Positions 1 through 64,000 of a DNA stretch of 64,000 nt are shown piece after piece. Location of the stretch: the NCBI RefSeq assembly GCF_023169965.1, contig NZ_AP025592.1:3720001-3784000 (forward strand). The letters are read 5' to 3'. The notes beneath the pieces were generated by a model. It was not told where the DNA came from and searched no databases. It worked only from the letters and a program-made list of their open reading frames with translations. This DNA comes from Anaeromyxobacter paludicola. GTDB lineage: Bacteria > Myxococcota > Myxococcia > Myxococcales > Anaeromyxobacteraceae. Positions within the stretch are counted from its first letter, which is position 1; every line of letters starts with the position of its first letter. The position numbers were made by a program, and so were the translations under genes.

Positions 1-56
1 CACGCTCTGGTCGAACGCGCAGGGGCGCTGCGTGCAGCCGTGACGCCGGCCCGCGG

Positions 57-1055
57 TCAGCTCCCCGCGGCCTCGCGCGAGCTGCGGAAGAGCTCGCTCA
101 TGACCTCCTCGAGCGGCGGGTCCTCCACGGTGAGGTCCGAGACCGGCAGGCCGGCCAGGATCCGCGACACCGCGCCCGACACCTCCGCCGCGCGCACCTG
201 CACCACCGCCTGCGCCGCGTCGGAGGAGACCACCACGCCGAAGCGCGACAGCTCGGTCGCCGGCACCGGCCGCTCGAGCCGCACCAGGATCCGCTTGTCG
301 GGCCGGACCCGCAGCGCGAGCTGGCGCAGGTCGCCGTCGTAGATGAGCCGGCCGCGGTCGATGACGATCACGCGCGGGCAGAGCGCCGCCACGTCCTCCA
401 TGTAGTGGCTGGTGAGGAGCACGGTGGCGCCGTAGCGCTCGTTGTAGGCCCGCACGAAGGAGCGGACCGTGGACTGCATCGAGACGTCGAGGCCGATGGT
501 CGGCTCGTCGAGGAAGAGCACCCGCGGGCGGTGCAGGAGCGCGGCGGCGAGCTCGCACTTCATCCGCTCGCCGAGCGAGAGCTGCCGGGCCGGCTTGCCG
601 ACGAGGTCCTGCAGCTCGAGGAGCTGCGTGAGCTCGGAGACCGTCTCCTCGAACTCGCGCTTGGGGATGTCGTAGACCGCCCGGTTGAGGGCGAAGGTCT
701 CGGCGGGCGGCAGGTCCCAGAGGAGCTGCTGCTTCTGCCCCATCACGAGCGTGACCTGCTTGAGGAAGGCGACCTCTCGGTGACGCGGCGTGAAGCCGGC
801 CACCTTCACCTCGCCGGCGGTCGGGTGGAGGAGCCCCGAGAGCATCTTGAGGGTGGTGGTCTTCCCCGCCCCGTTGGGTCCCAGGAAGCCGACCCGCTCG
901 CCCGGCGCGACGGCGAAGTCGATGCCGTTGACCGCCTTGACCGTCTCGTAGCTGCGGCGGAAGAGCGACTTCACCATCGCCGCCGCGCCGGCCTGGCGCC
1001 GGTGCACCCGGTAGTGCTTCTGCAGTCCGCGGACCTCGATCACGGCCGGAGACAT
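57..1055 (-). CDS. ABC transporter ATP-binding protein (ABC-2 export type)
   Basis: The 332-residue protein is the nucleotide-binding subunit of an ABC transporter, energising export through a membrane partner by ATP hydrolysis. Visible motifs are a Walker A (GPNGAGKT, about 59-66), the signature LSLGER (about 159-164), a Walker B ending in FLDEP (about 181-185) and a switch histidine in TSHYMED (about 217). The roughly 100-residue C-terminal extension is typical of ABC-2 ATPases of the drug or polysaccharide export kind. An upstream GTG at 1064 is possible, but ATG at 1055 has a GGGGTGG ribosome site five bases ahead and is preferred. The permease expected downstream would lie beyond the window's left edge; bases 1-56 show no start that can be supported. 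A CCACCC/GGGTGG hairpin (1061-1076) covers the ribosome site. The substrate cannot be told. Confidence 0.92.
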   Translation of the reverse strand: MSPAVIEVRGLQKHYRVHRRQAGAAAMVKSLFRRSYETVKAVNGIDFAVAPGERVGFLGPNGAGKTTTLKMLSGLLHPTAGEVKVAGFTPRHREVAFLKQVTLVMGQKQQLLWDLPPAETFALNRAVYDIPKREFEETVSELTQLLELQDLVGKPARQLSLGERMKCELAAALLHRPRVLFLDEPTIGLDVSMQSTVRSFVRAYNERYGATVLLTSHYMEDVAALCPRVIVIDRGRLIYDGDLRQLALRVRPDKRILVRLERPVPATELSRFGVVVSSDAAQAVVQVRAAEVSGAVSRILAGLPVSDLTVEDPPLEEVMSELFRSSREAAGS

Positions 1056-1111
1056 TAGGGCCACCCCGCCGGGTGGGCAAAGGTTTCGCGGGCCCGCCCT
1101 AAGATGACGGC

Positions 1112-2092
1112 ATGGCCGCGAAGAGGCGCCCCGTCACGAAGAGCGGAAGGCCCCGCGCCCGCAAGGGCGTGAAGCTCTCTCCCACCGAGCTCGCCGCGCC
1201 CGACCTGCGGCTCGCCGATCCGCCGCCGGAGCTCGAGGCCCTCTCGCGGGAGGTGGAGGGGGACGGGGGCGCGGTGCTCGCCGCCTACCGCGAGCCGCTC
1301 GGCGGCCACCCGCTCCTCTTCTGCGCGCTGCCGGTGGAGAAGGTGGAGCGCACGCCCTTCCAGCGCGACGTCTCCGACGCCCACGTGCGGAAGCTCACCC
1401 TCGCGATGGACCGGACGCGCCGCTACCTCGACCCCATCATCGCCGTGCGCGAGGGGGGCCGCTACTGGACGCCCAACGGCGGCCACCGGCTCACGGCGCT
1501 CAAGGAGCTCGGGGCGCGGGCGGTGCTGGCGCTCCTCGTGCCGGAGCGGCGGGTCGCCTACCAGATCCTGGCGCTCAACATCGAGAAGGCCCACAACCTG
1601 CGGGAGAAGGCGCTCGAGGTGGTGCGGATGGTGCGCGACCTCGCCGGGCGCGAGCCGGAGCGGAAGGAGGAGGAGCTCGCGCTCGAGCTCGAGGAGCCGG
1701 CGCTGGTGACGCTCGGCTTCGCCTACGAGGAGCGGGGCCGGCTCTCGGGCGGCGCCTACCAGCCCATCTTGAAGAGGGTGGACGGCTTCCTCCCCTCGAG
1801 GCTGCCGGAGGCGATCGAGGAGCGGCGGCGCCGGGCGGCGGTGGTGCTCGCCTTCGACGACGCGGTGACGGGCGCGGTGGAGCGGCTCAAGGAGCGCGGC
1901 ATGAGCTCGCCCTACTTGAAGGCGTTCGTGGTGGCGCGGGTCAACCCGCTCCGGTTCATGAAGGGCGAGCCGCCGGGCTTCGACGCGCTCTTCGAGTCGA
2001 TGACCAGGAAGGTGGAGAAGCTCGACCCCGGCAAGATCCGCCCCGAGGACGTGGCCCGGTCGGGCGGCGCTCCGGCCGAGGCGGAGGTCTGA
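1112..2092 (+). CDS. ParB-like N-terminal domain protein
   Basis: The 326-residue protein has a ParB/Srx-type fold signature around residues 75-175. A segment around FQRDVSDAHVRKL is followed by a conserved nucleotide-contact box (PNGGHRLTALKELGARAV) and then LALNIEKAHNLREKALE, which matches the start of the ParB box after the GERRW-type motif. The arginine-rich ERR motif of true chromosome-partition ParB is replaced by GGHR, and no clear central helix-turn-helix is seen. This is therefore probably a stand-alone ParB-domain protein rather than the segregation ParB, and no parA lies beside it. The first 40 residues are basic. A TAAGAT -10 box at 1100-1105 lies only six bases before the ATG, so the transcript may be leaderless. 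It is transcribed divergently from the ABC ATPase. The role is unknown. Confidence 0.72.
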   Translation: MAAKRRPVTKSGRPRARKGVKLSPTELAAPDLRLADPPPELEALSREVEGDGGAVLAAYREPLGGHPLLFCALPVEKVERTPFQRDVSDAHVRKLTLAMDRTRRYLDPIIAVREGGRYWTPNGGHRLTALKELGARAVLALLVPERRVAYQILALNIEKAHNLREKALEVVRMVRDLAGREPERKEEELALELEEPALVTLGFAYEERGRLSGGAYQPILKRVDGFLPSRLPEAIEERRRRAAVVLAFDDAVTGAVERLKERGMSSPYLKAFVVARVNPLRFMKGEPPGFDALFESMTRKVEKLDPGKIRPEDVARSGGAPAEAEV

Positions 2093-2158
2093 GCGGAGGC
2101 TCGATCGGCGACGGCACGCTTGCCCGGCCGGCGGCCCCCGGGCGAGCCGCAAAGGGCG

Positions 2159-2187
2159 TTGACGCTCTGCGTCGTAAGTCCTTACAT
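2159..2187 (+). promoter_or_regulatory. Sigma-70 type promoter with overlapping operator for fadIJ
   Basis: TTGACG (2159-2164) and TTACAT (2182-2187) are separated by exactly 17 bases. A perfect inverted repeat GTAAG-TC-CTTAC (2174-2185) overlaps the -10 element, where a repressor could block polymerase. A second palindrome, GCGTACGC, lies at 2196-2203. The position, 44 bases before the fadI start, also argues against the longer upstream reading of fadI. A fatty-acid-responsive repressor (FadR-, PsrA- or TetR-like) is an inference. Confidence 0.5.
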
Positions 2188-2230
2188 CAGTCGGCGCGTA
2201 CGCCGATTCACCGGTCAACGAGGCATCCAG

Positions 2231-3544
2231 ATGATGAACGGGAAAGAGACGAGGCCCGGGCGGAGGGCGGCCATCGTGGCCGGGCTGCGCACCCCCTTCC
2301 TCAAGGCGGGCGGCGACTTCAAGGACCTCTCCGCCGTCGAGCTCGGCGCCATCGTGGTGAACGAGCTCGTGGCGCGCAGCGGGATCGATCCCTCCGAGCT
2401 CGACGCCGTGGTCTTCGGGCAGGTGATCCCCTCGCCCCTCGTGTCGCTCATCGCGCGCGAGGTGGTGCTCCGGACCGAGCTGCCGCGCAGCGTGCAGGCG
2501 CACACCGTGTCGCGCGCCTGCGCCACCTCGATCCAGGCCGCCACCGACGCCGCCGACCAGATCGCGCTCGGCCACTCCGACTGCGCCATCGCCGGCGGGG
2601 CCGAGTCGCTCTCCGACGCCCCCATCTTCGCCTCGCGCCACCTGGCGCAGGCGCTCGTGAACGCCTCGCGCGGCAAGACGCTCGCCGACAAGGTGAAGGC
2701 CTTCGCCGGCCTCGGTCCCAAGGACCTGCAGCCGGTGCCGCCGGCGCTCAAGGAACCGACCACCGGCCTCACCATGGGCGAGAGCGCCGAGAAGATGGCG
2801 CAGGTGAACGGCATCCGGCGCGAGGAGCAGGACGCCTTCGCCTACCAGAGCCACCGCCGGGCCGCCGACGCCTGGGCGAGCGGCAAGTTCGACGACGAGG
2901 TGATGCACGTGCCGGTGCCGCCGCGCTACGACCGGGTGCCGGCGCGCGACAACATCGTCCGCGACGACGCCACCCCGGCCGCGCTCGCCACCCTGAAGCC
3001 GGTCTTCGACCGGCGCTACGGCACCATCACCGCGGGGAACGCCTCGCCGCTCACCGACGGCGCCGCCGCGCTCCTGATGATGTCGGAGGAGCGGGCGAGG
3101 GCCCTCGGGCTCAGGCCCCTCGGCTACCTGCGCGCCTACGCCTACGCCGCGCTCGACCCGAAGGACCAGCTGCTCCAGGGGCCGGCCTTCGCCGCCCCGG
3201 TGGCGCTCGAGCGGGCGGGGCTCACGCTCCAGGAGATGGACCTCGTGGACATGCACGAGGCCTTCGCCGCCCAGGTGCTCTCGAACCTCAAGGCCTTCGC
3301 CTCGCGGAGGTTCGCCGAGGAGCGGCTCGGGCGCTCGCAGCCGCTCGGCGAGGTCGATCCGGCGAAGCTCAACGTGAACGGCGGCTCCATCGCGCTCGGC
3401 CACCCCTTCGCCGCCACCGGCGCGCGCATGATCACCCAGACCCTGCGGGAGCTCCGGCGCCGCAAGGGCGGGCACGCGCTGCTCACCGTCTGCGCCGCGG
3501 GCGCGCTGGGCGCCGCGGTGGTCCTCGATTCCGCGGAGGCCTGA
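2231..3544 (+). CDS. fadI: Acetyl-CoA acyltransferase, beta-oxidation thiolase (FadI type)
   Basis: Thiolase catalysing the last step of fatty acid beta-oxidation: CoA-dependent cleavage of 3-ketoacyl-CoA to acetyl-CoA and a shortened acyl-CoA. Seen: the nucleophile cysteine in SRACATS (C97), a histidine in DMHEAFAAQ (H342), and the active-site GHP (H391) and TVCAAGA (C421) blocks near the C-terminus. From ATG 2231 the protein is 437 residues, matching the FadI branch (about 436) rather than the shorter FadA branch. The open frame extends upstream to 2120, but the promoter at 2159-2187 falls inside it. The next ATG (2234) is equally possible. fadJ follows three bases after the stop, so the two make an alpha/beta trifunctional complex in the cytoplasm. 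Confidence 0.93.
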   Translation: MMNGKETRPGRRAAIVAGLRTPFLKAGGDFKDLSAVELGAIVVNELVARSGIDPSELDAVVFGQVIPSPLVSLIAREVVLRTELPRSVQAHTVSRACATSIQAATDAADQIALGHSDCAIAGGAESLSDAPIFASRHLAQALVNASRGKTLADKVKAFAGLGPKDLQPVPPALKEPTTGLTMGESAEKMAQVNGIRREEQDAFAYQSHRRAADAWASGKFDDEVMHVPVPPRYDRVPARDNIVRDDATPAALATLKPVFDRRYGTITAGNASPLTDGAAALLMMSEERARALGLRPLGYLRAYAYAALDPKDQLLQGPAFAAPVALERAGLTLQEMDLVDMHEAFAAQVLSNLKAFASRRFAEERLGRSQPLGEVDPAKLNVNGGSIALGHPFAATGARMITQTLRELRRRKGGHALLTVCAAGALGAAVVLDSAEA

Positions 3545-3547
3545 GCC

Positions 3548-5737
3548 ATGATGCCCGTCCCGCAGCGGCCCGAGTCGGTCCAGGGCGCGTTCCAGGTGGA
3601 GGCCGAGGGGGTGGTGGCGGTGGTCCGCTTCGACCTGCCCGGCGAGCCCGTCAACACCCTCTCGCCGGAGGTGGGCGCCGAGTTCGACGCCGTGCTCCGG
3701 CGGCTCGAGCGCGACGAGACCGTGCGCGCGGTGGTGCTCCTCTCCGGCAAGCCCGACGGCTTCATCGCCGGGGCGAAGATCGACCTCGTGCAGGGGGCGC
3801 GCAGCGCCGTGGAGGGCGAGGCCCTCGCGCGCACTGCGCAGGCCGGCTTCGACCGGCTGGAGCGCTTCCGCAAGCCGGTGGTGGCGGCCATCCACGGCGC
3901 CTGCCTCGGCGGCGGCCTGGAGTGGGCGCTCGCCTGTCACTGGCGCATCGCCAGCGACGATCCCAGGACGCGGCTCGGCGTGCCCGAGGTGCAGCTCGGC
4001 CTCATCCCCGGCGCCGGCGGCACGCAGCGGCTGCCGCGGCTCGTCGGCATCGCCGCCGCGCTCGACCTCATCCTCACCGGCCGGCCGGTGAAGGCGAGGA
4101 AGGCGCTCCGGCTCGGCCTCGTGGACGAGGTGGTCCCGCCGCCGCTCCTGCGCGCCCACGCGGTGGCGCGCGCGCACGAGCTCGCCACCGGCGTGCTCCG
4201 GCGCGAGCACCCGGCGGGCCTGAAGAAGCTGCGCAAGGACGGGCTCCAGGCGCTGCAGCAGGCGGCGCTGGAGGAGAACCCCTTCGGCCGCGAGCTGCTC
4301 TTCCGCCAGGCGCTGAAGCAGGTGCGGGCGAAGAGCCGCGGCCACTACCCGGCGCCGGAGAAGGCGATCGAGGCGGTGCGGCAGGGCTACGAGAAGGGGT
4401 TCGAGCGCGGCCTGGAGCGCGAGGCGCAGCTCTTCGGCGAGCTCGCGGTCTCGCCGGTGGCGAAGCGGCTCATGGAGCTCTTCTTCGCCCAGAGCGCGCT
4501 CAAGAAGGACTCGGGCGTGGACGACCCCACCGTGAAGCCGCGGCCGGTGCGGCGCGTGGGCGTGCTCGGCGGCGGCCTCATGGGCGCCGGCATCGCCTAC
4601 GTCACCACCGGCGCCGGGCTCACGGTCCGGCTGCGCGAGAAGGACGACGCCGGCGTCGGGCGGGCGCTCGCCGGCGTCCGCGGCGTGCTCGAGGAGCGGG
4701 TGAGGCGGCGCGCCATGGACCGGCTGGAGCGCGACGCGCAGCTCCGGCTGCTCACCGCCACCACCGGCTGGGAGGGGTTCGCGAAGGTGGACCTGCTCGT
4801 GGAGGCGGTCTTCGAGGACCTCGCGCTCAAGCAGCAGATGCTCAGGGCCTTCGAGGCGGTGAACCCCACCGGCATCTTCGCGAGCAACACCTCGTCGATC
4901 CCCATCGGCGAGATCGCGAAGGCGTCCGAGCACCCGGAGAGCGTGCTCGGGATGCACTACTTCTCGCCGGTCCACAAGATGCCGCTGCTCGAGGTGATCG
5001 TCACGCCGCACACCGCGCCGCAGGTGACCGCCACCGCGGTCGCGGTCGGCAAGAAGCAGGGCAAGACCGTCATCGTGGTGAACGACGGGCCGGGCTTCTA
5101 CACGAGCCGCATCCTGGCGCCGTACGTGAACGAGGCGGCGCAGCTGCTCGTCGAGGGGGCGCGGGTGGAGGACGTGGACGGCGCGCTCACCGACTTCGGC
5201 TTCCCGGTGGGGCCGATCATGCTCCTCGACGAGGTGGGCGTGGACGTCGGCCACAAGGTGGCGAAGGTGCTGCACGCCGCCTTCGGCGAGCGCATGGGCT
5301 CGCCCGAGGCGCTCTCGGCGCTCCTCGACCAGGGGCGGCTGGGGCGGAAGGCGGGGAAGGGCTTCTACACCTACGGCGGCAAGGTGAAGGAGGTCGATCC
5401 CGCCGCCTACGACGTCCTCCCCGGCGGCCGCTCGCGCCGGTCCTTCGACCGGAACCAGATCGCCGAGCGGGTGGTGCTGCAGCTCGTGAACGAGGCCGTC
5501 CGGTGTCTCGGCGAGGGGATCCTGCGCTCGCCGCGCGACGGCGACGTGGGGGCGGTGTTCGGGCTCGGGTTCCCGCCGTTCCTGGGCGGCCCGTTCCGCC
5601 ACGCCGACACCCTCGGCGCGCCGGCGCTGCTCGAGAGCCTGAAGCGGCTGCGGGATCGGTACGGCGAGCGCTTCGAGCCGGCGCCGCTTCTCGCGGAGTA
5701 CGCCCGGCTCGGGCGCAGCTTCTATGAGGGCCGCTGA
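3548..5737 (+). CDS. fadJ: Fatty acid oxidation complex alpha subunit: enoyl-CoA hydratase / 3-hydroxyacyl-CoA dehydrogenase
   Basis: A 729-residue bifunctional enzyme. The N-terminal crotonase domain (about 1-200) hydrates enoyl-CoA; it shows the oxyanion-hole block GACLGGGLEWALACHW near 117-132 and the PEVQLGLIPGAGGTQRLP segment with its glutamate. The dehydrogenase half starts with the NAD-binding GVLGGGLMGAG near 338. It has the catalytic histidine in GMHYFSPVHK (H470) and the conserved NDGPGFYTSRIL, followed by two C-terminal helical domains. The length agrees with FadJ/FadB (about 715-730). The gene is three bases behind fadI and surely co-transcribed. The FadI/FadJ pairing is the arrangement linked to anaerobic beta-oxidation in enteric bacteria; that it works this way here is an inference. 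Confidence 0.94.
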   Translation: MMPVPQRPESVQGAFQVEAEGVVAVVRFDLPGEPVNTLSPEVGAEFDAVLRRLERDETVRAVVLLSGKPDGFIAGAKIDLVQGARSAVEGEALARTAQAGFDRLERFRKPVVAAIHGACLGGGLEWALACHWRIASDDPRTRLGVPEVQLGLIPGAGGTQRLPRLVGIAAALDLILTGRPVKARKALRLGLVDEVVPPPLLRAHAVARAHELATGVLRREHPAGLKKLRKDGLQALQQAALEENPFGRELLFRQALKQVRAKSRGHYPAPEKAIEAVRQGYEKGFERGLEREAQLFGELAVSPVAKRLMELFFAQSALKKDSGVDDPTVKPRPVRRVGVLGGGLMGAGIAYVTTGAGLTVRLREKDDAGVGRALAGVRGVLEERVRRRAMDRLERDAQLRLLTATTGWEGFAKVDLLVEAVFEDLALKQQMLRAFEAVNPTGIFASNTSSIPIGEIAKASEHPESVLGMHYFSPVHKMPLLEVIVTPHTAPQVTATAVAVGKKQGKTVIVVNDGPGFYTSRILAPYVNEAAQLLVEGARVEDVDGALTDFGFPVGPIMLLDEVGVDVGHKVAKVLHAAFGERMGSPEALSALLDQGRLGRKAGKGFYTYGGKVKEVDPAAYDVLPGGRSRRSFDRNQIAERVVLQLVNEAVRCLGEGILRSPRDGDVGAVFGLGFPPFLGGPFRHADTLGAPALLESLKRLRDRYGERFEPAPLLAEYARLGRSFYEGR

Positions 5738-5823
5738 ATCGGCCGCCGCCAGTGAGGTGACGGGCTGGGCCGTGCCGGGTGGCGAGGACTCCTGGCGCGG
5801 CCGCCCCGGGTGGTTGGGTGTGT

Positions 5824-5845
5824 GAATGGGGTAAAACCCCCATTC
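5824..5845 (+). terminator. Possible terminator hairpin of the fadIJ operon
   Basis: GAATGGGG (5824-5831) pairs perfectly with CCCCATTC (5838-5845) across the six-base loop TAAAAC. It lies 87 bases after the fadJ stop. There is no T run after it, so it may be Rho-assisted, an RNA-stabilising hairpin, or a DNA site. Confidence 0.4.
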
Positions 5846-5881
5846 GCCCCCACCTTGAGTGTGTAAGGACCCAGCCGAGAC

Positions 5882-5928
5882 CGCGATTCCTGCAGTCCCC
5901 TTCGAGAGGGGCTCGTGGCGGAATCGCG
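5882..5928. promoter_or_regulatory. Nested inverted repeat, possible structured leader or operator
   Basis: CGCGATTCC (5882-5890) pairs perfectly with GGAATCGCG (5920-5928). Inside it, CCCCT (5897-5901) pairs with AGGGG (5907-5911) over the loop TCGAG. The result is an outer 9-bp stem, an asymmetric internal loop of 6 and 8 bases, and an inner 5-bp hairpin. A perfect AT-core palindrome CAAAATTTTG follows at 5950-5959. Either a regulator site or an RNA element is possible. Confidence 0.4.
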
Positions 5929-6035
5929 TGTACATCCGCGCACCTGTGCCAAAATTTTGACGCGGGGTGCGACGTCGAACGGACGTAAAAGCTTCCTTCT
6001 TTCGGGCGTCTCGACAGGTCCCCCTAAAGACGGTG

Positions 6036-6099
6036 GGTGAACGTTACCCCAGGTGACGATTCTCCAAGGGTGAATCTCCAATGGTCAACCCTCCGGTGA
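6036..6099 (+). repeat. Four GGTGA motifs upstream of the cytochrome gene
   Basis: GGTGA occurs at 6036-6040, 6052-6056, 6069-6073 and 6095-6099, spaced 16, 17 and 26 bases. The middle two are embedded in similar words (GGTGACGATTCTCCA and GGTGAATCTCCA). The motif also occurs in GC-rich coding DNA by chance, so binding-site status is only a suggestion. Confidence 0.25.
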
Positions 6100-6105
6100 C
6101 CCGGC

Positions 6106-6121
6106 TGGCCTGGATCTAGCA
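6106..6121 (+). promoter_or_regulatory. Weak sigma-54-like promoter of the first decahaem cytochrome
   Basis: TGGCCTG-N4-TAGCA has the GG and GC dinucleotides at the correct 11-base register for a -24/-12 promoter, but three consensus positions are wrong. It predicts a start near 6132 and a 71-base leader. No convincing -35/-10 pair was found nearby, which is why it is listed. Confidence 0.25.
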
Positions 6122-6202
6122 CCGGGCGGGGACGAACCTTCTCGGGGCGGTCCTCGGGGGTGTTCTCGGTTGGTCAACTGATTGTCGGAGATCAAAACAA
6201 CA

Positions 6203-8659
6203 ATGCATACCTTCAAGCGGTACGTCTTCCCGCTGCTCGCCGTGGCCGCGCTCGCGACCACCGCCTGCTCGGGCGCGGACGGTCTCAAGGGCGCCGACGG
6301 CGCGCCCGGAGCTGCCGGCACGAACGGCACCAACGGCACGAACGGCACCAACGGGGCGGACGCCACGGCGCTGCCCAAGGCCGAGTCCTGCCAGGTCTGT
6401 CACCCCACGGCCGGCGCGGATCACCAGGCCGTCTACAAGAAGTTCACCGATGCCTCCACCCTCGTCGCCTCGATCACGGGCGTCGCGAGCACGCTCAACG
6501 CCGACAACACCACCTACACCACGGTGGTGACCTTCACGCTGACCAAGAGCGGGCAGCCGTACGTCGGCGCCCTCGCCAACCTCGGCCAGAAGACGGTCTA
6601 CGCTGCGCCCTTCGACCCCGTCGCGCAGACCTTCGGCACGACCTTCCAGCTCAAGACCCTCGCCGAGGTCGGGAGCGGCACGTACACCGCCAAGGCCACG
6701 ACCCTGACGTTCGCCCCCGAGAGCTCGAACGCCTTCGTCTACGCGTACTTCGCTGACGCCGCGGACAAGCTCCCGCAGACCCCGACCGCCGGCCACTACG
6801 CCCTCTACGACAACGTCGCGAGCGCGGCCAAGGCGTACGGCACCGTGAACTACGCCTCCGTCGCCAACGTGGGCTCGCTCGACGCCAACGGCGTCGTCAC
6901 GGCGAGCGGCTGCGTGAGCTGCCACCCGAGCCCGTACATGAAGCACGGTTACCGCGCCGCGCAGGTCGCGGGGCTGACCGACTTCACCGCCTGCAAGGCC
7001 TGCCACTACGACAGCCGCGGCGGCACGGACTTCGGCTGGCAGGTCATCGCCGACGACCCGGCGACCTACGCCGGGGAGCTCGACGCCTCGGGCAATCCCA
7101 CCTTCACCAGCACGCAGACGACGTCCTACGGCTACACCGCGAACCTCATGAACGACGTGCACATGTCGCACGCCATGGAGTTCAACTACCCGCAGTCGAT
7201 GTCGAACTGCGTGACCTGCCACGCCAACCACCTCACCGGCGCGAGCGGCGTCCTCACCCAGGCCAACTTCAACGTGGCCACCTGCAAGAGCTGCCACCCG
7301 GTGACCGGCAAGAACGGCGACGCGACCCGCGCCCCGGCGCTCGTGAGCCTCATGGGCGCGAACTCCGCCCTCTCTGCGGTCCACGCCACCTACCTCGCCA
7401 ACGGCGCCTCCGCCATGTACGGCAACCCGGCCGCGGCGACCGGCTGCACCACCTGCCACGCCGACTCGGGCGCCGCGCACCTGGGCCCGAGCTTCTCCGA
7501 GATCCACAGCGGCTACAACGCCGCCATCTACAAGGCGGACGGCACGAAGTACTCGGCGTCGATCGCGGCGAGCGTCAGCTCCGCCACCTTCAACGCCACC
7601 ACGAACGCCGTGACCGTGAACTTCGGCATCTCCGGCGTCGCGGCCAACGCGATCGTGAAGCCCACCGTGGTGGTGAGCCTCTACGGCTACGACACCAAGG
7701 ACTTCGTGGTGAGCGGCCACAGCACCCAGGCCGACGGCACCTCGAACCTCGAGTGGTCGGAAGGCGCCATGCAGCGGAGCGCCCCGACCAAGTCGTCGAA
7801 CAGCGCCCGCCTGGTGGTCTCCCCCGCCACGGCGACGGCCGGCAACACCTCCTGGACCGCCACCGCCGACCTCTCCACCTGGGCCAGCATGATCGCCAGC
7901 GGTGAGGTGAAGCGCGTGGAGATCGCCGTCCTCCCCTCGATCGGCGTCAACCAGACCGTCGCGCCGAGCGCGACGACCAACCCGTACATCGCGGTCAAGG
8001 GCGTGACCAAGACCCTCGACCTCGTGAACAACGTGATCGTGGCCGACGCGAGCTCGTACGGCAAGGCGATCGTCAACGTGGACAAGTGCAACGGCTGCCA
8101 CGACGCCCTCGGCACGACGTTCCACAGCCCGTCGTACGGCTCGGCCGGCGTCGTCGCCTGCCGCATGTGCCACACCATCAACGACGGCGCGTACCACATC
8201 GAGATGCAGTCGCGGTCGATCGACTCGTACATCCACGCCATCCACTCCAGCCAGGCGCTCGACGTGGGCAGCGTCAACTTCGCCGACCCGGTCCAGAAGC
8301 TCCGTTACGGCCTGCACACCGAGGGCGTGTACCCGAAGTTCACGCTCGACTCCTGCGAGTCGTGCCACAACCCGGGGACCTACGAGGTGCCGGACCAGTC
8401 GAAGTCGCTCCCTGGCGTGCTGTCCGCCTCGGCGACGAACGCCTCCTGGAACCGCACCATCGGCTCGGTCCCGAGCGTCGTCACCGGTCCGGCCTCGCGC
8501 GCCTGCGGCTCCTGCCACCGCGCGAAGATGATCATCGAGGACAACGCCGGCGACCTGGCGTCGTTCAACGCGCACACCGCTTCCTTCGGGACCCAGGTCC
8601 CGGCGGGCACGGGCGTGCTCCAGACCGTCATCGACACGGTCCGGGCGACGTTCAAGTAG
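6203..8659 (+). CDS. OmcA/MtrC-family decahaem c-type cytochrome lipoprotein (first of two)
   Basis: An 818-residue multihaem cytochrome, presumably anchored on the outer membrane for electron transfer to extracellular acceptors. A signal peptide ends in a lipobox (ATTAC, about residue 22). Next comes a Gly-X-Y stretch with four GTN repeats, then exactly ten CXXCH haem-binding motifs: CQVCH, CVSCH, CKACH, CVTCH, CKSCH, CTTCH, CNGCH, CRMCH, CESCH and CGSCH. They form an early group of six and a late group of four around a beta-rich middle, as in MtrC/OmcA proteins. The reading could start at TTG 6182, but ATG 6203 begins the signal peptide and has GGAG 12 bases ahead. The same GGAGAT-plus-A-rich spacer precedes the second cytochrome. 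Maturation needs the Ccm/Ccs machinery, not seen here. Confidence 0.92.
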   Translation: MHTFKRYVFPLLAVAALATTACSGADGLKGADGAPGAAGTNGTNGTNGTNGADATALPKAESCQVCHPTAGADHQAVYKKFTDASTLVASITGVASTLNADNTTYTTVVTFTLTKSGQPYVGALANLGQKTVYAAPFDPVAQTFGTTFQLKTLAEVGSGTYTAKATTLTFAPESSNAFVYAYFADAADKLPQTPTAGHYALYDNVASAAKAYGTVNYASVANVGSLDANGVVTASGCVSCHPSPYMKHGYRAAQVAGLTDFTACKACHYDSRGGTDFGWQVIADDPATYAGELDASGNPTFTSTQTTSYGYTANLMNDVHMSHAMEFNYPQSMSNCVTCHANHLTGASGVLTQANFNVATCKSCHPVTGKNGDATRAPALVSLMGANSALSAVHATYLANGASAMYGNPAAATGCTTCHADSGAAHLGPSFSEIHSGYNAAIYKADGTKYSASIAASVSSATFNATTNAVTVNFGISGVAANAIVKPTVVVSLYGYDTKDFVVSGHSTQADGTSNLEWSEGAMQRSAPTKSSNSARLVVSPATATAGNTSWTATADLSTWASMIASGEVKRVEIAVLPSIGVNQTVAPSATTNPYIAVKGVTKTLDLVNNVIVADASSYGKAIVNVDKCNGCHDALGTTFHSPSYGSAGVVACRMCHTINDGAYHIEMQSRSIDSYIHAIHSSQALDVGSVNFADPVQKLRYGLHTEGVYPKFTLDSCESCHNPGTYEVPDQSKSLPGVLSASATNASWNRTIGSVPSVVTGPASRACGSCHRAKMIIEDNAGDLASFNAHTASFGTQVPAGTGVLQTVIDTVRATFK

Positions 8660-8672
8660 TCCCGAGGGCGGG

Positions 8673-8696
8673 CGAGGTGGGCGCCGTCCCGCCTCG
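8673..8696 (+). terminator. First 3' hairpin after cytochrome 1, competes with the next
   Basis: CGAGGTGGG (8673-8681) pairs with CCCGCCTCG (8688-8696), with one G-T wobble, over a six-base loop. It lies 13 bases after the stop and has no T run. Its right arm, extended to 8698, is also perfectly complementary to 8728-8738 of the following terminator, so the two hairpins can exchange partners. Confidence 0.5.
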
Positions 8697-8727
8697 TCCG
8701 TCCTGAGCACCTGATCCAGAGCTGAAC

Positions 8728-8764
8728 GACGAGGCGGGCCGCGAGGCCCGCCTCGTCTGCTTTT
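8728..8764 (+). terminator. Strong intrinsic terminator between the two cytochrome genes
   Basis: GACGAGGCGGGCC (8728-8740) and GGCCCGCCTCGTC (8745-8757) form a perfect 13-bp stem closed by GCGA, followed by TGCTTTT. This is the clearest Rho-independent terminator on the plus strand of the window. It should separate most transcription of the two cytochromes. Confidence 0.85.
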
Positions 8765-8861
8765 CGGGGGTCGAGCCCGCGCTCCGTGGGCGCTCCGGGT
8801 CCATTTCCCCGCCCCGGAGGGGCGCTCGCGAGAAATGGGGTTGCGGGTCGCCGCGGTGTAT

Positions 8862-8910
8862 CATCCGGCGCGCCCGGCCGGAACCGGCCCGAGGCGCGCC
8901 GGATGGTTTT
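8862..8910 (+). promoter_or_regulatory. Long hairpin plus T4 immediately before cytochrome 2
   Basis: CATCCGGCGCGCC (8862-8874) is perfectly complementary to GGCGCGCCGGATG (8893-8905). Inside, GGCCG (8876-8880) pairs with CGGCC (8885-8889) around GAAC. The stem is followed by G and TTTT (8907-8910), then the GAGGAG ribosome site at 8915-8920. In RNA this reads as a terminator placed in the leader, an attenuator layout. As DNA it could be an operator, because a TATCAT -10-like box (8859-8864) overlaps its left arm. Confidence 0.55.
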
Positions 8911-8932
8911 ACTCGAGGAGATGAAAAAGACT

Positions 8933-11350
8933 ATGCGTGAACTTACGTCGAAGCGGCTGTCGGCCATGGTCGTCGCGCTGGCGGCATCGGCAGCGCTCGC
9001 CGGCTGCAGCGGGAGCAAGGGAGACACGGGGGCCCAGGGGTCGCAAGGGCCCGCCGGCGCTCCGGGCTCGTCGGGGTCCGGGACGACCGCCACGGTCTCC
9101 CGCCTGTACGCCAGGATCAAGGCGGTCAGCGTCCCGAACGCCACCACCACGGGCGGCAGCCCGACGGTGACCTATCAGCTCTTCACCGACGCCGCGATGA
9201 CCCAGGCCGCGCCCTGCGCCGGCGGGACGGGCGGCTACGCGGCCTTCACCCCCAACTTCACCATCGCCAAGCTGGTCGCCGATCCGGTCGACGCGAAGGC
9301 CACGGTCTGGAAGAGCTACCTCAACAAGCAGATCAACACGCCGCCCGTGACCGTCGCCACCATCGAGGGCAGCCACGACACCGTCGCCGGCACGCTCAAG
9401 GACAATGGCGACGGCACCTGTAGCTACACCTACGCCGCCGACCTCTCGAAGAAGGTGAGCCCGAGCGCGACCGTCGGCGTGACCGAGGCGTACGAGCCGA
9501 CCGCCGTCACCCGCTTCGGCATGCAGAACAACCCCTCGGAGCCGAGCGCCACCCAGCCGGCCTTCGACGGCTTCGTGGACGTCGTCCCGGCGACCGGGGC
9601 GATCCAGGCCGCCGATCCGCGCCAGATCGTCAGCGACGCGGCCTGCAACGCCTGCCACCAGCAGATCGCCCACCACGGCGCGAAGCGGCTCTCGGTCGGC
9701 TACTGCGTCACCTGCCACAACGCGAGCACGCCCGACCCGGATCCCACCTCGGTGAACTCGACCTCGCTCGACCTCGCGGCGATGATCCACAAGATCCACC
9801 AGGGCAAGAACCTGCCGAGCGTCTCGGGCAAGAGCTTCACCACCAACGCGCTCGCGGGGGGCGCGACCGCGCAGACGCTCGTCGTGAACGGCACCGACTA
9901 CAGCGCCGTCGGCTTCCCGCAGGACACCGGGAACTGCACCGTGTGCCACGCCGTCACGAGCGGCACCGCCGCGGGCTACTGGAAGAGCGAGATCTCGATC
10001 GCCAACTGCACGAGCTGTCACGACCGGACGAGCTTCGACGCGACGCCGCCGGCCGGCTACCTCGCGCACGCGCCGGTTGCGGACGGGAGCTGCGCCTTCT
10101 GCCACGGCCCGAACTCGGCGCTCGACGTCGCCAAGGTGCACGCGCTCGCCGCCCCCGGGCCGGCGCAGCAGCAGGCGAAGTTCACCATCCTCGGCGTCAC
10201 CCAGACCGCCCCCGGCCAGTTCCCGGTGGTGCAGTTCTCGGTGACCGACCCCACCAACGGCGGGGCCAACGAGGACCTCGCCACCGACGCCCGCTGGAAG
10301 GCGGGCGCGAACAGCCGCCTCTTCGTGACCATCGCCTGGACCACCAAGGCGGGTGACTGGAACAACGCCGGGGCCGGCAAGGCCGGTCAGCCGCTCACCA
10401 TCGGCGTCGTGAACAACGGCGCCTTCGCCCCCGCCACCGTCAACGGCCAGCCCAACCCCGGCACGACGGTGAAGAACGCCGACGGCACCTACACCGTCAC
10501 CTCCACGACCGCCATCCCGGCGAACGCGGTGGGCAGCGGCGCGGCCCTCATCGAGGGGCACCCCGGCAGCGCCGCGGCGAGCACCGCCAACTTCAACAAC
10601 CCCCGCTTCGCGGTGACCAACGCGACCCAGTTCTTCCCGGTCACCGACGCCACGGCGGTTCCCCGCCGCGACGTGGTCGATGTGGCCAAGTGCGACAAGT
10701 GTCACGGCCTCCTCTCGCTCCACGGCAACAACCGGACCGACGACATCAACTCGTGCGTGATCTGCCACAACGTGGCCGGTACCGACGTGAGCCGCCGCTC
10801 CGGCGCGACGATGGTCGGCGGGAAGTCCACGCTGGACAACAAGGCGGAGCAGTCGATCCAGCTCGCGGTGATGGTGCACGCCATCCACTCCGGCGCGCAC
10901 CTGCCGTACACGCCGGGCATCGTGGTCTACGGGTTCGGCGGGTCCACCAACGACTTCCGCGACGTGTCCCTGCCCGAGGGCAACTCGATCGGCAAGTGCG
11001 GCATCTGCCACACCGACGCGGCCCCCATCCCGCACCCGCCCGTCGGGCTCGCCGAGGACGTCACGGTGGGCAACGCGAACGGCACCGACCAGACGGTCTA
11101 CTACCGGGTCAGCAAGACCGCGGCGGTCTGCTCGTCGTGCCACGCCAACGGCACCGCCTTCGCGCACATGGTCCTGAACGGCGCTTACGACAGCACCCCG
11201 GCCAGCCCGGCGGTGGCGGGCGCCAACTACAACGTGCTGAGCTACGACCTCGACCCGAACCTCGCGGTTCCGGCCAAGAGCGTCGAGACCTGCTCGGTCT
11301 GCCACGGCCCCGGCGCGATCGCCGACACCGCCGTGCTCCACGGGAAGTAG
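8933..11350 (+). CDS. OmcA/MtrC-family decahaem c-type cytochrome lipoprotein (second of two)
   Basis: An 805-residue lipoprotein cytochrome with ten CXXCH motifs: CNACH, CVTCH, CTVCH, CTSCH, CAFCH, CDKCH, CVICH, CGICH, CSSCH and CSVCH, split five and five. The blocks CNACHQQIAHHG and CDKCHGLLSLHG, each followed by a second haem motif, are hallmarks of the OmcA/MtrC family. The signal peptide ends at a lipobox (ALAGC) and is followed by a short Gly-X-Y run (GDTGAQGSQGPAGAPG). ATG 8933 is chosen over 8921 and 8903 because GAGGAG then sits 12 bases upstream, mirroring the first cytochrome. The likely role is extracellular electron transfer to metal oxides or similar acceptors. No porin partner (MtrB/PioB type) is beside it. 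The two proteins differ a lot in the linker regions, so they are not a recent duplication. Confidence 0.93.
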   Translation: MRELTSKRLSAMVVALAASAALAGCSGSKGDTGAQGSQGPAGAPGSSGSGTTATVSRLYARIKAVSVPNATTTGGSPTVTYQLFTDAAMTQAAPCAGGTGGYAAFTPNFTIAKLVADPVDAKATVWKSYLNKQINTPPVTVATIEGSHDTVAGTLKDNGDGTCSYTYAADLSKKVSPSATVGVTEAYEPTAVTRFGMQNNPSEPSATQPAFDGFVDVVPATGAIQAADPRQIVSDAACNACHQQIAHHGAKRLSVGYCVTCHNASTPDPDPTSVNSTSLDLAAMIHKIHQGKNLPSVSGKSFTTNALAGGATAQTLVVNGTDYSAVGFPQDTGNCTVCHAVTSGTAAGYWKSEISIANCTSCHDRTSFDATPPAGYLAHAPVADGSCAFCHGPNSALDVAKVHALAAPGPAQQQAKFTILGVTQTAPGQFPVVQFSVTDPTNGGANEDLATDARWKAGANSRLFVTIAWTTKAGDWNNAGAGKAGQPLTIGVVNNGAFAPATVNGQPNPGTTVKNADGTYTVTSTTAIPANAVGSGAALIEGHPGSAAASTANFNNPRFAVTNATQFFPVTDATAVPRRDVVDVAKCDKCHGLLSLHGNNRTDDINSCVICHNVAGTDVSRRSGATMVGGKSTLDNKAEQSIQLAVMVHAIHSGAHLPYTPGIVVYGFGGSTNDFRDVSLPEGNSIGKCGICHTDAAPIPHPPVGLAEDVTVGNANGTDQTVYYRVSKTAAVCSSCHANGTAFAHMVLNGAYDSTPASPAVAGANYNVLSYDLDPNLAVPAKSVETCSVCHGPGAIADTAVLHGK

Positions 11351-11376
11351 CCGGCGCTCGAGCCGGAAGAACGTGA

Positions 11377-11403
11377 GGGGGCGGGCCCGCCGGGTCCGCC
11401 CCC
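11377..11403 (+). terminator. GC-rich terminator-like hairpin after cytochrome 2
   Basis: GGGGGCGGGCCC (11377-11388) pairs with GGGTCCGCCCCC (11392-11403), with one G-T wobble, over a three-base loop. Only TT follows. It lies 26 bases after the stop and 21 bases before the next start codon. Confidence 0.55.
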
Positions 11404-11424
11404 TTCGCGTTATAGTCGTCGGGA

Positions 11425-12321
11425 ATGAAGCTCCGCCGCGTCTACCCGCTGATCATCGGCTTCGTCCTCGGCCCGGCGACGCTGATGCTGACCGTCGGGA
11501 TCCTCATCCTGGTGTTCGGCTCGGCCGCCCGCGACTACGTCTTCGGCGGGCTCATCCTGGCGCTCGTCACCACCACCATCATCGGCACCGCCGCCACCCT
11601 CGCCGTGCTCTACCGCGAGGCCAACGTGGCGAAGCTCCAGACCGAGTTCGTGAACAAGGTCTCGCACGACCTGCGCACGCCGCTCACCAGCATCCGCATG
11701 TTCGTGGAGACGCTGCAGATGGGGCGGCTGCCCGACCCGGCGCGCCAGGCCGAGGCGCTCGCCATCCTCTCCGACGAGACCGCCCGGCTCTCCGCGCTCA
11801 TCAACCGGCTGCTCGACTGGGCGCGCATGGAGTCGGGCAAGCGCGCCTACCACTTCCGGCCCGAGCCGGTCGGCGCCGTGGTGGACGCGGCGCTGCGCGC
11901 CTTCGAGCCGATGCTGCTCTCCGGGAACGCCACGCTCACCCGGGACGTGCCCGACGGCCTGCCGCTGGTGCGCTGCGACCGCGAGGCGATCGTGGAGGCG
12001 CTCCTGAACCTGCTCCACAACGCCTACAAGTACACCGGGCCGGACAAGCAGATCACCGTGGCGGCGCGCGTGGAGGGCCCGACGGTCCTCGTGACGGTGA
12101 GCGACAACGGACCCGGCATCGCCCTGCGCGACCAGAAGCGGATCTTCGAGAAGTTCTACCGGGCGAAGGACCCGCTCGACCGGACCATCGAGGGCTCCGG
12201 GCTCGGGCTGCCCATGGTGAAGCACATCCTCACGGCGCACCGCGGCAAGGTGAGCGTCTCGTCGCAGCTGGGGGCCGGGACCACCTTCACGGTGGCGCTC
12301 CCGGTGGCGATCCCGGCATGA
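11425..12321 (+). CDS. Membrane-bound sensor histidine kinase
   Basis: A 298-residue kinase. Two hydrophobic segments (about 8-30 and 38-58) lie so close together that no real periplasmic sensing domain fits between them. Then come the phosphoacceptor box VSHDLRTPL (H81), a dimerisation helix, the N box (LNLLHNAYKY), the G1 box DNGPGI and the G2 box GSGLGLPM. It resembles small HAMP-less kinases that sense within the membrane or through a partner protein. The response regulator gene starts 20 bases after its stop, so the two are a cognate pair. The stimulus is unknown; the position after the cytochromes makes a redox or membrane signal possible, but that is only an inference. Confidence 0.9.
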   Translation: MKLRRVYPLIIGFVLGPATLMLTVGILILVFGSAARDYVFGGLILALVTTTIIGTAATLAVLYREANVAKLQTEFVNKVSHDLRTPLTSIRMFVETLQMGRLPDPARQAEALAILSDETARLSALINRLLDWARMESGKRAYHFRPEPVGAVVDAALRAFEPMLLSGNATLTRDVPDGLPLVRCDREAIVEALLNLLHNAYKYTGPDKQITVAARVEGPTVLVTVSDNGPGIALRDQKRIFEKFYRAKDPLDRTIEGSGLGLPMVKHILTAHRGKVSVSSQLGAGTTFTVALPVAIPA

Positions 12322-12340
12322 TCCAGGGGAGGGCGACGGC

Positions 12341-13033
12341 GTGAGCGAGAAGATCCTGGTGGTCGAGGACGACCCGTCCATCCTGCGCGGGCTGCAGCTC
12401 AACCTGGGCATGGAGGGGTACGCGGTCCGCTCCGCCATGGACGGCGAGACCGGGCTCGCCCTGGCCCGCACCGAGCGGCCCGACCTCATCCTGCTCGACG
12501 TGGGGCTGCCGCGCCTCTCCGGGCTCGACTTCATCCGGGCGCTCCGCGCCGAGGACCCCGACGTGCCGATCCTGGTCGTCTCCGCCAAGGGGCAGGAGAC
12601 CGACAAGGTGACGGGCCTCTCGCTCGGCGCCGACGACTACGTCGTGAAGCCCTTCGCCCTCAAGGAGCTGCTCGCGCGCATCGGCGCCGCCCTGCGCCGG
12701 CGCCGGTCGCGCGGCGAGACCGGCCCCCGGCGCAACGTGAAGAAGGCCGGCGTCATCGTCCTCGACCTCGACGCCCGGCGCGCCACGGTGGAGGGTCGCG
12801 AGGTGGAGCTCACGAGCCGCGAGTACGATCTCCTCGCCTTCTTCGTCTCGCACCCGGGGCGCGTGCACAGCCGCGAGCAGCTCATCCAGGCGGTCTGGGG
12901 GCACGGCTACTCCGGCACCGGCCGCACCGTGGACAACTTCGTGGTCCGGCTGCGCCAGCACATCGGCGACGACGCCGAGCACCCCCGCCACCTCGAGACG
13001 GTGCGCGGGCTGGGGTACCGGTTCACGCCCTGA
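12341..13033 (+). CDS. OmpR/PhoB-family response regulator
   Basis: A 230-residue transcription factor. The receiver domain (1-120) has the acidic pair ED-D near 9-11, phosphoacceptor D53 in LLDVGLP, the switch serine S81 and K103 in VVKPF. The C-terminal winged helix (about 135-230) contains ELTSREYDLLAFF and ends with the typical TVRGLGYRF. It starts at GTG 12341 with GGGGAGGG eight bases upstream. It is phosphorylated by the preceding kinase. The target genes are not visible. It converges with selA with a gap of only 13 bases. Confidence 0.94.
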   Translation: MSEKILVVEDDPSILRGLQLNLGMEGYAVRSAMDGETGLALARTERPDLILLDVGLPRLSGLDFIRALRAEDPDVPILVVSAKGQETDKVTGLSLGADDYVVKPFALKELLARIGAALRRRRSRGETGPRRNVKKAGVIVLDLDARRATVEGREVELTSREYDLLAFFVSHPGRVHSREQLIQAVWGHGYSGTGRTVDNFVVRLRQHIGDDAEHPRHLETVRGLGYRFTP

Positions 13034-13046
13034 GGGCGCTCCCGCG

Positions 13047-14471
13047 CTACGCGACCGCCGCCCGGATCGCCCCGAGCAGCGACTCGTCCTCGCCCGGCTG
13101 CACCGTGCGGGGGTCGAACAGCAGCGCCCCTTCCTCGATGCGCGCCACCACCGGCGCCGCCCCGTCGCGCAGGCGCGCGGCGACGGCGTCCGGGTCGGGC
13201 AGCGGCAGCGCCAGCGCGCGCGAGGGGAGGGTGACGCCCGGGAGCGAGCCGCCGCCCACCGCCGACGCGACCTCCCGGACGCTCGCGCCCGGCACGAGCC
13301 CGGCGAGCGCCTCCCGCCAGCGCCCGGCCCGCTCGGCGAGCGCCTCCGGCGAGAGGGCGATGGCGCGCCAGATCGGGATCTTCGCGAGCGCCTCGCCCCG
13401 CTCGTAGTGGGCGAGCGTGGCGGAGAGGCCGGCCAGCGTCACCTTGTCCACGCGCAGCGCCCGGGTGAGCGGGTGGCTGCGGCAGCGCGCGATCGCCTCG
13501 CGCCGGCCGACGAGGATGCCCGCCTGCGGCCCGCCGAGCAGCTTGTCGCCGGAGAAGGTGACGAGGTCGGCGCCGGCGGCCACCCGCTCCGGCACGGTCG
13601 GCTCGCTGCCCAGCCCGAAGGGCGCGGTGGGGAGGAGCGTGCCCGAGCCGAGGTCGTCCACCACCGCGAGCCCCCGCGCGCGGCCGAGCGCGCAGAGCTC
13701 CTCGAGCGCCGCGTCGTGGACGAAGCCGGACATGGCGAAGTTGGAGCGGTGCACCGAGAGCAGGATCGCCGTCCGCGGCCCGATGGCCGCCTCGTAGTCG
13801 CGGGCGTAGGTGCGGTTGGTGGTGCCCACCTCGACGAGCGCGCACCCGGAGCGGCGCAGCACGTCGGGGATGCGGAAGCCGCCGCCGATCTCGACGAGCT
13901 GGCCGCGCGAGATGATCACCTCGGGCGGGCCGCCGGCGTCGGCGGGGCGATCCCCCGAGAGGGCGCCCAGGGCGAGCATGACCGCCGCGGCGTTGTTGTT
14001 CACGACCAGGGCGTCCTCGGCCCCGGTGAGCCGACGCAGCGCGTCGGCGGCGTGCCCGTACCGATCGCCGCGCCGACCCTCCCCAAGTGAGTACTCGAGA
14101 TTGGTGTATCCGCGCCCGATGGCGCTCATTGCGCCAATCGTCTCCTCGGACAGCGGCGAGCGCCCCAAATTGGTATGGATGAGGATGCCGGTGGCATTGA
14201 TCACGCCGCGCAGCGACCCGCGGGCGGCCACCTCCAGCCGGCCGACCAGCCGGGCCTCGATCGCCGCCGGCGCGGGGCAGGCGCCGCCGTCGCGCACCGA
14301 GTTCCTTACCGCGTCCAGAAGGGCCCGTATTTCCTGCATGACCGGCTCGTGTCCGAGCTGCGCGAGGAGCCCCTCGCGCTCGGCCGCCGCGAGCAGCCGG
14401 TCGCTCTTCGGGATCTTCCTCAGCTCCTCGGCGGCGGGGGCGGGCCGGTCGTCCATCTTGATCCGTGCCAT
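13047..14471 (-). CDS. selA: L-seryl-tRNA(Sec) selenium transferase
   Basis: A 474-residue PLP enzyme that converts seryl-tRNA(Sec) to selenocysteinyl-tRNA(Sec) using selenophosphate, the bacterial route to Sec. Seen: the N-terminal [10 protein letters not shown] block, the conserved [17 protein letters not shown], the [11 protein letters not shown] segment, and the PLP lysine in [14 protein letters not shown] (K310). The length matches bacterial SelA (about 460). It is transcribed away from nuoL. selB lies 11 kb away on the same strand, inside a different operon. Neither selD nor the Sec tRNA gene is seen in the window. Confidence 0.96.
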
Positions 14472-14547
14472 ACCAGTTGGCCCCTGATATGTCTCGCGAA
14501 AGTCAATCGTTGCAGATCGTCCTCACTACGGGTAATCCTTCCCGCCC

Positions 14548-16575
14548 ATGGACAACCCGACCGTGGTGCAGTCCGGGCTGTGGCTCCTCATCCTGCTGCC
14601 ACTCGCCGGCGCCCTCGTGAACGGACTGGTCGGGCGGAAGCTCGGCAAGGCCAACGTGGCCCTCATCGCCATCGGCGCGATGGTGGCCGCCTTCCTCTCC
14701 GCCCTGGTGGTGTACGCCCAGGTGCTCTCCGGCAAGAACGTACAGGCCGGCGGGGACACCTGGTTCCGGGTGCTCGGCCCGGACGGGCGCGCCATGGTCT
14801 CGGTCGCGTGGGGGCTCTGGGTGGACCGGCTCTCGGGCACCCTCCTCCTGGTCGTCACGGGCGTGGGGCTCCTCATCCACGTCTACTCGACCTCCTACAT
14901 GTCGCACGAGGACGACGCCGGGTACGCCCGCTTCTTCACCTACCTGAACCTCTTCGTCGCGGCGATGCTCACCCTCGTCCTCGGCGACAGCCTGGTGCTC
15001 ACCTTCGTCGGCTGGGAGGGCGTGGGCCTCTGCAGCTACCTGCTCATCGGCTTCTGGTACACCGACGAGCAGAAGGCGTACTGCGGCCGCAAGGCGTTCG
15101 TCACCAACCGCATCGGCGACTTCGGGTTCCTCATCGGGCTCTTCACCCTCCTCTCCATCTTCGGCACCGCCAGCTACGGCCAGCTCGCCGCGGCCGTGAA
15201 GGGGCAGGGGGTGCACACGGTCCTCGCCGCCGGCGCCTTCTCCGGCTGGACGCTCGGGTCCGCGCTCACGCTCGCCACCCTCGGCCTCTTCGTCGGCTGC
15301 TGCGGCAAGAGCGCGCAGCTGCCGCTCTACGTCTGGCTGCCCGACGCCATGGCCGGCCCGACGCCGGTCTCGGCCCTCATCCACGCCGCCACCATGGTGA
15401 CGGCCGGCGTCTACCTCGTCGCCCGCACGAGCTTCCTCTTCGCGCTCGCGCCGGCCACCATGGCCACCGTCTGCCTGGTGGGCGCGCTCACCGCGGTCTT
15501 CGCGGCGGCCATCGCCTTCTTCCAGAACGACATCAAGAAGGTGCTCGCCTACTCCACCGTCTCGCAGCTCGGCTTCATGTTCATCGGCGTGGGCGCCGGG
15601 GTCTTCTTCGCCGGCGTGATGCACCTCGTGACGCACGCCTTCTTCAAGGCCTGCCTGTTCCTCGGCGCCGGGTCGGTGATGCACGGCATGCACGAGGACA
15701 CCGACATCCGGAACATGGGCGGCCTCAAGGACAAGATGCCGCACACGCGGATGACGTTCCTCATCGCCACCCTGGCGATCACCGGGATCGTGCCGCTCTC
15801 CGGCTTCTTCTCGAAGGACGCCATCCTGGCGGGGGCGCTCCAGAGCGAGAACGCCGCCTTCCCGGCGGTGGGCAGGATCGCCTACGTGCTCGGGACCCTG
15901 GCCGCGGCCGGGACCGCCTTCTACATGATGCGCTGCTACTTCCTCACCTTCTCGGGGAAGCCGCGCACCCAGACCGCCGCGCACGCCCACGAGTCCTCGC
16001 CGGCGATGACGGTGCCGCTCTGGATCCTCGCCATCCTCTCGGTGGTGGCGCTCCTGCTCGGGCTGCCCCGGTTCGAGCTCTTCGGGCACTGGGGCGAGGT
16101 CTTCGGCGACTTCATGCACCCGGTCTTCGCGCAGGCGCTGGGCACCCTCCACGGCGAGGGCGGCGAGGCGGTGGAGCACGTGATGCTCTGGCCCTTCGCG
16201 GTCGCCTGGGGCGTCGCCCTCGGCATGGGCGCGCTCGCCTGGGCCATGTACGTCGGCGGCCTGAAGGAGGTCCCGGGCCGGCTCGCCCGCGCCTTCCCCG
16301 CCCTCTACCGCTTCGGCGTGGACAAGTTCCGGGTGGACGAGCTCTACGACCTCTTCGTCGTCAAGTTCGTGAGGAACGGGGCCTGGGTGCTCTGGAAGGT
16401 GGTGGACCGGATCGTCATCGAGGGGATCTTCGTGAACGGGATCCCGTGGCTCGTGGCGCGGCTCGGCCGCTTCTTCCGCCTCGGCCAGAACGGCGACCTG
16501 CAGCGCTACGCCGCGGTGATCGCGGTGGCGGCGGCGGTGCTCCTCTGGGTGGTCCTCGGCACGGGGGCGCGCTAG
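14548..16575 (+). CDS. nuoL: NADH-quinone oxidoreductase subunit L
   Basis: A 675-residue antiporter-like membrane subunit of respiratory complex I, one of three proton-pumping channels. Characteristic blocks are [56 protein letters not shown] and [16 protein letters not shown]; the lysines and the glutamate of GWEG belong to the proton path. About 16 transmembrane helices are expected, with the long lateral helix at the C-terminus. It is somewhat longer than E. coli NuoL (613) because of a roughly 60-residue C-terminal extension. No clear ribosome site precedes the ATG. It opens the nuoLMN operon and is divergent from selA. Confidence 0.96.
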
Positions 16576-16578
16576 GCC

Positions 16579-18174
16579 ATGAACAACCTGCTCTCGATCG
16601 TCGTCTTCCTCCCCCTCTTCGGCGCGCTCGGGCTCACCTTCTTCCCGGCCGCCGAGGCGAAGCAGCACCGGGTGGTGGCCCTCCTGGTCTCGCTCGTCGC
16701 CTTCGCGCTCTCGCTCGGCCTCTGGCTCGGGTTCGACGCCTCGGCCGCAGCCCCCGAGTTCCAGTTCGAGATCACGGCGCCCTGGGTGCCCTCGCTCGGC
16801 ATCGGCTACCACGTCGGGATCGACGGCGTGGCGCTCCTGCTCATCCTCCTCACCACCGCGCTCACCCCGCTCGTGATCCTCTCCACCTTCACCGCCGTGC
16901 AGGACCGGGTGAAGGAGTTCATGATCGCGCTCTTGGTGCTCGAGACGGCCATGCTCGGCACCTTCGCCGCGCTCGACCTCGTCCTCTTCTACGTGTTCTG
17001 GGAGGCGATGCTCATCCCGATGTACCTGCTCATCGGGATCTGGGGCTCGGAGAACCGGCTCTACGCCACGGTGAAGTTCTTCATCTACACCTTCGTCGCG
17101 AGCGTGCTCATGCTCGTGGCCATCCTCTACGTCCGGGCCCACGCCGGCAGCTTCGACTACCTCGCCGCGCGCGAGGGGCTGCAGGGGGTGACGCCCTCGG
17201 CGCAGCGCTGGCTCTTCCTCGCCTTCGCGCTGGCCTTCGCGGTCAAGGTGCCGATGTTCCCGCTCCACACCTGGCTGCCCGACGCGCACACCGAGGCGCC
17301 CACCGCCGGCTCGGTCATCCTGGCCGGCGTGCTCCTCAAGATGGGCACCTTCGGGTTCTTCCGGTACGCCCTGCCGCTCTTCCCCGAGGCGGCCCTCCAC
17401 TTCCGGCCGGTCATCGCCGCGCTGGCGGTGGTGGGGATCGTCTACGGCGCGCTCATGTGCATCGTGCAGCAGGACATGAAGCGGCTCGTCGCCTACTCCT
17501 CGGTGTCGCACCTCGGCTTCGTGATGCTCGGGCTCATGGCGCTCACCGCCGAGGGGCTCACCGGCGGCGTCTACCAGATGCTGAACCACGGCGTCTCCAC
17601 CGGCGCGCTCTTCCTCCTCGTCGGCATGCTCTACGAGCGGCGCCACACCCGGCTCATCGCCGAGTACGGCGGCATCGCGAAGCAGGTGCCCTGGATCGCC
17701 ACCGCCTTCGTGGTGGTGACGCTCTCCTCGATCGGCCTCCCGGGCACCAACGGCTTCGTCGGCGAGTTCCTCATCCTCTCCGGCACCTGGCTCGGCAAGC
17801 TCCGCCACGCGCCCTGGTACGCCGGCGTCGGCGCCACCGGCGTCATCCTGGGCGCGGTCTACATGCTCTGGATGGTGGAGAAGGTCTTCTTCGGCCGGAT
17901 CGACAAGCCGGCGAACCGCGTCCTCGCCGACCTCACCGGCCGCGAGGCGGTGGTGATCGCGCCGCTCATCCTCCTCATCGTGGTGATGGGGCTCGCGCCC
18001 CAGCCGTTCCTCGACCCGGCGAAGCCGGCGGTGGACCGGCTCCTGGCGCGGTTCCAGGCCGCCGACCAGAAGCTCCAGACCGAACAGCCGGGCCGCCCGC
18101 CCTCGGTGGGCACCGAGAGCCCCGGGCTCGCCGCGGCGGTGGCCGCCCCCGGCGCCGAAGGGAACGCGCGATGA
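16579..18174 (+). CDS. nuoM: NADH-quinone oxidoreductase subunit M
   Basis: A 531-residue membrane subunit M of complex I, homologous to Mrp-type antiporters. Typical segments are [35 protein letters not shown] (glutamate of the pump site), [28 protein letters not shown] and [15 protein letters not shown]. The C-terminal 40 residues are a Gln/Pro/Ala-rich hydrophilic tail beyond the usual end of NuoM. It starts three bases after nuoL stops and overlaps nuoN by four bases (ATGA). Confidence 0.96.
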
Positions 18175-19643
18175 ACTTCCCCACCCAGGACTTCGCGGCG
18201 CTGGCCCCGGTCGGCATCCTGTCCGGCGGCGCGCTGGTGCTCCTCATGACCGAGGTGTTCCTCACCTCGACCCGCCGCGGCTACCAGGCCTCGCTCACGG
18301 TGCTCTTCTCCGTGCTCGCCGGCGTGGCCGCCGTGACCGGCGGCTCGCCGGGCGCGATCTTCTCCGGCCAGGCCACGGTGGACTCCTTCTCCACCTTCGT
18401 GACCGTCACGGTCTGCGGCGGCCTCGCCCTCTCGGCGCTGGTGGGCGCGGGCTGGCTGCGGGCGCGGCAGGCCGAGCGCGGCGAGTTCTACGCCCTCGCC
18501 CTCTTCGGCGCCTCGGGCATGGCGCTGCTCGGCGCGGCCACCGACCTCCTCTTCGCCTTCATCGCCATCGAGGTGATGAGCATCTCGACCTACGCGCTCG
18601 CGGCCTACATCCGGCGCGGCCGCAAGCCGGCCGAGGCGGCCTTCAAGTACTTCATCCTCGGCGCCTTCTCGTCGGCGCTCCTGCTCTACGGCGCCGCGCT
18701 GGTCTACGGCGCCACCGGCAGCACGCTCTTCTCGAGCGTCGCGCAGGGGCAGGGGGCGGCGCTCCTGGTGGTGGGCCTCGGCCTCGTCGCCGTCGGGCTC
18801 GCCTTCAAGGTGGCCGCCGTGCCGTTCCACGTCTGGACCCCCGACGTCTACGAGGGCGCCCCCACCCCGGTGACCGCCTTCATGGCCGCCGGCGTGAAGA
18901 CCGCCGCCTTCGCGGTGCTCACGCGCCTCGCGCTCGCCGCCTTCTCGGGCGCGCCGCAGTCGGCCGTGGCCGGCTTCGCCGGCGTGCTCGCCGCCCTGGC
19001 CCTCATCTCGATGGTCTTCGGCAACTGGCTCGCCCTCACGCAGAAGAGCGTGAAGCGCATGCTCGCCTACAGCTCCATCGCGCACGCGGGCTACCTGCTC
19101 GTCGGCGTGGTCTCCGCCGCGGCGGCCGGGGCGCGCGAGGGGGCGCTCTCCTCGATCCTCTTCTACCTCGCCTCCTACACCTTCACCGTGGTCGGCGCCT
19201 TCGCGGTGGTCGCCGTGCTGGAGCGCCGGGGCAAGAGCCTCGACGACGAGCCCTCCGACGCCTGGGACCTCGACCGCTTCGCCGGGCTCGGCCGCAAGCG
19301 GCCGGGGCTCGCCTTCGCGATGGCGGTCTTCATGGTCTCGCTCGCGGGCGTGCCGCCGACCGCCGGCTTCATCGGCAAGCTGCTCGTCTTCCAGGCCGCC
19401 ATCTCGGCCCACGCCTACGGGCTCGCGGTGGTGGGCGTGCTCACCTCGGCGCTCGGCGCGTACTACTACCTGCGGGTGGTGGTCTACATGTACATGCGCC
19501 CGGCCGAGGATCGGGAGCTCGGCCTGCTGTCGCCGGCCATCCAGGTGGCGGTGGCCGTCGCGGTGCTCGCGGTCATCGTGCTCGGGGTGAGCCCCGAGAC
19601 GGTGAGCCAGCTCGCGCGCGCCGCCGCCGCGATCGGGATGTAG
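18171..19643 (+). CDS. nuoN: NADH-quinone oxidoreductase subunit N
   Basis: A 490-residue membrane subunit N of complex I, the third antiporter-like channel. Segments such as [52 protein letters not shown] and [18 protein letters not shown] are diagnostic. The start ATG overlaps the nuoM stop, so translation is coupled. Subunits A to K are absent both here and upstream, where selA runs in the opposite direction. The trio must complete a complex encoded elsewhere, or serve a different ion-pumping enzyme. Confidence 0.95.
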
Positions 19644-19659
19644 CCCCCCATCCTCCGGG

Positions 19660-19765
19660 CGCCAGCCGGGTCGCGCGTCCCTCCACGCGGGACGGTCTCC
19701 CCATCGTCCCGGCCGCCAGCCCATTGCGCTTCCCTCCACGCGGGAGTGGGATCGAGCCGCCAGCC
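19660..19765. repeat. Short intergenic tandem repeat after nuoN
   Basis: Two imperfect copies of a unit beginning CGCCAGCC (19660 and 19714) and each containing the identical 15-mer TCCCTCCACGCGGGA (19678-19692 and 19731-19745); a third CGCCAGCC begins at 19758. TCCC and GGGA within the 15-mer can pair. Copies are 54 and 44 bases long and share about the first 32. Confidence 0.65.
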
Positions 19766-19799
19766 CGGAGCTCACCGGGCCGAAGCGGAGGGTGGCGCG

Positions 19800-20261
19800 A
19801 TGCTGGTGCAGGAGGCGATGACGAGGCAGGTGTTCGCCTGTCGCGAGGACGAGCCGCTCAGCGCGGCGGCGCAGGTGATGTGGGACCGCGACGTGGGCGC
19901 GGTCCCGGTGCTCGGCCGCGACGGGCGGCTGGCGGGCATCGTCACCGACCGCGACCTCTGCATGGCGGCCTACTTCGCCGGCAAGGCGCTCGACGCGGTG
20001 CCGATCGAGACCGCCATGTGCCGCAAGGTCTTCACCGCGGCGCCCGACCAGACGATCGATTCGGCCGAGGAGACGATGCGGCACAGCCAGGTGCGCCGGC
20101 TCCCGGTGCTCGACGCCGGCGGCGCGCTGGTGGGCATCCTCACCCTCTCCGACCTCGCCCGCGCCACGGCCGCCCGCCGGGCGCGCGAGGAGGAGACCGA
20201 GGTCGCCGTGACGCTCGCCGCGATCGCGCAGCCGCGCGACCTCGTGAGCCTGCCGCATTGA
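19800..20261 (+). CDS. Tandem CBS-domain protein
   Basis: A 153-residue cytoplasmic protein made of two CBS motifs (about 1-60 and 65-130), a Bateman module that typically binds adenine nucleotides or S-adenosylmethionine. Both halves show the usual pattern: MTRQVFACREDEPLSAAAQVM, AVPVLGRDGRLAGIVTDRD, then TIDSAEETMRHSQVRRLPVLD and GALVGILTLSDLAR. No catalytic or DNA-binding domain is fused, so it is a stand-alone sensor. ATG 19800 has GGAGGG seven bases upstream; the longer reading from 19746 runs into the upstream repeat. The ligand and partner are unknown. Confidence 0.9.
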   Translation: MLVQEAMTRQVFACREDEPLSAAAQVMWDRDVGAVPVLGRDGRLAGIVTDRDLCMAAYFAGKALDAVPIETAMCRKVFTAAPDQTIDSAEETMRHSQVRRLPVLDAGGALVGILTLSDLARATAARRAREEETEVAVTLAAIAQPRDLVSLPH

Positions 20262-20298
20262 AGGGGACGGGGCTCGCGCCGCCGCCCTCCGCCGGGCG

Positions 20299-20652
20299 CT
20301 AGGCGACGATGCTGGCGCGGGGGCCGAGGACCGCTCGCAGGTCCTCGACGCGGAACGGCTTCTCCAGCGCCGCCACCTCCGGGTGGCGCGCCAGGGTCTC
20401 GGCGAGCAGGTCGGGGTCGAAGGCGGTGGCGACCACGCAGGCGCGCGAGCTCCGCGCCATCCGGCCGAGGAGTCCGGCCGCGCCGGCGAGGCGCACGTCG
20501 ATGACGCAGCAGCCGAACTCGCCCGAGGCCAGCTCCCGCTCCGCGGCCTCGACGCTGGGGACGGCGGAGACGGCGTGCCCGTCGAGCCTCAGGGCGATCG
20601 CCAGCGCCTGCCGGAAGTTCTGATCGCCATCGATGAGGAGCAGCGGAGACAT
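20299..20652 (-). CDS. Single-domain response regulator (receiver only)
   Basis: A 117-residue stand-alone receiver. It has acidic residues D8 and D10 (LLLIDGDQN), probable phosphoacceptor D52 in CCVIDVRL, T76 and K98 in LEKPF, the full set needed for phosphorylation. No output domain is present, so it acts by protein contact or as a phosphate sink. The start at 20652 lies only 14 bases after the T run of the predicted small-RNA terminator and has only a weak ribosome site (CGAGAG). Expression may therefore depend on read-through from the upstream sigma-54 promoter. It is the last gene of the kinase/NtrC locus and could modulate that phosphorelay. Confidence 0.85.
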   Translation of the reverse strand: MSPLLLIDGDQNFRQALAIALRLDGHAVSAVPSVEAAERELASGEFGCCVIDVRLAGAAGLLGRMARSSRACVVATAFDPDLLAETLARHPEVAALEKPFRVEDLRAVLGPRASIVA

Positions 20653-20666
20653 GCTGGCTCTCGGGC

Positions 20667-20738
20667 AAAAAAAATGAAGTGCAACGCGCGGCGGGAGTGG
20701 TGGGGGGGGTCCTACTCCGACCTGCAGCGTTGCACTTC
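20667..20738 (-). terminator. Intrinsic terminator formed by the small RNA itself
   Basis: On the minus strand the 11-bp stem 20738-20728 / 20686-20676 is followed by ATTTTTTTT (T run 20674-20667). The loop is long (41 bases) but contains a second stem. Termination here lies 14 bases before the receiver gene start, so it may also act as an attenuator for that gene. Confidence 0.75.
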
Positions 20739-20741
20739 TGG
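20667..20741 (-). ncRNA. Predicted sigma-54-dependent small RNA of about 75 nt
   Basis: The transcript predicted from the -24/-12 promoter begins near 20741. Three bases later it enters an 11-bp stem: GAAGTGCAACG (20738-20728) with CGTTGCACTTC (20686-20676), a perfect match. Inside, GGAGT-A-GG (20718-20711) pairs with CCACTCC (20700-20694) with one bulged A, exposing a ten-base loop of eight C flanked by A (20710-20701). After the outer stem come A and eight T. The whole is thus a two-tier hairpin that also ends the transcript. No open reading frame with a ribosome site fits in it. The C8 loop would suit base-pairing with G-rich ribosome sites. The layout resembles Pxr of M. xanthus as remembered (sigma-54 promoter, cytosine run, NtrC-like regulator and kinase genes just upstream); orthology is unproven. 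Confidence 0.7.
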
Positions 20742-20751
20742 CTGGGAGTAG

Positions 20752-20767
20752 AGCAAGCGCGGTGCCA
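20752..20767 (-). promoter_or_regulatory. Sigma-54 (-24/-12) promoter of the small RNA
   Basis: On the minus strand TGGCACC-N4-TTGCT (20767 to 20752) matches the RpoN consensus TGGCACG-N4-TTGCW at all positions but one. GG falls at -25/-24 and GC at -13/-12, giving a start near 20741. It sits between an NtrC-type activator gene and a terminator hairpin, which adds contextual support. Confidence 0.8.
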
Positions 20768-20890
20768 GCGCCCCCGCGCGCCGCCCGGGTCGAGCCCCCT
20801 CTGAGTGAAATCGCCTGCTTGGGACGCTTCGGCGCGGCCGGCTCACCTGCCGAGGTTCGCTCGCCCGGGTGGCTCGAGCGCCCGATGCGT

Positions 20891-20926
20891 CTTTCACTTC
20901 TGCAAAAGAAATTGCAGAGGTGAAAG
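20891..20926. promoter_or_regulatory. 36-bp inverted repeat, candidate enhancer site for the NtrC-type activator
   Basis: CTTTCACTTCTGCAA (20891-20905) mirrors TTGCAGAGGTGAAAG (20912-20926) with a single G-T mismatch in 15 positions, around AAGAAA. It lies 150-185 bases upstream of the predicted start at 20741, the usual distance for a sigma-54 activator site. TGCA half-sites are 8 bases apart. It also begins only six bases after the activator gene's stop and could be a 3' hairpin of that mRNA, but no T run follows. Confidence 0.5.
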
Positions 20927-20931
20927 GAACC

Positions 20932-22319
<1,388 letters not shown>

Positions 22320-22323
<4 letters not shown>

Positions 22324-25300
22324 CCCGTCCCCTCCGCCCCGCCCGGCGGCGCCGCCGGCAGCCGGATCCGGAACGTGGTGCCGCGCCCCGGCTCGCTCTC
22401 CACCGCGATCTCGCCGCGGTGCTCGTCCACGATGCGCTTCACCACCGCGAGGCCGATGCCGGTGCCGGTCGCCTTGGTGGTGAAGAACGGCTCGAAGATG
22501 CGGTGGCGCACCTCGGCCGGGATGCCCGGGCCGGCGTCGCTCACCGCGATCTCCACCCCGCCCGCGCTCGCCGCCACGCGCGCCCGCACCACGCCCCCCT
22601 GCGGCATCGCCTGCGCGGCGTTCACCGCCAGGTTCACGAGGGCCTGCCGGAGCAGCCGCGCGTCCACCGCGACCGGCGGCAGCCCGGGCTGGGACTCGAG
22701 CTCGAGCCGGAGCCCCGGCGCGCGCTGCGCCAGCGCCGAGGTGAGCGCCTCCTCCACCAGCCGGTCCACCGGCTCGGGCCGCAGCGCCGGCGCCGCCGGC
22801 CGCGCGAAGTCGAGCAGGTCGCCCACGATGCGGTTGAGCCGGTCCGACTCCTCGCCCACGATCTCGAGCAGGAGCTTGGCGTCGCCGGTCGGCTTGAGCA
22901 GCCGCTTCAGCGAGCCGAGCGAGTTGAAGATCACGCCGAGCGGGTTGCGCACCTCGTGCGCCACCACCGCCGAGAGCTCGCCGAGCGCCGCCAGCCGCTC
23001 GCGGTGCACGAGCTGCGCCTGCGCCCGCGCCAGGTCGGCGTAGCTGCGGCGCAGGTCCTGGTAGAGCCGGGCGTTCTCGAGCGCCACCGCGAGCTGGTTG
23101 GCGATGGCGGTGGCGCGCTCGGTCTCGGCGTGGGTGAAGCGGCGCGCCTGGCGCTCCTCCACGATCACCACGCTGCCGATGGAGCGCCCCCGCGCCACCA
23201 GCGGGACGCCGAGGTAGGCCTTGGCGCGCGAGACCGCCTGCACCGAGTGGTCCACGCGGGCGTCGCCCTCGGCGTCGTCCACGATGAGCGGCTCCTGGTG
23301 GAGGTAGACCCAGGGCGCGACGCCCGGCTGCTCGAGCGACTGCGCGTGACCGAGCAGCTCCGGGTGCCCCCCGGCGACGGCGCGGATCTCGAGCCGCTCG
23401 CCGGCGGCGTCGGGCAGGAGCAGGTAGGCGTCGGTGGCCTCGACGATGCGCACCAGGTTGCGCACGCCGGCGTCGAGCACCGCGCCGAGGTCGAGCGTCG
23501 AGACGAGCGACCGGCCCACCTCGAGCACCATGCCGAGCTCCTCGGCGCGCTGGCGCTCCTGCCCGTAGAGCTCGGCGTTCTCGAGCCCCATGGCCGCCTC
23601 GCCCGCCAGGGCGTAGGCGAGGGCCACGTCGGCCTCGGAGAAGACCCGGCCCGGCGCGTCCGCCACCACCACCACGCCGCGGGTCGAGCGGCGCGAGGTG
23701 AGCGGCAGGATCAGCATGGCGAGCCGGGGGTGGCCGGGCGCGCTCAGGGGGCTGCGGGGGTCGAGCCCGGTGTCGGCGCAGTAGACCGGCTCCTGCGACC
23801 GGAGCGCCTCGGCGGCGAGGCCGCCCGCGTGCAGGCGGACGTCGGCCCCGGCCGGCGGGAGCGGGTCGCCGTGCGCCGCCATCCCCCTCAGCACCCGCCG
23901 CTCCTCGTCCACCAGGAACACCGCCGCCGAGCGCGCGCCGAGCGCCTGCGTGAGCCGCCGGCAGGTGGCGTCGAGGAGCGGGCGAGGGTCGCCGAGCGGC
24001 GAGCCGAAGACCTCCAGCGCGAGGGCGCTCACCGCCTCGAGGTCGGCGGCGCGCTTGCGGGTGCCGGCGAAGAGGCGGGCGTTGTCCACCGCCACCGCGA
24101 GCTGCGCGCCGACCGCCGAGAGGAGCTGGATCTCCTCCGCCCCGAAGGGCCGATCCTCCCGCCGCCGCGCCAGGAGGAAGGCCCCGAGCGCGCGGTCCTT
24201 CACCAGCAGCGGCACCTCCACCGCGACCCGGATCCCCTCGCGGTCGCGGTACCAGCGCACCTCGGGCGCGTCGCCCTCGAGCACCGGGAGCGGCACGGGG
24301 GCGAGCCGCTCCACCGACTTGCCGAGCGGCCCCTCGCCCACCGCGATGCGGCGGACGCGCTGGGCGGTCTCCTCGCCGACGCCGAGGACCGCGGTCTGCA
24401 CCAGCTCGCGCCCCTCGAGCAGGTAGGCCGCGCCCACCTCGGCGCCGAGGGTGGACATCATCCGCCGGAGCGCGTTCTCGAAGAGCAGCACCGGGTCGAG
24501 CGTGGCGGTCGCGAGCGCGAGGTCGTTGAGCAGGGTGAGCTCGGAGACGCGCCCGCGCAGATCGGCGAGGAGCCGCTGGTTCTCGACGGCCGCGGCGAAG
24601 TGGGCCGCCATGGCCTGGAGCAGGCCGGCGCGGCACTCGGACTCGGGGCGCCGCTCCCCCCAGCCCACGGCGAGGACGCCCAGCACGGTCGAGCGCACCT
24701 TGAGCGGCACGAGCACCCGGGTGGCGAGCCCGAGCGCGCGCATGCGCGCCTGGAGCTCCGGCCCGCCGACCTCGGGCTGGTGCACCACCGGGGCCCCGCT
24801 CTCGACCGTCTCGCCGATGGGGTTGCCCGCGAGCCGCGGCCGCTGCTGGGAGCCCTCGGGGACGCCCTCGGTGTAGCGCAGCACCGCCTCGGCGCCGCCG
24901 GGCTCGAGCAGCCAGAGCGCGAGCCCCTTGCAGCCGAAGGCCCGCAGCACCACCGGCGTGGCCGCCTTCAGGAAGGCGTCGAGGTCGCGGGCCTGCCCGG
25001 CGAGCCGCGCCAGCTCGTTGAGCGCCGCCAGCTCGGCGTTGCGCTCGGAGAGGTCGGAGATGGCCACCCCGGCGTCGAGGGCCGCCGAGACCTGCGCCCC
25101 GAAGAGCCGGAAGGCGGCCAGATCGCGCGGCCGCATCCACGGGCTCATCACGTTGAGCAGGTAGCGCGGCTGCCCGCCCTGGTCGATGCGGACGCTGATG
25201 CCGTTGCCGAACCCGAGCCGGACGGTGGCCTCCCGCGCCGCCGGGCCGCGCTCCGGCCCGAAGAAGGCCTCGACCTCCGCCGGCAGGTCCTCGACGTAGG

Positions 25301-25901
25301 CGGCGCCCTCCGCCCAGGCGGCCCGGGTGGCGGCGGTCCAGCAGGCGCGCAGCCCGGGCAGCCCCTCGCCGAGGGCGCCCTCGGCCCTGGCGCGGGCCAC
25401 CGGATCGCCGATGCTCCACTCGACCACCAGCCCGTCGCCGTCGGGCCGGATGAGCGCCGGCTGGACGCCGATCCGATCGAGCCCCCACCGGAGCAGGTCG
25501 AACACCGCCGGCGCGCTCCGCTCGCGCTGGATCTCGGCGCCGAGCCGGGCGAGGTCGATGAGCCGCTCGCGCTCGATCCGCGGGGCGGTGAGGTCGCGCA
25601 GCTGCACCACCACGTCGTCGCCGTCGAGCGCCACCAGCGCCTCGACCGGCAGCCGGGCGCCGTCGGCCCGCAGCACCTCGGTCTCGAACTCGGTGGGGGC
25701 GCCGGCGCCGCGCAGCCGGCGGGCGTGCCGCTCGAGCGAGGCGGCGCGCCGCTCCTCCGGCACGAAGCGGAGCCAGCTCTCGCCGAGGAGCTGCTCCTCG
25801 CGGTAGCCGAGGAGCGCCAGCGCCGCGGCCGAGGCGAAGCGGACCACGCCCTCGCGGATCACCACCGTGCCGAGCGGGGCCGCGTCGAGGATCCGGCTCA
25901 C
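22320..25901 (-). CDS. Large soluble sensor histidine kinase with PAS and multiple GAF domains
   Basis: A 1193-residue kinase without a membrane segment, so a cytoplasmic sensor. An N-terminal PAS domain (about 5-120) is followed by a chain of roughly five GAF-like domains (about 125-950), recognisable by repeated patterns such as AVLRYTEGVPEG, VPLLVKDRALGAFLLARR and VPLVARGRSIGSVVIVEE. Then come the HisKA box VVAHEVRNPLG (H982), an N box with NLAVNAAQAMP, G1 DAGPGIP and G2 GTGIGLAVVKRI. HEVRNPL-type kinases normally pair with NtrC-family regulators, which fits the overlapping downstream gene. The start is GTG 25901, overlapping the selB stop (GTGA). So many sensory domains suggest integration of several small-molecule or redox signals; no ligand can be named. 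Confidence 0.93.
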
Positions 25902-27844
25902 GCGTGCCCCTCGCCGCGCAGGACCCGCTTCTCTCCCACCCGGAGCGTGACCTTCTCGCGGTCGAAGTACTCCGCGAGCGGGATGACGTACTTGCGCGTG
26001 GCGCCCACCAGGTCCTTGAACTCGGGGGTGGCGATCTCCTTGCGCTCGCGGAGATGGGCCACGAGCCTGGCCCGGAGCGCCGCCACCGCCGCCGCGTCGA
26101 ACCAGAGCTCGGCCGAGACCCGCACCACCGCCCCCTCGGCGAGGAGCAGCTTCAGCACGGCGCCGACGTCCGGCGCGGAGGCGCCCACGAGGCCGGGCAG
26201 CTCGGCGAGCCAGGGCGGGGTGAGGGCCCCCTTGGCGAGCGCGGCGGCCACCCGCGCCTTGAGCTCGCCGCCGGCGCTCGAGGCGCTGGCGGCGCGGTGC
26301 TCGGGCGACCGCACGTGGTCCCCCTCCACCGCGAGCTGCTGGCGCTCGACGAGCTGGGTGAGGAGCCGCTGGAACAGGCGCGGGTCGGTGATGGGCGGGA
26401 GCTTGCCCCGGAGCGCCTCGCGCCCCATGCCGGCGGCGAGCGGCTGCGCCCGGTGGAAGGCCTTCACCGCGGCGACGAGCCGCTGCGAGAGCTGCTCGGC
26501 CACGCTGCCCGCCACCCAGGCCCGGTGCTCCTTGTCGAAGAGGAGCGCCGCGCCGCGCGCGCCGAGCCGCGGGAGCGCCGCCGCGAGCGCCTTCTGCGGC
26601 AGCGCGGTGCGGCCGGGCAGGGCCGCCTCGGCGAGCCCGGCCGGGCCGGCCATGGCGAGCACCGCCTCGAGCCGCTGGTCGGCGTCGCCGCGGGCGAGGG
26701 CCTCGAGCCCGACGAGCCCCTCCGGCCGCCCCCGGCGCCGCCGCGGCGGCTGCACCGCGAGGACGCGGCCGCCGGCGAGGGTCTTGCCGCGCCCCTGCAG
26801 CACCGCGAACCCGCGCAGGATGAAGCGCAGGCCGGGGAGGGCGGCCACCGGCTCGGCGAGCCGGAGCTGGGCGAAGCAGGTCTGCCCCGGCGCGAGCTCG
26901 GCCCGGTCGAGCAGCGCCACCGTGGCGCTCGCCTGCGCGGTGCCGAGGTGGAGGAGGAGCCTCGCCCGGTGGCGCAGCGGCTTCGGCGCCGCCGCGAGCA
27001 GCGAGAGCTCCACGTCGAGCATCCGCGCCGGGACCACCACGCCCGCCTGCACCAGGGCCTGCCCGCGCGCCACCGCGCCGGCCTCGACGCCCGGCAGGTT
27101 CACGGCGGTGCGCTGGCCGGCGAGGGCGCGCGGCACGGGCGCGCCGTGGACCTGCACCGTGCGCACCCGGAGCGGCTCGGTCGCGGGCGGGCAGAGCGCC
27201 ACCGCGTCGCCCTCGGAGACCGCGCCGGAGACGAGCGTGCCCGTCACCACCGTGCCGAAGCCCTTGAGCGAGAAGGCGCGATCGACCGGCAGGTAGAGCG
27301 GGCCGTCCGGGGAGCGCTCCGGCACCTCCCGCGCGAGCCGGGCCACCTCGGCCTTGAGCGCGTCGAGCCCCTCGCCGGTGCGGGCCGACACCGGCAGGAT
27401 GGGCGCGCCCTCGAGGAAGGTCCCCTTCACGGCCGCGGCGATCTCGCCCTCGAGCAGCGGCAGCCAGTCCTCGCCGAGGCCGGCGAGCAGGTCGCTCTTC
27501 GTCACCGCCACGAGCCCGCGGGGCACGCCGAGCAGCCGGCAGATGTCGAGGTGCTCGCGGGTCTGCGGCATCACCCCCTCGTCCGCCGCCACCACCAGCA
27601 CCACCACGTCGATGCCGCCCGCCCCGGCGGCCATGGCGCGCACGAACCGCTCGTGGCCGGGGACGTCCACCACGCCGGCCACGGTGCCGTCGGGCAGGCC
27701 GAGGTGCGCGAAGCCGAGCTCGATGGTGATGCCGCGCCGCTTCTCCTCGGCGAGCCGGTCGGTGTCGATGCCGGTGAGCGCCCGGACGAGCGCGGTCTTG
27801 CCGTGGTCGATGTGACCGGCGGTGCCGAGGACGATGCGCTTCAT
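25898..27844 (-). CDS. selB: Selenocysteine-specific translation elongation factor
   Basis: A 648-residue GTPase that carries Sec-tRNA(Sec) to UGA codons marked by a SECIS hairpin. Seen: G1 GHIDHGKT (10-17), the effector stretch [17 protein letters not shown]3 DVPGHE, and G4 TKSD, followed by EF-Tu-like beta barrels. About 250 C-terminal residues form the winged-helix array that binds SECIS; it ends with the typical [19 protein letters not shown]. It is placed 19 bases after the phosphoribosyltransferase stop and overlaps the large kinase start. Sharing a transcript with a signalling pair is unusual for selB. Together with selA it shows that the organism makes selenoproteins. Confidence 0.96.
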
Positions 27845-27863
27845 GATCGCGGCCGCGGCCCCG

Positions 27864-28583
27864 TCACACCCCCGCCTCGCCGGGGTCCTCGCCGCCGCCC
27901 AGGTCCGGGGTGTGGAGCTGGTAGTCCCAGGGGAACACCGCCACGGCGTCGGTCTGCAGCGCCGAGAAGTCGGGGCGCCCGCCGCGGGGGCGGGAGACCA
28001 CGGCGGCCGTGCGCACCGCCGCCGCGCCGGCGCGGCGGAGCAGGGCGCGGGCGCGGTCGAGGGTGCGGCCGGTCTGGCAGACGTCGTCCACGAGGAGCAC
28101 GCGCTTCCCGGCGAGCTCGGGGAGCGCCTCGCCGTCGGCCGCCGCGCCGCGCGCCGCCAGCCGGAGCGGGTGGAAGTCCACGTCGAGCGCCGCGGCGAGC
28201 GCGCCGCCCACGACCACGCCGCCCTTGGCGATGCCGACGACCACCTGGGGCCGGAAGGTCTCGCCGATGCGGCCGGCGAGGGCGCGGGCGATCTCGCCGA
28301 AGGTCTCCCAGCTGAGCTCGCGGACGTTCTGGCGCGACCGCGCCCCGCGGCGGGCGCCGGCGCCGAGCCGCGCCACCGCGAAGGCGTCGCCGACCCCGAC
28401 GCCGAGCGGCTGCTCGGGGCGGGCGCCGCCCTCGGAGGGCCGCCGGCCGGCAGGGCGCGCGGCGGTGCGCAGGGCGGTCTTCTTGCGGGCGGGGGCCTTG
28501 CGGGCGGGGGCCGCGGCGGGCCGGGCCGGCCGCGGGGCGGCGGCGGCGCGCGCCGGCTTGGTCCTGCTCTTCTTCTTCACCAT
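27864..28583 (-). CDS. Phosphoribosyltransferase-domain protein with basic N-terminal tail
   Basis: From ATG 28583 the protein has 239 residues. The first 45 or so are Lys/Arg/Ala/Pro-rich, a disordered basic tail like those of histone H1-like proteins. The rest is a type I phosphoribosyltransferase fold with the PRPP loop VLLVDDVCQTGRTL (about 160-172) and the flexible-loop region GIAKGGVVVGGALA. It most resembles xanthine/hypoxanthine-type or uncharacterised PRTases; the substrate is not certain. ATG 28583 is preferred over 28640 because GAGGAG lies seven bases ahead. It is followed by selB on the same strand. Confidence 0.82.
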   Translation of the reverse strand: MVKKKSRTKPARAAAAPRPARPAAAPARKAPARKKTALRTAARPAGRRPSEGGARPEQPLGVGVGDAFAVARLGAGARRGARSRQNVRELSWETFGEIARALAGRIGETFRPQVVVGIAKGGVVVGGALAAALDVDFHPLRLAARGAAADGEALPELAGKRVLLVDDVCQTGRTLDRARALLRRAGAAAVRTAAVVSRPRGGRPDFSALQTDAVAVFPWDYQLHTPDLGGGEDPGEAGV

Positions 28584-28697
28584 GGGTCGGCTCCTCGCGC
28601 GGGCGGCACCGGCGCCCAGGGCGGGCGCCGATGCTACCACGAAGAGGGGGTCAGAGCCCGTGAGGGAATCCTCGCCGAGAGGGTTCCTCGCGGGCGC

Positions 28698-29576
28698 TCA
28701 GGCGTCCTGGGAGAGCCGCCCCAGGATGTCGCGCAGCTCGGGCTCGGCGACCACGTACGTCTGCCGGCAGAACTCGCAGGTGATGACCGCCTGCTTCTCG
28801 TTCGCGAGCACGTCGAGGATGCCGTCGCGGCCGAGCGCCGACACCGCCACGCGGGCGCGGTCGGGGCCGCAGGAGCAGCGGTAGGCCACCTCGAGGTCGC
28901 CGAGCAGCTCGAACCCGGGCCCGGCGACGGCGGCGATCGCCTCCTGCGCCGTCGCGCCGGCCTTCACCGCGCCCAGGAAGGCGCCCTCGGCGATGCGCGC
29001 GCGCACCTGCTCCAGGGCGGCCTGGTCGCCGCCCGGCAGCTTCTGCACGAGCACCCCGGCCGCGTCGCCGATGGGCTGCCCCTCGGCCGGGATCACCCGC
29101 ACGTCGAGCGCCGACTCCACCTGCTCGCTCTTCTCGTAGAAGCGGCGCAGATCGCCGGCGAGCGTGAGCGCCTCGAGCTCGATCTGGCTCCGGTGGTACT
29201 GCCCGTTCCCCTGGTCCCGGAGCACCGACAGGTACCCCTCGCCCCCGAGGGCGGCCCGGTCGCCCGCCTCGGGCGCGCTGGCGGGGAAGTCCACCTGGGG
29301 CGAGCGGACGTAGCCGCGCACGCTGCCGTCCTGGCCGGCGTCCACCAGCAGGCCGCGGAGCGGGCCGTCGCAGGCGAGCTGCAGGTTCACCCGGCTGCCG
29401 TCCTTCTGCAGCGCCGCGGTGAGCAGGCCGGCGGCCAGCGCCTCGGCGAAGAGCCGGGCGGAGGTGGGGTAGAGGCCGTGCAGCATCCGGGCGATGCGGG
29501 CGGTCTCCGTCACGCGGACGAAGACCGCGCGCAGGCCGCGGTCCTGGAACAGGCCGCGAACGAGGCGATCGGACAT
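28698..29576 (-). CDS. hslO: Redox-regulated chaperone Hsp33
   Basis: A 292-residue cytoplasmic holdase. It is activated by oxidation, which releases zinc from four C-terminal cysteines. These are seen as CSC (C234, C236) and CEFC (C267, C270), the diagnostic CXC plus CXXC pattern. The N-terminal core (MSDRLVRGLFQDRGLRAVFVRVTETARIA) and the conserved GYVRSPQVDFP segment also match. The length is normal for the family (about 290). It lies 16 bases after the preceding secreted-protein gene and 114 before the phosphoribosyltransferase. Confidence 0.95.
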   Translation of the reverse strand: MSDRLVRGLFQDRGLRAVFVRVTETARIARMLHGLYPTSARLFAEALAAGLLTAALQKDGSRVNLQLACDGPLRGLLVDAGQDGSVRGYVRSPQVDFPASAPEAGDRAALGGEGYLSVLRDQGNGQYHRSQIELEALTLAGDLRRFYEKSEQVESALDVRVIPAEGQPIGDAAGVLVQKLPGGDQAALEQVRARIAEGAFLGAVKAGATAQEAIAAVAGPGFELLGDLEVAYRCSCGPDRARVAVSALGRDGILDVLANEKQAVITCEFCRQTYVVAEPELRDILGRLSQDA

Positions 29577-29592
29577 AGGGGGCGGTGTTGTA

Positions 29593-30144
29593 CTAGCCCG
29601 GGAGCACGGCCGCCAGCGCGAGCGCGAGCTGCGCCGGCGGCGGCGGGACGGCGGCGGCGCTGCCGCTCAGGCGCACGCCGGCACGGCCGGTGGTCGGGAG
29701 GACGCCCTTGCGGTAGACGCAGCCGACCTCGCCCTGGAACAGGCCCGGCTCCTTCCGGGGCATGTCGAGCGAGCAGGCGCCGTAGCGGCCGCTCAGCGAC
29801 TTCTCGTCGATCTCCACGCTGATGCGCTTCCCCTCCACGAGCCCCCGGATCTCGGTGTGGCCGTCCTTGGTCGTCACCCAGACGTCGAAGTTGGTGCCGT
29901 GGAGGTGATCCTGCTCGAGCCGGAGGTCGTAGTCGTGCCGCTTGAGATCGCCGGCCCAGGTGCCGTCGGCGCGCCGGGTCATGTTGACGAGCGGTCCCAC
30001 CACCCGGGCGTCGTCGAAGGACGCGCTGCCGGAGGCGCTGCCGCTCGCGATGAACTGCACCTCGCCCGTGGGCCGCCACTCCTGGGCGAAGGCGGACGCG
30101 GCGAGCAGCGAACAGGCGGCGAGGGCGGGTGCGAGGGCGCGCAT
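29593..30144 (-). CDS. Secreted protein of unknown function
   Basis: A 183-residue protein (195 if ATG 30156 is used) with a clear signal peptide (MRALAPALAACSLLAASAFAQ). The mature part has beta-rich segments (VQFIASGSASGSASFDD, YDLRLEQDHLHGTNFDVWV, GHTEIRGLVEGKRISVEI) and two cysteines (CSLDMPRK, CVYRKG) that may form a disulfide. It ends in a hydrophobic Ala/Pro/Leu-rich tail. No family was recognised. It may share a transcript with hslO (16-base gap). Confidence 0.72.
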   Translation of the reverse strand: MRALAPALAACSLLAASAFAQEWRPTGEVQFIASGSASGSASFDDARVVGPLVNMTRRADGTWAGDLKRHDYDLRLEQDHLHGTNFDVWVTTKDGHTEIRGLVEGKRISVEIDEKSLSGRYGACSLDMPRKEPGLFQGEVGCVYRKGVLPTTGRAGVRLSGSAAAVPPPPAQLALALAAVLPG

Positions 30145-30181
30145 GTGGGTGAGCATACGCCACACGGTCCGTCCGTGTCGC

Positions 30182-30196
30182 CCCCTTCCGGAGGGG
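30182..30196 (-). terminator. Small hairpin after the SDR gene
   Basis: CCCCT (30182-30186) pairs with AGGGG (30192-30196). It lies just after the SDR stop on the minus strand, with an additional ACACGG/CCGTGT repeat beyond it (30162-30178). There is no T run; it may help end the upstream transcript. Confidence 0.3.
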
Positions 30197-30206
30197 CGGC
30201 CGGACT

Positions 30207-31130
<924 letters not shown>

Positions 31131-31175
31131 GCCGGGGAAGCTGACGGGCGGGAGCGGGTGGGGCACGGGCGGTCC

Positions 31176-32030
31176 TTACCAGAAGACGTGCTTGCGCTCG
31201 GCGAGCCCCTGCTTCAGGAGCCCGTCGATGGCCCCCTTCACCGCGTCCACCTTCCGCTCGAGCTCGGCGTCGTCGTCGTCCGGCGAGCCCTCGAAGCGCA
31301 GCGGGTCGCCGAACCAGAGGTGGTACCGGGAGGGCAGCGGGAAGGGCAGGCCGGTGGGGGTGAGCGGCAGGGCCGGCATCGAGAGCAGGCGCGCCAGGCG
31401 CGGCAGCTCGGTGAGGGCCATCGACTGCTCCTCGGCGCCGACGACGCCGACCGGCACGATGGGGGTGTCGCACTCGAGCGCCAGCCGGAGGAAGCCCTGC
31501 CCGAACCCCTGGAGCTGGTAGCGCTTCGACCAGGGCTTGTTGAGCCCGCGCACGCCCTCCGGGAAGACGATCAGCGCCTCGTCGGCGGCGAGGAGCCGGC
31601 GGCAGTTCTCGGGCGTGCCCACGATCTGCCCGCAGCGGGCGTAGAGCGTGGAGACGAAGGGCAGCGTCGAGACCCACTTCTCCACCAGGGTGCGGGCCGC
31701 GCGCGGCGGATCGAGCTCCACGAAGAGCGCCACCAGGATCATGGCGGCGTCGAAGGGGAGCTGGCCGGAGTGGTTGGCGACGAAGAGCAGCCGGCCCTCG
31801 GGCGGGACCCGCTCGATGCCGTGGACCTCGACGCGGAAGTACTTGCGGTAGAGCCAGAGGAGCGGGGCGATGGCCGCGGTGGTGTACTCCACGTCGAAGC
31901 CGTACGGGTCCACCCCGAACTCGTTCCGGGGGGGCGTGAGCTTCTCGATGCGGGCCTGCGTGCCCGGCCCGCCGAGCTCGTAGGTGAGCGCCTTGAGCCG
32001 CTCCTGGAGGAGCTTGCCGAGGTCGGCCAT
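31176..32030 (-). CDS. Lysophospholipid acyltransferase family protein (PlsC-like)
   Basis: A 284-residue acyltransferase using acyl-CoA or acyl-ACP. The catalytic HX4D motif is present as NHSGQLPFD, and the glycerophosphate-binding block as IVFPEGVRGLNK. The 50-residue N-terminal extension and lack of a strong membrane helix resemble the diacylglycerol acyltransferase-like branch of the family. It starts 12 bases after the PAS kinase stop and is followed by the SDR gene, so kinase, acyltransferase and SDR may share a transcript. The acceptor lipid cannot be told. Confidence 0.88.
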   Translation of the reverse strand: MADLGKLLQERLKALTYELGGPGTQARIEKLTPPRNEFGVDPYGFDVEYTTAAIAPLLWLYRKYFRVEVHGIERVPPEGRLLFVANHSGQLPFDAAMILVALFVELDPPRAARTLVEKWVSTLPFVSTLYARCGQIVGTPENCRRLLAADEALIVFPEGVRGLNKPWSKRYQLQGFGQGFLRLALECDTPIVPVGVVGAEEQSMALTELPRLARLLSMPALPLTPTGLPFPLPSRYHLWFGDPLRFEGSPDDDDAELERKVDAVKGAIDGLLKQGLAERKHVFW

Positions 32031-32042
32031 GCGAGGGACTTA

Positions 32043-33521
32043 TCACGGCGCGGCGCGCCTCGGCAGCCGCACGGTGAACGACGTCCCCTCCTCGGGCGTG
32101 GAGCGGACCTCCACGGCGCCGCCGTGGCTGCGCACGATCTCGCGGACGATGTAGAGGCCGAGGCCGAAGCTCCCGGCGCGCGGCCCGCGCGAGAAGGGCC
32201 GGAAGAGGCGGCGCCGCAGCTCCTCGGGGATCGGCTCGCCCTGGTTGCGCACCTCGACCCGGACCTCGTCCGCGAGCCCCTCGGCGGCGACCAGCACCGG
32301 CGCGCCCGGCCGGCTGTGCTGCACCGCGTTCGTCACCAGGTTCGAGACCACCTGCACGAGCCGCTCCGGGTCCCACTCGCCGGCCCCGTCGCCGTGGCTG
32401 GTGAGCCGGACGTCGCAGGAGGGCTTGAGCTCCCGCACCTCCTGCACGGCGCGGGCGCAGACCTCCTCGATCCGGGCCGGCCGCCGCGAGATGGCGAGGC
32501 CGCCCGAGGCCTGGATCCGGCTGAAGTCGAGCAGGTCGTGGATGATCGACTGCATCCGGTCGGCGCTCGAGGACATCCGGCTCAGGATCCGCGACCGGCG
32601 CTCCTCCGGCCCCCCCTGCTGGAAGAGGAGGTGGACGCCGGTGCGGATGGCGGAGAGGGGCGTGCGCAGGTCGTGGCTCACCAGCCCCATGAGGTTCTTC
32701 TGGAGCTCGGCGATCCGGCGCTCGGCGGTCACGTCGGCCACCACCACGCCGAGCCCCACCACCTCGTCGCCCTGGTGCACCGGGAACCAGCTCTCGCGCC
32801 AGGCGCGGACGTCGCCCGGGCGGCCCGGGGTGTCGCCCTCGAGCTCCACGTCGAGCATCGGCTCGCCGGTCTCGAGGATGCGGCGAAAGTCGCGGGCGCG
32901 CGCCTCGCCGCGGCAGCCGGGCAGGAGCTCCTGCACCGGCCGGCCGAGGTGCTCCTTCACCGCGACGCCGTCGAGCGCGGCGAGCGCGGCGTTGACCCGC
33001 TCGAAGCGCAGGTCGCGATCGACGAAGGCGAGGCCGAGGGGCGCGGCCGAGAAGAGGGCGTCGAGGAGGGAGGCGCTGCGGCTCGCCGCCTGCGCGAGCC
33101 GCATGGCGGAGCGCCGCTGCTCGACGTGCGCGGTCGTCTCCACCACCTGGACGAGGAGCTCCGCCGGGCGCGGCGGGCGGGCGGCCAGCCGGTCGAAGGT
33201 GAAGCTGTACCAGACCTCCCGGGGCGGGGCGCCGGGCCGCCCCCGGAAGAAGGGCACGTCGGCCGCCTGGTAGCGCTGCCCGCCCTCGAGGACCTGGGCG
33301 GCGAGCCTTAGCCACTCGGCCGCGTACTCGGGCCAGACCTCGGAGACGGTGCGCCCGACCATGGCGCGATCGGGCCGGAGCTGCTGGTAGGCCGAGTTGA
33401 CGTAGCGGTACCGGAGCTCGGGCAGGTCGGGCTCGAGCACCGCGATGGCGGAGGGCAGCGCCTGCAGGATCTCCTCTGCCGGGAGCGCCACCTCCGCGGC
33501 GCCTGCGTCCTCCGGTCGCAT
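32043..33521 (-). CDS. PAS-domain sensor histidine kinase
   Basis: From ATG 33521 (GGGGGG-rich ribosome site just upstream) the protein has 492 residues and no transmembrane segment. Two PAS domains (about 15-135 and 140-265) are seen, the second ending in VVVADVTAERRI. The HisKA box is GLVSHDLRTPLSAIRTG; the N box is NLVTNAVQHS; the ATP lid ends with GSFGLGLYIVREI. The G1 box is degenerate (RNQGEPIPEE). No response regulator is adjacent, so it is an orphan kinase. It is probably co-transcribed with the acyltransferase that follows. Confidence 0.9.
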   Translation of the reverse strand: MRPEDAGAAEVALPAEEILQALPSAIAVLEPDLPELRYRYVNSAYQQLRPDRAMVGRTVSEVWPEYAAEWLRLAAQVLEGGQRYQAADVPFFRGRPGAPPREVWYSFTFDRLAARPPRPAELLVQVVETTAHVEQRRSAMRLAQAASRSASLLDALFSAAPLGLAFVDRDLRFERVNAALAALDGVAVKEHLGRPVQELLPGCRGEARARDFRRILETGEPMLDVELEGDTPGRPGDVRAWRESWFPVHQGDEVVGLGVVVADVTAERRIAELQKNLMGLVSHDLRTPLSAIRTGVHLLFQQGGPEERRSRILSRMSSSADRMQSIIHDLLDFSRIQASGGLAISRRPARIEEVCARAVQEVRELKPSCDVRLTSHGDGAGEWDPERLVQVVSNLVTNAVQHSRPGAPVLVAAEGLADEVRVEVRNQGEPIPEELRRRLFRPFSRGPRAGSFGLGLYIVREIVRSHGGAVEVRSTPEEGTSFTVRLPRRAAP

Positions 33522-33603
33522 CCGGATCCCCCCGGTGACCATTCTACGCGCCGGCCTCACGGGGAGTGTGGGACGACGGGGCGGGCGCCGGCCCGGGCGA
33601 GCC

Positions 33604-34545
33604 TCAGCCCTGGACGCCGAGCGCCGCCGGGACCTCCGCCAGGGGCCGCCAGGAGCGGCCGAGCGAGCGCGCGAACGCCTCGATGGCCGCGAGCTTCCGC
33701 GACGCCGGCGCGCGGAGGTCGCGCTGGCGGGCCGAGAGCTCCGGGCGCGTGTCGGAGGCGTCGAGGAGATCCACGCCGTGGAGCTCCAGGTTGAAGAGCG
33801 GCAGGCGCGAGGTCCCCGCCCGGGCGGCGCGGAGGAGCCCGGGCGGGAGGGTGGCCACGAAGGTGCCGATGAGCGGGAACCCCAGGAGCCCGGTGGTGAT
33901 GGGCAGCTCCAGGAGCCCCGGGGCCGCGCCCGCGGTCGCCGGGCCGGGGCGGTACGGCTCCGCCGGGTCGGGCCGGTAGGGCGCGCGGGGCGCGGCCAGC
34001 ACGCGGGGCCGGTCGAGGATGGCGCGCGAGGGTCGGCCGCGCAGCGCGAGCAGCCCCATCACCGCCGCCTTGGCGAGCCAGTAGGGCGCCGCCGGGAAGG
34101 CGGACGAGTCGTAGCGGTAGCCCTGCGCCGCGAGCGCCGCGAGGAGGGGCGCGGTGAGCGTGTACCCGGGCGCGCGGAAGCCGCAGGGCGGCGTCCCCAC
34201 CGCCGCGGCGATCGCCGCGGCCCCCCGCGCCACCTCCGCCGCCAGCGCGTCCGCGGGGAGGCGCGTGAGCGCGTAGTCGTGCGAGAAGGTGTGGTTCGCG
34301 ATCTCGTGCCCGCCGCGGGCGAGCGCCCGCACCGCCGCCGCGGCCGCCGGGTCGGCGAGCTCCTCGCCGACGGCGAAGACCGTCCCCCGGACGCCGAGCC
34401 GCGCGCAGAGCTCGCCGAAGCGCGCGGTCGCCTTCGCGTAGACCGGATCCGGGCCCGCGCCGGCGGGCGGGTCGGGCAGGCCGTGGATGCGGTGGTAGTG
34501 CCGGAGCGCGTCGAGGTCGATCGACAGCGCGGCGAGCCCGCTCAC
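33604..34545 (-). CDS. Polysaccharide deacetylase (NodB-type)
   Basis: A 313-residue carbohydrate esterase family 4-like enzyme removing acyl groups from glycans or lipid-linked sugars. Motif 1 is SIDLDAL (the second Asp is the metal ligand), motif 2 HEIANHTFSHD supplies the two His ligands, and motif 3 is GFRAPGYTL. No signal peptide is seen, so it acts in the cytoplasm, like ArnD- or lipid-linked-sugar-specific members. It overlaps the preceding glycosyltransferase by four bases and forms a three-gene unit with it and the FAD enzyme. Confidence 0.88.
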   Translation of the reverse strand: MSGLAALSIDLDALRHYHRIHGLPDPPAGAGPDPVYAKATARFGELCARLGVRGTVFAVGEELADPAAAAAVRALARGGHEIANHTFSHDYALTRLPADALAAEVARGAAAIAAAVGTPPCGFRAPGYTLTAPLLAALAAQGYRYDSSAFPAAPYWLAKAAVMGLLALRGRPSRAILDRPRVLAAPRAPYRPDPAEPYRPGPATAGAAPGLLELPITTGLLGFPLIGTFVATLPPGLLRAARAGTSRLPLFNLELHGVDLLDASDTRPELSARQRDLRAPASRKLAAIEAFARSLGRSWRPLAEVPAALGVQG

Positions 34546-35303
34546 GCCTTCTCCGGGCGCTCCGCCTCGGGGTCGGTGGCGCGCGCCGGGGCCTTCACCC
34601 GCAGCACCCAGAACAGCTTCGCCACCTGCCGCAGCACGTTGGGGACCCGCTTGAAGAGGGCGATGGAGGGCGGCCGCTTCTCCTCGAGCGTGACCGGGAT
34701 CTCGACCACCCGCTTGCCCTCGAGCGAGGCGCGCAGCACGAGCTCGCTCGCGAAGACGTCCTTGTCCACCACGCAGCGCCGGGCCACCGGCGCCACCCGC
34801 TCGCGCAGGAAGGCCTTCACCCCGTGGGTGTCGGTGCCCTCGAAGCCGAGCAGGATCGCGAGGAGCTGGTTGTGGACGTAGGTGGCGAGGCGCCGGTAGG
34901 CGGGCCGGCGGTCGCGCGAGCCCGGGGCGCGCTTCGAGCCCACCACCATGTCGGCCTCGCCGGCGTCGAGCACCGGGAGGGCGCGGTCGTAGAAGCGGAC
35001 GTCGCAGAGGTCGATCTCGTCGCAGACCACCACCTCGCCGCGGGCCTCGAGGATCCCGCGCCGCAGCGCGAGCCCGTAGTTCGGCTCGTCGGAGTGGAGG
35101 AAGCGCAGCCGCGGCCGCTCGCGGGCGAGCGACTCCAGGATCTCGACGGTGCGGTCGCGGGACCCGTTCTCGGTGAGGATGAGCTCGTAGTCGATCCCGC
35201 GCTCGTCGAGCCGCGCCATGAGCTCGAGGCAGGCCTCGCGGACGATCGTCTCCTCGTCGTAGACGGGGATCACCACCGAGAGCCTGGGCGTCGCGGAGGG
35301 CAT
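34542..35303 (-). CDS. Family 2 glycosyltransferase (dolichol-phosphate-mannose synthase-like)
   Basis: A 253-residue GT-A enzyme. It shows LSVVIPVYDEET at the start, LTENGSRDRT, and a DXD-like CDEIDLCD around 97-104. Transmembrane helices are lacking, as in DPM1-like enzymes that transfer a sugar to a polyprenyl phosphate. ATG 35303 is used; an upstream reading would run into the FAD gene. It is four bases after that gene and overlaps the deacetylase start. Sugar transfer followed by deacylation on a lipid carrier is a plausible joint pathway (inference). Confidence 0.88.
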   Translation of the reverse strand: MPSATPRLSVVIPVYDEETIVREACLELMARLDERGIDYELILTENGSRDRTVEILESLARERPRLRFLHSDEPNYGLALRRGILEARGEVVVCDEIDLCDVRFYDRALPVLDAGEADMVVGSKRAPGSRDRRPAYRRLATYVHNQLLAILLGFEGTDTHGVKAFLRERVAPVARRCVVDKDVFASELVLRASLEGKRVVEIPVTLEEKRPPSIALFKRVPNVLRQVAKLFWVLRVKAPARATDPEAERPEKA

Positions 35304-35307
35304 GCGG

Positions 35308-36603
35308 TCAGGCGTTTCTGCCGCATTCGCGCCCGGTGAGCAAGGCGTCTTCCATGGAGGAGTACTCCCAGCGCCCGTACCGCCCGGCGGTGAGGATGCC
35401 CTGCGAGGCGAGCCAGGCGACCACCGCGTCCTTCGCGGCGCCGTAGTCGGCGTCGTAGAGGACGTAGGCGTGCGGGATGGAGCGGGTCTCGAGGAAGCGC
35501 ACATCCTCGCGCGAGCGGAGGAACCCGGTCGCGAGCAGCGCCTCCACCGCCTGCGGCTCGACCACCTCGGCGGGGAGGGGGGCGCCGGCGGCGAACTCGA
35601 CGTAGAAGCTGCGCCACCCCGGGGGCGCGAGCGACGGCACCGCGGCCGAGGCCGAGCCGATCCGGTACGGGGCGTAGCGCTTCTCGGGGAGGTAGACCCA
35701 GTGGAAGGGGGGCGCGCCGACGTCGCGCGCGGCCACGTTGACGTAGGTGACGGTGTTGGCCCGCAGCCGCTCCGCCGCCTCGCGCACGGCCGGGGGCGCG
35801 TCCTCGCAGAGCCGGACCAGCTCCGGCAGCGGGATGGTGGCGACCGCGCTCGCGTAGTCCACCTCCTCGCCGGTGGAGAGCCGGCAGCGGCGCCGGGCCG
35901 CGTCGATCGACACCGGGTGGACGCCGCACTCGGCGGCGCGCGGCAGGCGGGCCACGAGCCCGCGCACGAAGGCCTCGATGCCGCCCTCCCGCGGGTAGAC
36001 GAAGCTCGCGTTGTAGCCGGCCTCGTCCCCCTCGAGCCCGAGCGCGCCCCGGACCACCTGCGCCACCGTCGGGCGCGGCACGAAGCGGCCCATCCACTCC
36101 ACGCCCAGCCGGTCGGGGTGCACCGTCCAGAGCTTCTCGTTGTACGGGAACATGAAGTTCCGCGCGAAGCCCTCGCCGAGGTGGCGGCGGATGAAGTCGC
36201 CGAAGGTGGCCGGCTCGCGCTCCCGCAGCGCGCGCCCCTGCTCGCCGTACTGGGCCTCGATGAAGCCGAGCACGTTCTCGGCGATCACCTCGGCCGGCAG
36301 CCCGGCGGTGTTCACCTGGTACGGGTAGCGGGTGAAGACCTGGTGGGAGAAGATCCCGGCCCGCCGCTCCACGGTGACCCAGCCGCCCGGCAGGGCCTCC
36401 TCGGCCAGCGCCCGCATGGCGGGATCGCGCAGGTGGAGCCAGTGGCCGGTGGCGTCGAAGAGGAAGCCCTCGCGGGCGTCGGTGCGGCAGAGGCCGCCCG
36501 GGCGCGCCGCGCGCTCCACCAGCCGGTAGGCGCGGCGCGCGTGGAGCGCGGCGGAGAGGCCGGCGAGGCCGGCGCCGAGGATGAGGACGTCGCTGTCCGG
36601 CAC
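35308..36603 (-). CDS. FAD-dependent oxidoreductase, UDP-galactopyranose-mutase/amine-oxidase-like
   Basis: A 431-residue flavoprotein with an N-terminal dinucleotide site (VLILGAGLAGLSAALHA), the RPGGLCRT segment and FDATGHWLHL, patterns shared by UDP-galactopyranose mutases and protoporphyrinogen-oxidase-like proteins. PYNEKLWTVHPDRLGVEWM is the block used by mutase-like members in glycan loci. It heads a tight three-gene set with a glycosyltransferase and a deacetylase, so a role in making or altering a sugar nucleotide is more likely than amine oxidation. It is divergent from the zinc-ribbon/TPR gene. Confidence 0.82.
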   Translation of the reverse strand: MPDSDVLILGAGLAGLSAALHARRAYRLVERAARPGGLCRTDAREGFLFDATGHWLHLRDPAMRALAEEALPGGWVTVERRAGIFSHQVFTRYPYQVNTAGLPAEVIAENVLGFIEAQYGEQGRALREREPATFGDFIRRHLGEGFARNFMFPYNEKLWTVHPDRLGVEWMGRFVPRPTVAQVVRGALGLEGDEAGYNASFVYPREGGIEAFVRGLVARLPRAAECGVHPVSIDAARRRCRLSTGEEVDYASAVATIPLPELVRLCEDAPPAVREAAERLRANTVTYVNVAARDVGAPPFHWVYLPEKRYAPYRIGSASAAVPSLAPPGWRSFYVEFAAGAPLPAEVVEPQAVEALLATGFLRSREDVRFLETRSIPHAYVLYDADYGAAKDAVVAWLASQGILTAGRYGRWEYSSMEDALLTGRECGRNA

Positions 36604-36699
36604 GGCTTCGAAGGCTCCGGTGGGGAGAGGCGGGTGAAGGTAGCATGCGGCTCGCTCCCTTGCCCGGGGAAGCGGGCGGGCCGTGCGATGGCGCGACCT

Positions 36700-36728
36700 T
36701 TGTCACGCCCGGGGGCCGATGGTACCCT
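36700..36728 (+). promoter_or_regulatory. Sigma-70 type promoter of the zinc-ribbon/TPR gene
   Basis: TTGTCA (36700-36705) and TACCCT (36723-36728) are 17 bases apart. TGG directly before the -10 gives an extended -10 element. The predicted start is near 36735, about 33 bases ahead of the ATG. Confidence 0.45.
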
Positions 36729-36767
36729 CGGAGCCCTGTTTTTCAGCCCTTTTGCAAGGACGCACCG

Positions 36768-39700
36768 ATGCGGGTCGCCTGCCCAGACTGCTCCGCCGAG
36801 TACGACATCGACGTCACCCGCGTCCCGGGGAAGGGGCTCAAGGTCCGGTGCCCCCGGTGCAAGAACGTCTTCCAGGTGAGACGGGCGGAGCCGGCCGCGC
36901 CCGAGGCCGCCCCGCCGCCGGCCGCGATCTCGCCGCCTCCGCCCGCCTTCGCCGCGCCGCCCGCCGCGATCGCGCCAGCTGCCGTGACCGCGCCACCCGC
37001 GCCGGCGGCAGCCATCGCCCCGCCTCCTCCGCTCCCCTCGGGCTTCGACGGCGAGCCGGACCCGTTCGCCGGTCCCGATCCGTTCGCCGCCTCGCCGTTC
37101 GACGCGCCCGCGTCACCGAGCTCCGCCTCGCCGTCCGACGCGCCTGCGTCACCGAGCTCCGCCTCGCCGTTCGGCGCCTCGCCGTTCGACGCGCCCGCGT
37201 CACCGAGCTCCACCTCGCCCTTCGACGCGTCCGTGCCGTGGGACGCGCCCTCGCCCTTTGGCGATCGCTTGCCACCCGGAGCCCCTCTTCCCCTCTCCCG
37301 CGGAGCGGGGGAGGGAGAGGGCGGGGGCGAGATCCGGAGCCAGCTGGCCGCCCCGCCCCAGCCCTCCTCGCCCGAGCGGGGAGGGAGCGCCGCCGGTTGG
37401 GGGGAGCCGTCGTCGCAGGCGGCCGAGCCATTCGACGCCGCGGAGCCTTTCCCGGCGGTCGAGCCGTTCGATGCCGCGGAGCCGTTCCCGGCGGCCGAGC
37501 CCGAGCCCTTCCCGGCCGCCGAGCCCTTCCCGGCCTCCGGAGCGTTCCCGGAGCCCGAGCCGTTCCCGGCAGCCGAAGCGTTTCCGGCGTCCGAGCCACC
37601 TCCCGCCGGCCCCGCCGAGCCGGACCTCGCCGCGCTCGAGGCGGCGTTCGGGGCGGAGGACGACCCGTTCACGAGCGTGCCGGCGCCGCCCACCGTCGGC
37701 CGGCCCGCCGCGCCCCCGCCGGCGCCCGCGCCGGAGGCGCCGCTCTTCGACGCGCCGCCGGCCCCAGCCGCGCCTGCCGAGGCGCCCGCCGCTTCGGGCG
37801 CGCCGCCCGCGGCGGAGCCGGACGGGCTCGGCGGGCTCGGCAGCTTCGAGGCGGCCGAGCTCGAGAACCTGCTCGACGAGGGCAAGGGCGCGTCGCACGC
37901 CACCCGCGCCGCCCCGGCCCCGGGCGCCGCCGCCGCCGCCGCCGGGCCGGGCACGCTCCCCATGGCGCTCGGGAGCGGCGCGCCCACCTCGGCGGAGGCG
38001 CACCGCGCGCCCTTCTTCGCGAGCCGCCGGCGCGTGATCGCGGCCGCCGGCGCGGGCGCGGCGGCGCTCCTCGTGCTCGCGGCCGGCGTGGGCGCCGGCT
38101 TCACCCACCACGGCTTCTTCTTCCACGCCACGCTCTTCCACCGCACCGGCCCGGATCGCCCGGGGGCCCGCTACGTCCGCCAGGCCCGCGAGAAGCTCGC
38201 GCAGGGCGACTACGCGGGGCGGCGCGCCGCCCTCGACCTCGCCGACCAGGCGCTCCGGATCGACGGCCGCGACGCCGAGGCGGCCGGCCTCTACGCCCAG
38301 GCCGCCTTCGCGCTGCAGCGGCTGCACGGCGGCGGGGACCAGGCCGCGCAGCGCTCGCAGCAGCTCCTCGAGGCCCTGGACGGCGACGCCGCCGAGCCGG
38401 CGCTCCTCGAGGCCCGGCTCGCGCGCGCGCTCCTCCCCGGCAACGAGGCCGGGCTCCAGGCCCCGCTCGCCGCGCTCGAGAAGCTGGCCGCGAGGGACGA
38501 GAAGGGCGCCGACCCGGAGATGTTCTACCTGCTCGCCGACGCCGCGCGGGCCCGCAGGGACCTCGCCAAGGCCCGCGCCTGGCTCGACCGCGCCGAGCGA
38601 GCGCGCCCGGGCACGGCGCGCGGCCGCGAGGCGCAGGCGCTGCTCGCGCAGGCCCGCGGCGACGCGCCCACGGCGCGCGCGCTGCTCGAGGACGCCCGCA
38701 AGCGCGAGCCGACCCGCAGCGCGGCGGCGCTCGAGCTCGGGGCGGTGCTCGAGGCCCAGGGGGAGCTCGGCCCGGCCGAGGAGGCGGCGCGGGCGGCCAT
38801 CGCCCCCGACGCGGCGGGGCGGCTCGGCCCCCGCGAGCGGGCGCGGGCCCACGCGCTCCTCGCCCAGATCGCGAGCCGCCGCGCGGCCCCGGTCGCCGAC
38901 GTGGAGCGCGAGCTCGAGCAGGCGGTCCGCGAGGACGCGGGCTACCTCCCGGCGCGGCTCGCCTGGGCCCGCCAGCTCTCGCGGCGGGGCGCCTACGACC
39001 AGGCGCTCGCGGCGCTCTCGCCGGCCAGCGGCAGCCGCGATCCGGTGTTCCTGGAGGCCTGGGCCCGGGCCCTCGCGCAGGGCGGCCGTCAGCTCGACGC
39101 CAACACCGCCCTCGACACGGCGCTCGCCGCCGCGCCGGGGGAGCCGCGCCTCCTGCTCGCGAAGGGCGCCGTCCAGGAGTCGCTCGGGAAGCGGGCCGAG
39201 GCGGAGAAGCTCTACGAGGACGCCGCCCGGCGCGACCCCGGCTTCTGGGAGGCGCGGCTCGCCCTGGGCCTCTCGCGGCTGCGCGGCGGCGACCCCGAGA
39301 AGGCCGCCCCCGACATCCAGCTCGCGGTGGAGAAGGCCCCGGGCGACCCCGAGCCGCAGGCCGGCCTCGGGGAGCTGTGGCTCGCCCGCAAGGACCTCGC
39401 CAAGGCGGAGCAGTCGTTCCGCCGGGCGCTGCAGCTCGACCCGCAGCACCCGGCGGCCCACGACGGGCTCGGGCGCGTGCTCCTGGCGCGCGGCGACGAG
39501 GCGGGCGCGACGGCCGAGCTCCAGAAGGCGCTCGCCGCCGATCCGCACCGGGCCGGGGCGCAGGTCTCGCTCGGCCAGCTCCTCTGGCAGAAGCGGGACC
39601 TCCCGGGCGCGCAGGCCGCCTTCTCGGCGGCGGTGGCGCAGGATCCGCGGAGCGCGCTCGCCCGCGCGCGGCTCGGCGCGGTGGAGCTCGAGCAGGGGCA

Positions 39701-40424
39701 GGCCGATCCGGCGCTGAACGACCTGCTCGCCGCCTCCAACCTCGACGCCGGCGTGGCCGAGGTCCAGTACTGGCTCTCCCGCGCCCTGCTCGCGAAGAAC
39801 GAGACCGCCCAGGCGGTGGAGCACGGGCGCAAGGCGGTGGAGCTCGCGCCCGACGAGCCCGCGTACGCGCTGGCGCTCGGCGCGGCCCAGGAGAAGGCGG
39901 GCGCCGCGGCCGAGGCGGCCGAGTCGTACAAGGCGGCCATCGCCCGCGCCCCCGGGCTGCTCGAGGCCTACGAGCGGCTCTCGGGCGCCTACCTGTCGCA
40001 GGGGCGGACCGCCGAGGCGGTCGCGGCCCTCGACCGCGCCATCGCGGTCGCGCCGCGCGAGCAGCGGCTCAAGGTCGCGCTCGGCGACTGCCGCGCGAAG
40101 ATGGGCCAGCCCGCGGAGGCGATCCGGCTCTACCGGGCGGCGCTCGCCGCCGACCCGGGCCAGAAGGCCGCCTACTACAAGATCGCGCGGGCCACCCACG
40201 AGGCTTCCGGCGCCGCCGCCGCGCTCGGCTGGTACGAGAAGGCGGCCCGGGAGGAGCCCCGGAACCCGATGCCCCACTACTACCTGGGCTTCGCCAGCAA
40301 GGAGCGGGGGGACCGGGCCGGGGCGGTCCGGTCCTTCAAGCGGTACCTCGAGCTCAAGCCGGACGCCGAGGACCGCAAGGACATCGAGGCCGAGGTCGAG
40401 GACATGGGGGGCCGCGCCCGGTAG
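36768..40424 (+). CDS. Zinc-ribbon, proline-rich linker, membrane and TPR protein
   Basis: A 1218-residue protein. Residues 1-36 form a MJ0042-type zinc ribbon (CPDC and CPRC pairs, ending in KNVFQVRR). Residues 37-420 are a low-complexity Ala/Pro/Glu/Phe linker with repeats of the DAPASPSSASP and AEPFPA kinds. One membrane segment lies near 423-445. The rest is a long tetratricopeptide array of roughly 20 units (for example RRDPGFWEARLALGLSRLRGG). The topology would put the zinc ribbon in the cytoplasm and the TPR array in the periplasm, a scaffold layout seen in large envelope or motility proteins of myxobacteria. ATG 36768 has AAGGA about eight bases ahead; longer upstream readings lack a site. 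The stop is 107 bases before the TolC-like gene. The function is not known. Confidence 0.88.
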   Translation: MRVACPDCSAEYDIDVTRVPGKGLKVRCPRCKNVFQVRRAEPAAPEAAPPPAAISPPPPAFAAPPAAIAPAAVTAPPAPAAAIAPPPPLPSGFDGEPDPFAGPDPFAASPFDAPASPSSASPSDAPASPSSASPFGASPFDAPASPSSTSPFDASVPWDAPSPFGDRLPPGAPLPLSRGAGEGEGGGEIRSQLAAPPQPSSPERGGSAAGWGEPSSQAAEPFDAAEPFPAVEPFDAAEPFPAAEPEPFPAAEPFPASGAFPEPEPFPAAEAFPASEPPPAGPAEPDLAALEAAFGAEDDPFTSVPAPPTVGRPAAPPPAPAPEAPLFDAPPAPAAPAEAPAASGAPPAAEPDGLGGLGSFEAAELENLLDEGKGASHATRAAPAPGAAAAAAGPGTLPMALGSGAPTSAEAHRAPFFASRRRVIAAAGAGAAALLVLAAGVGAGFTHHGFFFHATLFHRTGPDRPGARYVRQAREKLAQGDYAGRRAALDLADQALRIDGRDAEAAGLYAQAAFALQRLHGGGDQAAQRSQQLLEALDGDAAEPALLEARLARALLPGNEAGLQAPLAALEKLAARDEKGADPEMFYLLADAARARRDLAKARAWLDRAERARPGTARGREAQALLAQARGDAPTARALLEDARKREPTRSAAALELGAVLEAQGELGPAEEAARAAIAPDAAGRLGPRERARAHALLAQIASRRAAPVADVERELEQAVREDAGYLPARLAWARQLSRRGAYDQALAALSPASGSRDPVFLEAWARALAQGGRQLDANTALDTALAAAPGEPRLLLAKGAVQESLGKRAEAEKLYEDAARRDPGFWEARLALGLSRLRGGDPEKAAPDIQLAVEKAPGDPEPQAGLGELWLARKDLAKAEQSFRRALQLDPQHPAAHDGLGRVLLARGDEAGATAELQKALAADPHRAGAQVSLGQLLWQKRDLPGAQAAFSAAVAQDPRSALARARLGAVELEQGQADPALNDLLAASNLDAGVAEVQYWLSRALLAKNETAQAVEHGRKAVELAPDEPAYALALGAAQEKAGAAAEAAESYKAAIARAPGLLEAYERLSGAYLSQGRTAEAVAALDRAIAVAPREQRLKVALGDCRAKMGQPAEAIRLYRAALAADPGQKAAYYKIARATHEASGAAAALGWYEKAAREEPRNPMPHYYLGFASKERGDRAGAVRSFKRYLELKPDAEDRKDIEAEVEDMGGRAR
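37101..37230 (+). repeat. In-frame tandem repeat coding for the linker
   Basis: Units beginning GACGCGCC (37101, 37137, 37188), each continuing with GCGTCACCGAGCTCC, differ by a 15-base insertion in one spacing (36 then 51 bases). All are multiples of three and keep the frame. A second, looser repeat of GCCGAGCC-TTCCCGGC type follows at about 37423-37590. Confidence 0.75.
37291..37385. repeat. REP-like palindromes inside the coding sequence
   Basis: CCCTCTCCC (37291-37299) pairs with GGGAGAGGG (37313-37321), enclosing a second palindrome CCCGC-GGA-GCGGG. Forty bases on, CCCTCC (37362-37367) pairs with GGAGGG (37380-37385). The encoded peptide (LPLSRGAGEGEGG, then SSPERGGSAAGWGE) is unlike the surrounding linker and like the typical translation of dispersed GC-rich palindromes. 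Confidence 0.55.
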
Positions 40425-40531
40425 CGGCCCGCCCCCGGCGTTTTGAGGGCCCCTTCCGGCCCGGAGTCCGTTACACCTACGGGCCTCGGGAACGAGCCGC
40501 CGCCTGTCCGGCGGCCCTCCCAGGAGGAACG

Positions 40532-42007
40532 ATGACGGGTCTCACCCTGGCGCTCGCGCTCGCCGCGGCGCAGCCGCAGCCACTCCCGCCCCCCTCGGCC
40601 CCGGCGGCGCAGCCGCAGCCGCTCACGACCTCCGCCCCGGCGGCCGGCCCCGTGCTCCCGCTCGACGAGGCGCTCCGCCAGGCGCAGGCGCGCAACCTCG
40701 ACCTCAAGGCGGCGCAGGCCCGGCTGGAGCAGTCGAACCAGCTCTCGGCCAAGGCCTGGAGCGGGTACCTGCCGCAGCTCTCGGCCGCCGCGACCTACAC
40801 GCACAACAACGTCGAGGCCGCGATCCAGCTGCCGACCGGCTATTACGTCCGCGACGCCGCCGGCGGCGCCGTGCCGCCCGGGACGACGACCACGCAGCCC
40901 CCCGCCTACGATCCCGCGAGCCCGGCCAGCCCCACCAACCCGCCGGGCGGCCCGACGACGCTGCTCCTGTACCCGTCGGGCTACGAGACCGCGGTGGTGC
41001 AGAAGCAGGACCAGCTGAACGCGCAGCTCCAGCTCACGCAGGCCCTCTTCGCCCCGGCGGTCTGGTACGCCGTGAAGACCGCCCGCACCGGCGAGGAGCT
41101 CTCCGCCTCGACGGTGGAGGCCGCGCGCCGCGACATCCTCTTCGGCGCGGCGCAGCTCTACTACGGGGCGGCGAGCCTGAAGCAGGCGGTGGCGGTGCAG
41201 GAGCGGATCCTCGCCACCAACCGCGACCACGAGCGCGACGCCCGCGCCCGCTACGAGGCCGGGACGGTCCCCAAGATCACGCTGCTCCGGGCCGAGATCG
41301 ACCGCGCCCGGTCGGAGCAGGACCTGAAGCGCGCGCAGTCCTCCTACGCGCAGGCCCGGATCTCCCTCGCGACGCTCCTCGACCGGAAGGACACGGCGTT
41401 CGAGGTGGAGCTGCCGCCCGAGCCCGCCACCGCCGCCGGCGACCTCGAGGCGCGGGCCCTCTCGGAGCGGCCCGACGTGCGGGCGGCGCGGCAGACGGTG
41501 ACGCTCGACGCGCAGCAGCGCGACGCGCTCTACACGGGCTACCTGCCCGCGCTCGGCGCGTTCGGCCACTACCGCTGGTCGAACGCCTCCGGCTTCACCG
41601 GCCTGGACACGAGCTGGGATCTCGGGCTCTCGCTCTCCTGGAACCTCTTCGACGGCGGGCTGCGCGAGGCCAACCTGCGCGAGGCCCGCGCGCGCCTGGC
41701 CGAGGCCGAGGCCACCCGGGCGAGCACCGAGGCCAAGGCGGTGGACGAGGTGCAGCGTGCCCGGCTCGACCTCGACAGCGCGGTCGCGAACCGCGCCAAG
41801 GCCGACGAGCAGCTCGCGCTCGCGCGCGAGAACCACCGGCTCGTGGAGGTGAACTTCCGCGCCGGCGCCGCCACCTACGTCGAGGTCTCCGACGCGGTCT
41901 CGGCGCTGGTCTCGGCGGAGCTGGGCCGGGTGAACGAGGGGCTCAACGCCGACCTCGCCGCGCTCCGGCTGCAGAAGGCGGCCGGGCTCTTCAACCCGGT
42001 GAAGTAG
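40532..42007 (+). CDS. TolC-family outer membrane efflux protein
   Basis: A 491-residue outer-membrane channel of type I secretion or RND efflux systems. A signal peptide is followed by a Pro/Gln-rich segment and then two repeats of the TolC fold with long coiled-coil helices. Seen are LPLDEALRQAQARNLDLKAAQARLEQ at the start of repeat 1, and RALSERPDVRAARQTV, WNLFDGGLREANLREARARLAEAEA and NFRAGAATYVEVSDA in repeat 2. ATG 40532 has AGGAGG four bases ahead. No membrane-fusion or pump gene is adjacent, so the partner must be elsewhere. Confidence 0.92.
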   Translation: MTGLTLALALAAAQPQPLPPPSAPAAQPQPLTTSAPAAGPVLPLDEALRQAQARNLDLKAAQARLEQSNQLSAKAWSGYLPQLSAAATYTHNNVEAAIQLPTGYYVRDAAGGAVPPGTTTTQPPAYDPASPASPTNPPGGPTTLLLYPSGYETAVVQKQDQLNAQLQLTQALFAPAVWYAVKTARTGEELSASTVEAARRDILFGAAQLYYGAASLKQAVAVQERILATNRDHERDARARYEAGTVPKITLLRAEIDRARSEQDLKRAQSSYAQARISLATLLDRKDTAFEVELPPEPATAAGDLEARALSERPDVRAARQTVTLDAQQRDALYTGYLPALGAFGHYRWSNASGFTGLDTSWDLGLSLSWNLFDGGLREANLREARARLAEAEATRASTEAKAVDEVQRARLDLDSAVANRAKADEQLALARENHRLVEVNFRAGAATYVEVSDAVSALVSAELGRVNEGLNADLAALRLQKAAGLFNPVK

Positions 42008-42023
42008 GGCGCCGCGAAAGCGA

Positions 42024-42059
42024 ATCCCCGGGCCCTCGCGCGATCGAGGACCCGGGGAT
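42024..42059. terminator. Bidirectional terminator between converging genes
   Basis: ATCCCCGGG (42024-42032) and CCCGGGGAT (42051-42059), then a C/A mismatch, then CCTCG/CGAGG (42034-42038 / 42045-42049) around CGCGAT. It stands between the TolC-like gene and the convergent small-protein gene. No long T run is present on either side. Confidence 0.65.
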
Positions 42060-42096
42060 CCGGCGACCGGCCGGGCTGGGCGGCCGGCGCGAGGCG

Positions 42097-42390
42097 CTAC
42101 TGCGTGCCGCCGTCGGTGGCGGGGGCCGCGCCGCCGGTGCCGCCGGCGCCGGAGGTGCCCATCTCGTCCGAGCTCTTCTTGTGCTTCTTGTGCTTGGTCT
42201 TCTTGTGGGTCTTCTTGGTCTTGGTGGTGGTGGTGGTGCTGGTGTCGCCGCCGGCGGCGGTGGAGCCGCCGCCCGTGGTGCTGCCGCTCGTCGCGCCGCC
42301 GGTGGTGCTCCCGCCGGTCTCCTGGGCCAGCGCGGGCAGCGAGGTGACGAGGAACGCCGCCGCGATCAGCATGCTGAGCTTCTTGATCAT
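42097..42390 (-). CDS. Small secreted Gly/Thr-rich, Lys/His-rich protein
   Basis: A 97-residue protein: a good signal peptide (MIKKLSMLIAAAFLVTSLPALAQ), a Gly/Ser/Thr-rich stretch, a strongly basic block (KTKKTHKKTKHKKHKK, about 57-72) and a Gly/Ala-rich end. The composition suggests a disordered periplasmic or surface polycation that could bind nucleic acid, polysaccharide or metal. It has an AAGGAG ribosome site and a well-matched sigma-54 promoter 50-64 bases upstream. The longer reading from 42510 crosses that promoter and is rejected. Function unknown. Confidence 0.78.
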   Translation of the reverse strand: MIKKLSMLIAAAFLVTSLPALAQETGGSTTGGATSGSTTGGGSTAAGGDTSTTTTTKTKKTHKKTKHKKHKKSSDEMGTSGAGGTGGAAPATDGGTQ

Positions 42391-42438
42391 CACGTCTTCT
42401 CCTTGTCGGGTTCTCCCCGGTTTCGGAGAAACATGGTG

Positions 42439-42454
42439 AGCATCGGCCGTGCCA
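42439..42454 (-). promoter_or_regulatory. Sigma-54 (-24/-12) promoter of the small basic secreted protein
   Basis: On the minus strand TGGCACG-N4-ATGCT (42454 to 42439) matches the RpoN consensus except for one T of TTGC. GG and GC are in exact register, predicting a start near 42428 and a 38-base leader that contains the ribosome site. The transcript would open with a TCTCC/GGAGA hairpin (plus-strand 42411-42430). Confidence 0.7.
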
Positions 42455-42463
42455 CAAGGCTCG

Positions 42464-42482
42464 TCGCGGCGAAACGCCGCGA
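42464..42482 (-). terminator. Short perfect hairpin behind the GAF-protein gene
   Basis: TCGCGGCG (42464-42471) and CGCCGCGA (42475-42482) form an 8-bp stem over AAA. It separates the GAF-protein stop (42610) from the sigma-54 promoter. No T run follows on the minus strand. Confidence 0.4.
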
Positions 42483-42609
42483 GGGCGGCCGCAGCCGCGC
42501 GCGAGGGCACCTCTGCGGGTGAAGCGGGATGGGACGGTGCGCGGCGGGGGCGGGGAAACCGGCCATGCCCGCCCGCACGCTCTGCGAGCCGCGGCGGCCC
42601 GGGCGGAGC

Positions 42610-43809
42610 CTACCCGCGCAGCGCGGCCCGCGCGATCGCCTGGGCGAGCAGGTGGCCCACGGCGATCATGAACTCGCGCTCGCCGTCGTCGAGCCGGCGG
42701 GACTTCCTGAACGCGAGCCCGACCGCCCCGAGCGAGCGGCCGTCGCAGAGGAGCGGCACCACCGCGCGGGCCTGGTCGCCGAGCAGCTTCGGCAGCTCCT
42801 GCACGTTCGGGTAGGCGTTCTGCAGCGCGTCGACGGTGTCGATGAAGATCGGCGTCTGCGTCCGGTGCGCCTCGGCCACCAGGGCCGGGGCGTCGGCGGG
42901 GAACACGCGCCAGCGCTCCAGCAGGTCGGCCGGCCAGCCGTAGGCGTAGAGCATCTCGAGCGCGCCGTCGGCGCGCAGGCCCACGAGCGTGCCGCGCGAG
43001 GGCTCGAGCATCGAGAACCCGTTCTCGAAGGCGACGCGGGCCGCCACCACGGGCGGGAGCGGCGCGGAGAGCGAGGCGGCGACGGACTGGAGCCGCCGCA
43101 GGCGGGCCACGCCCTCCTGGGCGAGGATGCGCTCGTGGCGCTCGACGTCCACCTCCTGCTGGGCGGCGATGCGGGCGGCGCGCTCGTCGGCCATCCGCCG
43201 GGCGTTGTCGATGGCGAGGGCGGCCGGGCCGGCCACCTCGCGCAGCGCCACCAGGTTCGACTCGTCGAAGCCGGGCAGGGTGGTGGAGCGGATGAGGGTG
43301 ATGGCGCCGATGATCCGGTCGCGCGACTGCAGCGGCAGGATGATCATCGAGTTGGGCCCGATGGCCCGCAGGATCTCGAGGTGCGACTCGTCGTGGGTGG
43401 CCCAGGCGAGGACGCTCGCGTCGATCTGGCGGATGAGCCGGGGGCTGCGGTCCCGCATGCTCTGCACCGACGGCGTGGACCAGTCCACGCCCATCGGCAG
43501 CGCGCGCATCCGGGAGGCGAGGTCCCCCTTGGTCGGGTCGGCGTGGCCCACCTCGACGCGGCGCGGCACCCCCTCGTGATCGATGAGGTCGATGAAGCAC
43601 CAGTCGGCCACCGACGGGACGAGCGCCGCCACGACGGTGCGCAGCGTCCCGCGGTAGTCCACCGAGTCGGTGAGGAGCCGGAGCAGCAGGGGCTCCTCGG
43701 TGGTCCGGCGGGACTCGGCGAGGGCGCGAGCGGCGCGCTCCGCCTGCGACAGCCCGGAGAGCGATGGATCAGCGGTGGGCCTGAGGGGGGTGCCGAGGGT
43801 GACGCGCAT
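42610..43809 (-). CDS. Protein with two GAF domains and no output domain
   Basis: A 399-residue cytoplasmic protein. A first GAF-like domain (about 45-205) includes MIILPLQSRDRIIGAITLIRS and ends in a helix (VAGPAALAIDNARRMADER). This continues as a coiled coil (about 205-250) into a second GAF domain (about 255-395) with ARAVVPLLCDGRSLGAVGLAFRKSRRLDDGEREFM. No kinase, GGDEF or DNA-binding part follows, so it must signal by protein contact or bind a ligand. It lies 58 bases downstream of the FHA-GGDEF gene, on the same strand; joint control of c-di-GMP output is a reasonable guess. Confidence 0.82.
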   Translation of the reverse strand: MRVTLGTPLRPTADPSLSGLSQAERAARALAESRRTTEEPLLLRLLTDSVDYRGTLRTVVAALVPSVADWCFIDLIDHEGVPRRVEVGHADPTKGDLASRMRALPMGVDWSTPSVQSMRDRSPRLIRQIDASVLAWATHDESHLEILRAIGPNSMIILPLQSRDRIIGAITLIRSTTLPGFDESNLVALREVAGPAALAIDNARRMADERAARIAAQQEVDVERHERILAQEGVARLRRLQSVAASLSAPLPPVVAARVAFENGFSMLEPSRGTLVGLRADGALEMLYAYGWPADLLERWRVFPADAPALVAEAHRTQTPIFIDTVDALQNAYPNVQELPKLLGDQARAVVPLLCDGRSLGAVGLAFRKSRRLDDGEREFMIAVGHLLAQAIARAALRG

Positions 43810-43867
43810 GGCCGAACGGGTATCTCACCGCCCTGTCGGCCGGTCAAGCCCCGCCCGACGCGGCGCG

Positions 43868-44803
43868 TCAGGGCGCCTCGGCGTCCGGCTCGGCGACGGT
43901 GACGCAGCCGTTCCGGCCGTTCTGCTTGGCCTGGTAGAGCGCCCGGTCGGCGGCGGCGAGCAGGGCCCGATCGGTCTCGCCGGGCACGTAGCGGGTGAGC
44001 GCCGAGATCACCGCCGCGCCCACGCTGACCGTCACCCCGAGCTCGTGCTCCTGCCAGCCGCAGCGCGAGCGCTCCACCGCCTTGCGCACCCGCTCGGCGA
44101 GCGCGCGGGCGCCGGTGGGACCGGTCTCGCGCGCCAGGATCACGAACTCCTCGCCCCCGTAGCGGGCGAGCACGTCCTCCTTGCGGACGGCGCCCTGCAG
44201 CACGTAGGCGACCATCTTCAGGACCTCGTCGCCGGCCAGGTGGCCGAACCGGTCGTTCACGCGCTTGAAGTGATCGATGTCGGCGATGAGCAGCGCGAGC
44301 GCGCGCTGGTGACGCTGCGCCGAGGCGAGCTCGGCGGCGAGCCGGTCGGCGAAGTGGCGCCGGTTGTAGAGCCCGGTGAGCGGCTCGTGCATCGCCCCGC
44401 GCGCGAGCTTCCGCTGGTACTCGGCCTCCACCTCGTCGGCGAAGGCGAGCTTCAGCACGGTCGAGACGCCGAGGTGGATCCGGGCCCCGTCGGCGAGCCG
44501 CAGCTGGCCCACCCGCGCGCCCTCGACGTAGGTGCCGTTCTGGCTGCCGAGGTCGCGCAGCTGCGCCGACCCGCCCTCGACGTGGATGCTCGCGTGGAGC
44601 CGCGAGACGCCCTCGTCGCGGATGCGGATGTCGGCGCCGTCGCGGCGGCCGATGGTCAGCTCGCGCCCGGGCTCGAGCGCGTGGATCTCGCCGAAGTGGG
44701 GACCCGACAGGACGATGAGGTAGGGGCGCTTCTCGGGGTGGGCCGCGCCGAGCGGCGAAGCGGTGAAGGTCTGGTCGGTCGGCTCGATGATTCGCTTGGG
44801 CAT
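43868..44803 (-). CDS. FHA-domain diguanylate cyclase
   Basis: A 311-residue enzyme. The N-terminal FHA domain (about 27-120), which binds phosphothreonine peptides, shows LTIGRRDGADIRI, GVSRLHASI and LGSQNGTYV. The GGDEF domain (about 135-300) has LTGLYNRRHF, the substrate-binding IDHFKRVND and an intact active site GGEEF (216-220). An RXXD product-inhibition site (207-210) lies exactly five residues before it. It should therefore make c-di-GMP from GTP under feedback control. Coupling to FHA suggests input from a Ser/Thr kinase. No membrane segment is seen. A TAGAAT box at 44831-44836 on the minus strand may be its -10. Confidence 0.94.
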   Translation of the reverse strand: MPKRIIEPTDQTFTASPLGAAHPEKRPYLIVLSGPHFGEIHALEPGRELTIGRRDGADIRIRDEGVSRLHASIHVEGGSAQLRDLGSQNGTYVEGARVGQLRLADGARIHLGVSTVLKLAFADEVEAEYQRKLARGAMHEPLTGLYNRRHFADRLAAELASAQRHQRALALLIADIDHFKRVNDRFGHLAGDEVLKMVAYVLQGAVRKEDVLARYGGEEFVILARETGPTGARALAERVRKAVERSRCGWQEHELGVTVSVGAAVISALTRYVPGETDRALLAAADRALYQAKQNGRNGCVTVAEPDAEAP

Positions 44804-44875
44804 GGACGGGGTCCCGCGTGCGAGGGACCGATTCTACCCAATGTAGGCAGATGAGCGAGAAAGTGAGTCCAGGAC

Positions 44876-45190
44876 TTACGGCGTGGCGTCGGCCATGACC
44901 GTGAGCACGGGGTAGCGAACCCCGTCGGCGCCGACGCGCTCGCTCCAGGTCGCGGCCCCGGCCGGCTGGCCGTTCACGCGCGCGACGAAGGCGGCGGGGG
45001 CGATGCGCGGCGCGGCGGCCGAGCCCGGCGCGGCCGCCACCGTGATCCGCGCCGAGCGGACCACCCGGCAGCTCACCCCGACCCGGGCGTCCGCCCGCCC
45101 CGCCGCGAACGCCGGCGCGGACGCGAGGAGCGTCAGGGCCGGGAGCGCGCGGAGGAGCGACGGAGACCGCATGCCAGGCAGCTTCTTCAT
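44876..45190 (-). CDS. Small secreted protein of unknown function
   Basis: A 104-residue protein beginning MKKLPGMRSPSLLRALPA, with a signal peptide ending near AFAA. The mature part is short and beta-like (VGVSCRVVRSARITVAAA, FVARVNGQPAGAATW, VRYPVLTVMADATP), with one cysteine. ATG 45172 is an alternative start. No family was recognised; the mature part's size resembles small spore-coat-U-like or pilin-like domains, but that is weak. It precedes the FHA-GGDEF gene on the same strand by 72 bases. Confidence 0.6.
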   Translation of the reverse strand: MKKLPGMRSPSLLRALPALTLLASAPAFAAGRADARVGVSCRVVRSARITVAAAPGSAAAPRIAPAAFVARVNGQPAGAATWSERVGADGVRYPVLTVMADATP

Positions 45191-45273
45191 CCCCCGGGCC
45201 AGGGACGCGGCCCCTCCCGTGGCCGGGCGCCGCGGCCCTTCGGGCTCGCCAACCCAAGGCAATCCGGCCGGAT

Positions 45274-47244
45274 TCAGGCGTAGCGGGGATGTGGGCGATC
45301 CGGAGCCGTCTCCCGACCTTTGCCTCCGGTCCGGCTCGCCCCGGGGTCACCCGGCAAGGGTTGCCGGGCACCCCGCCGCCGCTCGCGCAGGTACCAGGGG
45401 GCGTCGATCACGAGCACCTGCGGCCCCCCCTCGAAGAGCAGGGCCACCTTGAGCGCCGTCGCGGTGTGGCTGTGCAGGAGGTAATGGTACCAGCGCTTCT
45501 CGATGAGCTCCGGGACGAGCACCGCGACGAACCGCTCGCGGTCGGTCGCGGCGAGCGCCCGCGCGTGATCCACGATCGGCGCCACCATGCGCCGGTACTG
45601 GGAGCGGACGATCTCGAGCCGCGGGGGCGCGAACCCGGCCGCCCGCGCCGGCCCCGCCACGAGCGCCTCCCAGCGGCCGGTCAGGTCCTCGCGCTCGTAG
45701 CCCTGCGCGAGCACCTGGACCGCGCGGACCTCCGGCGAGATCTCGAGCGCGAAGCGGAGCGCCTTGCGGGTCACCTTGTCGAGCTTCTTCACCGGCACCA
45801 GGACGAGGGGCGGCCGGCGGGCGCCGAGCTCGAGCGGCGCCTCGTCGCAGGTGGCGGCCTCGGCCCGGTCGTAGGCGCGGCGCACGGCGCGGAAGAGCGC
45901 CCAGAGGGCGCCGACGCAGAGGATCGAGATCCAGGCGCCCTCCAGGAGCTTCGAGGCGGCCACCACGACGAGGGTGGCCCCGGTCGCGGCCGCGCCCACG
46001 GCGTTGACCGCCAGCGAGGCCGGGCGCCCGCCCTGGCGCTTCCAGTGGCGCACCATGCCCGCCTGGGAGAGCGTGAAGGCGCCGAAGGCCCCCACCGCGA
46101 AGAGGGGGATGAGCCGGTCGGTGATGCCGCCGAAGCCGGCGAGCAGGAGCCCGGAGAGGACGGCGAGGAGCAGGATGCCGGTGCCATAGACCAGCCGGCG
46201 GTTCGAGTGGGCGAACGCCTCCGGGAGGTAGCGGTCCTGGGCGAGCACGCGGCAGAGGCGCGGGAACCCGGCGAAGCTCGCGTTGGCCGAGAGGCAGAGC
46301 ACCGCCACCACCGCCCCCATGGTCACGCCGTAGAAGACGCCGCGCCCGGCCACGGCGCCGACGAGCTGGGAGAGGACGCTCTGGTAGCCCGGCTCGCGCG
46401 CGTCGGTGGCGCCGATCCCGTAGGCGCGGGCCAGCACCGCGACGCCGGCGAGGAGCGCCACCAGCACCGCGACGATCGTCGCGAGCGTGCGGCCCGCCTC
46501 GCGGGTGCGGGGCTCGCGGAAGATGGGCACGCCGTTCGAGACCGTCTCCACGCCGGTCATGGCGGTGCAGCCGCTCGCGAAGGCGCGCAGGAGGAGCCAG
46601 AGCCCGAGCGGCTCGACGGCGGCCGGCAGCCGGCGCGGCGGGACGAGGGGCGCCGGGTGCCCGCCCGCCGCGACGAGGTGCGCGATCCCGAGCCCGACCG
46701 CGCCGAGCAGGCAGGCCACGAAGAGCCAGGTGGGCACGAGGATGGCGAGCCCCGCCTCGCGGACGCCGCGCAGGTTCACCACGGTGAGGAGGGCCAGCAG
46801 CGCCAGGCAGAGCGGGAGCAGGTGCCGGTGCAGGGCCGGCACCGCCGACACGAGCGCGCCGACTCCGGCCGAGATCGCGACCGCGACGTTGAGGAGGTAG
46901 TCCACGGCCAGCGAGGCGGCGGCGAGGAGCCCCACGCCCTCGCCCAGGTTCTCCTTCGCGACCGTGTAGGAGCCGCCGCCGTTCGGGTAGGCGGAGATGG
47001 TCTGCCGGTAGGAGACCCCGACCACCACCAGGAGCGCCACGATCACGGCGGTGACCGGCACCACGTGGCCGACCGCGGCCGAGCCGGCGGCGGTGAGGAG
47101 GACCAGCGCCGCCTCGGGGCCGTAGGCCGCGCTCGCGAGGGCGTCGAGCCCGAGCACCGGCACGCCGGCGAGCGGCCCGATCCTCTCCTGCCCCGCGGCC
47201 CGGTCGGGGATGGCGCGGCCCAGCAGCAGGTTCGCGAGCCTCAT
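45274..47244 (-). CDS. APC-superfamily permease, KimA-like potassium transporter candidate
   Basis: A 656-residue inner-membrane protein with about 12 helices followed by a roughly 190-residue cytoplasmic domain. The N-terminal half closely follows the KimA/YdaO pattern: LDALASAAYGPEAALV, SYRQTISAYPNGGGSYTV, KENLGEGVGLLAA, VDYLLNVAVAISAG and a later VNLRG. KimA of Bacillus imports potassium by proton symport and is inhibited by c-di-AMP. The same role here is an inference; amino-acid transport is the alternative. The C-terminal domain contains a usp-like beta-alpha pattern (RAVQVLAQGYEREDLTGRW). The last 30 residues are basic. Confidence 0.8.
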   Translation of the reverse strand: MRLANLLLGRAIPDRAAGQERIGPLAGVPVLGLDALASAAYGPEAALVLLTAAGSAAVGHVVPVTAVIVALLVVVGVSYRQTISAYPNGGGSYTVAKENLGEGVGLLAAASLAVDYLLNVAVAISAGVGALVSAVPALHRHLLPLCLALLALLTVVNLRGVREAGLAILVPTWLFVACLLGAVGLGIAHLVAAGGHPAPLVPPRRLPAAVEPLGLWLLLRAFASGCTAMTGVETVSNGVPIFREPRTREAGRTLATIVAVLVALLAGVAVLARAYGIGATDAREPGYQSVLSQLVGAVAGRGVFYGVTMGAVVAVLCLSANASFAGFPRLCRVLAQDRYLPEAFAHSNRRLVYGTGILLLAVLSGLLLAGFGGITDRLIPLFAVGAFGAFTLSQAGMVRHWKRQGGRPASLAVNAVGAAATGATLVVVAASKLLEGAWISILCVGALWALFRAVRRAYDRAEAATCDEAPLELGARRPPLVLVPVKKLDKVTRKALRFALEISPEVRAVQVLAQGYEREDLTGRWEALVAGPARAAGFAPPRLEIVRSQYRRMVAPIVDHARALAATDRERFVAVLVPELIEKRWYHYLLHSHTATALKVALLFEGGPQVLVIDAPWYLRERRRGARQPLPGDPGASRTGGKGRETAPDRPHPRYA

Positions 47245-47389
47245 CCCCGAAAGCTAGGCGCGCGGCGGCGCGCGCCGGAGCGCTCCGCGTCCCTTGCGGG
47301 CGCTCGCTCGCTCGCCGTTGCATCAGGCGCCCGCCGGTGGCATCTAGGCGTCCAGCCGAACCCTCCACCCCCGCCGGAGCGTGACTCGA

Positions 47390-48013
47390 ATGACGAAGCC
47401 TGCCCGAATCGCCGCCGCCGCCCTCCTGGTCACCTTCTCGCTCACCGCCTGCGCGACCGCGGGCAAGCGCACCGCGATCGGCGCGGGCGGAGGCGCCGCC
47501 GCCGGCGCGGGCATCGGGGCGCTCCTCGGCGGCTGGAAGGGCGCCGCCATCGGGGCGGGCGTGGGCGCGCTGACCGGCGGCTCGGTCGGCCTCTACCTCG
47601 ACAAGCAGGCGAAGGAGCTCGAGGAGGTGGCCGAGACCAAGCGCACCGAGAACGGCGTGCTCGTGAACATGAAGAGCGAGATCCTCTTCGACACCGGCAG
47701 CGCCATCCTCAAGCCGGCCGCCATCGCCCAGCTCGAGAAGGTGGGCGACATCCTCGCGAAGTACTCCGACGACCGCGTCCAGGTGGTCGGCCACACCGAC
47801 AACACCGGCAAGGCGTCCACCAACGAGCAGCTCTCGGAGCGCCGGGCGCAGGCGGTGAAGGAGGTCCTGGTCGGGCGCGGCGTGCAGCCGGCGCAGATCA
47901 CCGCCCTCGGCCGCGGCCAGACGCAGCCCATCGCCGACAACGGCAGCGCCGCCGGCCGGGCCAAGAACCGCCGCGTCGAGCTCCACATCGACGTGCCGCA
48001 GCCGACGGCGTAG
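47390..48013 (+). CDS. OmpA-family lipoprotein with glycine zipper
   Basis: A 207-residue outer-membrane lipoprotein. The signal peptide ends in a lipobox (SLTAC). A glycine-zipper segment (GAGGGAAAGAGIGALLGG, about 25-60) may insert in the membrane. The C-terminal OmpA domain (about 85-200) binds peptidoglycan: ILFDTGSAILKPAA, VQVVGHTDNTGK, NEQLSERRAQAV and AKNRRVELHI. It fits the Pal/YiaD type. ATG 47390 (GGAG ten bases upstream) is preferred to GTG 47381. Confidence 0.92.
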   Translation: MTKPARIAAAALLVTFSLTACATAGKRTAIGAGGGAAAGAGIGALLGGWKGAAIGAGVGALTGGSVGLYLDKQAKELEEVAETKRTENGVLVNMKSEILFDTGSAILKPAAIAQLEKVGDILAKYSDDRVQVVGHTDNTGKASTNEQLSERRAQAVKEVLVGRGVQPAQITALGRGQTQPIADNGSAAGRAKNRRVELHIDVPQPTA

Positions 48014-48093
48014 CGGCCGGGCCGGGCGGGGGAGCGGGCGCTCGACGCGGGCCCCGCCTTCGTGCTCTCATCCGCGGCTCGGAGGTCCACCGC

Positions 48094-48858
48094 GTGAAGC
48101 CCGCCGCCGCCGCGTCCCTCGCCCTCGCCGCCGCCGCCATCGCGGCGGCGGTCGCGTTCCGGCCGGGGCCGCGCGCCACCGCGGTCGAGGTGCCGCTCGC
48201 GCCCGACGCCGGGTTCCAGGCGAAGGACGTGCAGGGCGCGCTCACCGAGCTCTCCCACCAGCTGCGCGCGCTCGAGGAGCGGCACGGCGCGGTGGAGGCC
48301 GCCTCGCTGCGGCAGGAGCAGGCGCTCGGGGCGCTCGGCGCCGCCGCGCAGGCGCGCGAGGAGCGGGCGGCGAAGGCGGAGGAGCGGGTCGCGGCGCTCG
48401 AGCAGGCGGTGGACGCCGGCCCGGCGCTCTCGGCGCCCCACCGGACGCGGCTCGACTACCTCGACGACGCCTGGGCCGAGAACGTGAGCCCGAACTACCG
48501 GAAGCTGCGCGGGCTGGGCCGGTTCTCGAAGCAGCACGACCGCTCGAGCCTGCTCCTCGTCTGGAGCTCCCACGTCGAGGCCTCCGGCCAGCCCGGCACG
48601 TTCTGCGACTTCCAGCTCCGGATCGACGACCGCCCCGACGGCCAGGCCGAGGGCGGCGGCGGGCGCGCCATCGCCTACGTCCCGTCGGGCGGCGCGGCGA
48701 CCGCGCAGGCGGTCGCGGTCACCACGCTCTTCGAGCGCGTGGGCGCGGGCTCCCACGCGGTGAGCCTCTGGGTGCGCGGCACCGCCGCGAGCTGCCAGGA
48801 GAACTACGGCGGCTTCCCGCGCTCGGTGCTGGTCGAGGAGTCGGGCGCGGTCCGGTAG
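48094..48858 (+). CDS. Membrane-anchored coiled-coil protein of unknown function
   Basis: A 254-residue protein starting at GTG 48094, with GGAGG eight bases ahead. A hydrophobic N-terminal segment (about 3-22) is an anchor or signal peptide. A heptad-rich helix (about 40-108; LTELSHQLRALEERHGAVE, AQAREERAAKAEERVAALEQ) is followed by a beta-rich domain of 140 residues with two cysteines (TFCDFQLRID and SCQENYGG). The second domain resembles secreted carbohydrate-binding or tail-spike-like sheets only loosely. It is 80 bases after the OmpA-like gene and probably in the same unit. Confidence 0.72.
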   Translation: MKPAAAASLALAAAAIAAAVAFRPGPRATAVEVPLAPDAGFQAKDVQGALTELSHQLRALEERHGAVEAASLRQEQALGALGAAAQAREERAAKAEERVAALEQAVDAGPALSAPHRTRLDYLDDAWAENVSPNYRKLRGLGRFSKQHDRSSLLLVWSSHVEASGQPGTFCDFQLRIDDRPDGQAEGGGGRAIAYVPSGGAATAQAVAVTTLFERVGAGSHAVSLWVRGTAASCQENYGGFPRSVLVEESGAVR

Positions 48859-49021
48859 TCCCCGGGTCGAGGGGCGGTCGGGCGGACCGGGGAGGTCGGC
48901 GCCACCAAACGCCCGCTTTCGAGCAATTCCGGGCCCTTCGCGCACCGGGCGGGGCGACGGGGGGGTCGGCCGGCACCGGGCGGAGCCGGCGCAACCGCGC
49001 GGAACCCGGCCCGCGCGCCGC

Positions 49022-49037
49022 TGGCGCGGGGCGTGCT
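49022..49037 (+). promoter_or_regulatory. Candidate sigma-54 promoter of the 839-residue lipoprotein
   Basis: TGGCGCG-N4-GTGCT has GG and GC in the right -24/-12 register, with two mismatches to the consensus. The predicted start is near 49048, 32 bases before the ATG. High GC content raises the odds of a chance match. Confidence 0.4.
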
Positions 49038-49079
49038 CCCTGCGGACCCGGACCTCCCACTCGAACCCCGGACGAAGAC

Positions 49080-51599
49080 ATGACGACCAGACGATCCACC
49101 GCGGGCTGCCTCGCGGCGGCCCTCCTCGCCGCGGGCTGCGGCGGCAGCAGCGGCGCCAAGACCCCCGGCGGCACGCCGGGCGGCGGCACCGGCGGCACGG
49201 CCGGCATCGCCCTCCCGCGGGAGATCTCCGCCCTGCCCACCCGCACCGCGACCGGCTCGGCCTCGGCCTCGCGCCTGGCCCTGGCGGCGCAGCCGCTCGA
49301 CGCCTCCACCGACTACGGCGCGGCCCGGACGGTGAAGTCCGTGGACGAGCCGGCGCTGTCGCAGTTCGACATCCTCAACACCATCTTCAACGCCCTCGGC
49401 CAGACCCACTACGCCGACGCCGAGAACGTCGGCAGCGGCCCCTACGGCGCGATGGTGAGCTGGGTCGAGGACCACGGCGACTCGCAGCAGAAGCAGGTGA
49501 ACCCCTGGGTGGTGGACTCGTCGCTCACCACCGAGGGCGGCAAGCCGGTGAACGTGGTCCGGATCTGGATGAAGCAGCAGATGGGCGACGGGCTGCTGCA
49601 CCTCATCAAGGTGGGGCTGCGGATCTACGAGGCCCCCACGCAGCGCGCCGACGGCTCCTACGCCGACTACGGCGTCTGGACGCTCGACGCCAAGTTCGAC
49701 GACACCGGCACCCGCTACTTCGCCGCCTCGGCCGCGCGCGACGCGACCGGCGGCTCGGTGGTGATGCTCCACGAGGTGGAGGCCACCGGCAAGGAGACCC
49801 GCGGCGTGCTGCACAAGTCGGACGCGGCCGGCTACGGGCAGGTGGTGTACCCCGACTACTCGAGCTGCAACAGCCCGGACTGCACGCCCACCCCGGTCGC
49901 GGTCGCCTACGTGTACGACGCCGACCACGTGGCCCTGAAGCAGGGCGCGACCGTGGTCTTCAAGGACCGCACCAACGTGGTGGACCTCGTGAACCGCTAC
50001 GGCCTCTATGACGCCGCGAGCGGCGCCGACGTGGCGCGCACCCACGCCTTCGGCTTCCCGGTGCAGTTCACCGACGCCAGCGGCAACCCGCAGTACGGCT
50101 ACTACGGCGCCTGGCAGGGCCGCCACCAGCTCTGGGCCAACGGCGCCGCCGTCCCCGCGGGCACGGTGGTGACCCGGCAGGATCGCGCCTCGGGCCAGCC
50201 GGTACAGCAGTTCACCGTGTCGCCCGTCTTCACCGGCACGCTGGTGAAGCGGACGCTCGTCGCGGCCGACGTGCAGGACGTGAAGGACCTCGTGGTCGAG
50301 ACCTGGGTGAACCTGAGCCAGAACCTGCGCTTCGACGGGACGCAGTGGCAGAGCTGCGTCAACCCCGACTATTCCGTCCAGCCGCCCGCCTGCGGCGCCG
50401 GCTCCGGGCCGTTCACCGACTTCCAGAGCCTGGTGGTGAGCCCCGGCGACACCCGCCGCATGGTGAACGTCAGCTACTTCGACCAGGCCGCCATGCAGCC
50501 GCGCAACCTGGTGTACGACCCGGCCGGCCCGTCCGGCGCCGGCTTCTACTACGCCACCGGCGGCATGGGCGCTCCGGCCGTCTCGACCGGCGTGGCCTTC
50601 ACCCCGACGGCGGGCGCGCAGCTCTGGGTCAACGTGAGCGGGTCGATCTACATCTCGTTCGACGGCACGAGCTGGGTGCAGAAGACGCTCGTCTCCTTCG
50701 ACCCGAGCACCTACACGCCGACCTTCGCCCCGGCCGCCACCGGCGACCACCCGTACGTCCTCGAGCTCGGCCGCGAGTACTACATCAACAACCCGGGCGC
50801 GAACTACGTGGTGAAGCGCACCGCCGCCGCCACCTACGACGTCCGGATCGAGCTGCAGAGCGTGGCCAACCCGGTGAACGCGGCCACCTTCGTGCCGGCC
50901 GGCACCACCTTCCAGCAGCAGATGGGCGGGACGAGCGGCTCCACCTTCCAGTTCGTCACCGACGCGGCCTCGCCGAGCTTCATGAAGCTCGTGTACCTCA
51001 CCGTCGGCCAGGCCGACGCCACCGCCGGCGCCAAGGCCGGCGACGTGGTGAAGACCGGCCAGTGGGGGCTCGCGGCGCTGCAGGGCGGCCAGCCCACCGG
51101 CGTGCAGTACAACTGGGAGTACCCGAACCCGAACGACGGCGGGAACGGCCCGCAGGGGCAGCAGTTCCTCCTCGCCGCCGGGGGCGCCTACCAGCTCCTC
51201 GACGACCCGCTCCGGTTCACCGGGGTCGCGCTCGCCAACCACGCCGGCGTCACCAAGACCTACGCGCTCCAGTTCGACGGGTCGTGGGTGAACGGGCTCC
51301 CCGACGTCTACCAGGACCTGCGCAAGGACGGCTTCCTGCTCACGCCCGAGCTCGCCGGCAAGGTGGTGGTGATCCCCGACGGCACGCAGGTGACCGACGC
51401 CGCCGACGCCACCCGCAAGTACGTCTTCAAGCCGCTGCAGGTGCGCGAGTACCTCGCCGTGATCTCCGACCCGGGGAACCTCGACCTGTCGGCGGCGCTC
51501 GGGCTCGATCTCTCCGCGGTGCCCGGCTTCGTGGACGCCGGCCTGGGCGCGCTGCCCGACGTCGCGGTGAAGTACTCCGAGGGCGCGAAGGTGCAGTAG
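49080..51599 (+). CDS. Large surface lipoprotein of unknown function
   Basis: An 839-residue protein with a signal peptide ending in a lipobox (LLAAGCGG), then a Gly/Thr/Pro-rich spacer. The body has many aromatic and Asp/Gly-rich beta strands (YFAASAARDATGGSVVMLHE, LWVNVSGSIYISFDGTSWV) and a Cys-containing stretch (SSCNSPDCTP; SCVNPDYSVQPPACGAG). No haem motif, protease triad or known repeat was found. Three similar phrases of the form VYDADHV, FKDRTNVVDLVNRYG and LTPELAGKVVVIPDG recur around long strands. It is alone, with a sigma-54-like promoter and no co-directional neighbour. It may be an outer-surface binding protein. Confidence 0.75.
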   Translation: MTTRRSTAGCLAAALLAAGCGGSSGAKTPGGTPGGGTGGTAGIALPREISALPTRTATGSASASRLALAAQPLDASTDYGAARTVKSVDEPALSQFDILNTIFNALGQTHYADAENVGSGPYGAMVSWVEDHGDSQQKQVNPWVVDSSLTTEGGKPVNVVRIWMKQQMGDGLLHLIKVGLRIYEAPTQRADGSYADYGVWTLDAKFDDTGTRYFAASAARDATGGSVVMLHEVEATGKETRGVLHKSDAAGYGQVVYPDYSSCNSPDCTPTPVAVAYVYDADHVALKQGATVVFKDRTNVVDLVNRYGLYDAASGADVARTHAFGFPVQFTDASGNPQYGYYGAWQGRHQLWANGAAVPAGTVVTRQDRASGQPVQQFTVSPVFTGTLVKRTLVAADVQDVKDLVVETWVNLSQNLRFDGTQWQSCVNPDYSVQPPACGAGSGPFTDFQSLVVSPGDTRRMVNVSYFDQAAMQPRNLVYDPAGPSGAGFYYATGGMGAPAVSTGVAFTPTAGAQLWVNVSGSIYISFDGTSWVQKTLVSFDPSTYTPTFAPAATGDHPYVLELGREYYINNPGANYVVKRTAAATYDVRIELQSVANPVNAATFVPAGTTFQQQMGGTSGSTFQFVTDAASPSFMKLVYLTVGQADATAGAKAGDVVKTGQWGLAALQGGQPTGVQYNWEYPNPNDGGNGPQGQQFLLAAGGAYQLLDDPLRFTGVALANHAGVTKTYALQFDGSWVNGLPDVYQDLRKDGFLLTPELAGKVVVIPDGTQVTDAADATRKYVFKPLQVREYLAVISDPGNLDLSAALGLDLSAVPGFVDAGLGALPDVAVKYSEGAKVQ

Positions 51600-51659
51600 G
51601 CGCGCGGCGGGCGGGGTGATCCGGCGCGCGCCGCCGGTCACCTCGCCCGCCTCCTGCGC

Positions 51660-52118
51660 TCAGGGATCGCGCAGCAGCCGGGCGTGGGCCTCGTCCTGCT
51701 CGGCGAGCTGCGAGAAGAAGAGGTGGATCTCGGGGGCGACGCCCGGCGCCAGGAACTGGGCGTGCATCCCGGCGAAGACGTGCTCGAGGGCGCTGAACCG
51801 GTCCTTCACGGCGGCGAGCCCCTCCGGCCAGCGGCCGGCGCGCAGCTCGGCGTACTCGCGGTTGGCGCGCTCGGCGAGCCCCTCGAGCTCGCGCAGGGCG
51901 GGGAGCGACGCCCCGTCGAAGCGCGAGGCGTCGTCGCGGTAGCGGGCGGCGAGCAGGTGCACGCGCAGGGCGTGCTGCTCCTCCTCCTCCTCGAGCTGGC
52001 GGAAGATCGCCTGGGCGCCGGGCTGGTCGGCGAAGCGCCGGGCCGCCTCGCGGTACATGAGCGCGCAGACCTCCTCGATCTGCGCCGCGGCCTCGAACAC
52101 GTGGTAGCTGCTCGCCAT
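51660..52118 (-). CDS. Ferritin-like (rubrerythrin-type) diiron protein
   Basis: A 152-residue all-helical protein. Glutamate/histidine pairs expected for a diiron four-helix bundle are visible: E in QIEEVCALMYREAARRF, EEEEQHALRVHLL, EHVFAGMHAQF and QDEAHARLL. There is no rubredoxin domain. It is convergent with the large lipoprotein gene and divergent from the metallo-beta-lactamase-fold gene. A role in iron storage or peroxide removal is likely by family; two more ferritin-like genes lie within 2.5 kb. Confidence 0.8.
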   Translation of the reverse strand: MASSYHVFEAAAQIEEVCALMYREAARRFADQPGAQAIFRQLEEEEEQHALRVHLLAARYRDDASRFDGASLPALRELEGLAERANREYAELRAGRWPEGLAAVKDRFSALEHVFAGMHAQFLAPGVAPEIHLFFSQLAEQDEAHARLLRDP

Positions 52119-52213
52119 CTCCCGTCCTCTCGCCGCGGAGCCGGCCGGGAGGCGGCTGGCCGTGTGTCGCGGGACACCCGAAGGCTGGATAGCTTGGCCG
52201 CAAGGTACGCGCC

Positions 52214-53167
52214 ATGCCCAGAACCCACGACATCGATTTGCAGGCCGGCGAGCGCTCGCCGGACTACGACGAGGGATCGATCCTCTTCGTCGGGACCGCC
52301 ACCACGGTGATCCGGTACGCCGGGTTCACCCTCCTGACCGATCCGAACTTCCTCCACGCCGGCGACCACGCGCACCTCGGCTACGGGATGCGCTCCCGGC
52401 GGCTCACCAACCCGGCGGTCGAGATCGACGACCTGCCTCCGCTCGACGCCTGCCTCCTGTCGCACCTGCACGGCGATCACTGGGACGAGGTGGCCGCGAG
52501 GCGGCTGCCGAAGGGGCTGCCGATCCTCACCACCCCGCACGCCGCGCGGGGCCTCCGGCGCCAGGGCTTCACGCGCACGGTGGCCCTCGACACCTGGGAC
52601 GCCGCCGAGCTCCGCAAGGGCGACGCCCGGCTCCGGGTGAGCGCCATGCCCGCGCGGCACGGGCCGGCGGTCGCCTCCGCGCTCCTCCCGCCGGTGATGG
52701 GGAGCATGCTCGAGTGGAGCCGGGCCGGGCAGCGCCCCGTCTTCCGCGCCTACGTCTCGGGCGACACGCTGGTGCACGAGGACCTGCGCCGGATCCCGGA
52801 GCGCTACCCGCAGGTGGACCTGGGGCTCTTCCACCTCGGCGGCGCGCGGGTGCTCGGGGTCCTCGTCACCCTGGACGCCGCGCAGGGGGTGGAGGCGATC
52901 CGCATCATCCGGCCGGAGGTGGTGATCCCGATCCACTACGGGGACTACCCGGTCTTCAAGTCGCCGCTCTCCGACTTCATGCGGGCGGCCCGGGCGGCCG
53001 AGCTCCCCTGCGTGGTGGAGTACCTCGCGCGCGGGGAGACCTGGCGCTTCCGCGTCCCGGCCGCCGCGCTCGGCAGGCCCCGCGCCGCCGGGCCCGCGAT
53101 CCGGCCCGAGGAGCGGCAGGGCGCGCAGGGGCCGCGGGCGGAGGGACCCGGGCGCCACCTGCACTGA
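52214..53167 (+). CDS. Metallo-beta-lactamase-fold hydrolase
   Basis: A 317-residue protein with the zinc-binding motif HLHGDHWD (84-91), further ligands in MPARHGPA and SGDT, and a last His in PIHYGDYPVF. The pattern ILFVGTATTVIRYAGFTLLTDPNFLH places it in the UlaG/RomA-like branch (N-acyl-phosphatidylethanolamine phospholipase D-like). The C-terminal 40 residues are disordered and basic. It heads a plus-strand group with two ferritin-like genes (gap 67 bases). The substrate is unknown. Confidence 0.88.
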   Translation: MPRTHDIDLQAGERSPDYDEGSILFVGTATTVIRYAGFTLLTDPNFLHAGDHAHLGYGMRSRRLTNPAVEIDDLPPLDACLLSHLHGDHWDEVAARRLPKGLPILTTPHAARGLRRQGFTRTVALDTWDAAELRKGDARLRVSAMPARHGPAVASALLPPVMGSMLEWSRAGQRPVFRAYVSGDTLVHEDLRRIPERYPQVDLGLFHLGGARVLGVLVTLDAAQGVEAIRIIRPEVVIPIHYGDYPVFKSPLSDFMRAARAAELPCVVEYLARGETWRFRVPAAALGRPRAAGPAIRPEERQGAQGPRAEGPGRHLH

Positions 53168-53234
53168 CTCGCCGCGGGGGCTCCCCGCCGCACCTCCCGC
53201 TGCGCAGCTTTCCCTGACCCCGGGAGGTGCGAAC

Positions 53235-54413
53235 GTGAGCCTGGACCTGACGAGCGAGCGCGGCGTGGCGGTGGAGGCGCAGCAGCAGTTCGACTGGAAG
53301 GACCTCGCCGGCCTGCCGTACTCCAAGCTCGACGCGGACGCCTTCTCGAGAGTCCGCGTGATCCTGATGAACGGGGTCGAGTCCGAGGCCCTCCGCTTCT
53401 CGCACCTGCTGGCGCGCGCGAGCGACCCTGGCTTGCGCCGGACCCTCGCCCTGGTGCGCCGCGCCGAGCAGCACCAGCAGACGCTCGTCAACTGGCTCAA
53501 CCCGGCCGACCAGTCGCCGCTCGAGACCACCATCGGCTACGAGCAGGTGGCGATCGAGGTCACCGCCCACCTCGCGAAGCACGAGCCCGACCCGTACCTC
53601 GCCCAGGTCTACCGGTTCGGCCTGCTCGAGGACTTCGACCACCTGTACCGCTACGCGGCGCTCCTCGACCGGCTCGAGGGGAAGGACGCCAACAACCTCC
53701 TCCAGGGCTACACCGACGTGCGCCCCGGCCGCCCGACCCGCGATCACCACCGCCACCCCGACGAGGACCTGGCGCGCCCGTACGACCGGCGGAGCGCCCA
53801 CCCCCTCTCGAAGCTCAACGCCCTGACGCTCGTGGCGGGCGAGTACCAGACCCACGACTTCTACATGCACGTCGGACCGCTCTACGCCGACCCCATCGCC
53901 CGCCAGCTCTACGCCGAGATCGCCTCGGTCGAGGAGCAGCACGTGACCCAGTACGAGTCGCTCGCCGATCCGGCCGAGACCTGGCTCGAGCGCTGGCTCC
54001 TGCACGAGGCCACGGAGGTCTGGAACTACTGGAGCTGCGCGCAGGACGAGACCGACACCCGGCTCAAGGCGATCTTCGAGCGCTTCCTCGACTACGAGCT
54101 CGGGCACCTCGCCGCCGCGCGCGAGGCCTTCGAGCGGCTGGAGGCGCGCGACCCGTTCCTCGTCATCCCGCGCGCGCTCCCCGATCCCATCAAGTTCGAG
54201 GGCCACCGCGACTTCGTGCGCGAGACCCTCGCGCGCGAGGAGGACCTGCGCCGCGACGGGACCGGCTTCGTCCCGAGCGCCCGCGAGCCGGAGCGCTCGC
54301 GCGCGCTCCGCTCGCGGCTCAACGCCCAGGGCTCGCCGTCGGAGGCGGTGGCGCGCGGCTGGGCGTGGCGGCCCGGGACGGAGCTCGTCGCCGAGCCGGC
54401 GGCGCTGCACTGA
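53235..54413 (+). CDS. Ferritin-like protein, 392 residues
   Basis: It starts at GTG 53235 behind GGGAGGT. Two helical bundles are recognisable. The first half has NGVESEALRFSHLL, RRAEQHQQTLVNW and LLEDFDHLYRY; the second has AGEYQTHDFYMHV, EIASVEEQHVTQYES and LDYELGHLAAA. These Glu/His spacings (EXXH) suit two diiron sites or one shared site. It is twice the size of an ordinary ferritin-like domain. The acidic and basic C-terminal 50 residues look disordered. The next ferritin-like gene begins 14 bases later. Function beyond metal binding is not known. Confidence 0.78.
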   Translation: MSLDLTSERGVAVEAQQQFDWKDLAGLPYSKLDADAFSRVRVILMNGVESEALRFSHLLARASDPGLRRTLALVRRAEQHQQTLVNWLNPADQSPLETTIGYEQVAIEVTAHLAKHEPDPYLAQVYRFGLLEDFDHLYRYAALLDRLEGKDANNLLQGYTDVRPGRPTRDHHRHPDEDLARPYDRRSAHPLSKLNALTLVAGEYQTHDFYMHVGPLYADPIARQLYAEIASVEEQHVTQYESLADPAETWLERWLLHEATEVWNYWSCAQDETDTRLKAIFERFLDYELGHLAAAREAFERLEARDPFLVIPRALPDPIKFEGHRDFVRETLAREEDLRRDGTGFVPSAREPERSRALRSRLNAQGSPSEAVARGWAWRPGTELVAEPAALH

Positions 54414-54427
54414 CGGGAGGAGACGAC

Positions 54428-55213
54428 ATGGCGAGGACCCCGAAGCACCCGTCCGATCCGACCGACCTCGGACGGAACCGCACCGGGACGCGGTCGGCCC
54501 CGCTCCGGACCAAGGAGATGCTCGAGAACACCGCCGCCGTGCCCGGCGCCATGGTGGACACCTCCGGGCTCGCGATGGCGCGGGTGGAGCTGTCCGAGGC
54601 GGCGCCCCCGGTCGGCACCATGCCGCCACCCGGGAGCGTGAAGGGCATGGCCAAGGCCGCGCTCGAGGCCTTGCAGGGCGAGAAGGCGACCGTGTTCCTC
54701 GACAAGCTCGGCGAGCGGCTCGCCTTCGAGCGGACCGGGGTGCGGCTCTACGAGGCGGTGCTCGCGAAGATGCCGGCCGCCCACCTCGGCAAGGGCAGCC
54801 TGTCGCCCGACCGGGTGCGCCGGTTCCGCGACGAGGAGCAGGCCCACTTCCGGACGGTGAGGGAGGCCATCGAGAAGCTCGGGGGCGACCCCACCGCGCT
54901 GACCCCCAGCGCCGACCTCGCGGGCGTGCAGGCGACGGGGCTCGTGTCCGTGGTGACCGACCCCCGGACCACGCTCACGCAGTGCCTCGACGCGCTCCTC
55001 ACGGCGGAGCTGGCCGACAACGACGGCTGGAAGCTCCTCATCGCCATGGCCGAGGCCATGGGGCAGGAGGACCTCGCGAGCCGCTTCTCCCGCGCGCTCG
55101 CCGAGGAGGACCAGCACCTCGTCTCGATCCGGCGCTGGATCGCGGAGCGGCTGGAGGGGCAGCTCGGGGCGAAGCTCCCGGCCCCCGAGTTCGGCGTGCC
55201 CCCGCCGGCGTAG
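54428..55213 (+). CDS. Ferritin-like protein, 261 residues
   Basis: ATG 54428 follows a GGGAGGAG ribosome site, 14 bases behind the previous gene. About 75 N-terminal residues are Pro/Met-rich and unstructured. A four-helix bundle follows with RLAFERTGVRLYEAV, FRDEEQAHFRTVRE, LTAELADNDGWKLL and ALAEEDQHLVSIRRW, giving the E-EXXH-E-EXXH pattern of a diiron carboxylate centre. With its neighbour it probably forms a hetero-complex (inference). The family resembles the DUF-type ferritin-like proteins found beside stress genes in soil bacteria. Confidence 0.8.
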   Translation: MARTPKHPSDPTDLGRNRTGTRSAPLRTKEMLENTAAVPGAMVDTSGLAMARVELSEAAPPVGTMPPPGSVKGMAKAALEALQGEKATVFLDKLGERLAFERTGVRLYEAVLAKMPAAHLGKGSLSPDRVRRFRDEEQAHFRTVREAIEKLGGDPTALTPSADLAGVQATGLVSVVTDPRTTLTQCLDALLTAELADNDGWKLLIAMAEAMGQEDLASRFSRALAEEDQHLVSIRRWIAERLEGQLGAKLPAPEFGVPPPA

Positions 55214-55243
55214 GCCTCCTCGCCGGCAGGCTTCGGGCGGGGC

Positions 55244-57040
55244 TCAGGAGACCGGGGGCCGCTCGCGCCAGACCCCGGCCTGCCGCTCCAGCGCGAGCCC
55301 GAGCCGGCAGAGCGTCCCCTCGTCGAAGGGGCGCGTCCAGAGCGAGATCCCGTGCGGCACCCGCGCCGGGGCGGGCAGCTTCGCCGGCTCCTTCACCGCG
55401 AAGTCGCTCCGCACCTCGGTGATCCGGCGGAAGCCGGTCCGGAGCGTGAGCGAGGGGTGGCCGGTGTAGTTGGTGACGACGAGCATCGGCCCCGCCAGCG
55501 CCGGGCCGGCGAGCGCGTCCACCTTGGCGAAGAGGGCGGACATCGCCTCCATGACGCGGCGCCGGAGCCGGTCGGCCTGCACCAGGTCCACCGCGGAGAT
55601 GAAGCGCGCCGCCCGCCAGGTGTTGGGCCAGGCGTCGGCCACCTGCATCGCGAGCGCGTCGTCGCGGTGGGTGAGCGTGAGCTCCTCGAAGGCGGCGGCC
55701 GACTCGGCGAGCAGGATGGGGAGGAGGGCGTCGTAGGGGAGGTCGGGCAGCTTCACCTCGACGAGCTCGGCGCCGGCGGCGCGCAGGAGCTCGAGGCCGG
55801 CGCGGTCCTCGGGCACCGCGTCCTTCTCCTCCAGCCAGGCCGGGTCGTAGCCGACGCGGAGCCCGCTCGCGCCGCGCGCGAGGTCCATCTGGAGCGGGAC
55901 CGTCACCGAGCCGGGATCGCCCGCCGCCCGCCCGTTGAGCGCGGCCAGGACCAGCGCCGCGTCCTCCACGGTGCGGGTCATGGGGCCGAGCTTGTCGAGC
56001 GACCAGCTGAGCGGCATGGCCCCGGTCCTGGGCACGCGGCCGAAGGTGGGGCGCAGCCCGGTCACGCCGCACCGGATCGACGGGGACACGATCGAGCCGA
56101 GCGTCTCCGAGCCGACGGCGAAGCCGACGAGCCCGGCCGCGACCGCCGCGCCGGGGCCGGCCGAGGAGCCCGAGGAGCCCTCGACGGGCAGCCACGGGTT
56201 CCGGGTCTGCCCGCCGAACCAGACGTCGTTCATGGCGAGCGCGCCGAGGGAGAGCTTCGCCACCAGCACCGCGCCGGCCTCGCGGAGGCGGGCGACGACC
56301 GCGGCGTCGTGGTCGGGCACGCGGTCCCGGAACGGCTCGGCGCCGAAGGTGGTGGGGATGCCGGCGGTGTCGAGGAGGTCCTTCGCGCCGTACGGGATGC
56401 CGTGGAGCGGGCCGCGCCAGCGGCCGGCGGCGAGCTCGTGGTCGGCCTGCGCCGCCTGGGCGAGCGCCAGCTCCTCGGTGCGGGTGATGGTGCAGAGGAG
56501 CCGCGGCTGGAAGCGGCGCAGCCGGTCGAGGTAGACGCGGGTGAGCCGCACGCTGCTGAGCTGGCGGGCCTTCACCCAGCGCGACAGGTCCGACACCGGC
56601 GCGAAGGCGAGGTCCTCGTCGCGGTCGGGCACGGGCGCGGTCCCGGCGGGCGGCCGCACCAGCCTCGAGCGCCCCTGCGGCGCCTTCACCCCCGGCAGGA
56701 GCGGGCTGAAGGCGGAGGCGGGCGCGAGGGTGAGCGGCGGCGGCACCTTGCGCAGCTTGAGCGGCCAGGAGAGCTGGTCGCCCAGGCTCTCCACCAGGAG
56801 CAGCCGCTGCTCGGGGCGGTAGGCCACCCGCGCCAGCTTCTCCGCCTCGGCGATGGTCGCCACCGTCACGTCGGAGGGCGCGGCGGCCCCGGTGCCGAAC
56901 GCGCCGGGGGGCGGCGGAGGCGGCGGCCCGGGCGGGGTCGCCGCGTCGGGTGCGCCCGCGCCGGCGGGGGTCGGCAGGCTGCCGGCGGCGGCGAGGAGCG
57001 CGGCGGAGGAGAGGAAGCGGCGGCGGCTGAGGTCGGCCAT
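55244..57040 (-). CDS. Tat-exported amidase-signature enzyme
   Basis: A 598-residue amidohydrolase. A twin-arginine signal (SRRRFLSSAALL) leads to a Pro/Gly-rich segment and a roughly 100-residue extra domain, then the amidase core from about residue 160. The catalytic triad is lysine K220 (YGAKDLLDTAG), cis-serine near S292 (EGSSGSSAGPG) and nucleophile S316 (GSETLGSIVSP). It is related to glutamyl-tRNA amidotransferase A and fatty-acid amide hydrolases, but export argues for an extracytoplasmic amide substrate. It is divergent from an aldo/keto reductase gene. ATG 57040 lacks a strong ribosome site, which sits in an inverted repeat. Confidence 0.88.
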   Translation of the reverse strand: MADLSRRRFLSSAALLAAAGSLPTPAGAGAPDAATPPGPPPPPPPGAFGTGAAAPSDVTVATIAEAEKLARVAYRPEQRLLLVESLGDQLSWPLKLRKVPPPLTLAPASAFSPLLPGVKAPQGRSRLVRPPAGTAPVPDRDEDLAFAPVSDLSRWVKARQLSSVRLTRVYLDRLRRFQPRLLCTITRTEELALAQAAQADHELAAGRWRGPLHGIPYGAKDLLDTAGIPTTFGAEPFRDRVPDHDAAVVARLREAGAVLVAKLSLGALAMNDVWFGGQTRNPWLPVEGSSGSSAGPGAAVAAGLVGFAVGSETLGSIVSPSIRCGVTGLRPTFGRVPRTGAMPLSWSLDKLGPMTRTVEDAALVLAALNGRAAGDPGSVTVPLQMDLARGASGLRVGYDPAWLEEKDAVPEDRAGLELLRAAGAELVEVKLPDLPYDALLPILLAESAAAFEELTLTHRDDALAMQVADAWPNTWRAARFISAVDLVQADRLRRRVMEAMSALFAKVDALAGPALAGPMLVVTNYTGHPSLTLRTGFRRITEVRSDFAVKEPAKLPAPARVPHGISLWTRPFDEGTLCRLGLALERQAGVWRERPPVS

Positions 57041-57041
57041 G

Positions 57042-57063
57042 CGGGCGATTGAAACATCGCCCG
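57042..57063. promoter_or_regulatory. Perfect inverted repeat at the amidase start
   Basis: CGGGCGAT (57042-57049) mirrors ATCGCCCG (57056-57063) over TGAAAC. It begins one base upstream of the amidase ATG and could occlude ribosome access in the amidase mRNA, or act as an operator for the divergent genes. Confidence 0.4.
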
Positions 57064-57124
57064 GCGCGGCGGTCCACGACGGCGTTAAGATGATCGCTTC
57101 CCCGGCCCTTTCCGGAGGTGGCCC

Positions 57125-58054
57125 GTGAAGTACCGCAAGCTCGGCCGGAGCGACCTCACCGTCTCGGAGATCGCCCTCGGCTCCTGGCTCACCTACGGGG
57201 GCGGCGTGCCGCGCGAGCGGGCCGAGGCCTGCGTGCGGGCGGCCTTCGACGCCGGGATCAACTTCATCGACACCGCCAACGTCTACGCGCTCGGGGCCGC
57301 CGAGTCCTTCCTGGGCGAGGTGCTCCGCGACGTGCCGCGCGACCGGTACGTCCTCGCGACCAAGGTCTACTTCCCCATGTCGCCGCAGGACTCGGGGCTC
57401 TCGGCGCACCAGATCGAGAAGCAGCTCGAGGCCTCGCTCCGGCGGCTGCGGGTGGACCACGTCGATCTCTACCAGTGCCACCGGTACGACCCGCGCACGC
57501 CGCTCGAGGAGACCCTGGCGGCGCTCACGCGGGCGGTGGAGCAGGGCAAGACCCGCTACGTCGGCTTCTCGGAGTGGAGCCCGGAGCAGATCCGCGCGGC
57601 GCTGGCGCTGCCCGGCGCCCGCTTCGTCTCGAGCCAGCCGCAGTACTCGCTCCTCTGGCGGGCGCCGGAGGCGGAGGTCTTCCCGCTCTGCGCCGGCGAG
57701 GGCATCGGCCAGATCGTCTGGTCGCCGCTCGCGCAGGGGGTCCTCTCCGGCAAGTACCGGCCCGGCGAGCCGCCCCCGCCCGACTCGCGCATGGCGAGCC
57801 CGCAGATGGGCGGGTTCCTGGCGGGGCGGTTCGACGACCGGGTGCTCGCGGGCGTGCAGCGGCTCGGCGCCATCGCCGCGGAGCGCGGGCTCACGCTGCC
57901 GCAGCTCGCGCTGGCCTGGGTGCTCCGGCGGCCCGAGGTGAGCGCGGCCATCATCGGCGCCTCGCGCCCGGAGCAGGTGACGGAGAACGCCCGCGCCTCC
58001 GGCGTGGCGCTCGACGACGCCGTGCTCGCGCGGATCGACGCGGCGCTGGGCTGA
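57125..58054 (+). CDS. Aldo/keto reductase (voltage-gated potassium channel beta-subunit-like)
   Basis: A 309-residue NADPH-dependent carbonyl reductase of the TIM-barrel AKR family. It starts at GTG 57125 behind GGAGG. The catalytic tetrad is D49, Y54 (TANVYALG), K80 (LATKVYF) and H119 (YQCHRYD). The cofactor region near the end reads AAIIGASRPEQVTENA. WSPLAQGVLSGKY is typical of the Kv-beta/YghZ branch. It converges with an S41 peptidase gene, with four bases between the stops. The natural substrate is unknown. Confidence 0.92.
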   Translation: MKYRKLGRSDLTVSEIALGSWLTYGGGVPRERAEACVRAAFDAGINFIDTANVYALGAAESFLGEVLRDVPRDRYVLATKVYFPMSPQDSGLSAHQIEKQLEASLRRLRVDHVDLYQCHRYDPRTPLEETLAALTRAVEQGKTRYVGFSEWSPEQIRAALALPGARFVSSQPQYSLLWRAPEAEVFPLCAGEGIGQIVWSPLAQGVLSGKYRPGEPPPPDSRMASPQMGGFLAGRFDDRVLAGVQRLGAIAAERGLTLPQLALAWVLRRPEVSAAIIGASRPEQVTENARASGVALDDAVLARIDAALG

Positions 58055-58058
58055 GGGC

Positions 58059-59924
58059 TCAGCGGCCGCCGAACAGGACCGCCTCCACCCGCTCCAGCCA
58101 GCCCCGGTTGTGCCCGGCGAGGTCCCGCAGCGTCGGGGAGTACGGCACGTCCGGCTCGACCGGCCGGTTCTCGAAGGAGAGGCCGGAGAAGAACTCGGCC
58201 GCGGCGAGGTCGGTCCGGCGCACCCCGTCCACGGGCAGCCCCGCCTGCACGCCCATGGCGGCGTTGGGGATGGAGACCGCGACCAGCCCCTCCGGATCGG
58301 TCCAGCGCGCGGCCAGGTTCTGCGCCTCCTGCTGGCTCCCGCCGGCGCCCTCGGTCGGCTCGCCCACCAGCACCGCCCGCCCGGAGGCGCGGAGCAGGGC
58401 CGCCACGCGGTCGCAGGCGCTCATGCAGGTGGGCGCGGTGAGGGCCACCACCTTGCCGTCGTACCCGCCCACCACGCCGTCGGCGTGGACCGGGTGCTCG
58501 AGCAGCGTCGGCGTGTAGTCCTGGTGGGCGCGGCGGGCGGCGCCGATCGCCTCGGCCACGCGCCGCGGCTCGAAGGCGTCGTCGGTGCGGGCGGGGAGGC
58601 CGCCCAGCATCGGCGCGCGCTGCTGGTACACGAGCTGGTTGAGGGTGTTGGCGCGGACGAGGAGGGCGCCGCCCGGGTAGGCCTTCTGCCCCTCGCCGAG
58701 CATCGCCACGAGCGCGCTCGAGTGCGAGATGTAGCCGCCGCCGTTCTGGCGCAGGTCGAGCACGAGGTCGAGCTGCTTGTCCTTGCACTGCTTCAGGAAG
58801 CCCTGCAGCACCGCCGTGAACGGCTGGCGGCCCTCCGCCGACGAGAGGTTCTCGGTGTGGAACGTGAGGAGCTGCGCGTAGCAGAAGGCCCGGTCGCGCC
58901 GGCGCACCACCTCGCCGAGCCGCGCCGCGGGGCGGCCGGCGTCGTCGGTGTACTCGCGGAGCGAGGCGGCGTCGCGCGCCCCGAGGATGGCGTCGGTGCG
59001 CAGCCAGCCCTGGGCCGAGCCGGCGTCGCGGTCCCAGCTGTTCCGGCCCTGGTCGTAGCGCCAGTCGAGGAGCTCGGTGGTGGCGACGCCGGTGCGCCGG
59101 ATCCAGGCCTGCGTCATCACGTGCGACTCGGCGTCGGGCGAGGCCCACCAGGGCAGCTCCAGGGTCCGCCGCTTCCCGCCGAGGGAGAGCACCAGGGTGG
59201 CGGCGTGGCGCTGGGGGTAGTCGAAGTCGCGGCGGGTGAGCGCGTCCACCGCCCGCTCCAGGCGGGCGCCGTCGGAGCTCGCCGGGATGTAGCGCGCGAG
59301 CTCCCCGAGCACCTCGCCCACCGGGCGGCCGTCCACCGCGAGCACCTCGGTGCCGGGCGCGAGCAGCTCGTCGAGGTCGCGGACCGCGGAGATGGTGCGC
59401 AGGTAGGCGACGAGCTTCCGCTCGACGTTGGCGATGTAGACGCGCCCCTCCACCCGGCGCAGGCCGATGCCGAGGGCCACCTGCGGCAGGCGGGCCGGCG
59501 CGGAGAGCTCGAGGTGGCCGTCCTGGAACGAGGCCACGCACTGGCGCATGCGGTCGTAGAAGCGGGTCGGGTCGTCCTCGCGCGCGACGGCGCGCTCGCC
59601 CTCCACGCAGGCGTCGAGCGCGCGGCGCGCGTCGAAGCGGGGCCCGCCGGCGCGGCTGAGGAGCTGCGCCTTGACCGGCAGGAACACGTACCGCTTCTCC
59701 AGCGCGTCCCGGACCTGGCAGGCGAGCTCCACCCGCTGCCGCTGGCCGCACAGGGGCGCGTCGCCACACTCCGGAGCGTCGGTCAGGCTCCAGGCGCCGT
59801 CGCAGGGCGACGCGGCCGGGCCGGCGGCGACCGGCGCGGGCGCGGGGGGGACCGGCGCGGCCGAGGGCGCGGCGGCGCTGGCGGAGAGGGCGGCGAGCAG
59901 GAGGAAGGTCGGGAGCGTGGGCAT
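58059..59924 (-). CDS. Secreted S41-family serine peptidase
   Basis: A 621-residue protein with a signal peptide (PTLPTFLLLAALSASAAAP) and a Pro/Ala linker. A PDZ-like region contains VLAVDGRPVGEVL. The tail-specific protease core shows LVLDLRQNGGGY, the nucleophile serine in TCMSACDRVAALL and GEPTEGAGG. The SACD box, with Ser three after the first Cys, marks the C-terminal processing protease/tricorn-like branch. Six Cys in the first 140 residues suggest disulfides in the periplasm or outside. It is divergent from the Gly/Ser-rich protein gene. Confidence 0.85.
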   Translation of the reverse strand: MPTLPTFLLLAALSASAAAPSAAPVPPAPAPVAAGPAASPCDGAWSLTDAPECGDAPLCGQRQRVELACQVRDALEKRYVFLPVKAQLLSRAGGPRFDARRALDACVEGERAVAREDDPTRFYDRMRQCVASFQDGHLELSAPARLPQVALGIGLRRVEGRVYIANVERKLVAYLRTISAVRDLDELLAPGTEVLAVDGRPVGEVLGELARYIPASSDGARLERAVDALTRRDFDYPQRHAATLVLSLGGKRRTLELPWWASPDAESHVMTQAWIRRTGVATTELLDWRYDQGRNSWDRDAGSAQGWLRTDAILGARDAASLREYTDDAGRPAARLGEVVRRRDRAFCYAQLLTFHTENLSSAEGRQPFTAVLQGFLKQCKDKQLDLVLDLRQNGGGYISHSSALVAMLGEGQKAYPGGALLVRANTLNQLVYQQRAPMLGGLPARTDDAFEPRRVAEAIGAARRAHQDYTPTLLEHPVHADGVVGGYDGKVVALTAPTCMSACDRVAALLRASGRAVLVGEPTEGAGGSQQEAQNLAARWTDPEGLVAVSIPNAAMGVQAGLPVDGVRRTDLAAAEFFSGLSFENRPVEPDVPYSPTLRDLAGHNRGWLERVEAVLFGGR

Positions 59925-60114
59925 GTGCGTCGAGGTGAGAGCAGGCCCTCCATCGAGGCCATGCTCGGCTGGGCGCACTGTAGTCGGAAGCCTCCCGGGG
60001 AGCAGTAGACGCCCAGGCGGGCGCGAGGACGCTCCCGCCGGATCGCGGGTTGTGCGGGGAGGGGCGGCGCCCCAGCTTTGGACCCGAGTTCAACCGACCA
60101 AGGAGGGTAGGATC

Positions 60115-60612
60115 ATGAAGAACCTGAAGCGTGCGCTGGCCGTCTTCGCGTCGATCTCACTGCTGGCGAGCGCGCCGGCCCTGGCGCAGAGCGGCGGCGG
60201 CGGAGGCAGCGGCAGCGGCTCCGGCGGCGCCGGCACCGGCTCCACCGGCGGGACGAGCGGGGGCATGGGCTCGTCCGGCGGCAGCAACACCAGCGACAGC
60301 ACCGGGACCGGCTCGAGCAGCTCGGGCACGGGCTCGAGCTACGGCGGCACCGGGAGCTCCGGGTCCTCGAGCGACACGAGCGGCACCGGCTCCTCCTCCG
60401 GCAGCATGGGGACGGGGAGCAGCGGGACCGGCAGCACCGGCTCGTCGAGCGACACGAGCGGCACCGGCTCCTCGGGGTCCACCGGCACCAGCGGGAGCGG
60501 GACGTCGGGCTCGAGCGGGAGCATGGGGAGCGGCACGTCCGGCTCGTCCGGCACGAGCGGCAGCGGCTCCTCGAGCTCGGGTAGCTCGAGCTCTCGCGAC
60601 GGCGGCTACTAG
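60115..60612 (+). CDS. Secreted Gly/Ser/Thr-rich low-complexity protein
   Basis: A 165-residue protein: a signal peptide (MKNLKRALAVFASISLLAS, ending APALAQ), then 140 residues almost wholly Gly, Ser and Thr with a few Asp and Met, ending in SSRDGGY. The AAGGAGGG ribosome site is strong. The signal peptide resembles that of the Lys-rich small protein at 42097 (both end PALAQ). It is probably disordered and exported; a role in matrix or surface coating is a guess. Confidence 0.75.
   Translation: MKNLKRALAVFASISLLASAPALAQSGGGGGSGSGSGGAGTGSTGGTSGGMGSSGGSNTSDSTGTGSSSSGTGSSYGGTGSSGSSSDTSGTGSSSGSMGTGSSGTGSTGSSSDTSGTGSSGSTGTSGSGTSGSSGSMGSGTSGSSGTSGSGSSSSGSSSSRDGGY
60367..60473 (+). repeat. Internal direct repeat in the Gly/Ser-rich gene
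   Basis: A 29-base word starting TCGAGCGACACGAGCGG and ending ACCGGCTCCTC occurs exactly at 60367-60395 and 60445-60473, a 78-base (26-codon) period. The gene likely grew by in-frame duplication. Confidence 0.75.
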
Positions 60613-60631
60613 CCGGCGCGGAAGCGGCCTG

Positions 60632-60669
60632 GGGGGGCGCACGGGGAGACCCGCGCGCCCCCCGCGTTT
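60632..60669 (+). terminator. Terminator of the Gly/Ser-rich gene
   Basis: GGGGGGCGC (60632-60640) pairs with GCGCCCCCC (60655-60663); after an A/C mismatch CGGG pairs with CCCG around a GAGA tetraloop. GCGTTT follows. It lies 20 bases after the stop. The remaining bases up to 60887 show no gene. Confidence 0.7.
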
Positions 60670-60887
60670 CCGGGCGGGCGAGCCCGCCCACCCCGCCCGA
60701 CATGCACGGAGTGTCGGCACGCGGGTGCAGGGTGACGAAAAGCGACAGGCCACGCCGGCGGGCCGCCGCCCGCCCCCACCGCCAACCGGGCGGACTCCCG
60801 GGGTTTCGAGCGCGGCCGCGCGCCGGCGCCGGCGAGGCACGGCTGGCGCGCTTCTTGGACGTCACTCCCTCCAGAGAGGAGGATCCC

Positions 60888-61187
60888 ATGCCGGACGACG
60901 ACGCCTCGGAGCTGGTCCTGGTGGTGGGGCCCGACGACGCGGCGCTCGCGAAGGCGCTGCGGGAGGTGGGGGGCTTCTCCGACGTGCGCTTCTGTCCCAC
61001 GGCCGCCTCCGCGCTCCAGTCGCTCGCGGCCGAGCGGCCGATGCTGGTGCTCGTGGGCCCGGCCCCGGCCGCGCCGCCGACCGCCATCGTCGAGCGGCTC
61101 CGCTGCGACGCCGGCTTCTCCGACGTCCCCGTCCTGCGCGTGGAGGACGTGCTCCCGCTGCTCGAGCCGCGCGCCGCGGCCCGCTGA
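60888..61187 (+). CDS. Small receiver-like protein without a phosphoacceptor
   Basis: A 99-residue protein with the alternating strand/helix order of a response-regulator receiver: ELVLVVGPDDAALAKALRE, FSDVRFCPTAASALQSLAAERP, MLVLVGPAPAAPPTAIVERLR, FSDVPVLRVEDVLPLLEP. At the end of strand 3, where the aspartate should be, it has G-P (VLVGP), so it cannot be phosphorylated the usual way. It has a GAGAGGAGG ribosome site six bases before ATG 60888. It may be a pseudo-receiver that binds a partner. The identification is by secondary-structure pattern only. Confidence 0.6.
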   Translation: MPDDDASELVLVVGPDDAALAKALREVGGFSDVRFCPTAASALQSLAAERPMLVLVGPAPAAPPTAIVERLRCDAGFSDVPVLRVEDVLPLLEPRAAAR

Positions 61188-61263
61188 GGCGCGCTTTCCG
61201 GCCGGGGCCCCGGCGCGCGCCGCGGCAGTTGCCGCGCGCTCCGTCCCGCCTCCACCCTTCTCC

Positions 61264-61626
61264 ATGCGGAGCGGGACGGTCGGTCGGGCGACGGCGCTGG
61301 GGCAGGGGGCGTTCTGGCTCGCGACGGGGCTCTGGCCCCTCGTCCACTACCGGAGCTTCGAGGCGGTCACCGGGCCCAAGGAGGACGACTGGCTCGTGAA
61401 GACCATCGGCGGGCTCATCGCCGTGGTCGGCGCCACGCTGCTCGTCGCGGGCCTCCGGGGGCGCCCGCCGCGGGAGGTGGCGGTGCTCGGGGCCGGGGCC
61501 GCCGCGGCGATCTCCCTCGCCGACGTGGTCTTCGTGAAGCGCGGCCGGATCTCCAAGGTGTACCTGCTCGACGTGGCCGCCGAGGCGCCCTTCCTGGCCG
61601 GCTGGGCCGCCGACGCGCTGGCGTGA
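61264..61626 (+). CDS. Small membrane protein of unknown function
   Basis: A 120-residue protein with about four hydrophobic segments (GQGAFWLATGLWPLVHY; IGGLIAVVGATLLVAGL; VAVLGAGAAAAISLADVVF; YLLDVAAEAPFLAGWAADAL). The core GLWPLVHYRSFEAVTGPKEDDWLVKT-type block is recognisable from uncharacterised proteins in many soil bacteria. It is 76 bases after the receiver-like gene and 49 before the protease gene. Confidence 0.7.
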   Translation: MRSGTVGRATALGQGAFWLATGLWPLVHYRSFEAVTGPKEDDWLVKTIGGLIAVVGATLLVAGLRGRPPREVAVLGAGAAAAISLADVVFVKRGRISKVYLLDVAAEAPFLAGWAADALA

Positions 61627-61675
61627 AGGGCGCCCGCCCGGCTTAACCGGGCCCGCGCCCGGGGGTGGAGCGGAG

Positions 61676-63049
61676 ATGATCGGCAGCCAAGTCCTCGCCT
61701 CCCTGCTCCTCGCGGCCGCTCCGGCCCCGGCCCCGTCTCCGGCCCGGGCCGAGCTCCTGCGCGGGCTCGACGCCGCGCTCGTCCACGTGACCGACCAGGT
61801 CGCGCCGGCGGTGGTGCAGCTCCAGGTCACGGGGTACGGCGGCTCCGACCCGGGCATGGTGGTGCTCCGGCGGGCCATCGGCTCGGGCGTGATCGTCGAT
61901 CCGAGCGGCTACGTGGTCACGAACGCCCACGTGGTGGCCGGCGCCCGGCGCATCCGCGTGCTGCTCGCGCCCGCCGGCGAGGGGCGGACCCGCCCGCAGA
62001 AGCGCGAGTACGTGGCGCGGGTGGTCGGCGCCGAGCCGGAGGTCGATCTCGCGCTCCTCAAGATCGACGCCACCGACCTGCCGTACGTCGCGCTCTCCGA
62101 CCGCGACGTCCGCCCCGGCCAGCTGGTGTTCGCCATCGGCAGCCCGGTGGGGCTCGCCAACTCGGTCACGCTCGGCGTGATCTCCTCGGTGGCGCGCACG
62201 CCCGACCCGTCGCGCCCGCAGGTGTTCGTGCAGACCGACGCCCCCATCAACCCCGGCAACAGCGGCGGCCCGCTCGTGGACACCGAGGGGCGGGTGGTCG
62301 GGATCAACACCAGCATCCTCAGCAAGGGGGGCGGCTCGGAGGGGCTCGGCTTCGCCATCCCCTCGTCGGTGGTGCGGGTGGTGACCGACGCCCTGCGCAA
62401 GATGGGCCACCTGCACCACGCCGTGCTCGGGGTCTCCTCGCAGGAGATCACGCCGGGGCTCGCGGCCGGGCTGGGGCTCTCGCAGGACTGGGGCGTGCTC
62501 GTCTCCGACGTGGTGCCGGGCTCGCCCGCGGCCCGGGCCGGCGTGGCGGGCGGCGACCTCTTGCGGGCCGTGGACGGCCGCCCGGTGGACGGCATGCCGG
62601 CGCTCAACCTCGCCCTCTACCTCCACCCGGCCGGCTCGCCGGTGGCGCTCTCGATCCAGCGCGGCAAGGAGCGGCTCGAGCTCAAGGTGGTGGGCGCGGA
62701 GTCGAGCCACCCGGCCGACCTGCTCGGCGGGCCGGAGGTGACGACGCGCAACGTGGCGCCGCTCGGGGTGCTCGGGGTCACGCTCGACGACCGCGTGCGG
62801 GCGCTCCTGCCGCCGCTGCGCGAGCCGGCCGGCGTGGTGGTGGCGGCGCGCACGCTCGCGGCGGCGGAGCTCGAGACCGGCCTCGAGGCCGGCGACGTCA
62901 TCCACGCCGTGAACCGCACGCCGGTGGCCTCGGTGGACGAGCTCGCGGCGGCGCTCGCGGCGCTGCGGCCGGCCGGGCGCGGCGTGCTGCGGGTGGAGCG
63001 GCGCGGCGTGCTGGTCTGGCTCGAGCTCGACCTCGACCAGGGGACCTGA
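61676..63049 (+). CDS. HtrA/DegP-family serine protease with PDZ domains
   Basis: A 457-residue periplasmic protease. The N-terminus is a short signal sequence. The trypsin-like domain has the triad H85 (TNAHVV), D124 (VDLALLK) and S196 (GNSGGP). A first PDZ domain (about 245-335) includes VLVSDVVPGSPAARAGVAGGDLL; a second (about 360-450) ends with LRVERRGVLVWLEL. The order is that of DegQ/DegS-like enzymes that degrade or sense misfolded envelope proteins. ATG 61676 has GGAG directly ahead. It is followed by an aldo/keto reductase gene 38 bases later. Confidence 0.93.
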   Translation: MIGSQVLASLLLAAAPAPAPSPARAELLRGLDAALVHVTDQVAPAVVQLQVTGYGGSDPGMVVLRRAIGSGVIVDPSGYVVTNAHVVAGARRIRVLLAPAGEGRTRPQKREYVARVVGAEPEVDLALLKIDATDLPYVALSDRDVRPGQLVFAIGSPVGLANSVTLGVISSVARTPDPSRPQVFVQTDAPINPGNSGGPLVDTEGRVVGINTSILSKGGGSEGLGFAIPSSVVRVVTDALRKMGHLHHAVLGVSSQEITPGLAAGLGLSQDWGVLVSDVVPGSPAARAGVAGGDLLRAVDGRPVDGMPALNLALYLHPAGSPVALSIQRGKERLELKVVGAESSHPADLLGGPEVTTRNVAPLGVLGVTLDDRVRALLPPLREPAGVVVAARTLAAAELETGLEAGDVIHAVNRTPVASVDELAAALAALRPAGRGVLRVERRGVLVWLELDLDQGT

Positions 63050-63087
63050 ACCACGGGCCGGCGCCGCGCGCCGGGAGGAGGAGAGAG

Positions 63088-64000
63088 ATGGAACACGTCC
63101 AGTTCGGCCGCACGGGGCTCCAGGTGTCGCGGCTCTGCCTCGGCACCATGACCTTCGGCGGGCAGTGCGACGAGGCGACCTCGCGCGCCATCCTCGACGC
63201 CGCGGCGGCGGGCGGGGTCACCTTCCTCGACACCGCCGACGTCTACCCGCTCGGCGGCACGCCGGCCACCGCCGGCCGGACCGAGGAGATCGTGGGGCGC
63301 TGGCTCGAGGGGCGCCGGCACGAGTTCGTGCTCGCCACGAAGTGCTTCGGCCCCATGTCGGCGCGCCCCTGGGACCGCGGCAACTCGCGCAAGCACGTGC
63401 TCGACGCCATCGACGCCTCGCTGCGCCGGCTCCGCACCGACCACGTGGACCTCTACCAGCTCCACCAGCCCGACCCGGCGACGCCCATCGACGAGACGCT
63501 CCGCGCGCTCGAGGACGTGGTCCGCTCCGGCAAGGCGCGGTACGTCGGCTGCTCCAACTTCCTCGCCTGGCAGGCGGCGCGGGCGCTCGGGCGCAGCGAC
63601 GCGCTCGGCCTGGTCCGCTTCGCGTCGGTGCAGCCGCGCTACAACCTCCTCTTCCGCGAGTTCGAGCGCGAGCTCTTCCCGCTCTGCCGCGAGGAGGGGC
63701 TGGCGGTCATCCCCTTCAACCCCATCGCCGGCGGGCTCCTCTCCGGCAAGCACCGGCGCGACGGCGGCCCGCCCCCGGGCTCGCGCTTCACCCTCGGCAC
63801 GGCGGCGAAGCTCTACCAGGAGCGCTACTGGCAGGAGCGGATGTTCGAGACCGTGGGCGCCCTCTCCGGCGTCGCGGCGCAGGCCGGGATGCCGCTCGTG
63901 ACGCTGGCGGTCGCCTGGGTGCTCGCCAATCCGGTGGTGACCGCGCCCATCATCGGCGCCAGCCGGCCGGAGCAGCTCGGGCCGTCGCTCGCCGCGGCCG
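63088..64000 (+). CDS. Aldo/keto reductase, cut by the window end
   Basis: 304 codons are visible, with no stop before the right edge. ATG 63088 is preceded by GGGAGGAGGAG. The catalytic residues D48, Y53 (TADVYPLG), K85 (LATKCFG) and H126 (YQLHQPD) are present, as is the cofactor segment APIIGASRPEQL near the end, so only about 10-30 residues are missing. It is a second AKR of the Kv-beta-like branch, related to but clearly distinct from the one at 57125. Confidence 0.9.
   Translation, partial: MEHVQFGRTGLQVSRLCLGTMTFGGQCDEATSRAILDAAAAGGVTFLDTADVYPLGGTPATAGRTEEIVGRWLEGRRHEFVLATKCFGPMSARPWDRGNSRKHVLDAIDASLRRLRTDHVDLYQLHQPDPATPIDETLRALEDVVRSGKARYVGCSNFLAWQAARALGRSDALGLVRFASVQPRYNLLFREFERELFPLCREEGLAVIPFNPIAGGLLSGKHRRDGGPPPGSRFTLGTAAKLYQERYWQERMFETVGALSGVAAQAGMPLVTLAVAWVLANPVVTAPIIGASRPEQLGPSLAAA

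Follow-up and report, generated by a model that had tools for sequence, protein, structure and literature searches.

Pxr is a textbook example of a small RNA (sRNA) gating multicellular development, blocking the formation of Myxococcus fruiting bodies while food is plentiful. The Qrr sRNAs of Vibrio are multiple, short and Hfq-dependent; they are driven by sigma-54 and the NtrC-type regulator LuxO and end in intrinsic terminators. The element described here resembles Qrr in its predicted drive by sigma-54 and an NtrC-type response regulator and in its intrinsic terminator end, but a relation in sequence or structure is not expected. M. xanthus lacks an hfq homolog (PMC5684412). Its pxr gene lies directly 3' of the NtrC-like regulator gene pxrR (nla19/spdR), is accompanied by the kinase gene pxrK and has a sigma-54 promoter (PMC5684412, PMC5568312, PMC10217877). 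A single C-to-A change in the loop of the first stem-loop (SL1) abolishes Pxr function (PMC5684412), and the direct targets of Pxr have received no experimental confirmation so far (PMC11928866). Tandem pxr paralogs have been described in Cystobacter (PMC5568312).

The window, by which we mean the entire 64-kb stretch of DNA analysed, carries on its minus strand, in this order, selB, the gene of a 1193-aa kinase, the gene of an NtrC-type response regulator, an intergenic stretch of ~280 nt and the gene of a 117-aa receiver protein. The response regulator (20932..22323) contains a receiver domain, a sigma-54 activation domain and a Fis-type HTH according to Pfam, and its position in the tree identified it as the PxrR (SpdR/Nla19) ortholog. 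Most genomes of the order contain one clear PxrR ortholog with 58 to 89% identity, the next-best regulators reach ~51% at most, and the PxrR tree follows the family tree. The kinase (22320..25901, minus strand), whose gene overlaps pxrR by 4 nt, contains a PAS domain, four GAF domains, HisKA and HATPase, and its position and domain make-up point to a pxrK ortholog. The intergenic stretch holds two TTKCA-N4-TGMAA palindromes, a -24/-12 box and a hairpin. The palindromes (20892..20925, minus strand) lie 20 bp apart and are probable enhancer sites of PxrR. At least one such site was found ahead of 68 of the 75 pxrR-linked loci, compared to a background of 0.08 per 260 nt, and usually there were two, ~19 to 22 bp apart. 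When the 4.59-Mb genome was scanned for the paired site, either exact with a gap of 3 to 9 nt or with up to 2 mismatches and a gap of 5 nt, it was found solely at two sRNA genes, one in the window and one elsewhere. Going by this strict paired motif, PxrR looks dedicated to two RNAs.

The features downstream of the palindromes support the prediction of a compact sigma-54-driven sRNA gene, as the first-pass annotation had proposed. The promoter box TGGCACC-GCGC-TTGC (20753..20767) that it reported is present on the minus strand, with TGGCACC at 20767-20761, a 4-nt spacer and TTGC(T) at 20756-20752. The predicted +1 at 20741, 12 nt beyond the -12 C at 20753, agrees with the start it had placed near that position. 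The predicted sRNA of ~75 nt (20667..20741, minus strand) would form a single hairpin that is also an intrinsic terminator, as judged from folding, covariation and covariance model (CM) matches. Its outer stem is, as had been read, a perfect helix of 11 bp between the 5' arm (20738-20728) and the 3' arm (20686-20676), and the eight T noted behind it (T8, 20674-20667) follow after one unpaired A (20675). A second, nested stem carries the apical loop with a C8 run (20702..20709), which corresponds to the C7 loop in SL1 of Pxr. This loop had been overlooked, as had the activator palindromes (20892-20925) and the receiver-gene ATG 14 nt away. The minimum free energy (MFE) of the sRNA strand was -36.5 kcal/mol (z = -6.7), and none of 200 shuffled sequences was equally stable. 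The CM match to the element in its own genome scored 89.9 bits (E 1.8e-20). A generic sigma-70/terminator scan did not pick up the hairpin in the window because the loop limit there is 8.

Sigma-54-like boxes of the same stringency occur ~3.5 times per shuffled window, so a promoter-like box might have come to lie beside a hairpin by chance. However, the combination of a -24/-12 box, a stem of at least 9 bp and a run of seven or more T occurred once in the real window and in none of 200 dinucleotide shuffles, and the unit is conserved across the order. Apart from the T8 run, the 64 kb contain no A or T homopolymer of 6 or more. Both results agree with the earlier claims that such runs are rare and that a chance agreement is improbable. 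We regard a chance alignment as having a negligible probability.

Searching at the DNA level, we detected the unit in relatives, including three tandem copies in G040. In an alignment of 15 single-hairpin homologs, 98.4% of cells were paired, and compensatory changes on both sides occurred at 8 pairs, with such changes in both arms of the outer stem. The covariation was 0.323, compared to 0.179 ± 0.018 for shuffled alignments and 0.073 or less for slid versions. With 37 sequences, 17 of the 21 pairs had compensatory changes (0.442 versus 0.188 when shuffled), although this alignment is biased towards the model, to which it had been fitted. The loop GGWCCCCCCCC was nearly invariant among homologs. 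Long perfect arms would also be seen if the inverted repeat acted only as DNA, such as a protein-binding palindrome, a cruciform or a mobile-element relic, and covariation alone cannot tell RNA from DNA palindromes. However, the T run lies on one strand and on a fixed side, the promoter lies on the same strand at a fixed distance, and the nested inner stem has a fixed C loop and G-U pairs, which occur in the helices of the homologs and favour RNA. Furthermore, the element is not a dispersed repeat, as its two copies in the genome are each syntenic in relatives. A role as DNA only is therefore highly improbable.

The promoter is conserved together with the hairpin. Using covariance models built without promoter columns, we found that 17 of 17 strict-score copies away from pxrR in the Myxococcales had a -24/-12 box with at most one mismatch 27 to 30 nt upstream, against an expected background of 0.0009 per slot. 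Two weaker copies, in G035 and G045, and the copy in G027 also had the box. Weak model matches in G145 and G018 and a second match in G008 were discarded for lack of it, and matches on the antisense strand were discarded as mirror images of the hairpin. The R2 model matched ~120 of the 145 Myxococcales genomes and gave one convincing case outside the order, G188. The conserved box at fixed spacing, the compensatory changes in the stem and the recurrence of the unit at loci without a gene behind it all uphold the earlier reading as an sRNA gene. Loss of the unit from relatives that keep the neighbouring genes, which that annotation had named as contrary evidence, was found in part. Nearly all relatives keep the unit, but in G005 and G015 pxrR is retained and the sRNA copy is undetectable, and in G002, G004 and G009 pxrR is retained and the sRNA is present only at a second locus.

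Some copies were unusual. In G012 and G007 (L059, L061), the hairpin downstream of pxrR has a wholly different stem (GGGGTGGCGCGG), a C6 loop and no T run. This copy has decayed or been repurposed, and G007 carries an intact sRNA at the second locus. Contig G034:C115:1-297 (L120) terminates in a 30-nt C run within the C loop, for which misassembly of the homopolymer is probably responsible. On both strands of G049 (L161 4872-4981), a very strong inverted repeat matched several Rfam models of eukaryotic microRNAs, probably because a long palindrome can resemble them by chance. In L161, L164, L165 and L167, the sRNA of family f7 lies not at pxrR but at a third, common locus, with a separate terminator hairpin downstream of it.

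The second sRNA copy in the genome of the window (G000:C1:849784-849853, plus strand) adjoins mutL and lies between this gene and that of a conserved 191-aa protein without a Pfam match. Its locus (G000:C1:849646-849853; L155 2647-2854) is equipped with a separate -24/-12 box and paired activator sites. The neighbourhood is syntenic in G002, G004, G007 and G009, whose copies lie there too. A sigma-54 activator gene lies near this copy. G188 has an AT-rich genome and belongs to another class of Myxococcota. Its locus (L178 118-1847, G188:C85) encodes a PxrR ortholog with 70% identity and contains paired TTTCATATATGAAA sites and a perfect sigma-54 box; the C-loop hairpin there terminates in T6. 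G188 seemed at first to prove that the module is older than the order, but we dropped this idea, as G188 branches at the base of family f1 in the PxrR tree (92/87, an open fork). This position makes horizontal transfer of the regulator-sRNA module more likely than antiquity.

We then compared the element with Pxr itself by examining the region downstream of the PxrR ortholog in 80 genomes. At most Myxococcaceae pxrR loci, a -24/-12 box is followed by a C7 run at 56 to 60 nt, and over all loci most spacings from box to C run fall between 58 and 61 nt; in the window, the C8 run lies at 58 nt from the box. These Myxococcaceae loci can be taken as pxr because the published Northern probe matched exactly at 12 loci in 12 genomes, primer GV650 matched two, and matches of the Rfam model of Pxr (RF01812) coincided with them. 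The R1 model, built from the single-hairpin form with Myxococcaceae excluded, matched SL1 of Pxr at its known place with E values down to 1e-9. The element in the window resembles Pxr in its position directly downstream of the single pxrR ortholog with a PxrK-type kinase upstream, in its sigma-54 promoter, promoter-to-C-run spacing and paired upstream activator sites, and in a first stem-loop homologous to SL1 whose loop carries the C run. In contrast to the three stem-loops and ~110 nt of Pxr, the element is one terminator hairpin of ~75 nt ending in T8. It thus has neither SL2 nor SL3, including the conserved 8-bp SL3 segment that is needed for accumulation of Pxr in M. xanthus. In addition, a receiver-domain gene lies downstream in the window, as opposed to the acetyltransferase gene pxrA in Myxococcus, and the host lineage of the window is believed to be non-fruiting. 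The element is similar to the Cystobacter paralogs in that several C-loop sRNAs share the same regulator. In G040, three tandem short copies of family f9, each with its own -24/-12 box, follow pxrR (L070, G040:C158:1391-2991). However, the Cystobacter copies keep the long form, whereas the genome of the window has two dispersed short copies.

RF01812 gave no match in the window at the gathering score and none up to E 10 in 20600-20850, and the Rfam search of the entire 64 kb gave no match. The model also had 0 matches in the whole genome of the window and in the listed members of its family; it matched 95 of 145 genomes, all of them Myxococcaceae among the matches listed. A first test of co-occurrence between pxrR and the sRNA was set aside, as RF01812 matched Pxr in several genomes that it had scored negative. 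The blindness of RF01812, the lack of related sequence beyond the SL1 core and the architecture of one hairpin instead of three would all be expected if an independent sRNA had arisen behind this regulator gene and under its control. However, gene position, spacing, activator sites and the core GTTGAAG.AGGT.CCCCCCC.CCACTTCAGC are all common to Pxr, and families f6 and f7 show an intermediate form, in which a separate terminator lies behind a long C-loop hairpin. Such convergence is very unlikely. We assign a probability of about 0.85 to the element being a sigma-54-dependent sRNA under PxrR that is homologous to Pxr, and with similar confidence we regard it as a short one-hairpin relative whose C-loop hairpin also acts as the terminator.

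The sRNA is not isolated, since the T run ends just 14 nt before the ATG (20652) of the receiver-domain gene directly 3' of it (20299..20652, minus strand). The product is a receiver-only response regulator of 117 aa (Pfam Response_reg, 4.6e-8), and the sRNA and this gene are probably co-transcribed by read-through. Of the 14 family f1 genomes whose downstream region was read, 13 have the receiver gene behind the pxrR-linked sRNA; the exception is G014, in which the RNA is kept. The receiver gene is absent from the five f1 genomes that retain pxrR and have lost the sRNA there (G002, G004, G005, G009 and G015). The hairpin might thus be a 5' leader terminator or attenuator of the receiver-domain gene, with no functional free sRNA. 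This is consistent with the joint presence or absence of gene and RNA at the pxrR-linked locus, with the distance of 2 to 40 nt from hairpin end to receiver start in the 13 family members checked (23 nt in the window), and with the degraded T run in G010, G017, G012 and G007, where the RNA may serve mainly as a leader. However, hairpin, promoter and T-rich tail occur without the receiver gene in G014, G040 (three in tandem), G031, G036 and G188 and at the second copy of the same genome. Moreover, conservation is highest in the C loop, although an attenuator has no need of one, and neither the MFE nor the centroid structure contained an alternative anti-terminator fold. A pure leader function is therefore unlikely. 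Because copies elsewhere stand alone, we infer that the locus primarily produces the sRNA and that the receiver gene is a read-through partner.

These features suggest a mechanism in which the GAF-rich kinase PxrK would phosphorylate PxrR, which in turn would bind the two TTKCA-N4-TGMAA palindromes and activate sigma-54 polymerase at the -24/-12 box. The resulting RNA of ~75 nt would fold into one long hairpin, with the outer stem and U8 terminating transcription and the tip displaying the C8 loop. Leaky termination would allow the adjacent receiver-domain gene to be expressed from the same promoter, and the system may function in transitions between growth and starvation. The C8 loop is the probable target-pairing part, since the C-to-A change that abolishes Pxr function lies in its counterpart, the SL1 loop. 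It might pair with G-rich stretches of target mRNAs, a mode of action to which we give about even odds. No simple Shine-Dalgarno-like G7 target near a start codon was found in the genome of the window, and GTGGGGGGG close to an ATG was rejected as a target, as it occurs once in the genome and within an ORF. In the 24 family genomes, GTGGGGGG-N3-10-ATG was commoner than the reversed control, and a recurrent match (GTG GGG GGC GAG CTG ATG) is possibly protein-coding. Most sites were in the sRNA-less genomes G006, G011 and G015 compared to the rest of family f1, an excess that could stem from composition or from less strict avoidance of the C loop, and these counts yielded no nameable candidate target.

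Family f1 appears to include Anaeromyxobacter and would hence lack fruiting bodies. Since the host lineage is believed to be non-fruiting, the RNA switch probably serves something more general than development. Beyond the Myxococcaceae, the current Rfam model of Pxr fails to detect the family. The cis sites of PxrR are now defined well enough for regulon prediction. Natural variation singles out the C loop, rather than SL2 or SL3, as the part that matters. A one-hairpin relative in probably non-fruiting bacteria with genomes of 4 to 5 Mb would be a minimal form whose targets could be found without a developmental background. We tentatively suggest, at slightly less than even odds, that Pxr is not primarily a regulator of fruiting bodies. 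The ancestral PxrK-PxrR pair would instead be a switch dedicated mainly or solely to one or more C-loop sRNAs as its direct targets. It would occur throughout the Myxococcales, including non-fruiting lineages, and would have passed, regulator and RNA together, to another class (G188). The single hairpin would then be the minimal working Pxr, and Myxococcus would later have recruited an older growth-state switch to control fruiting.
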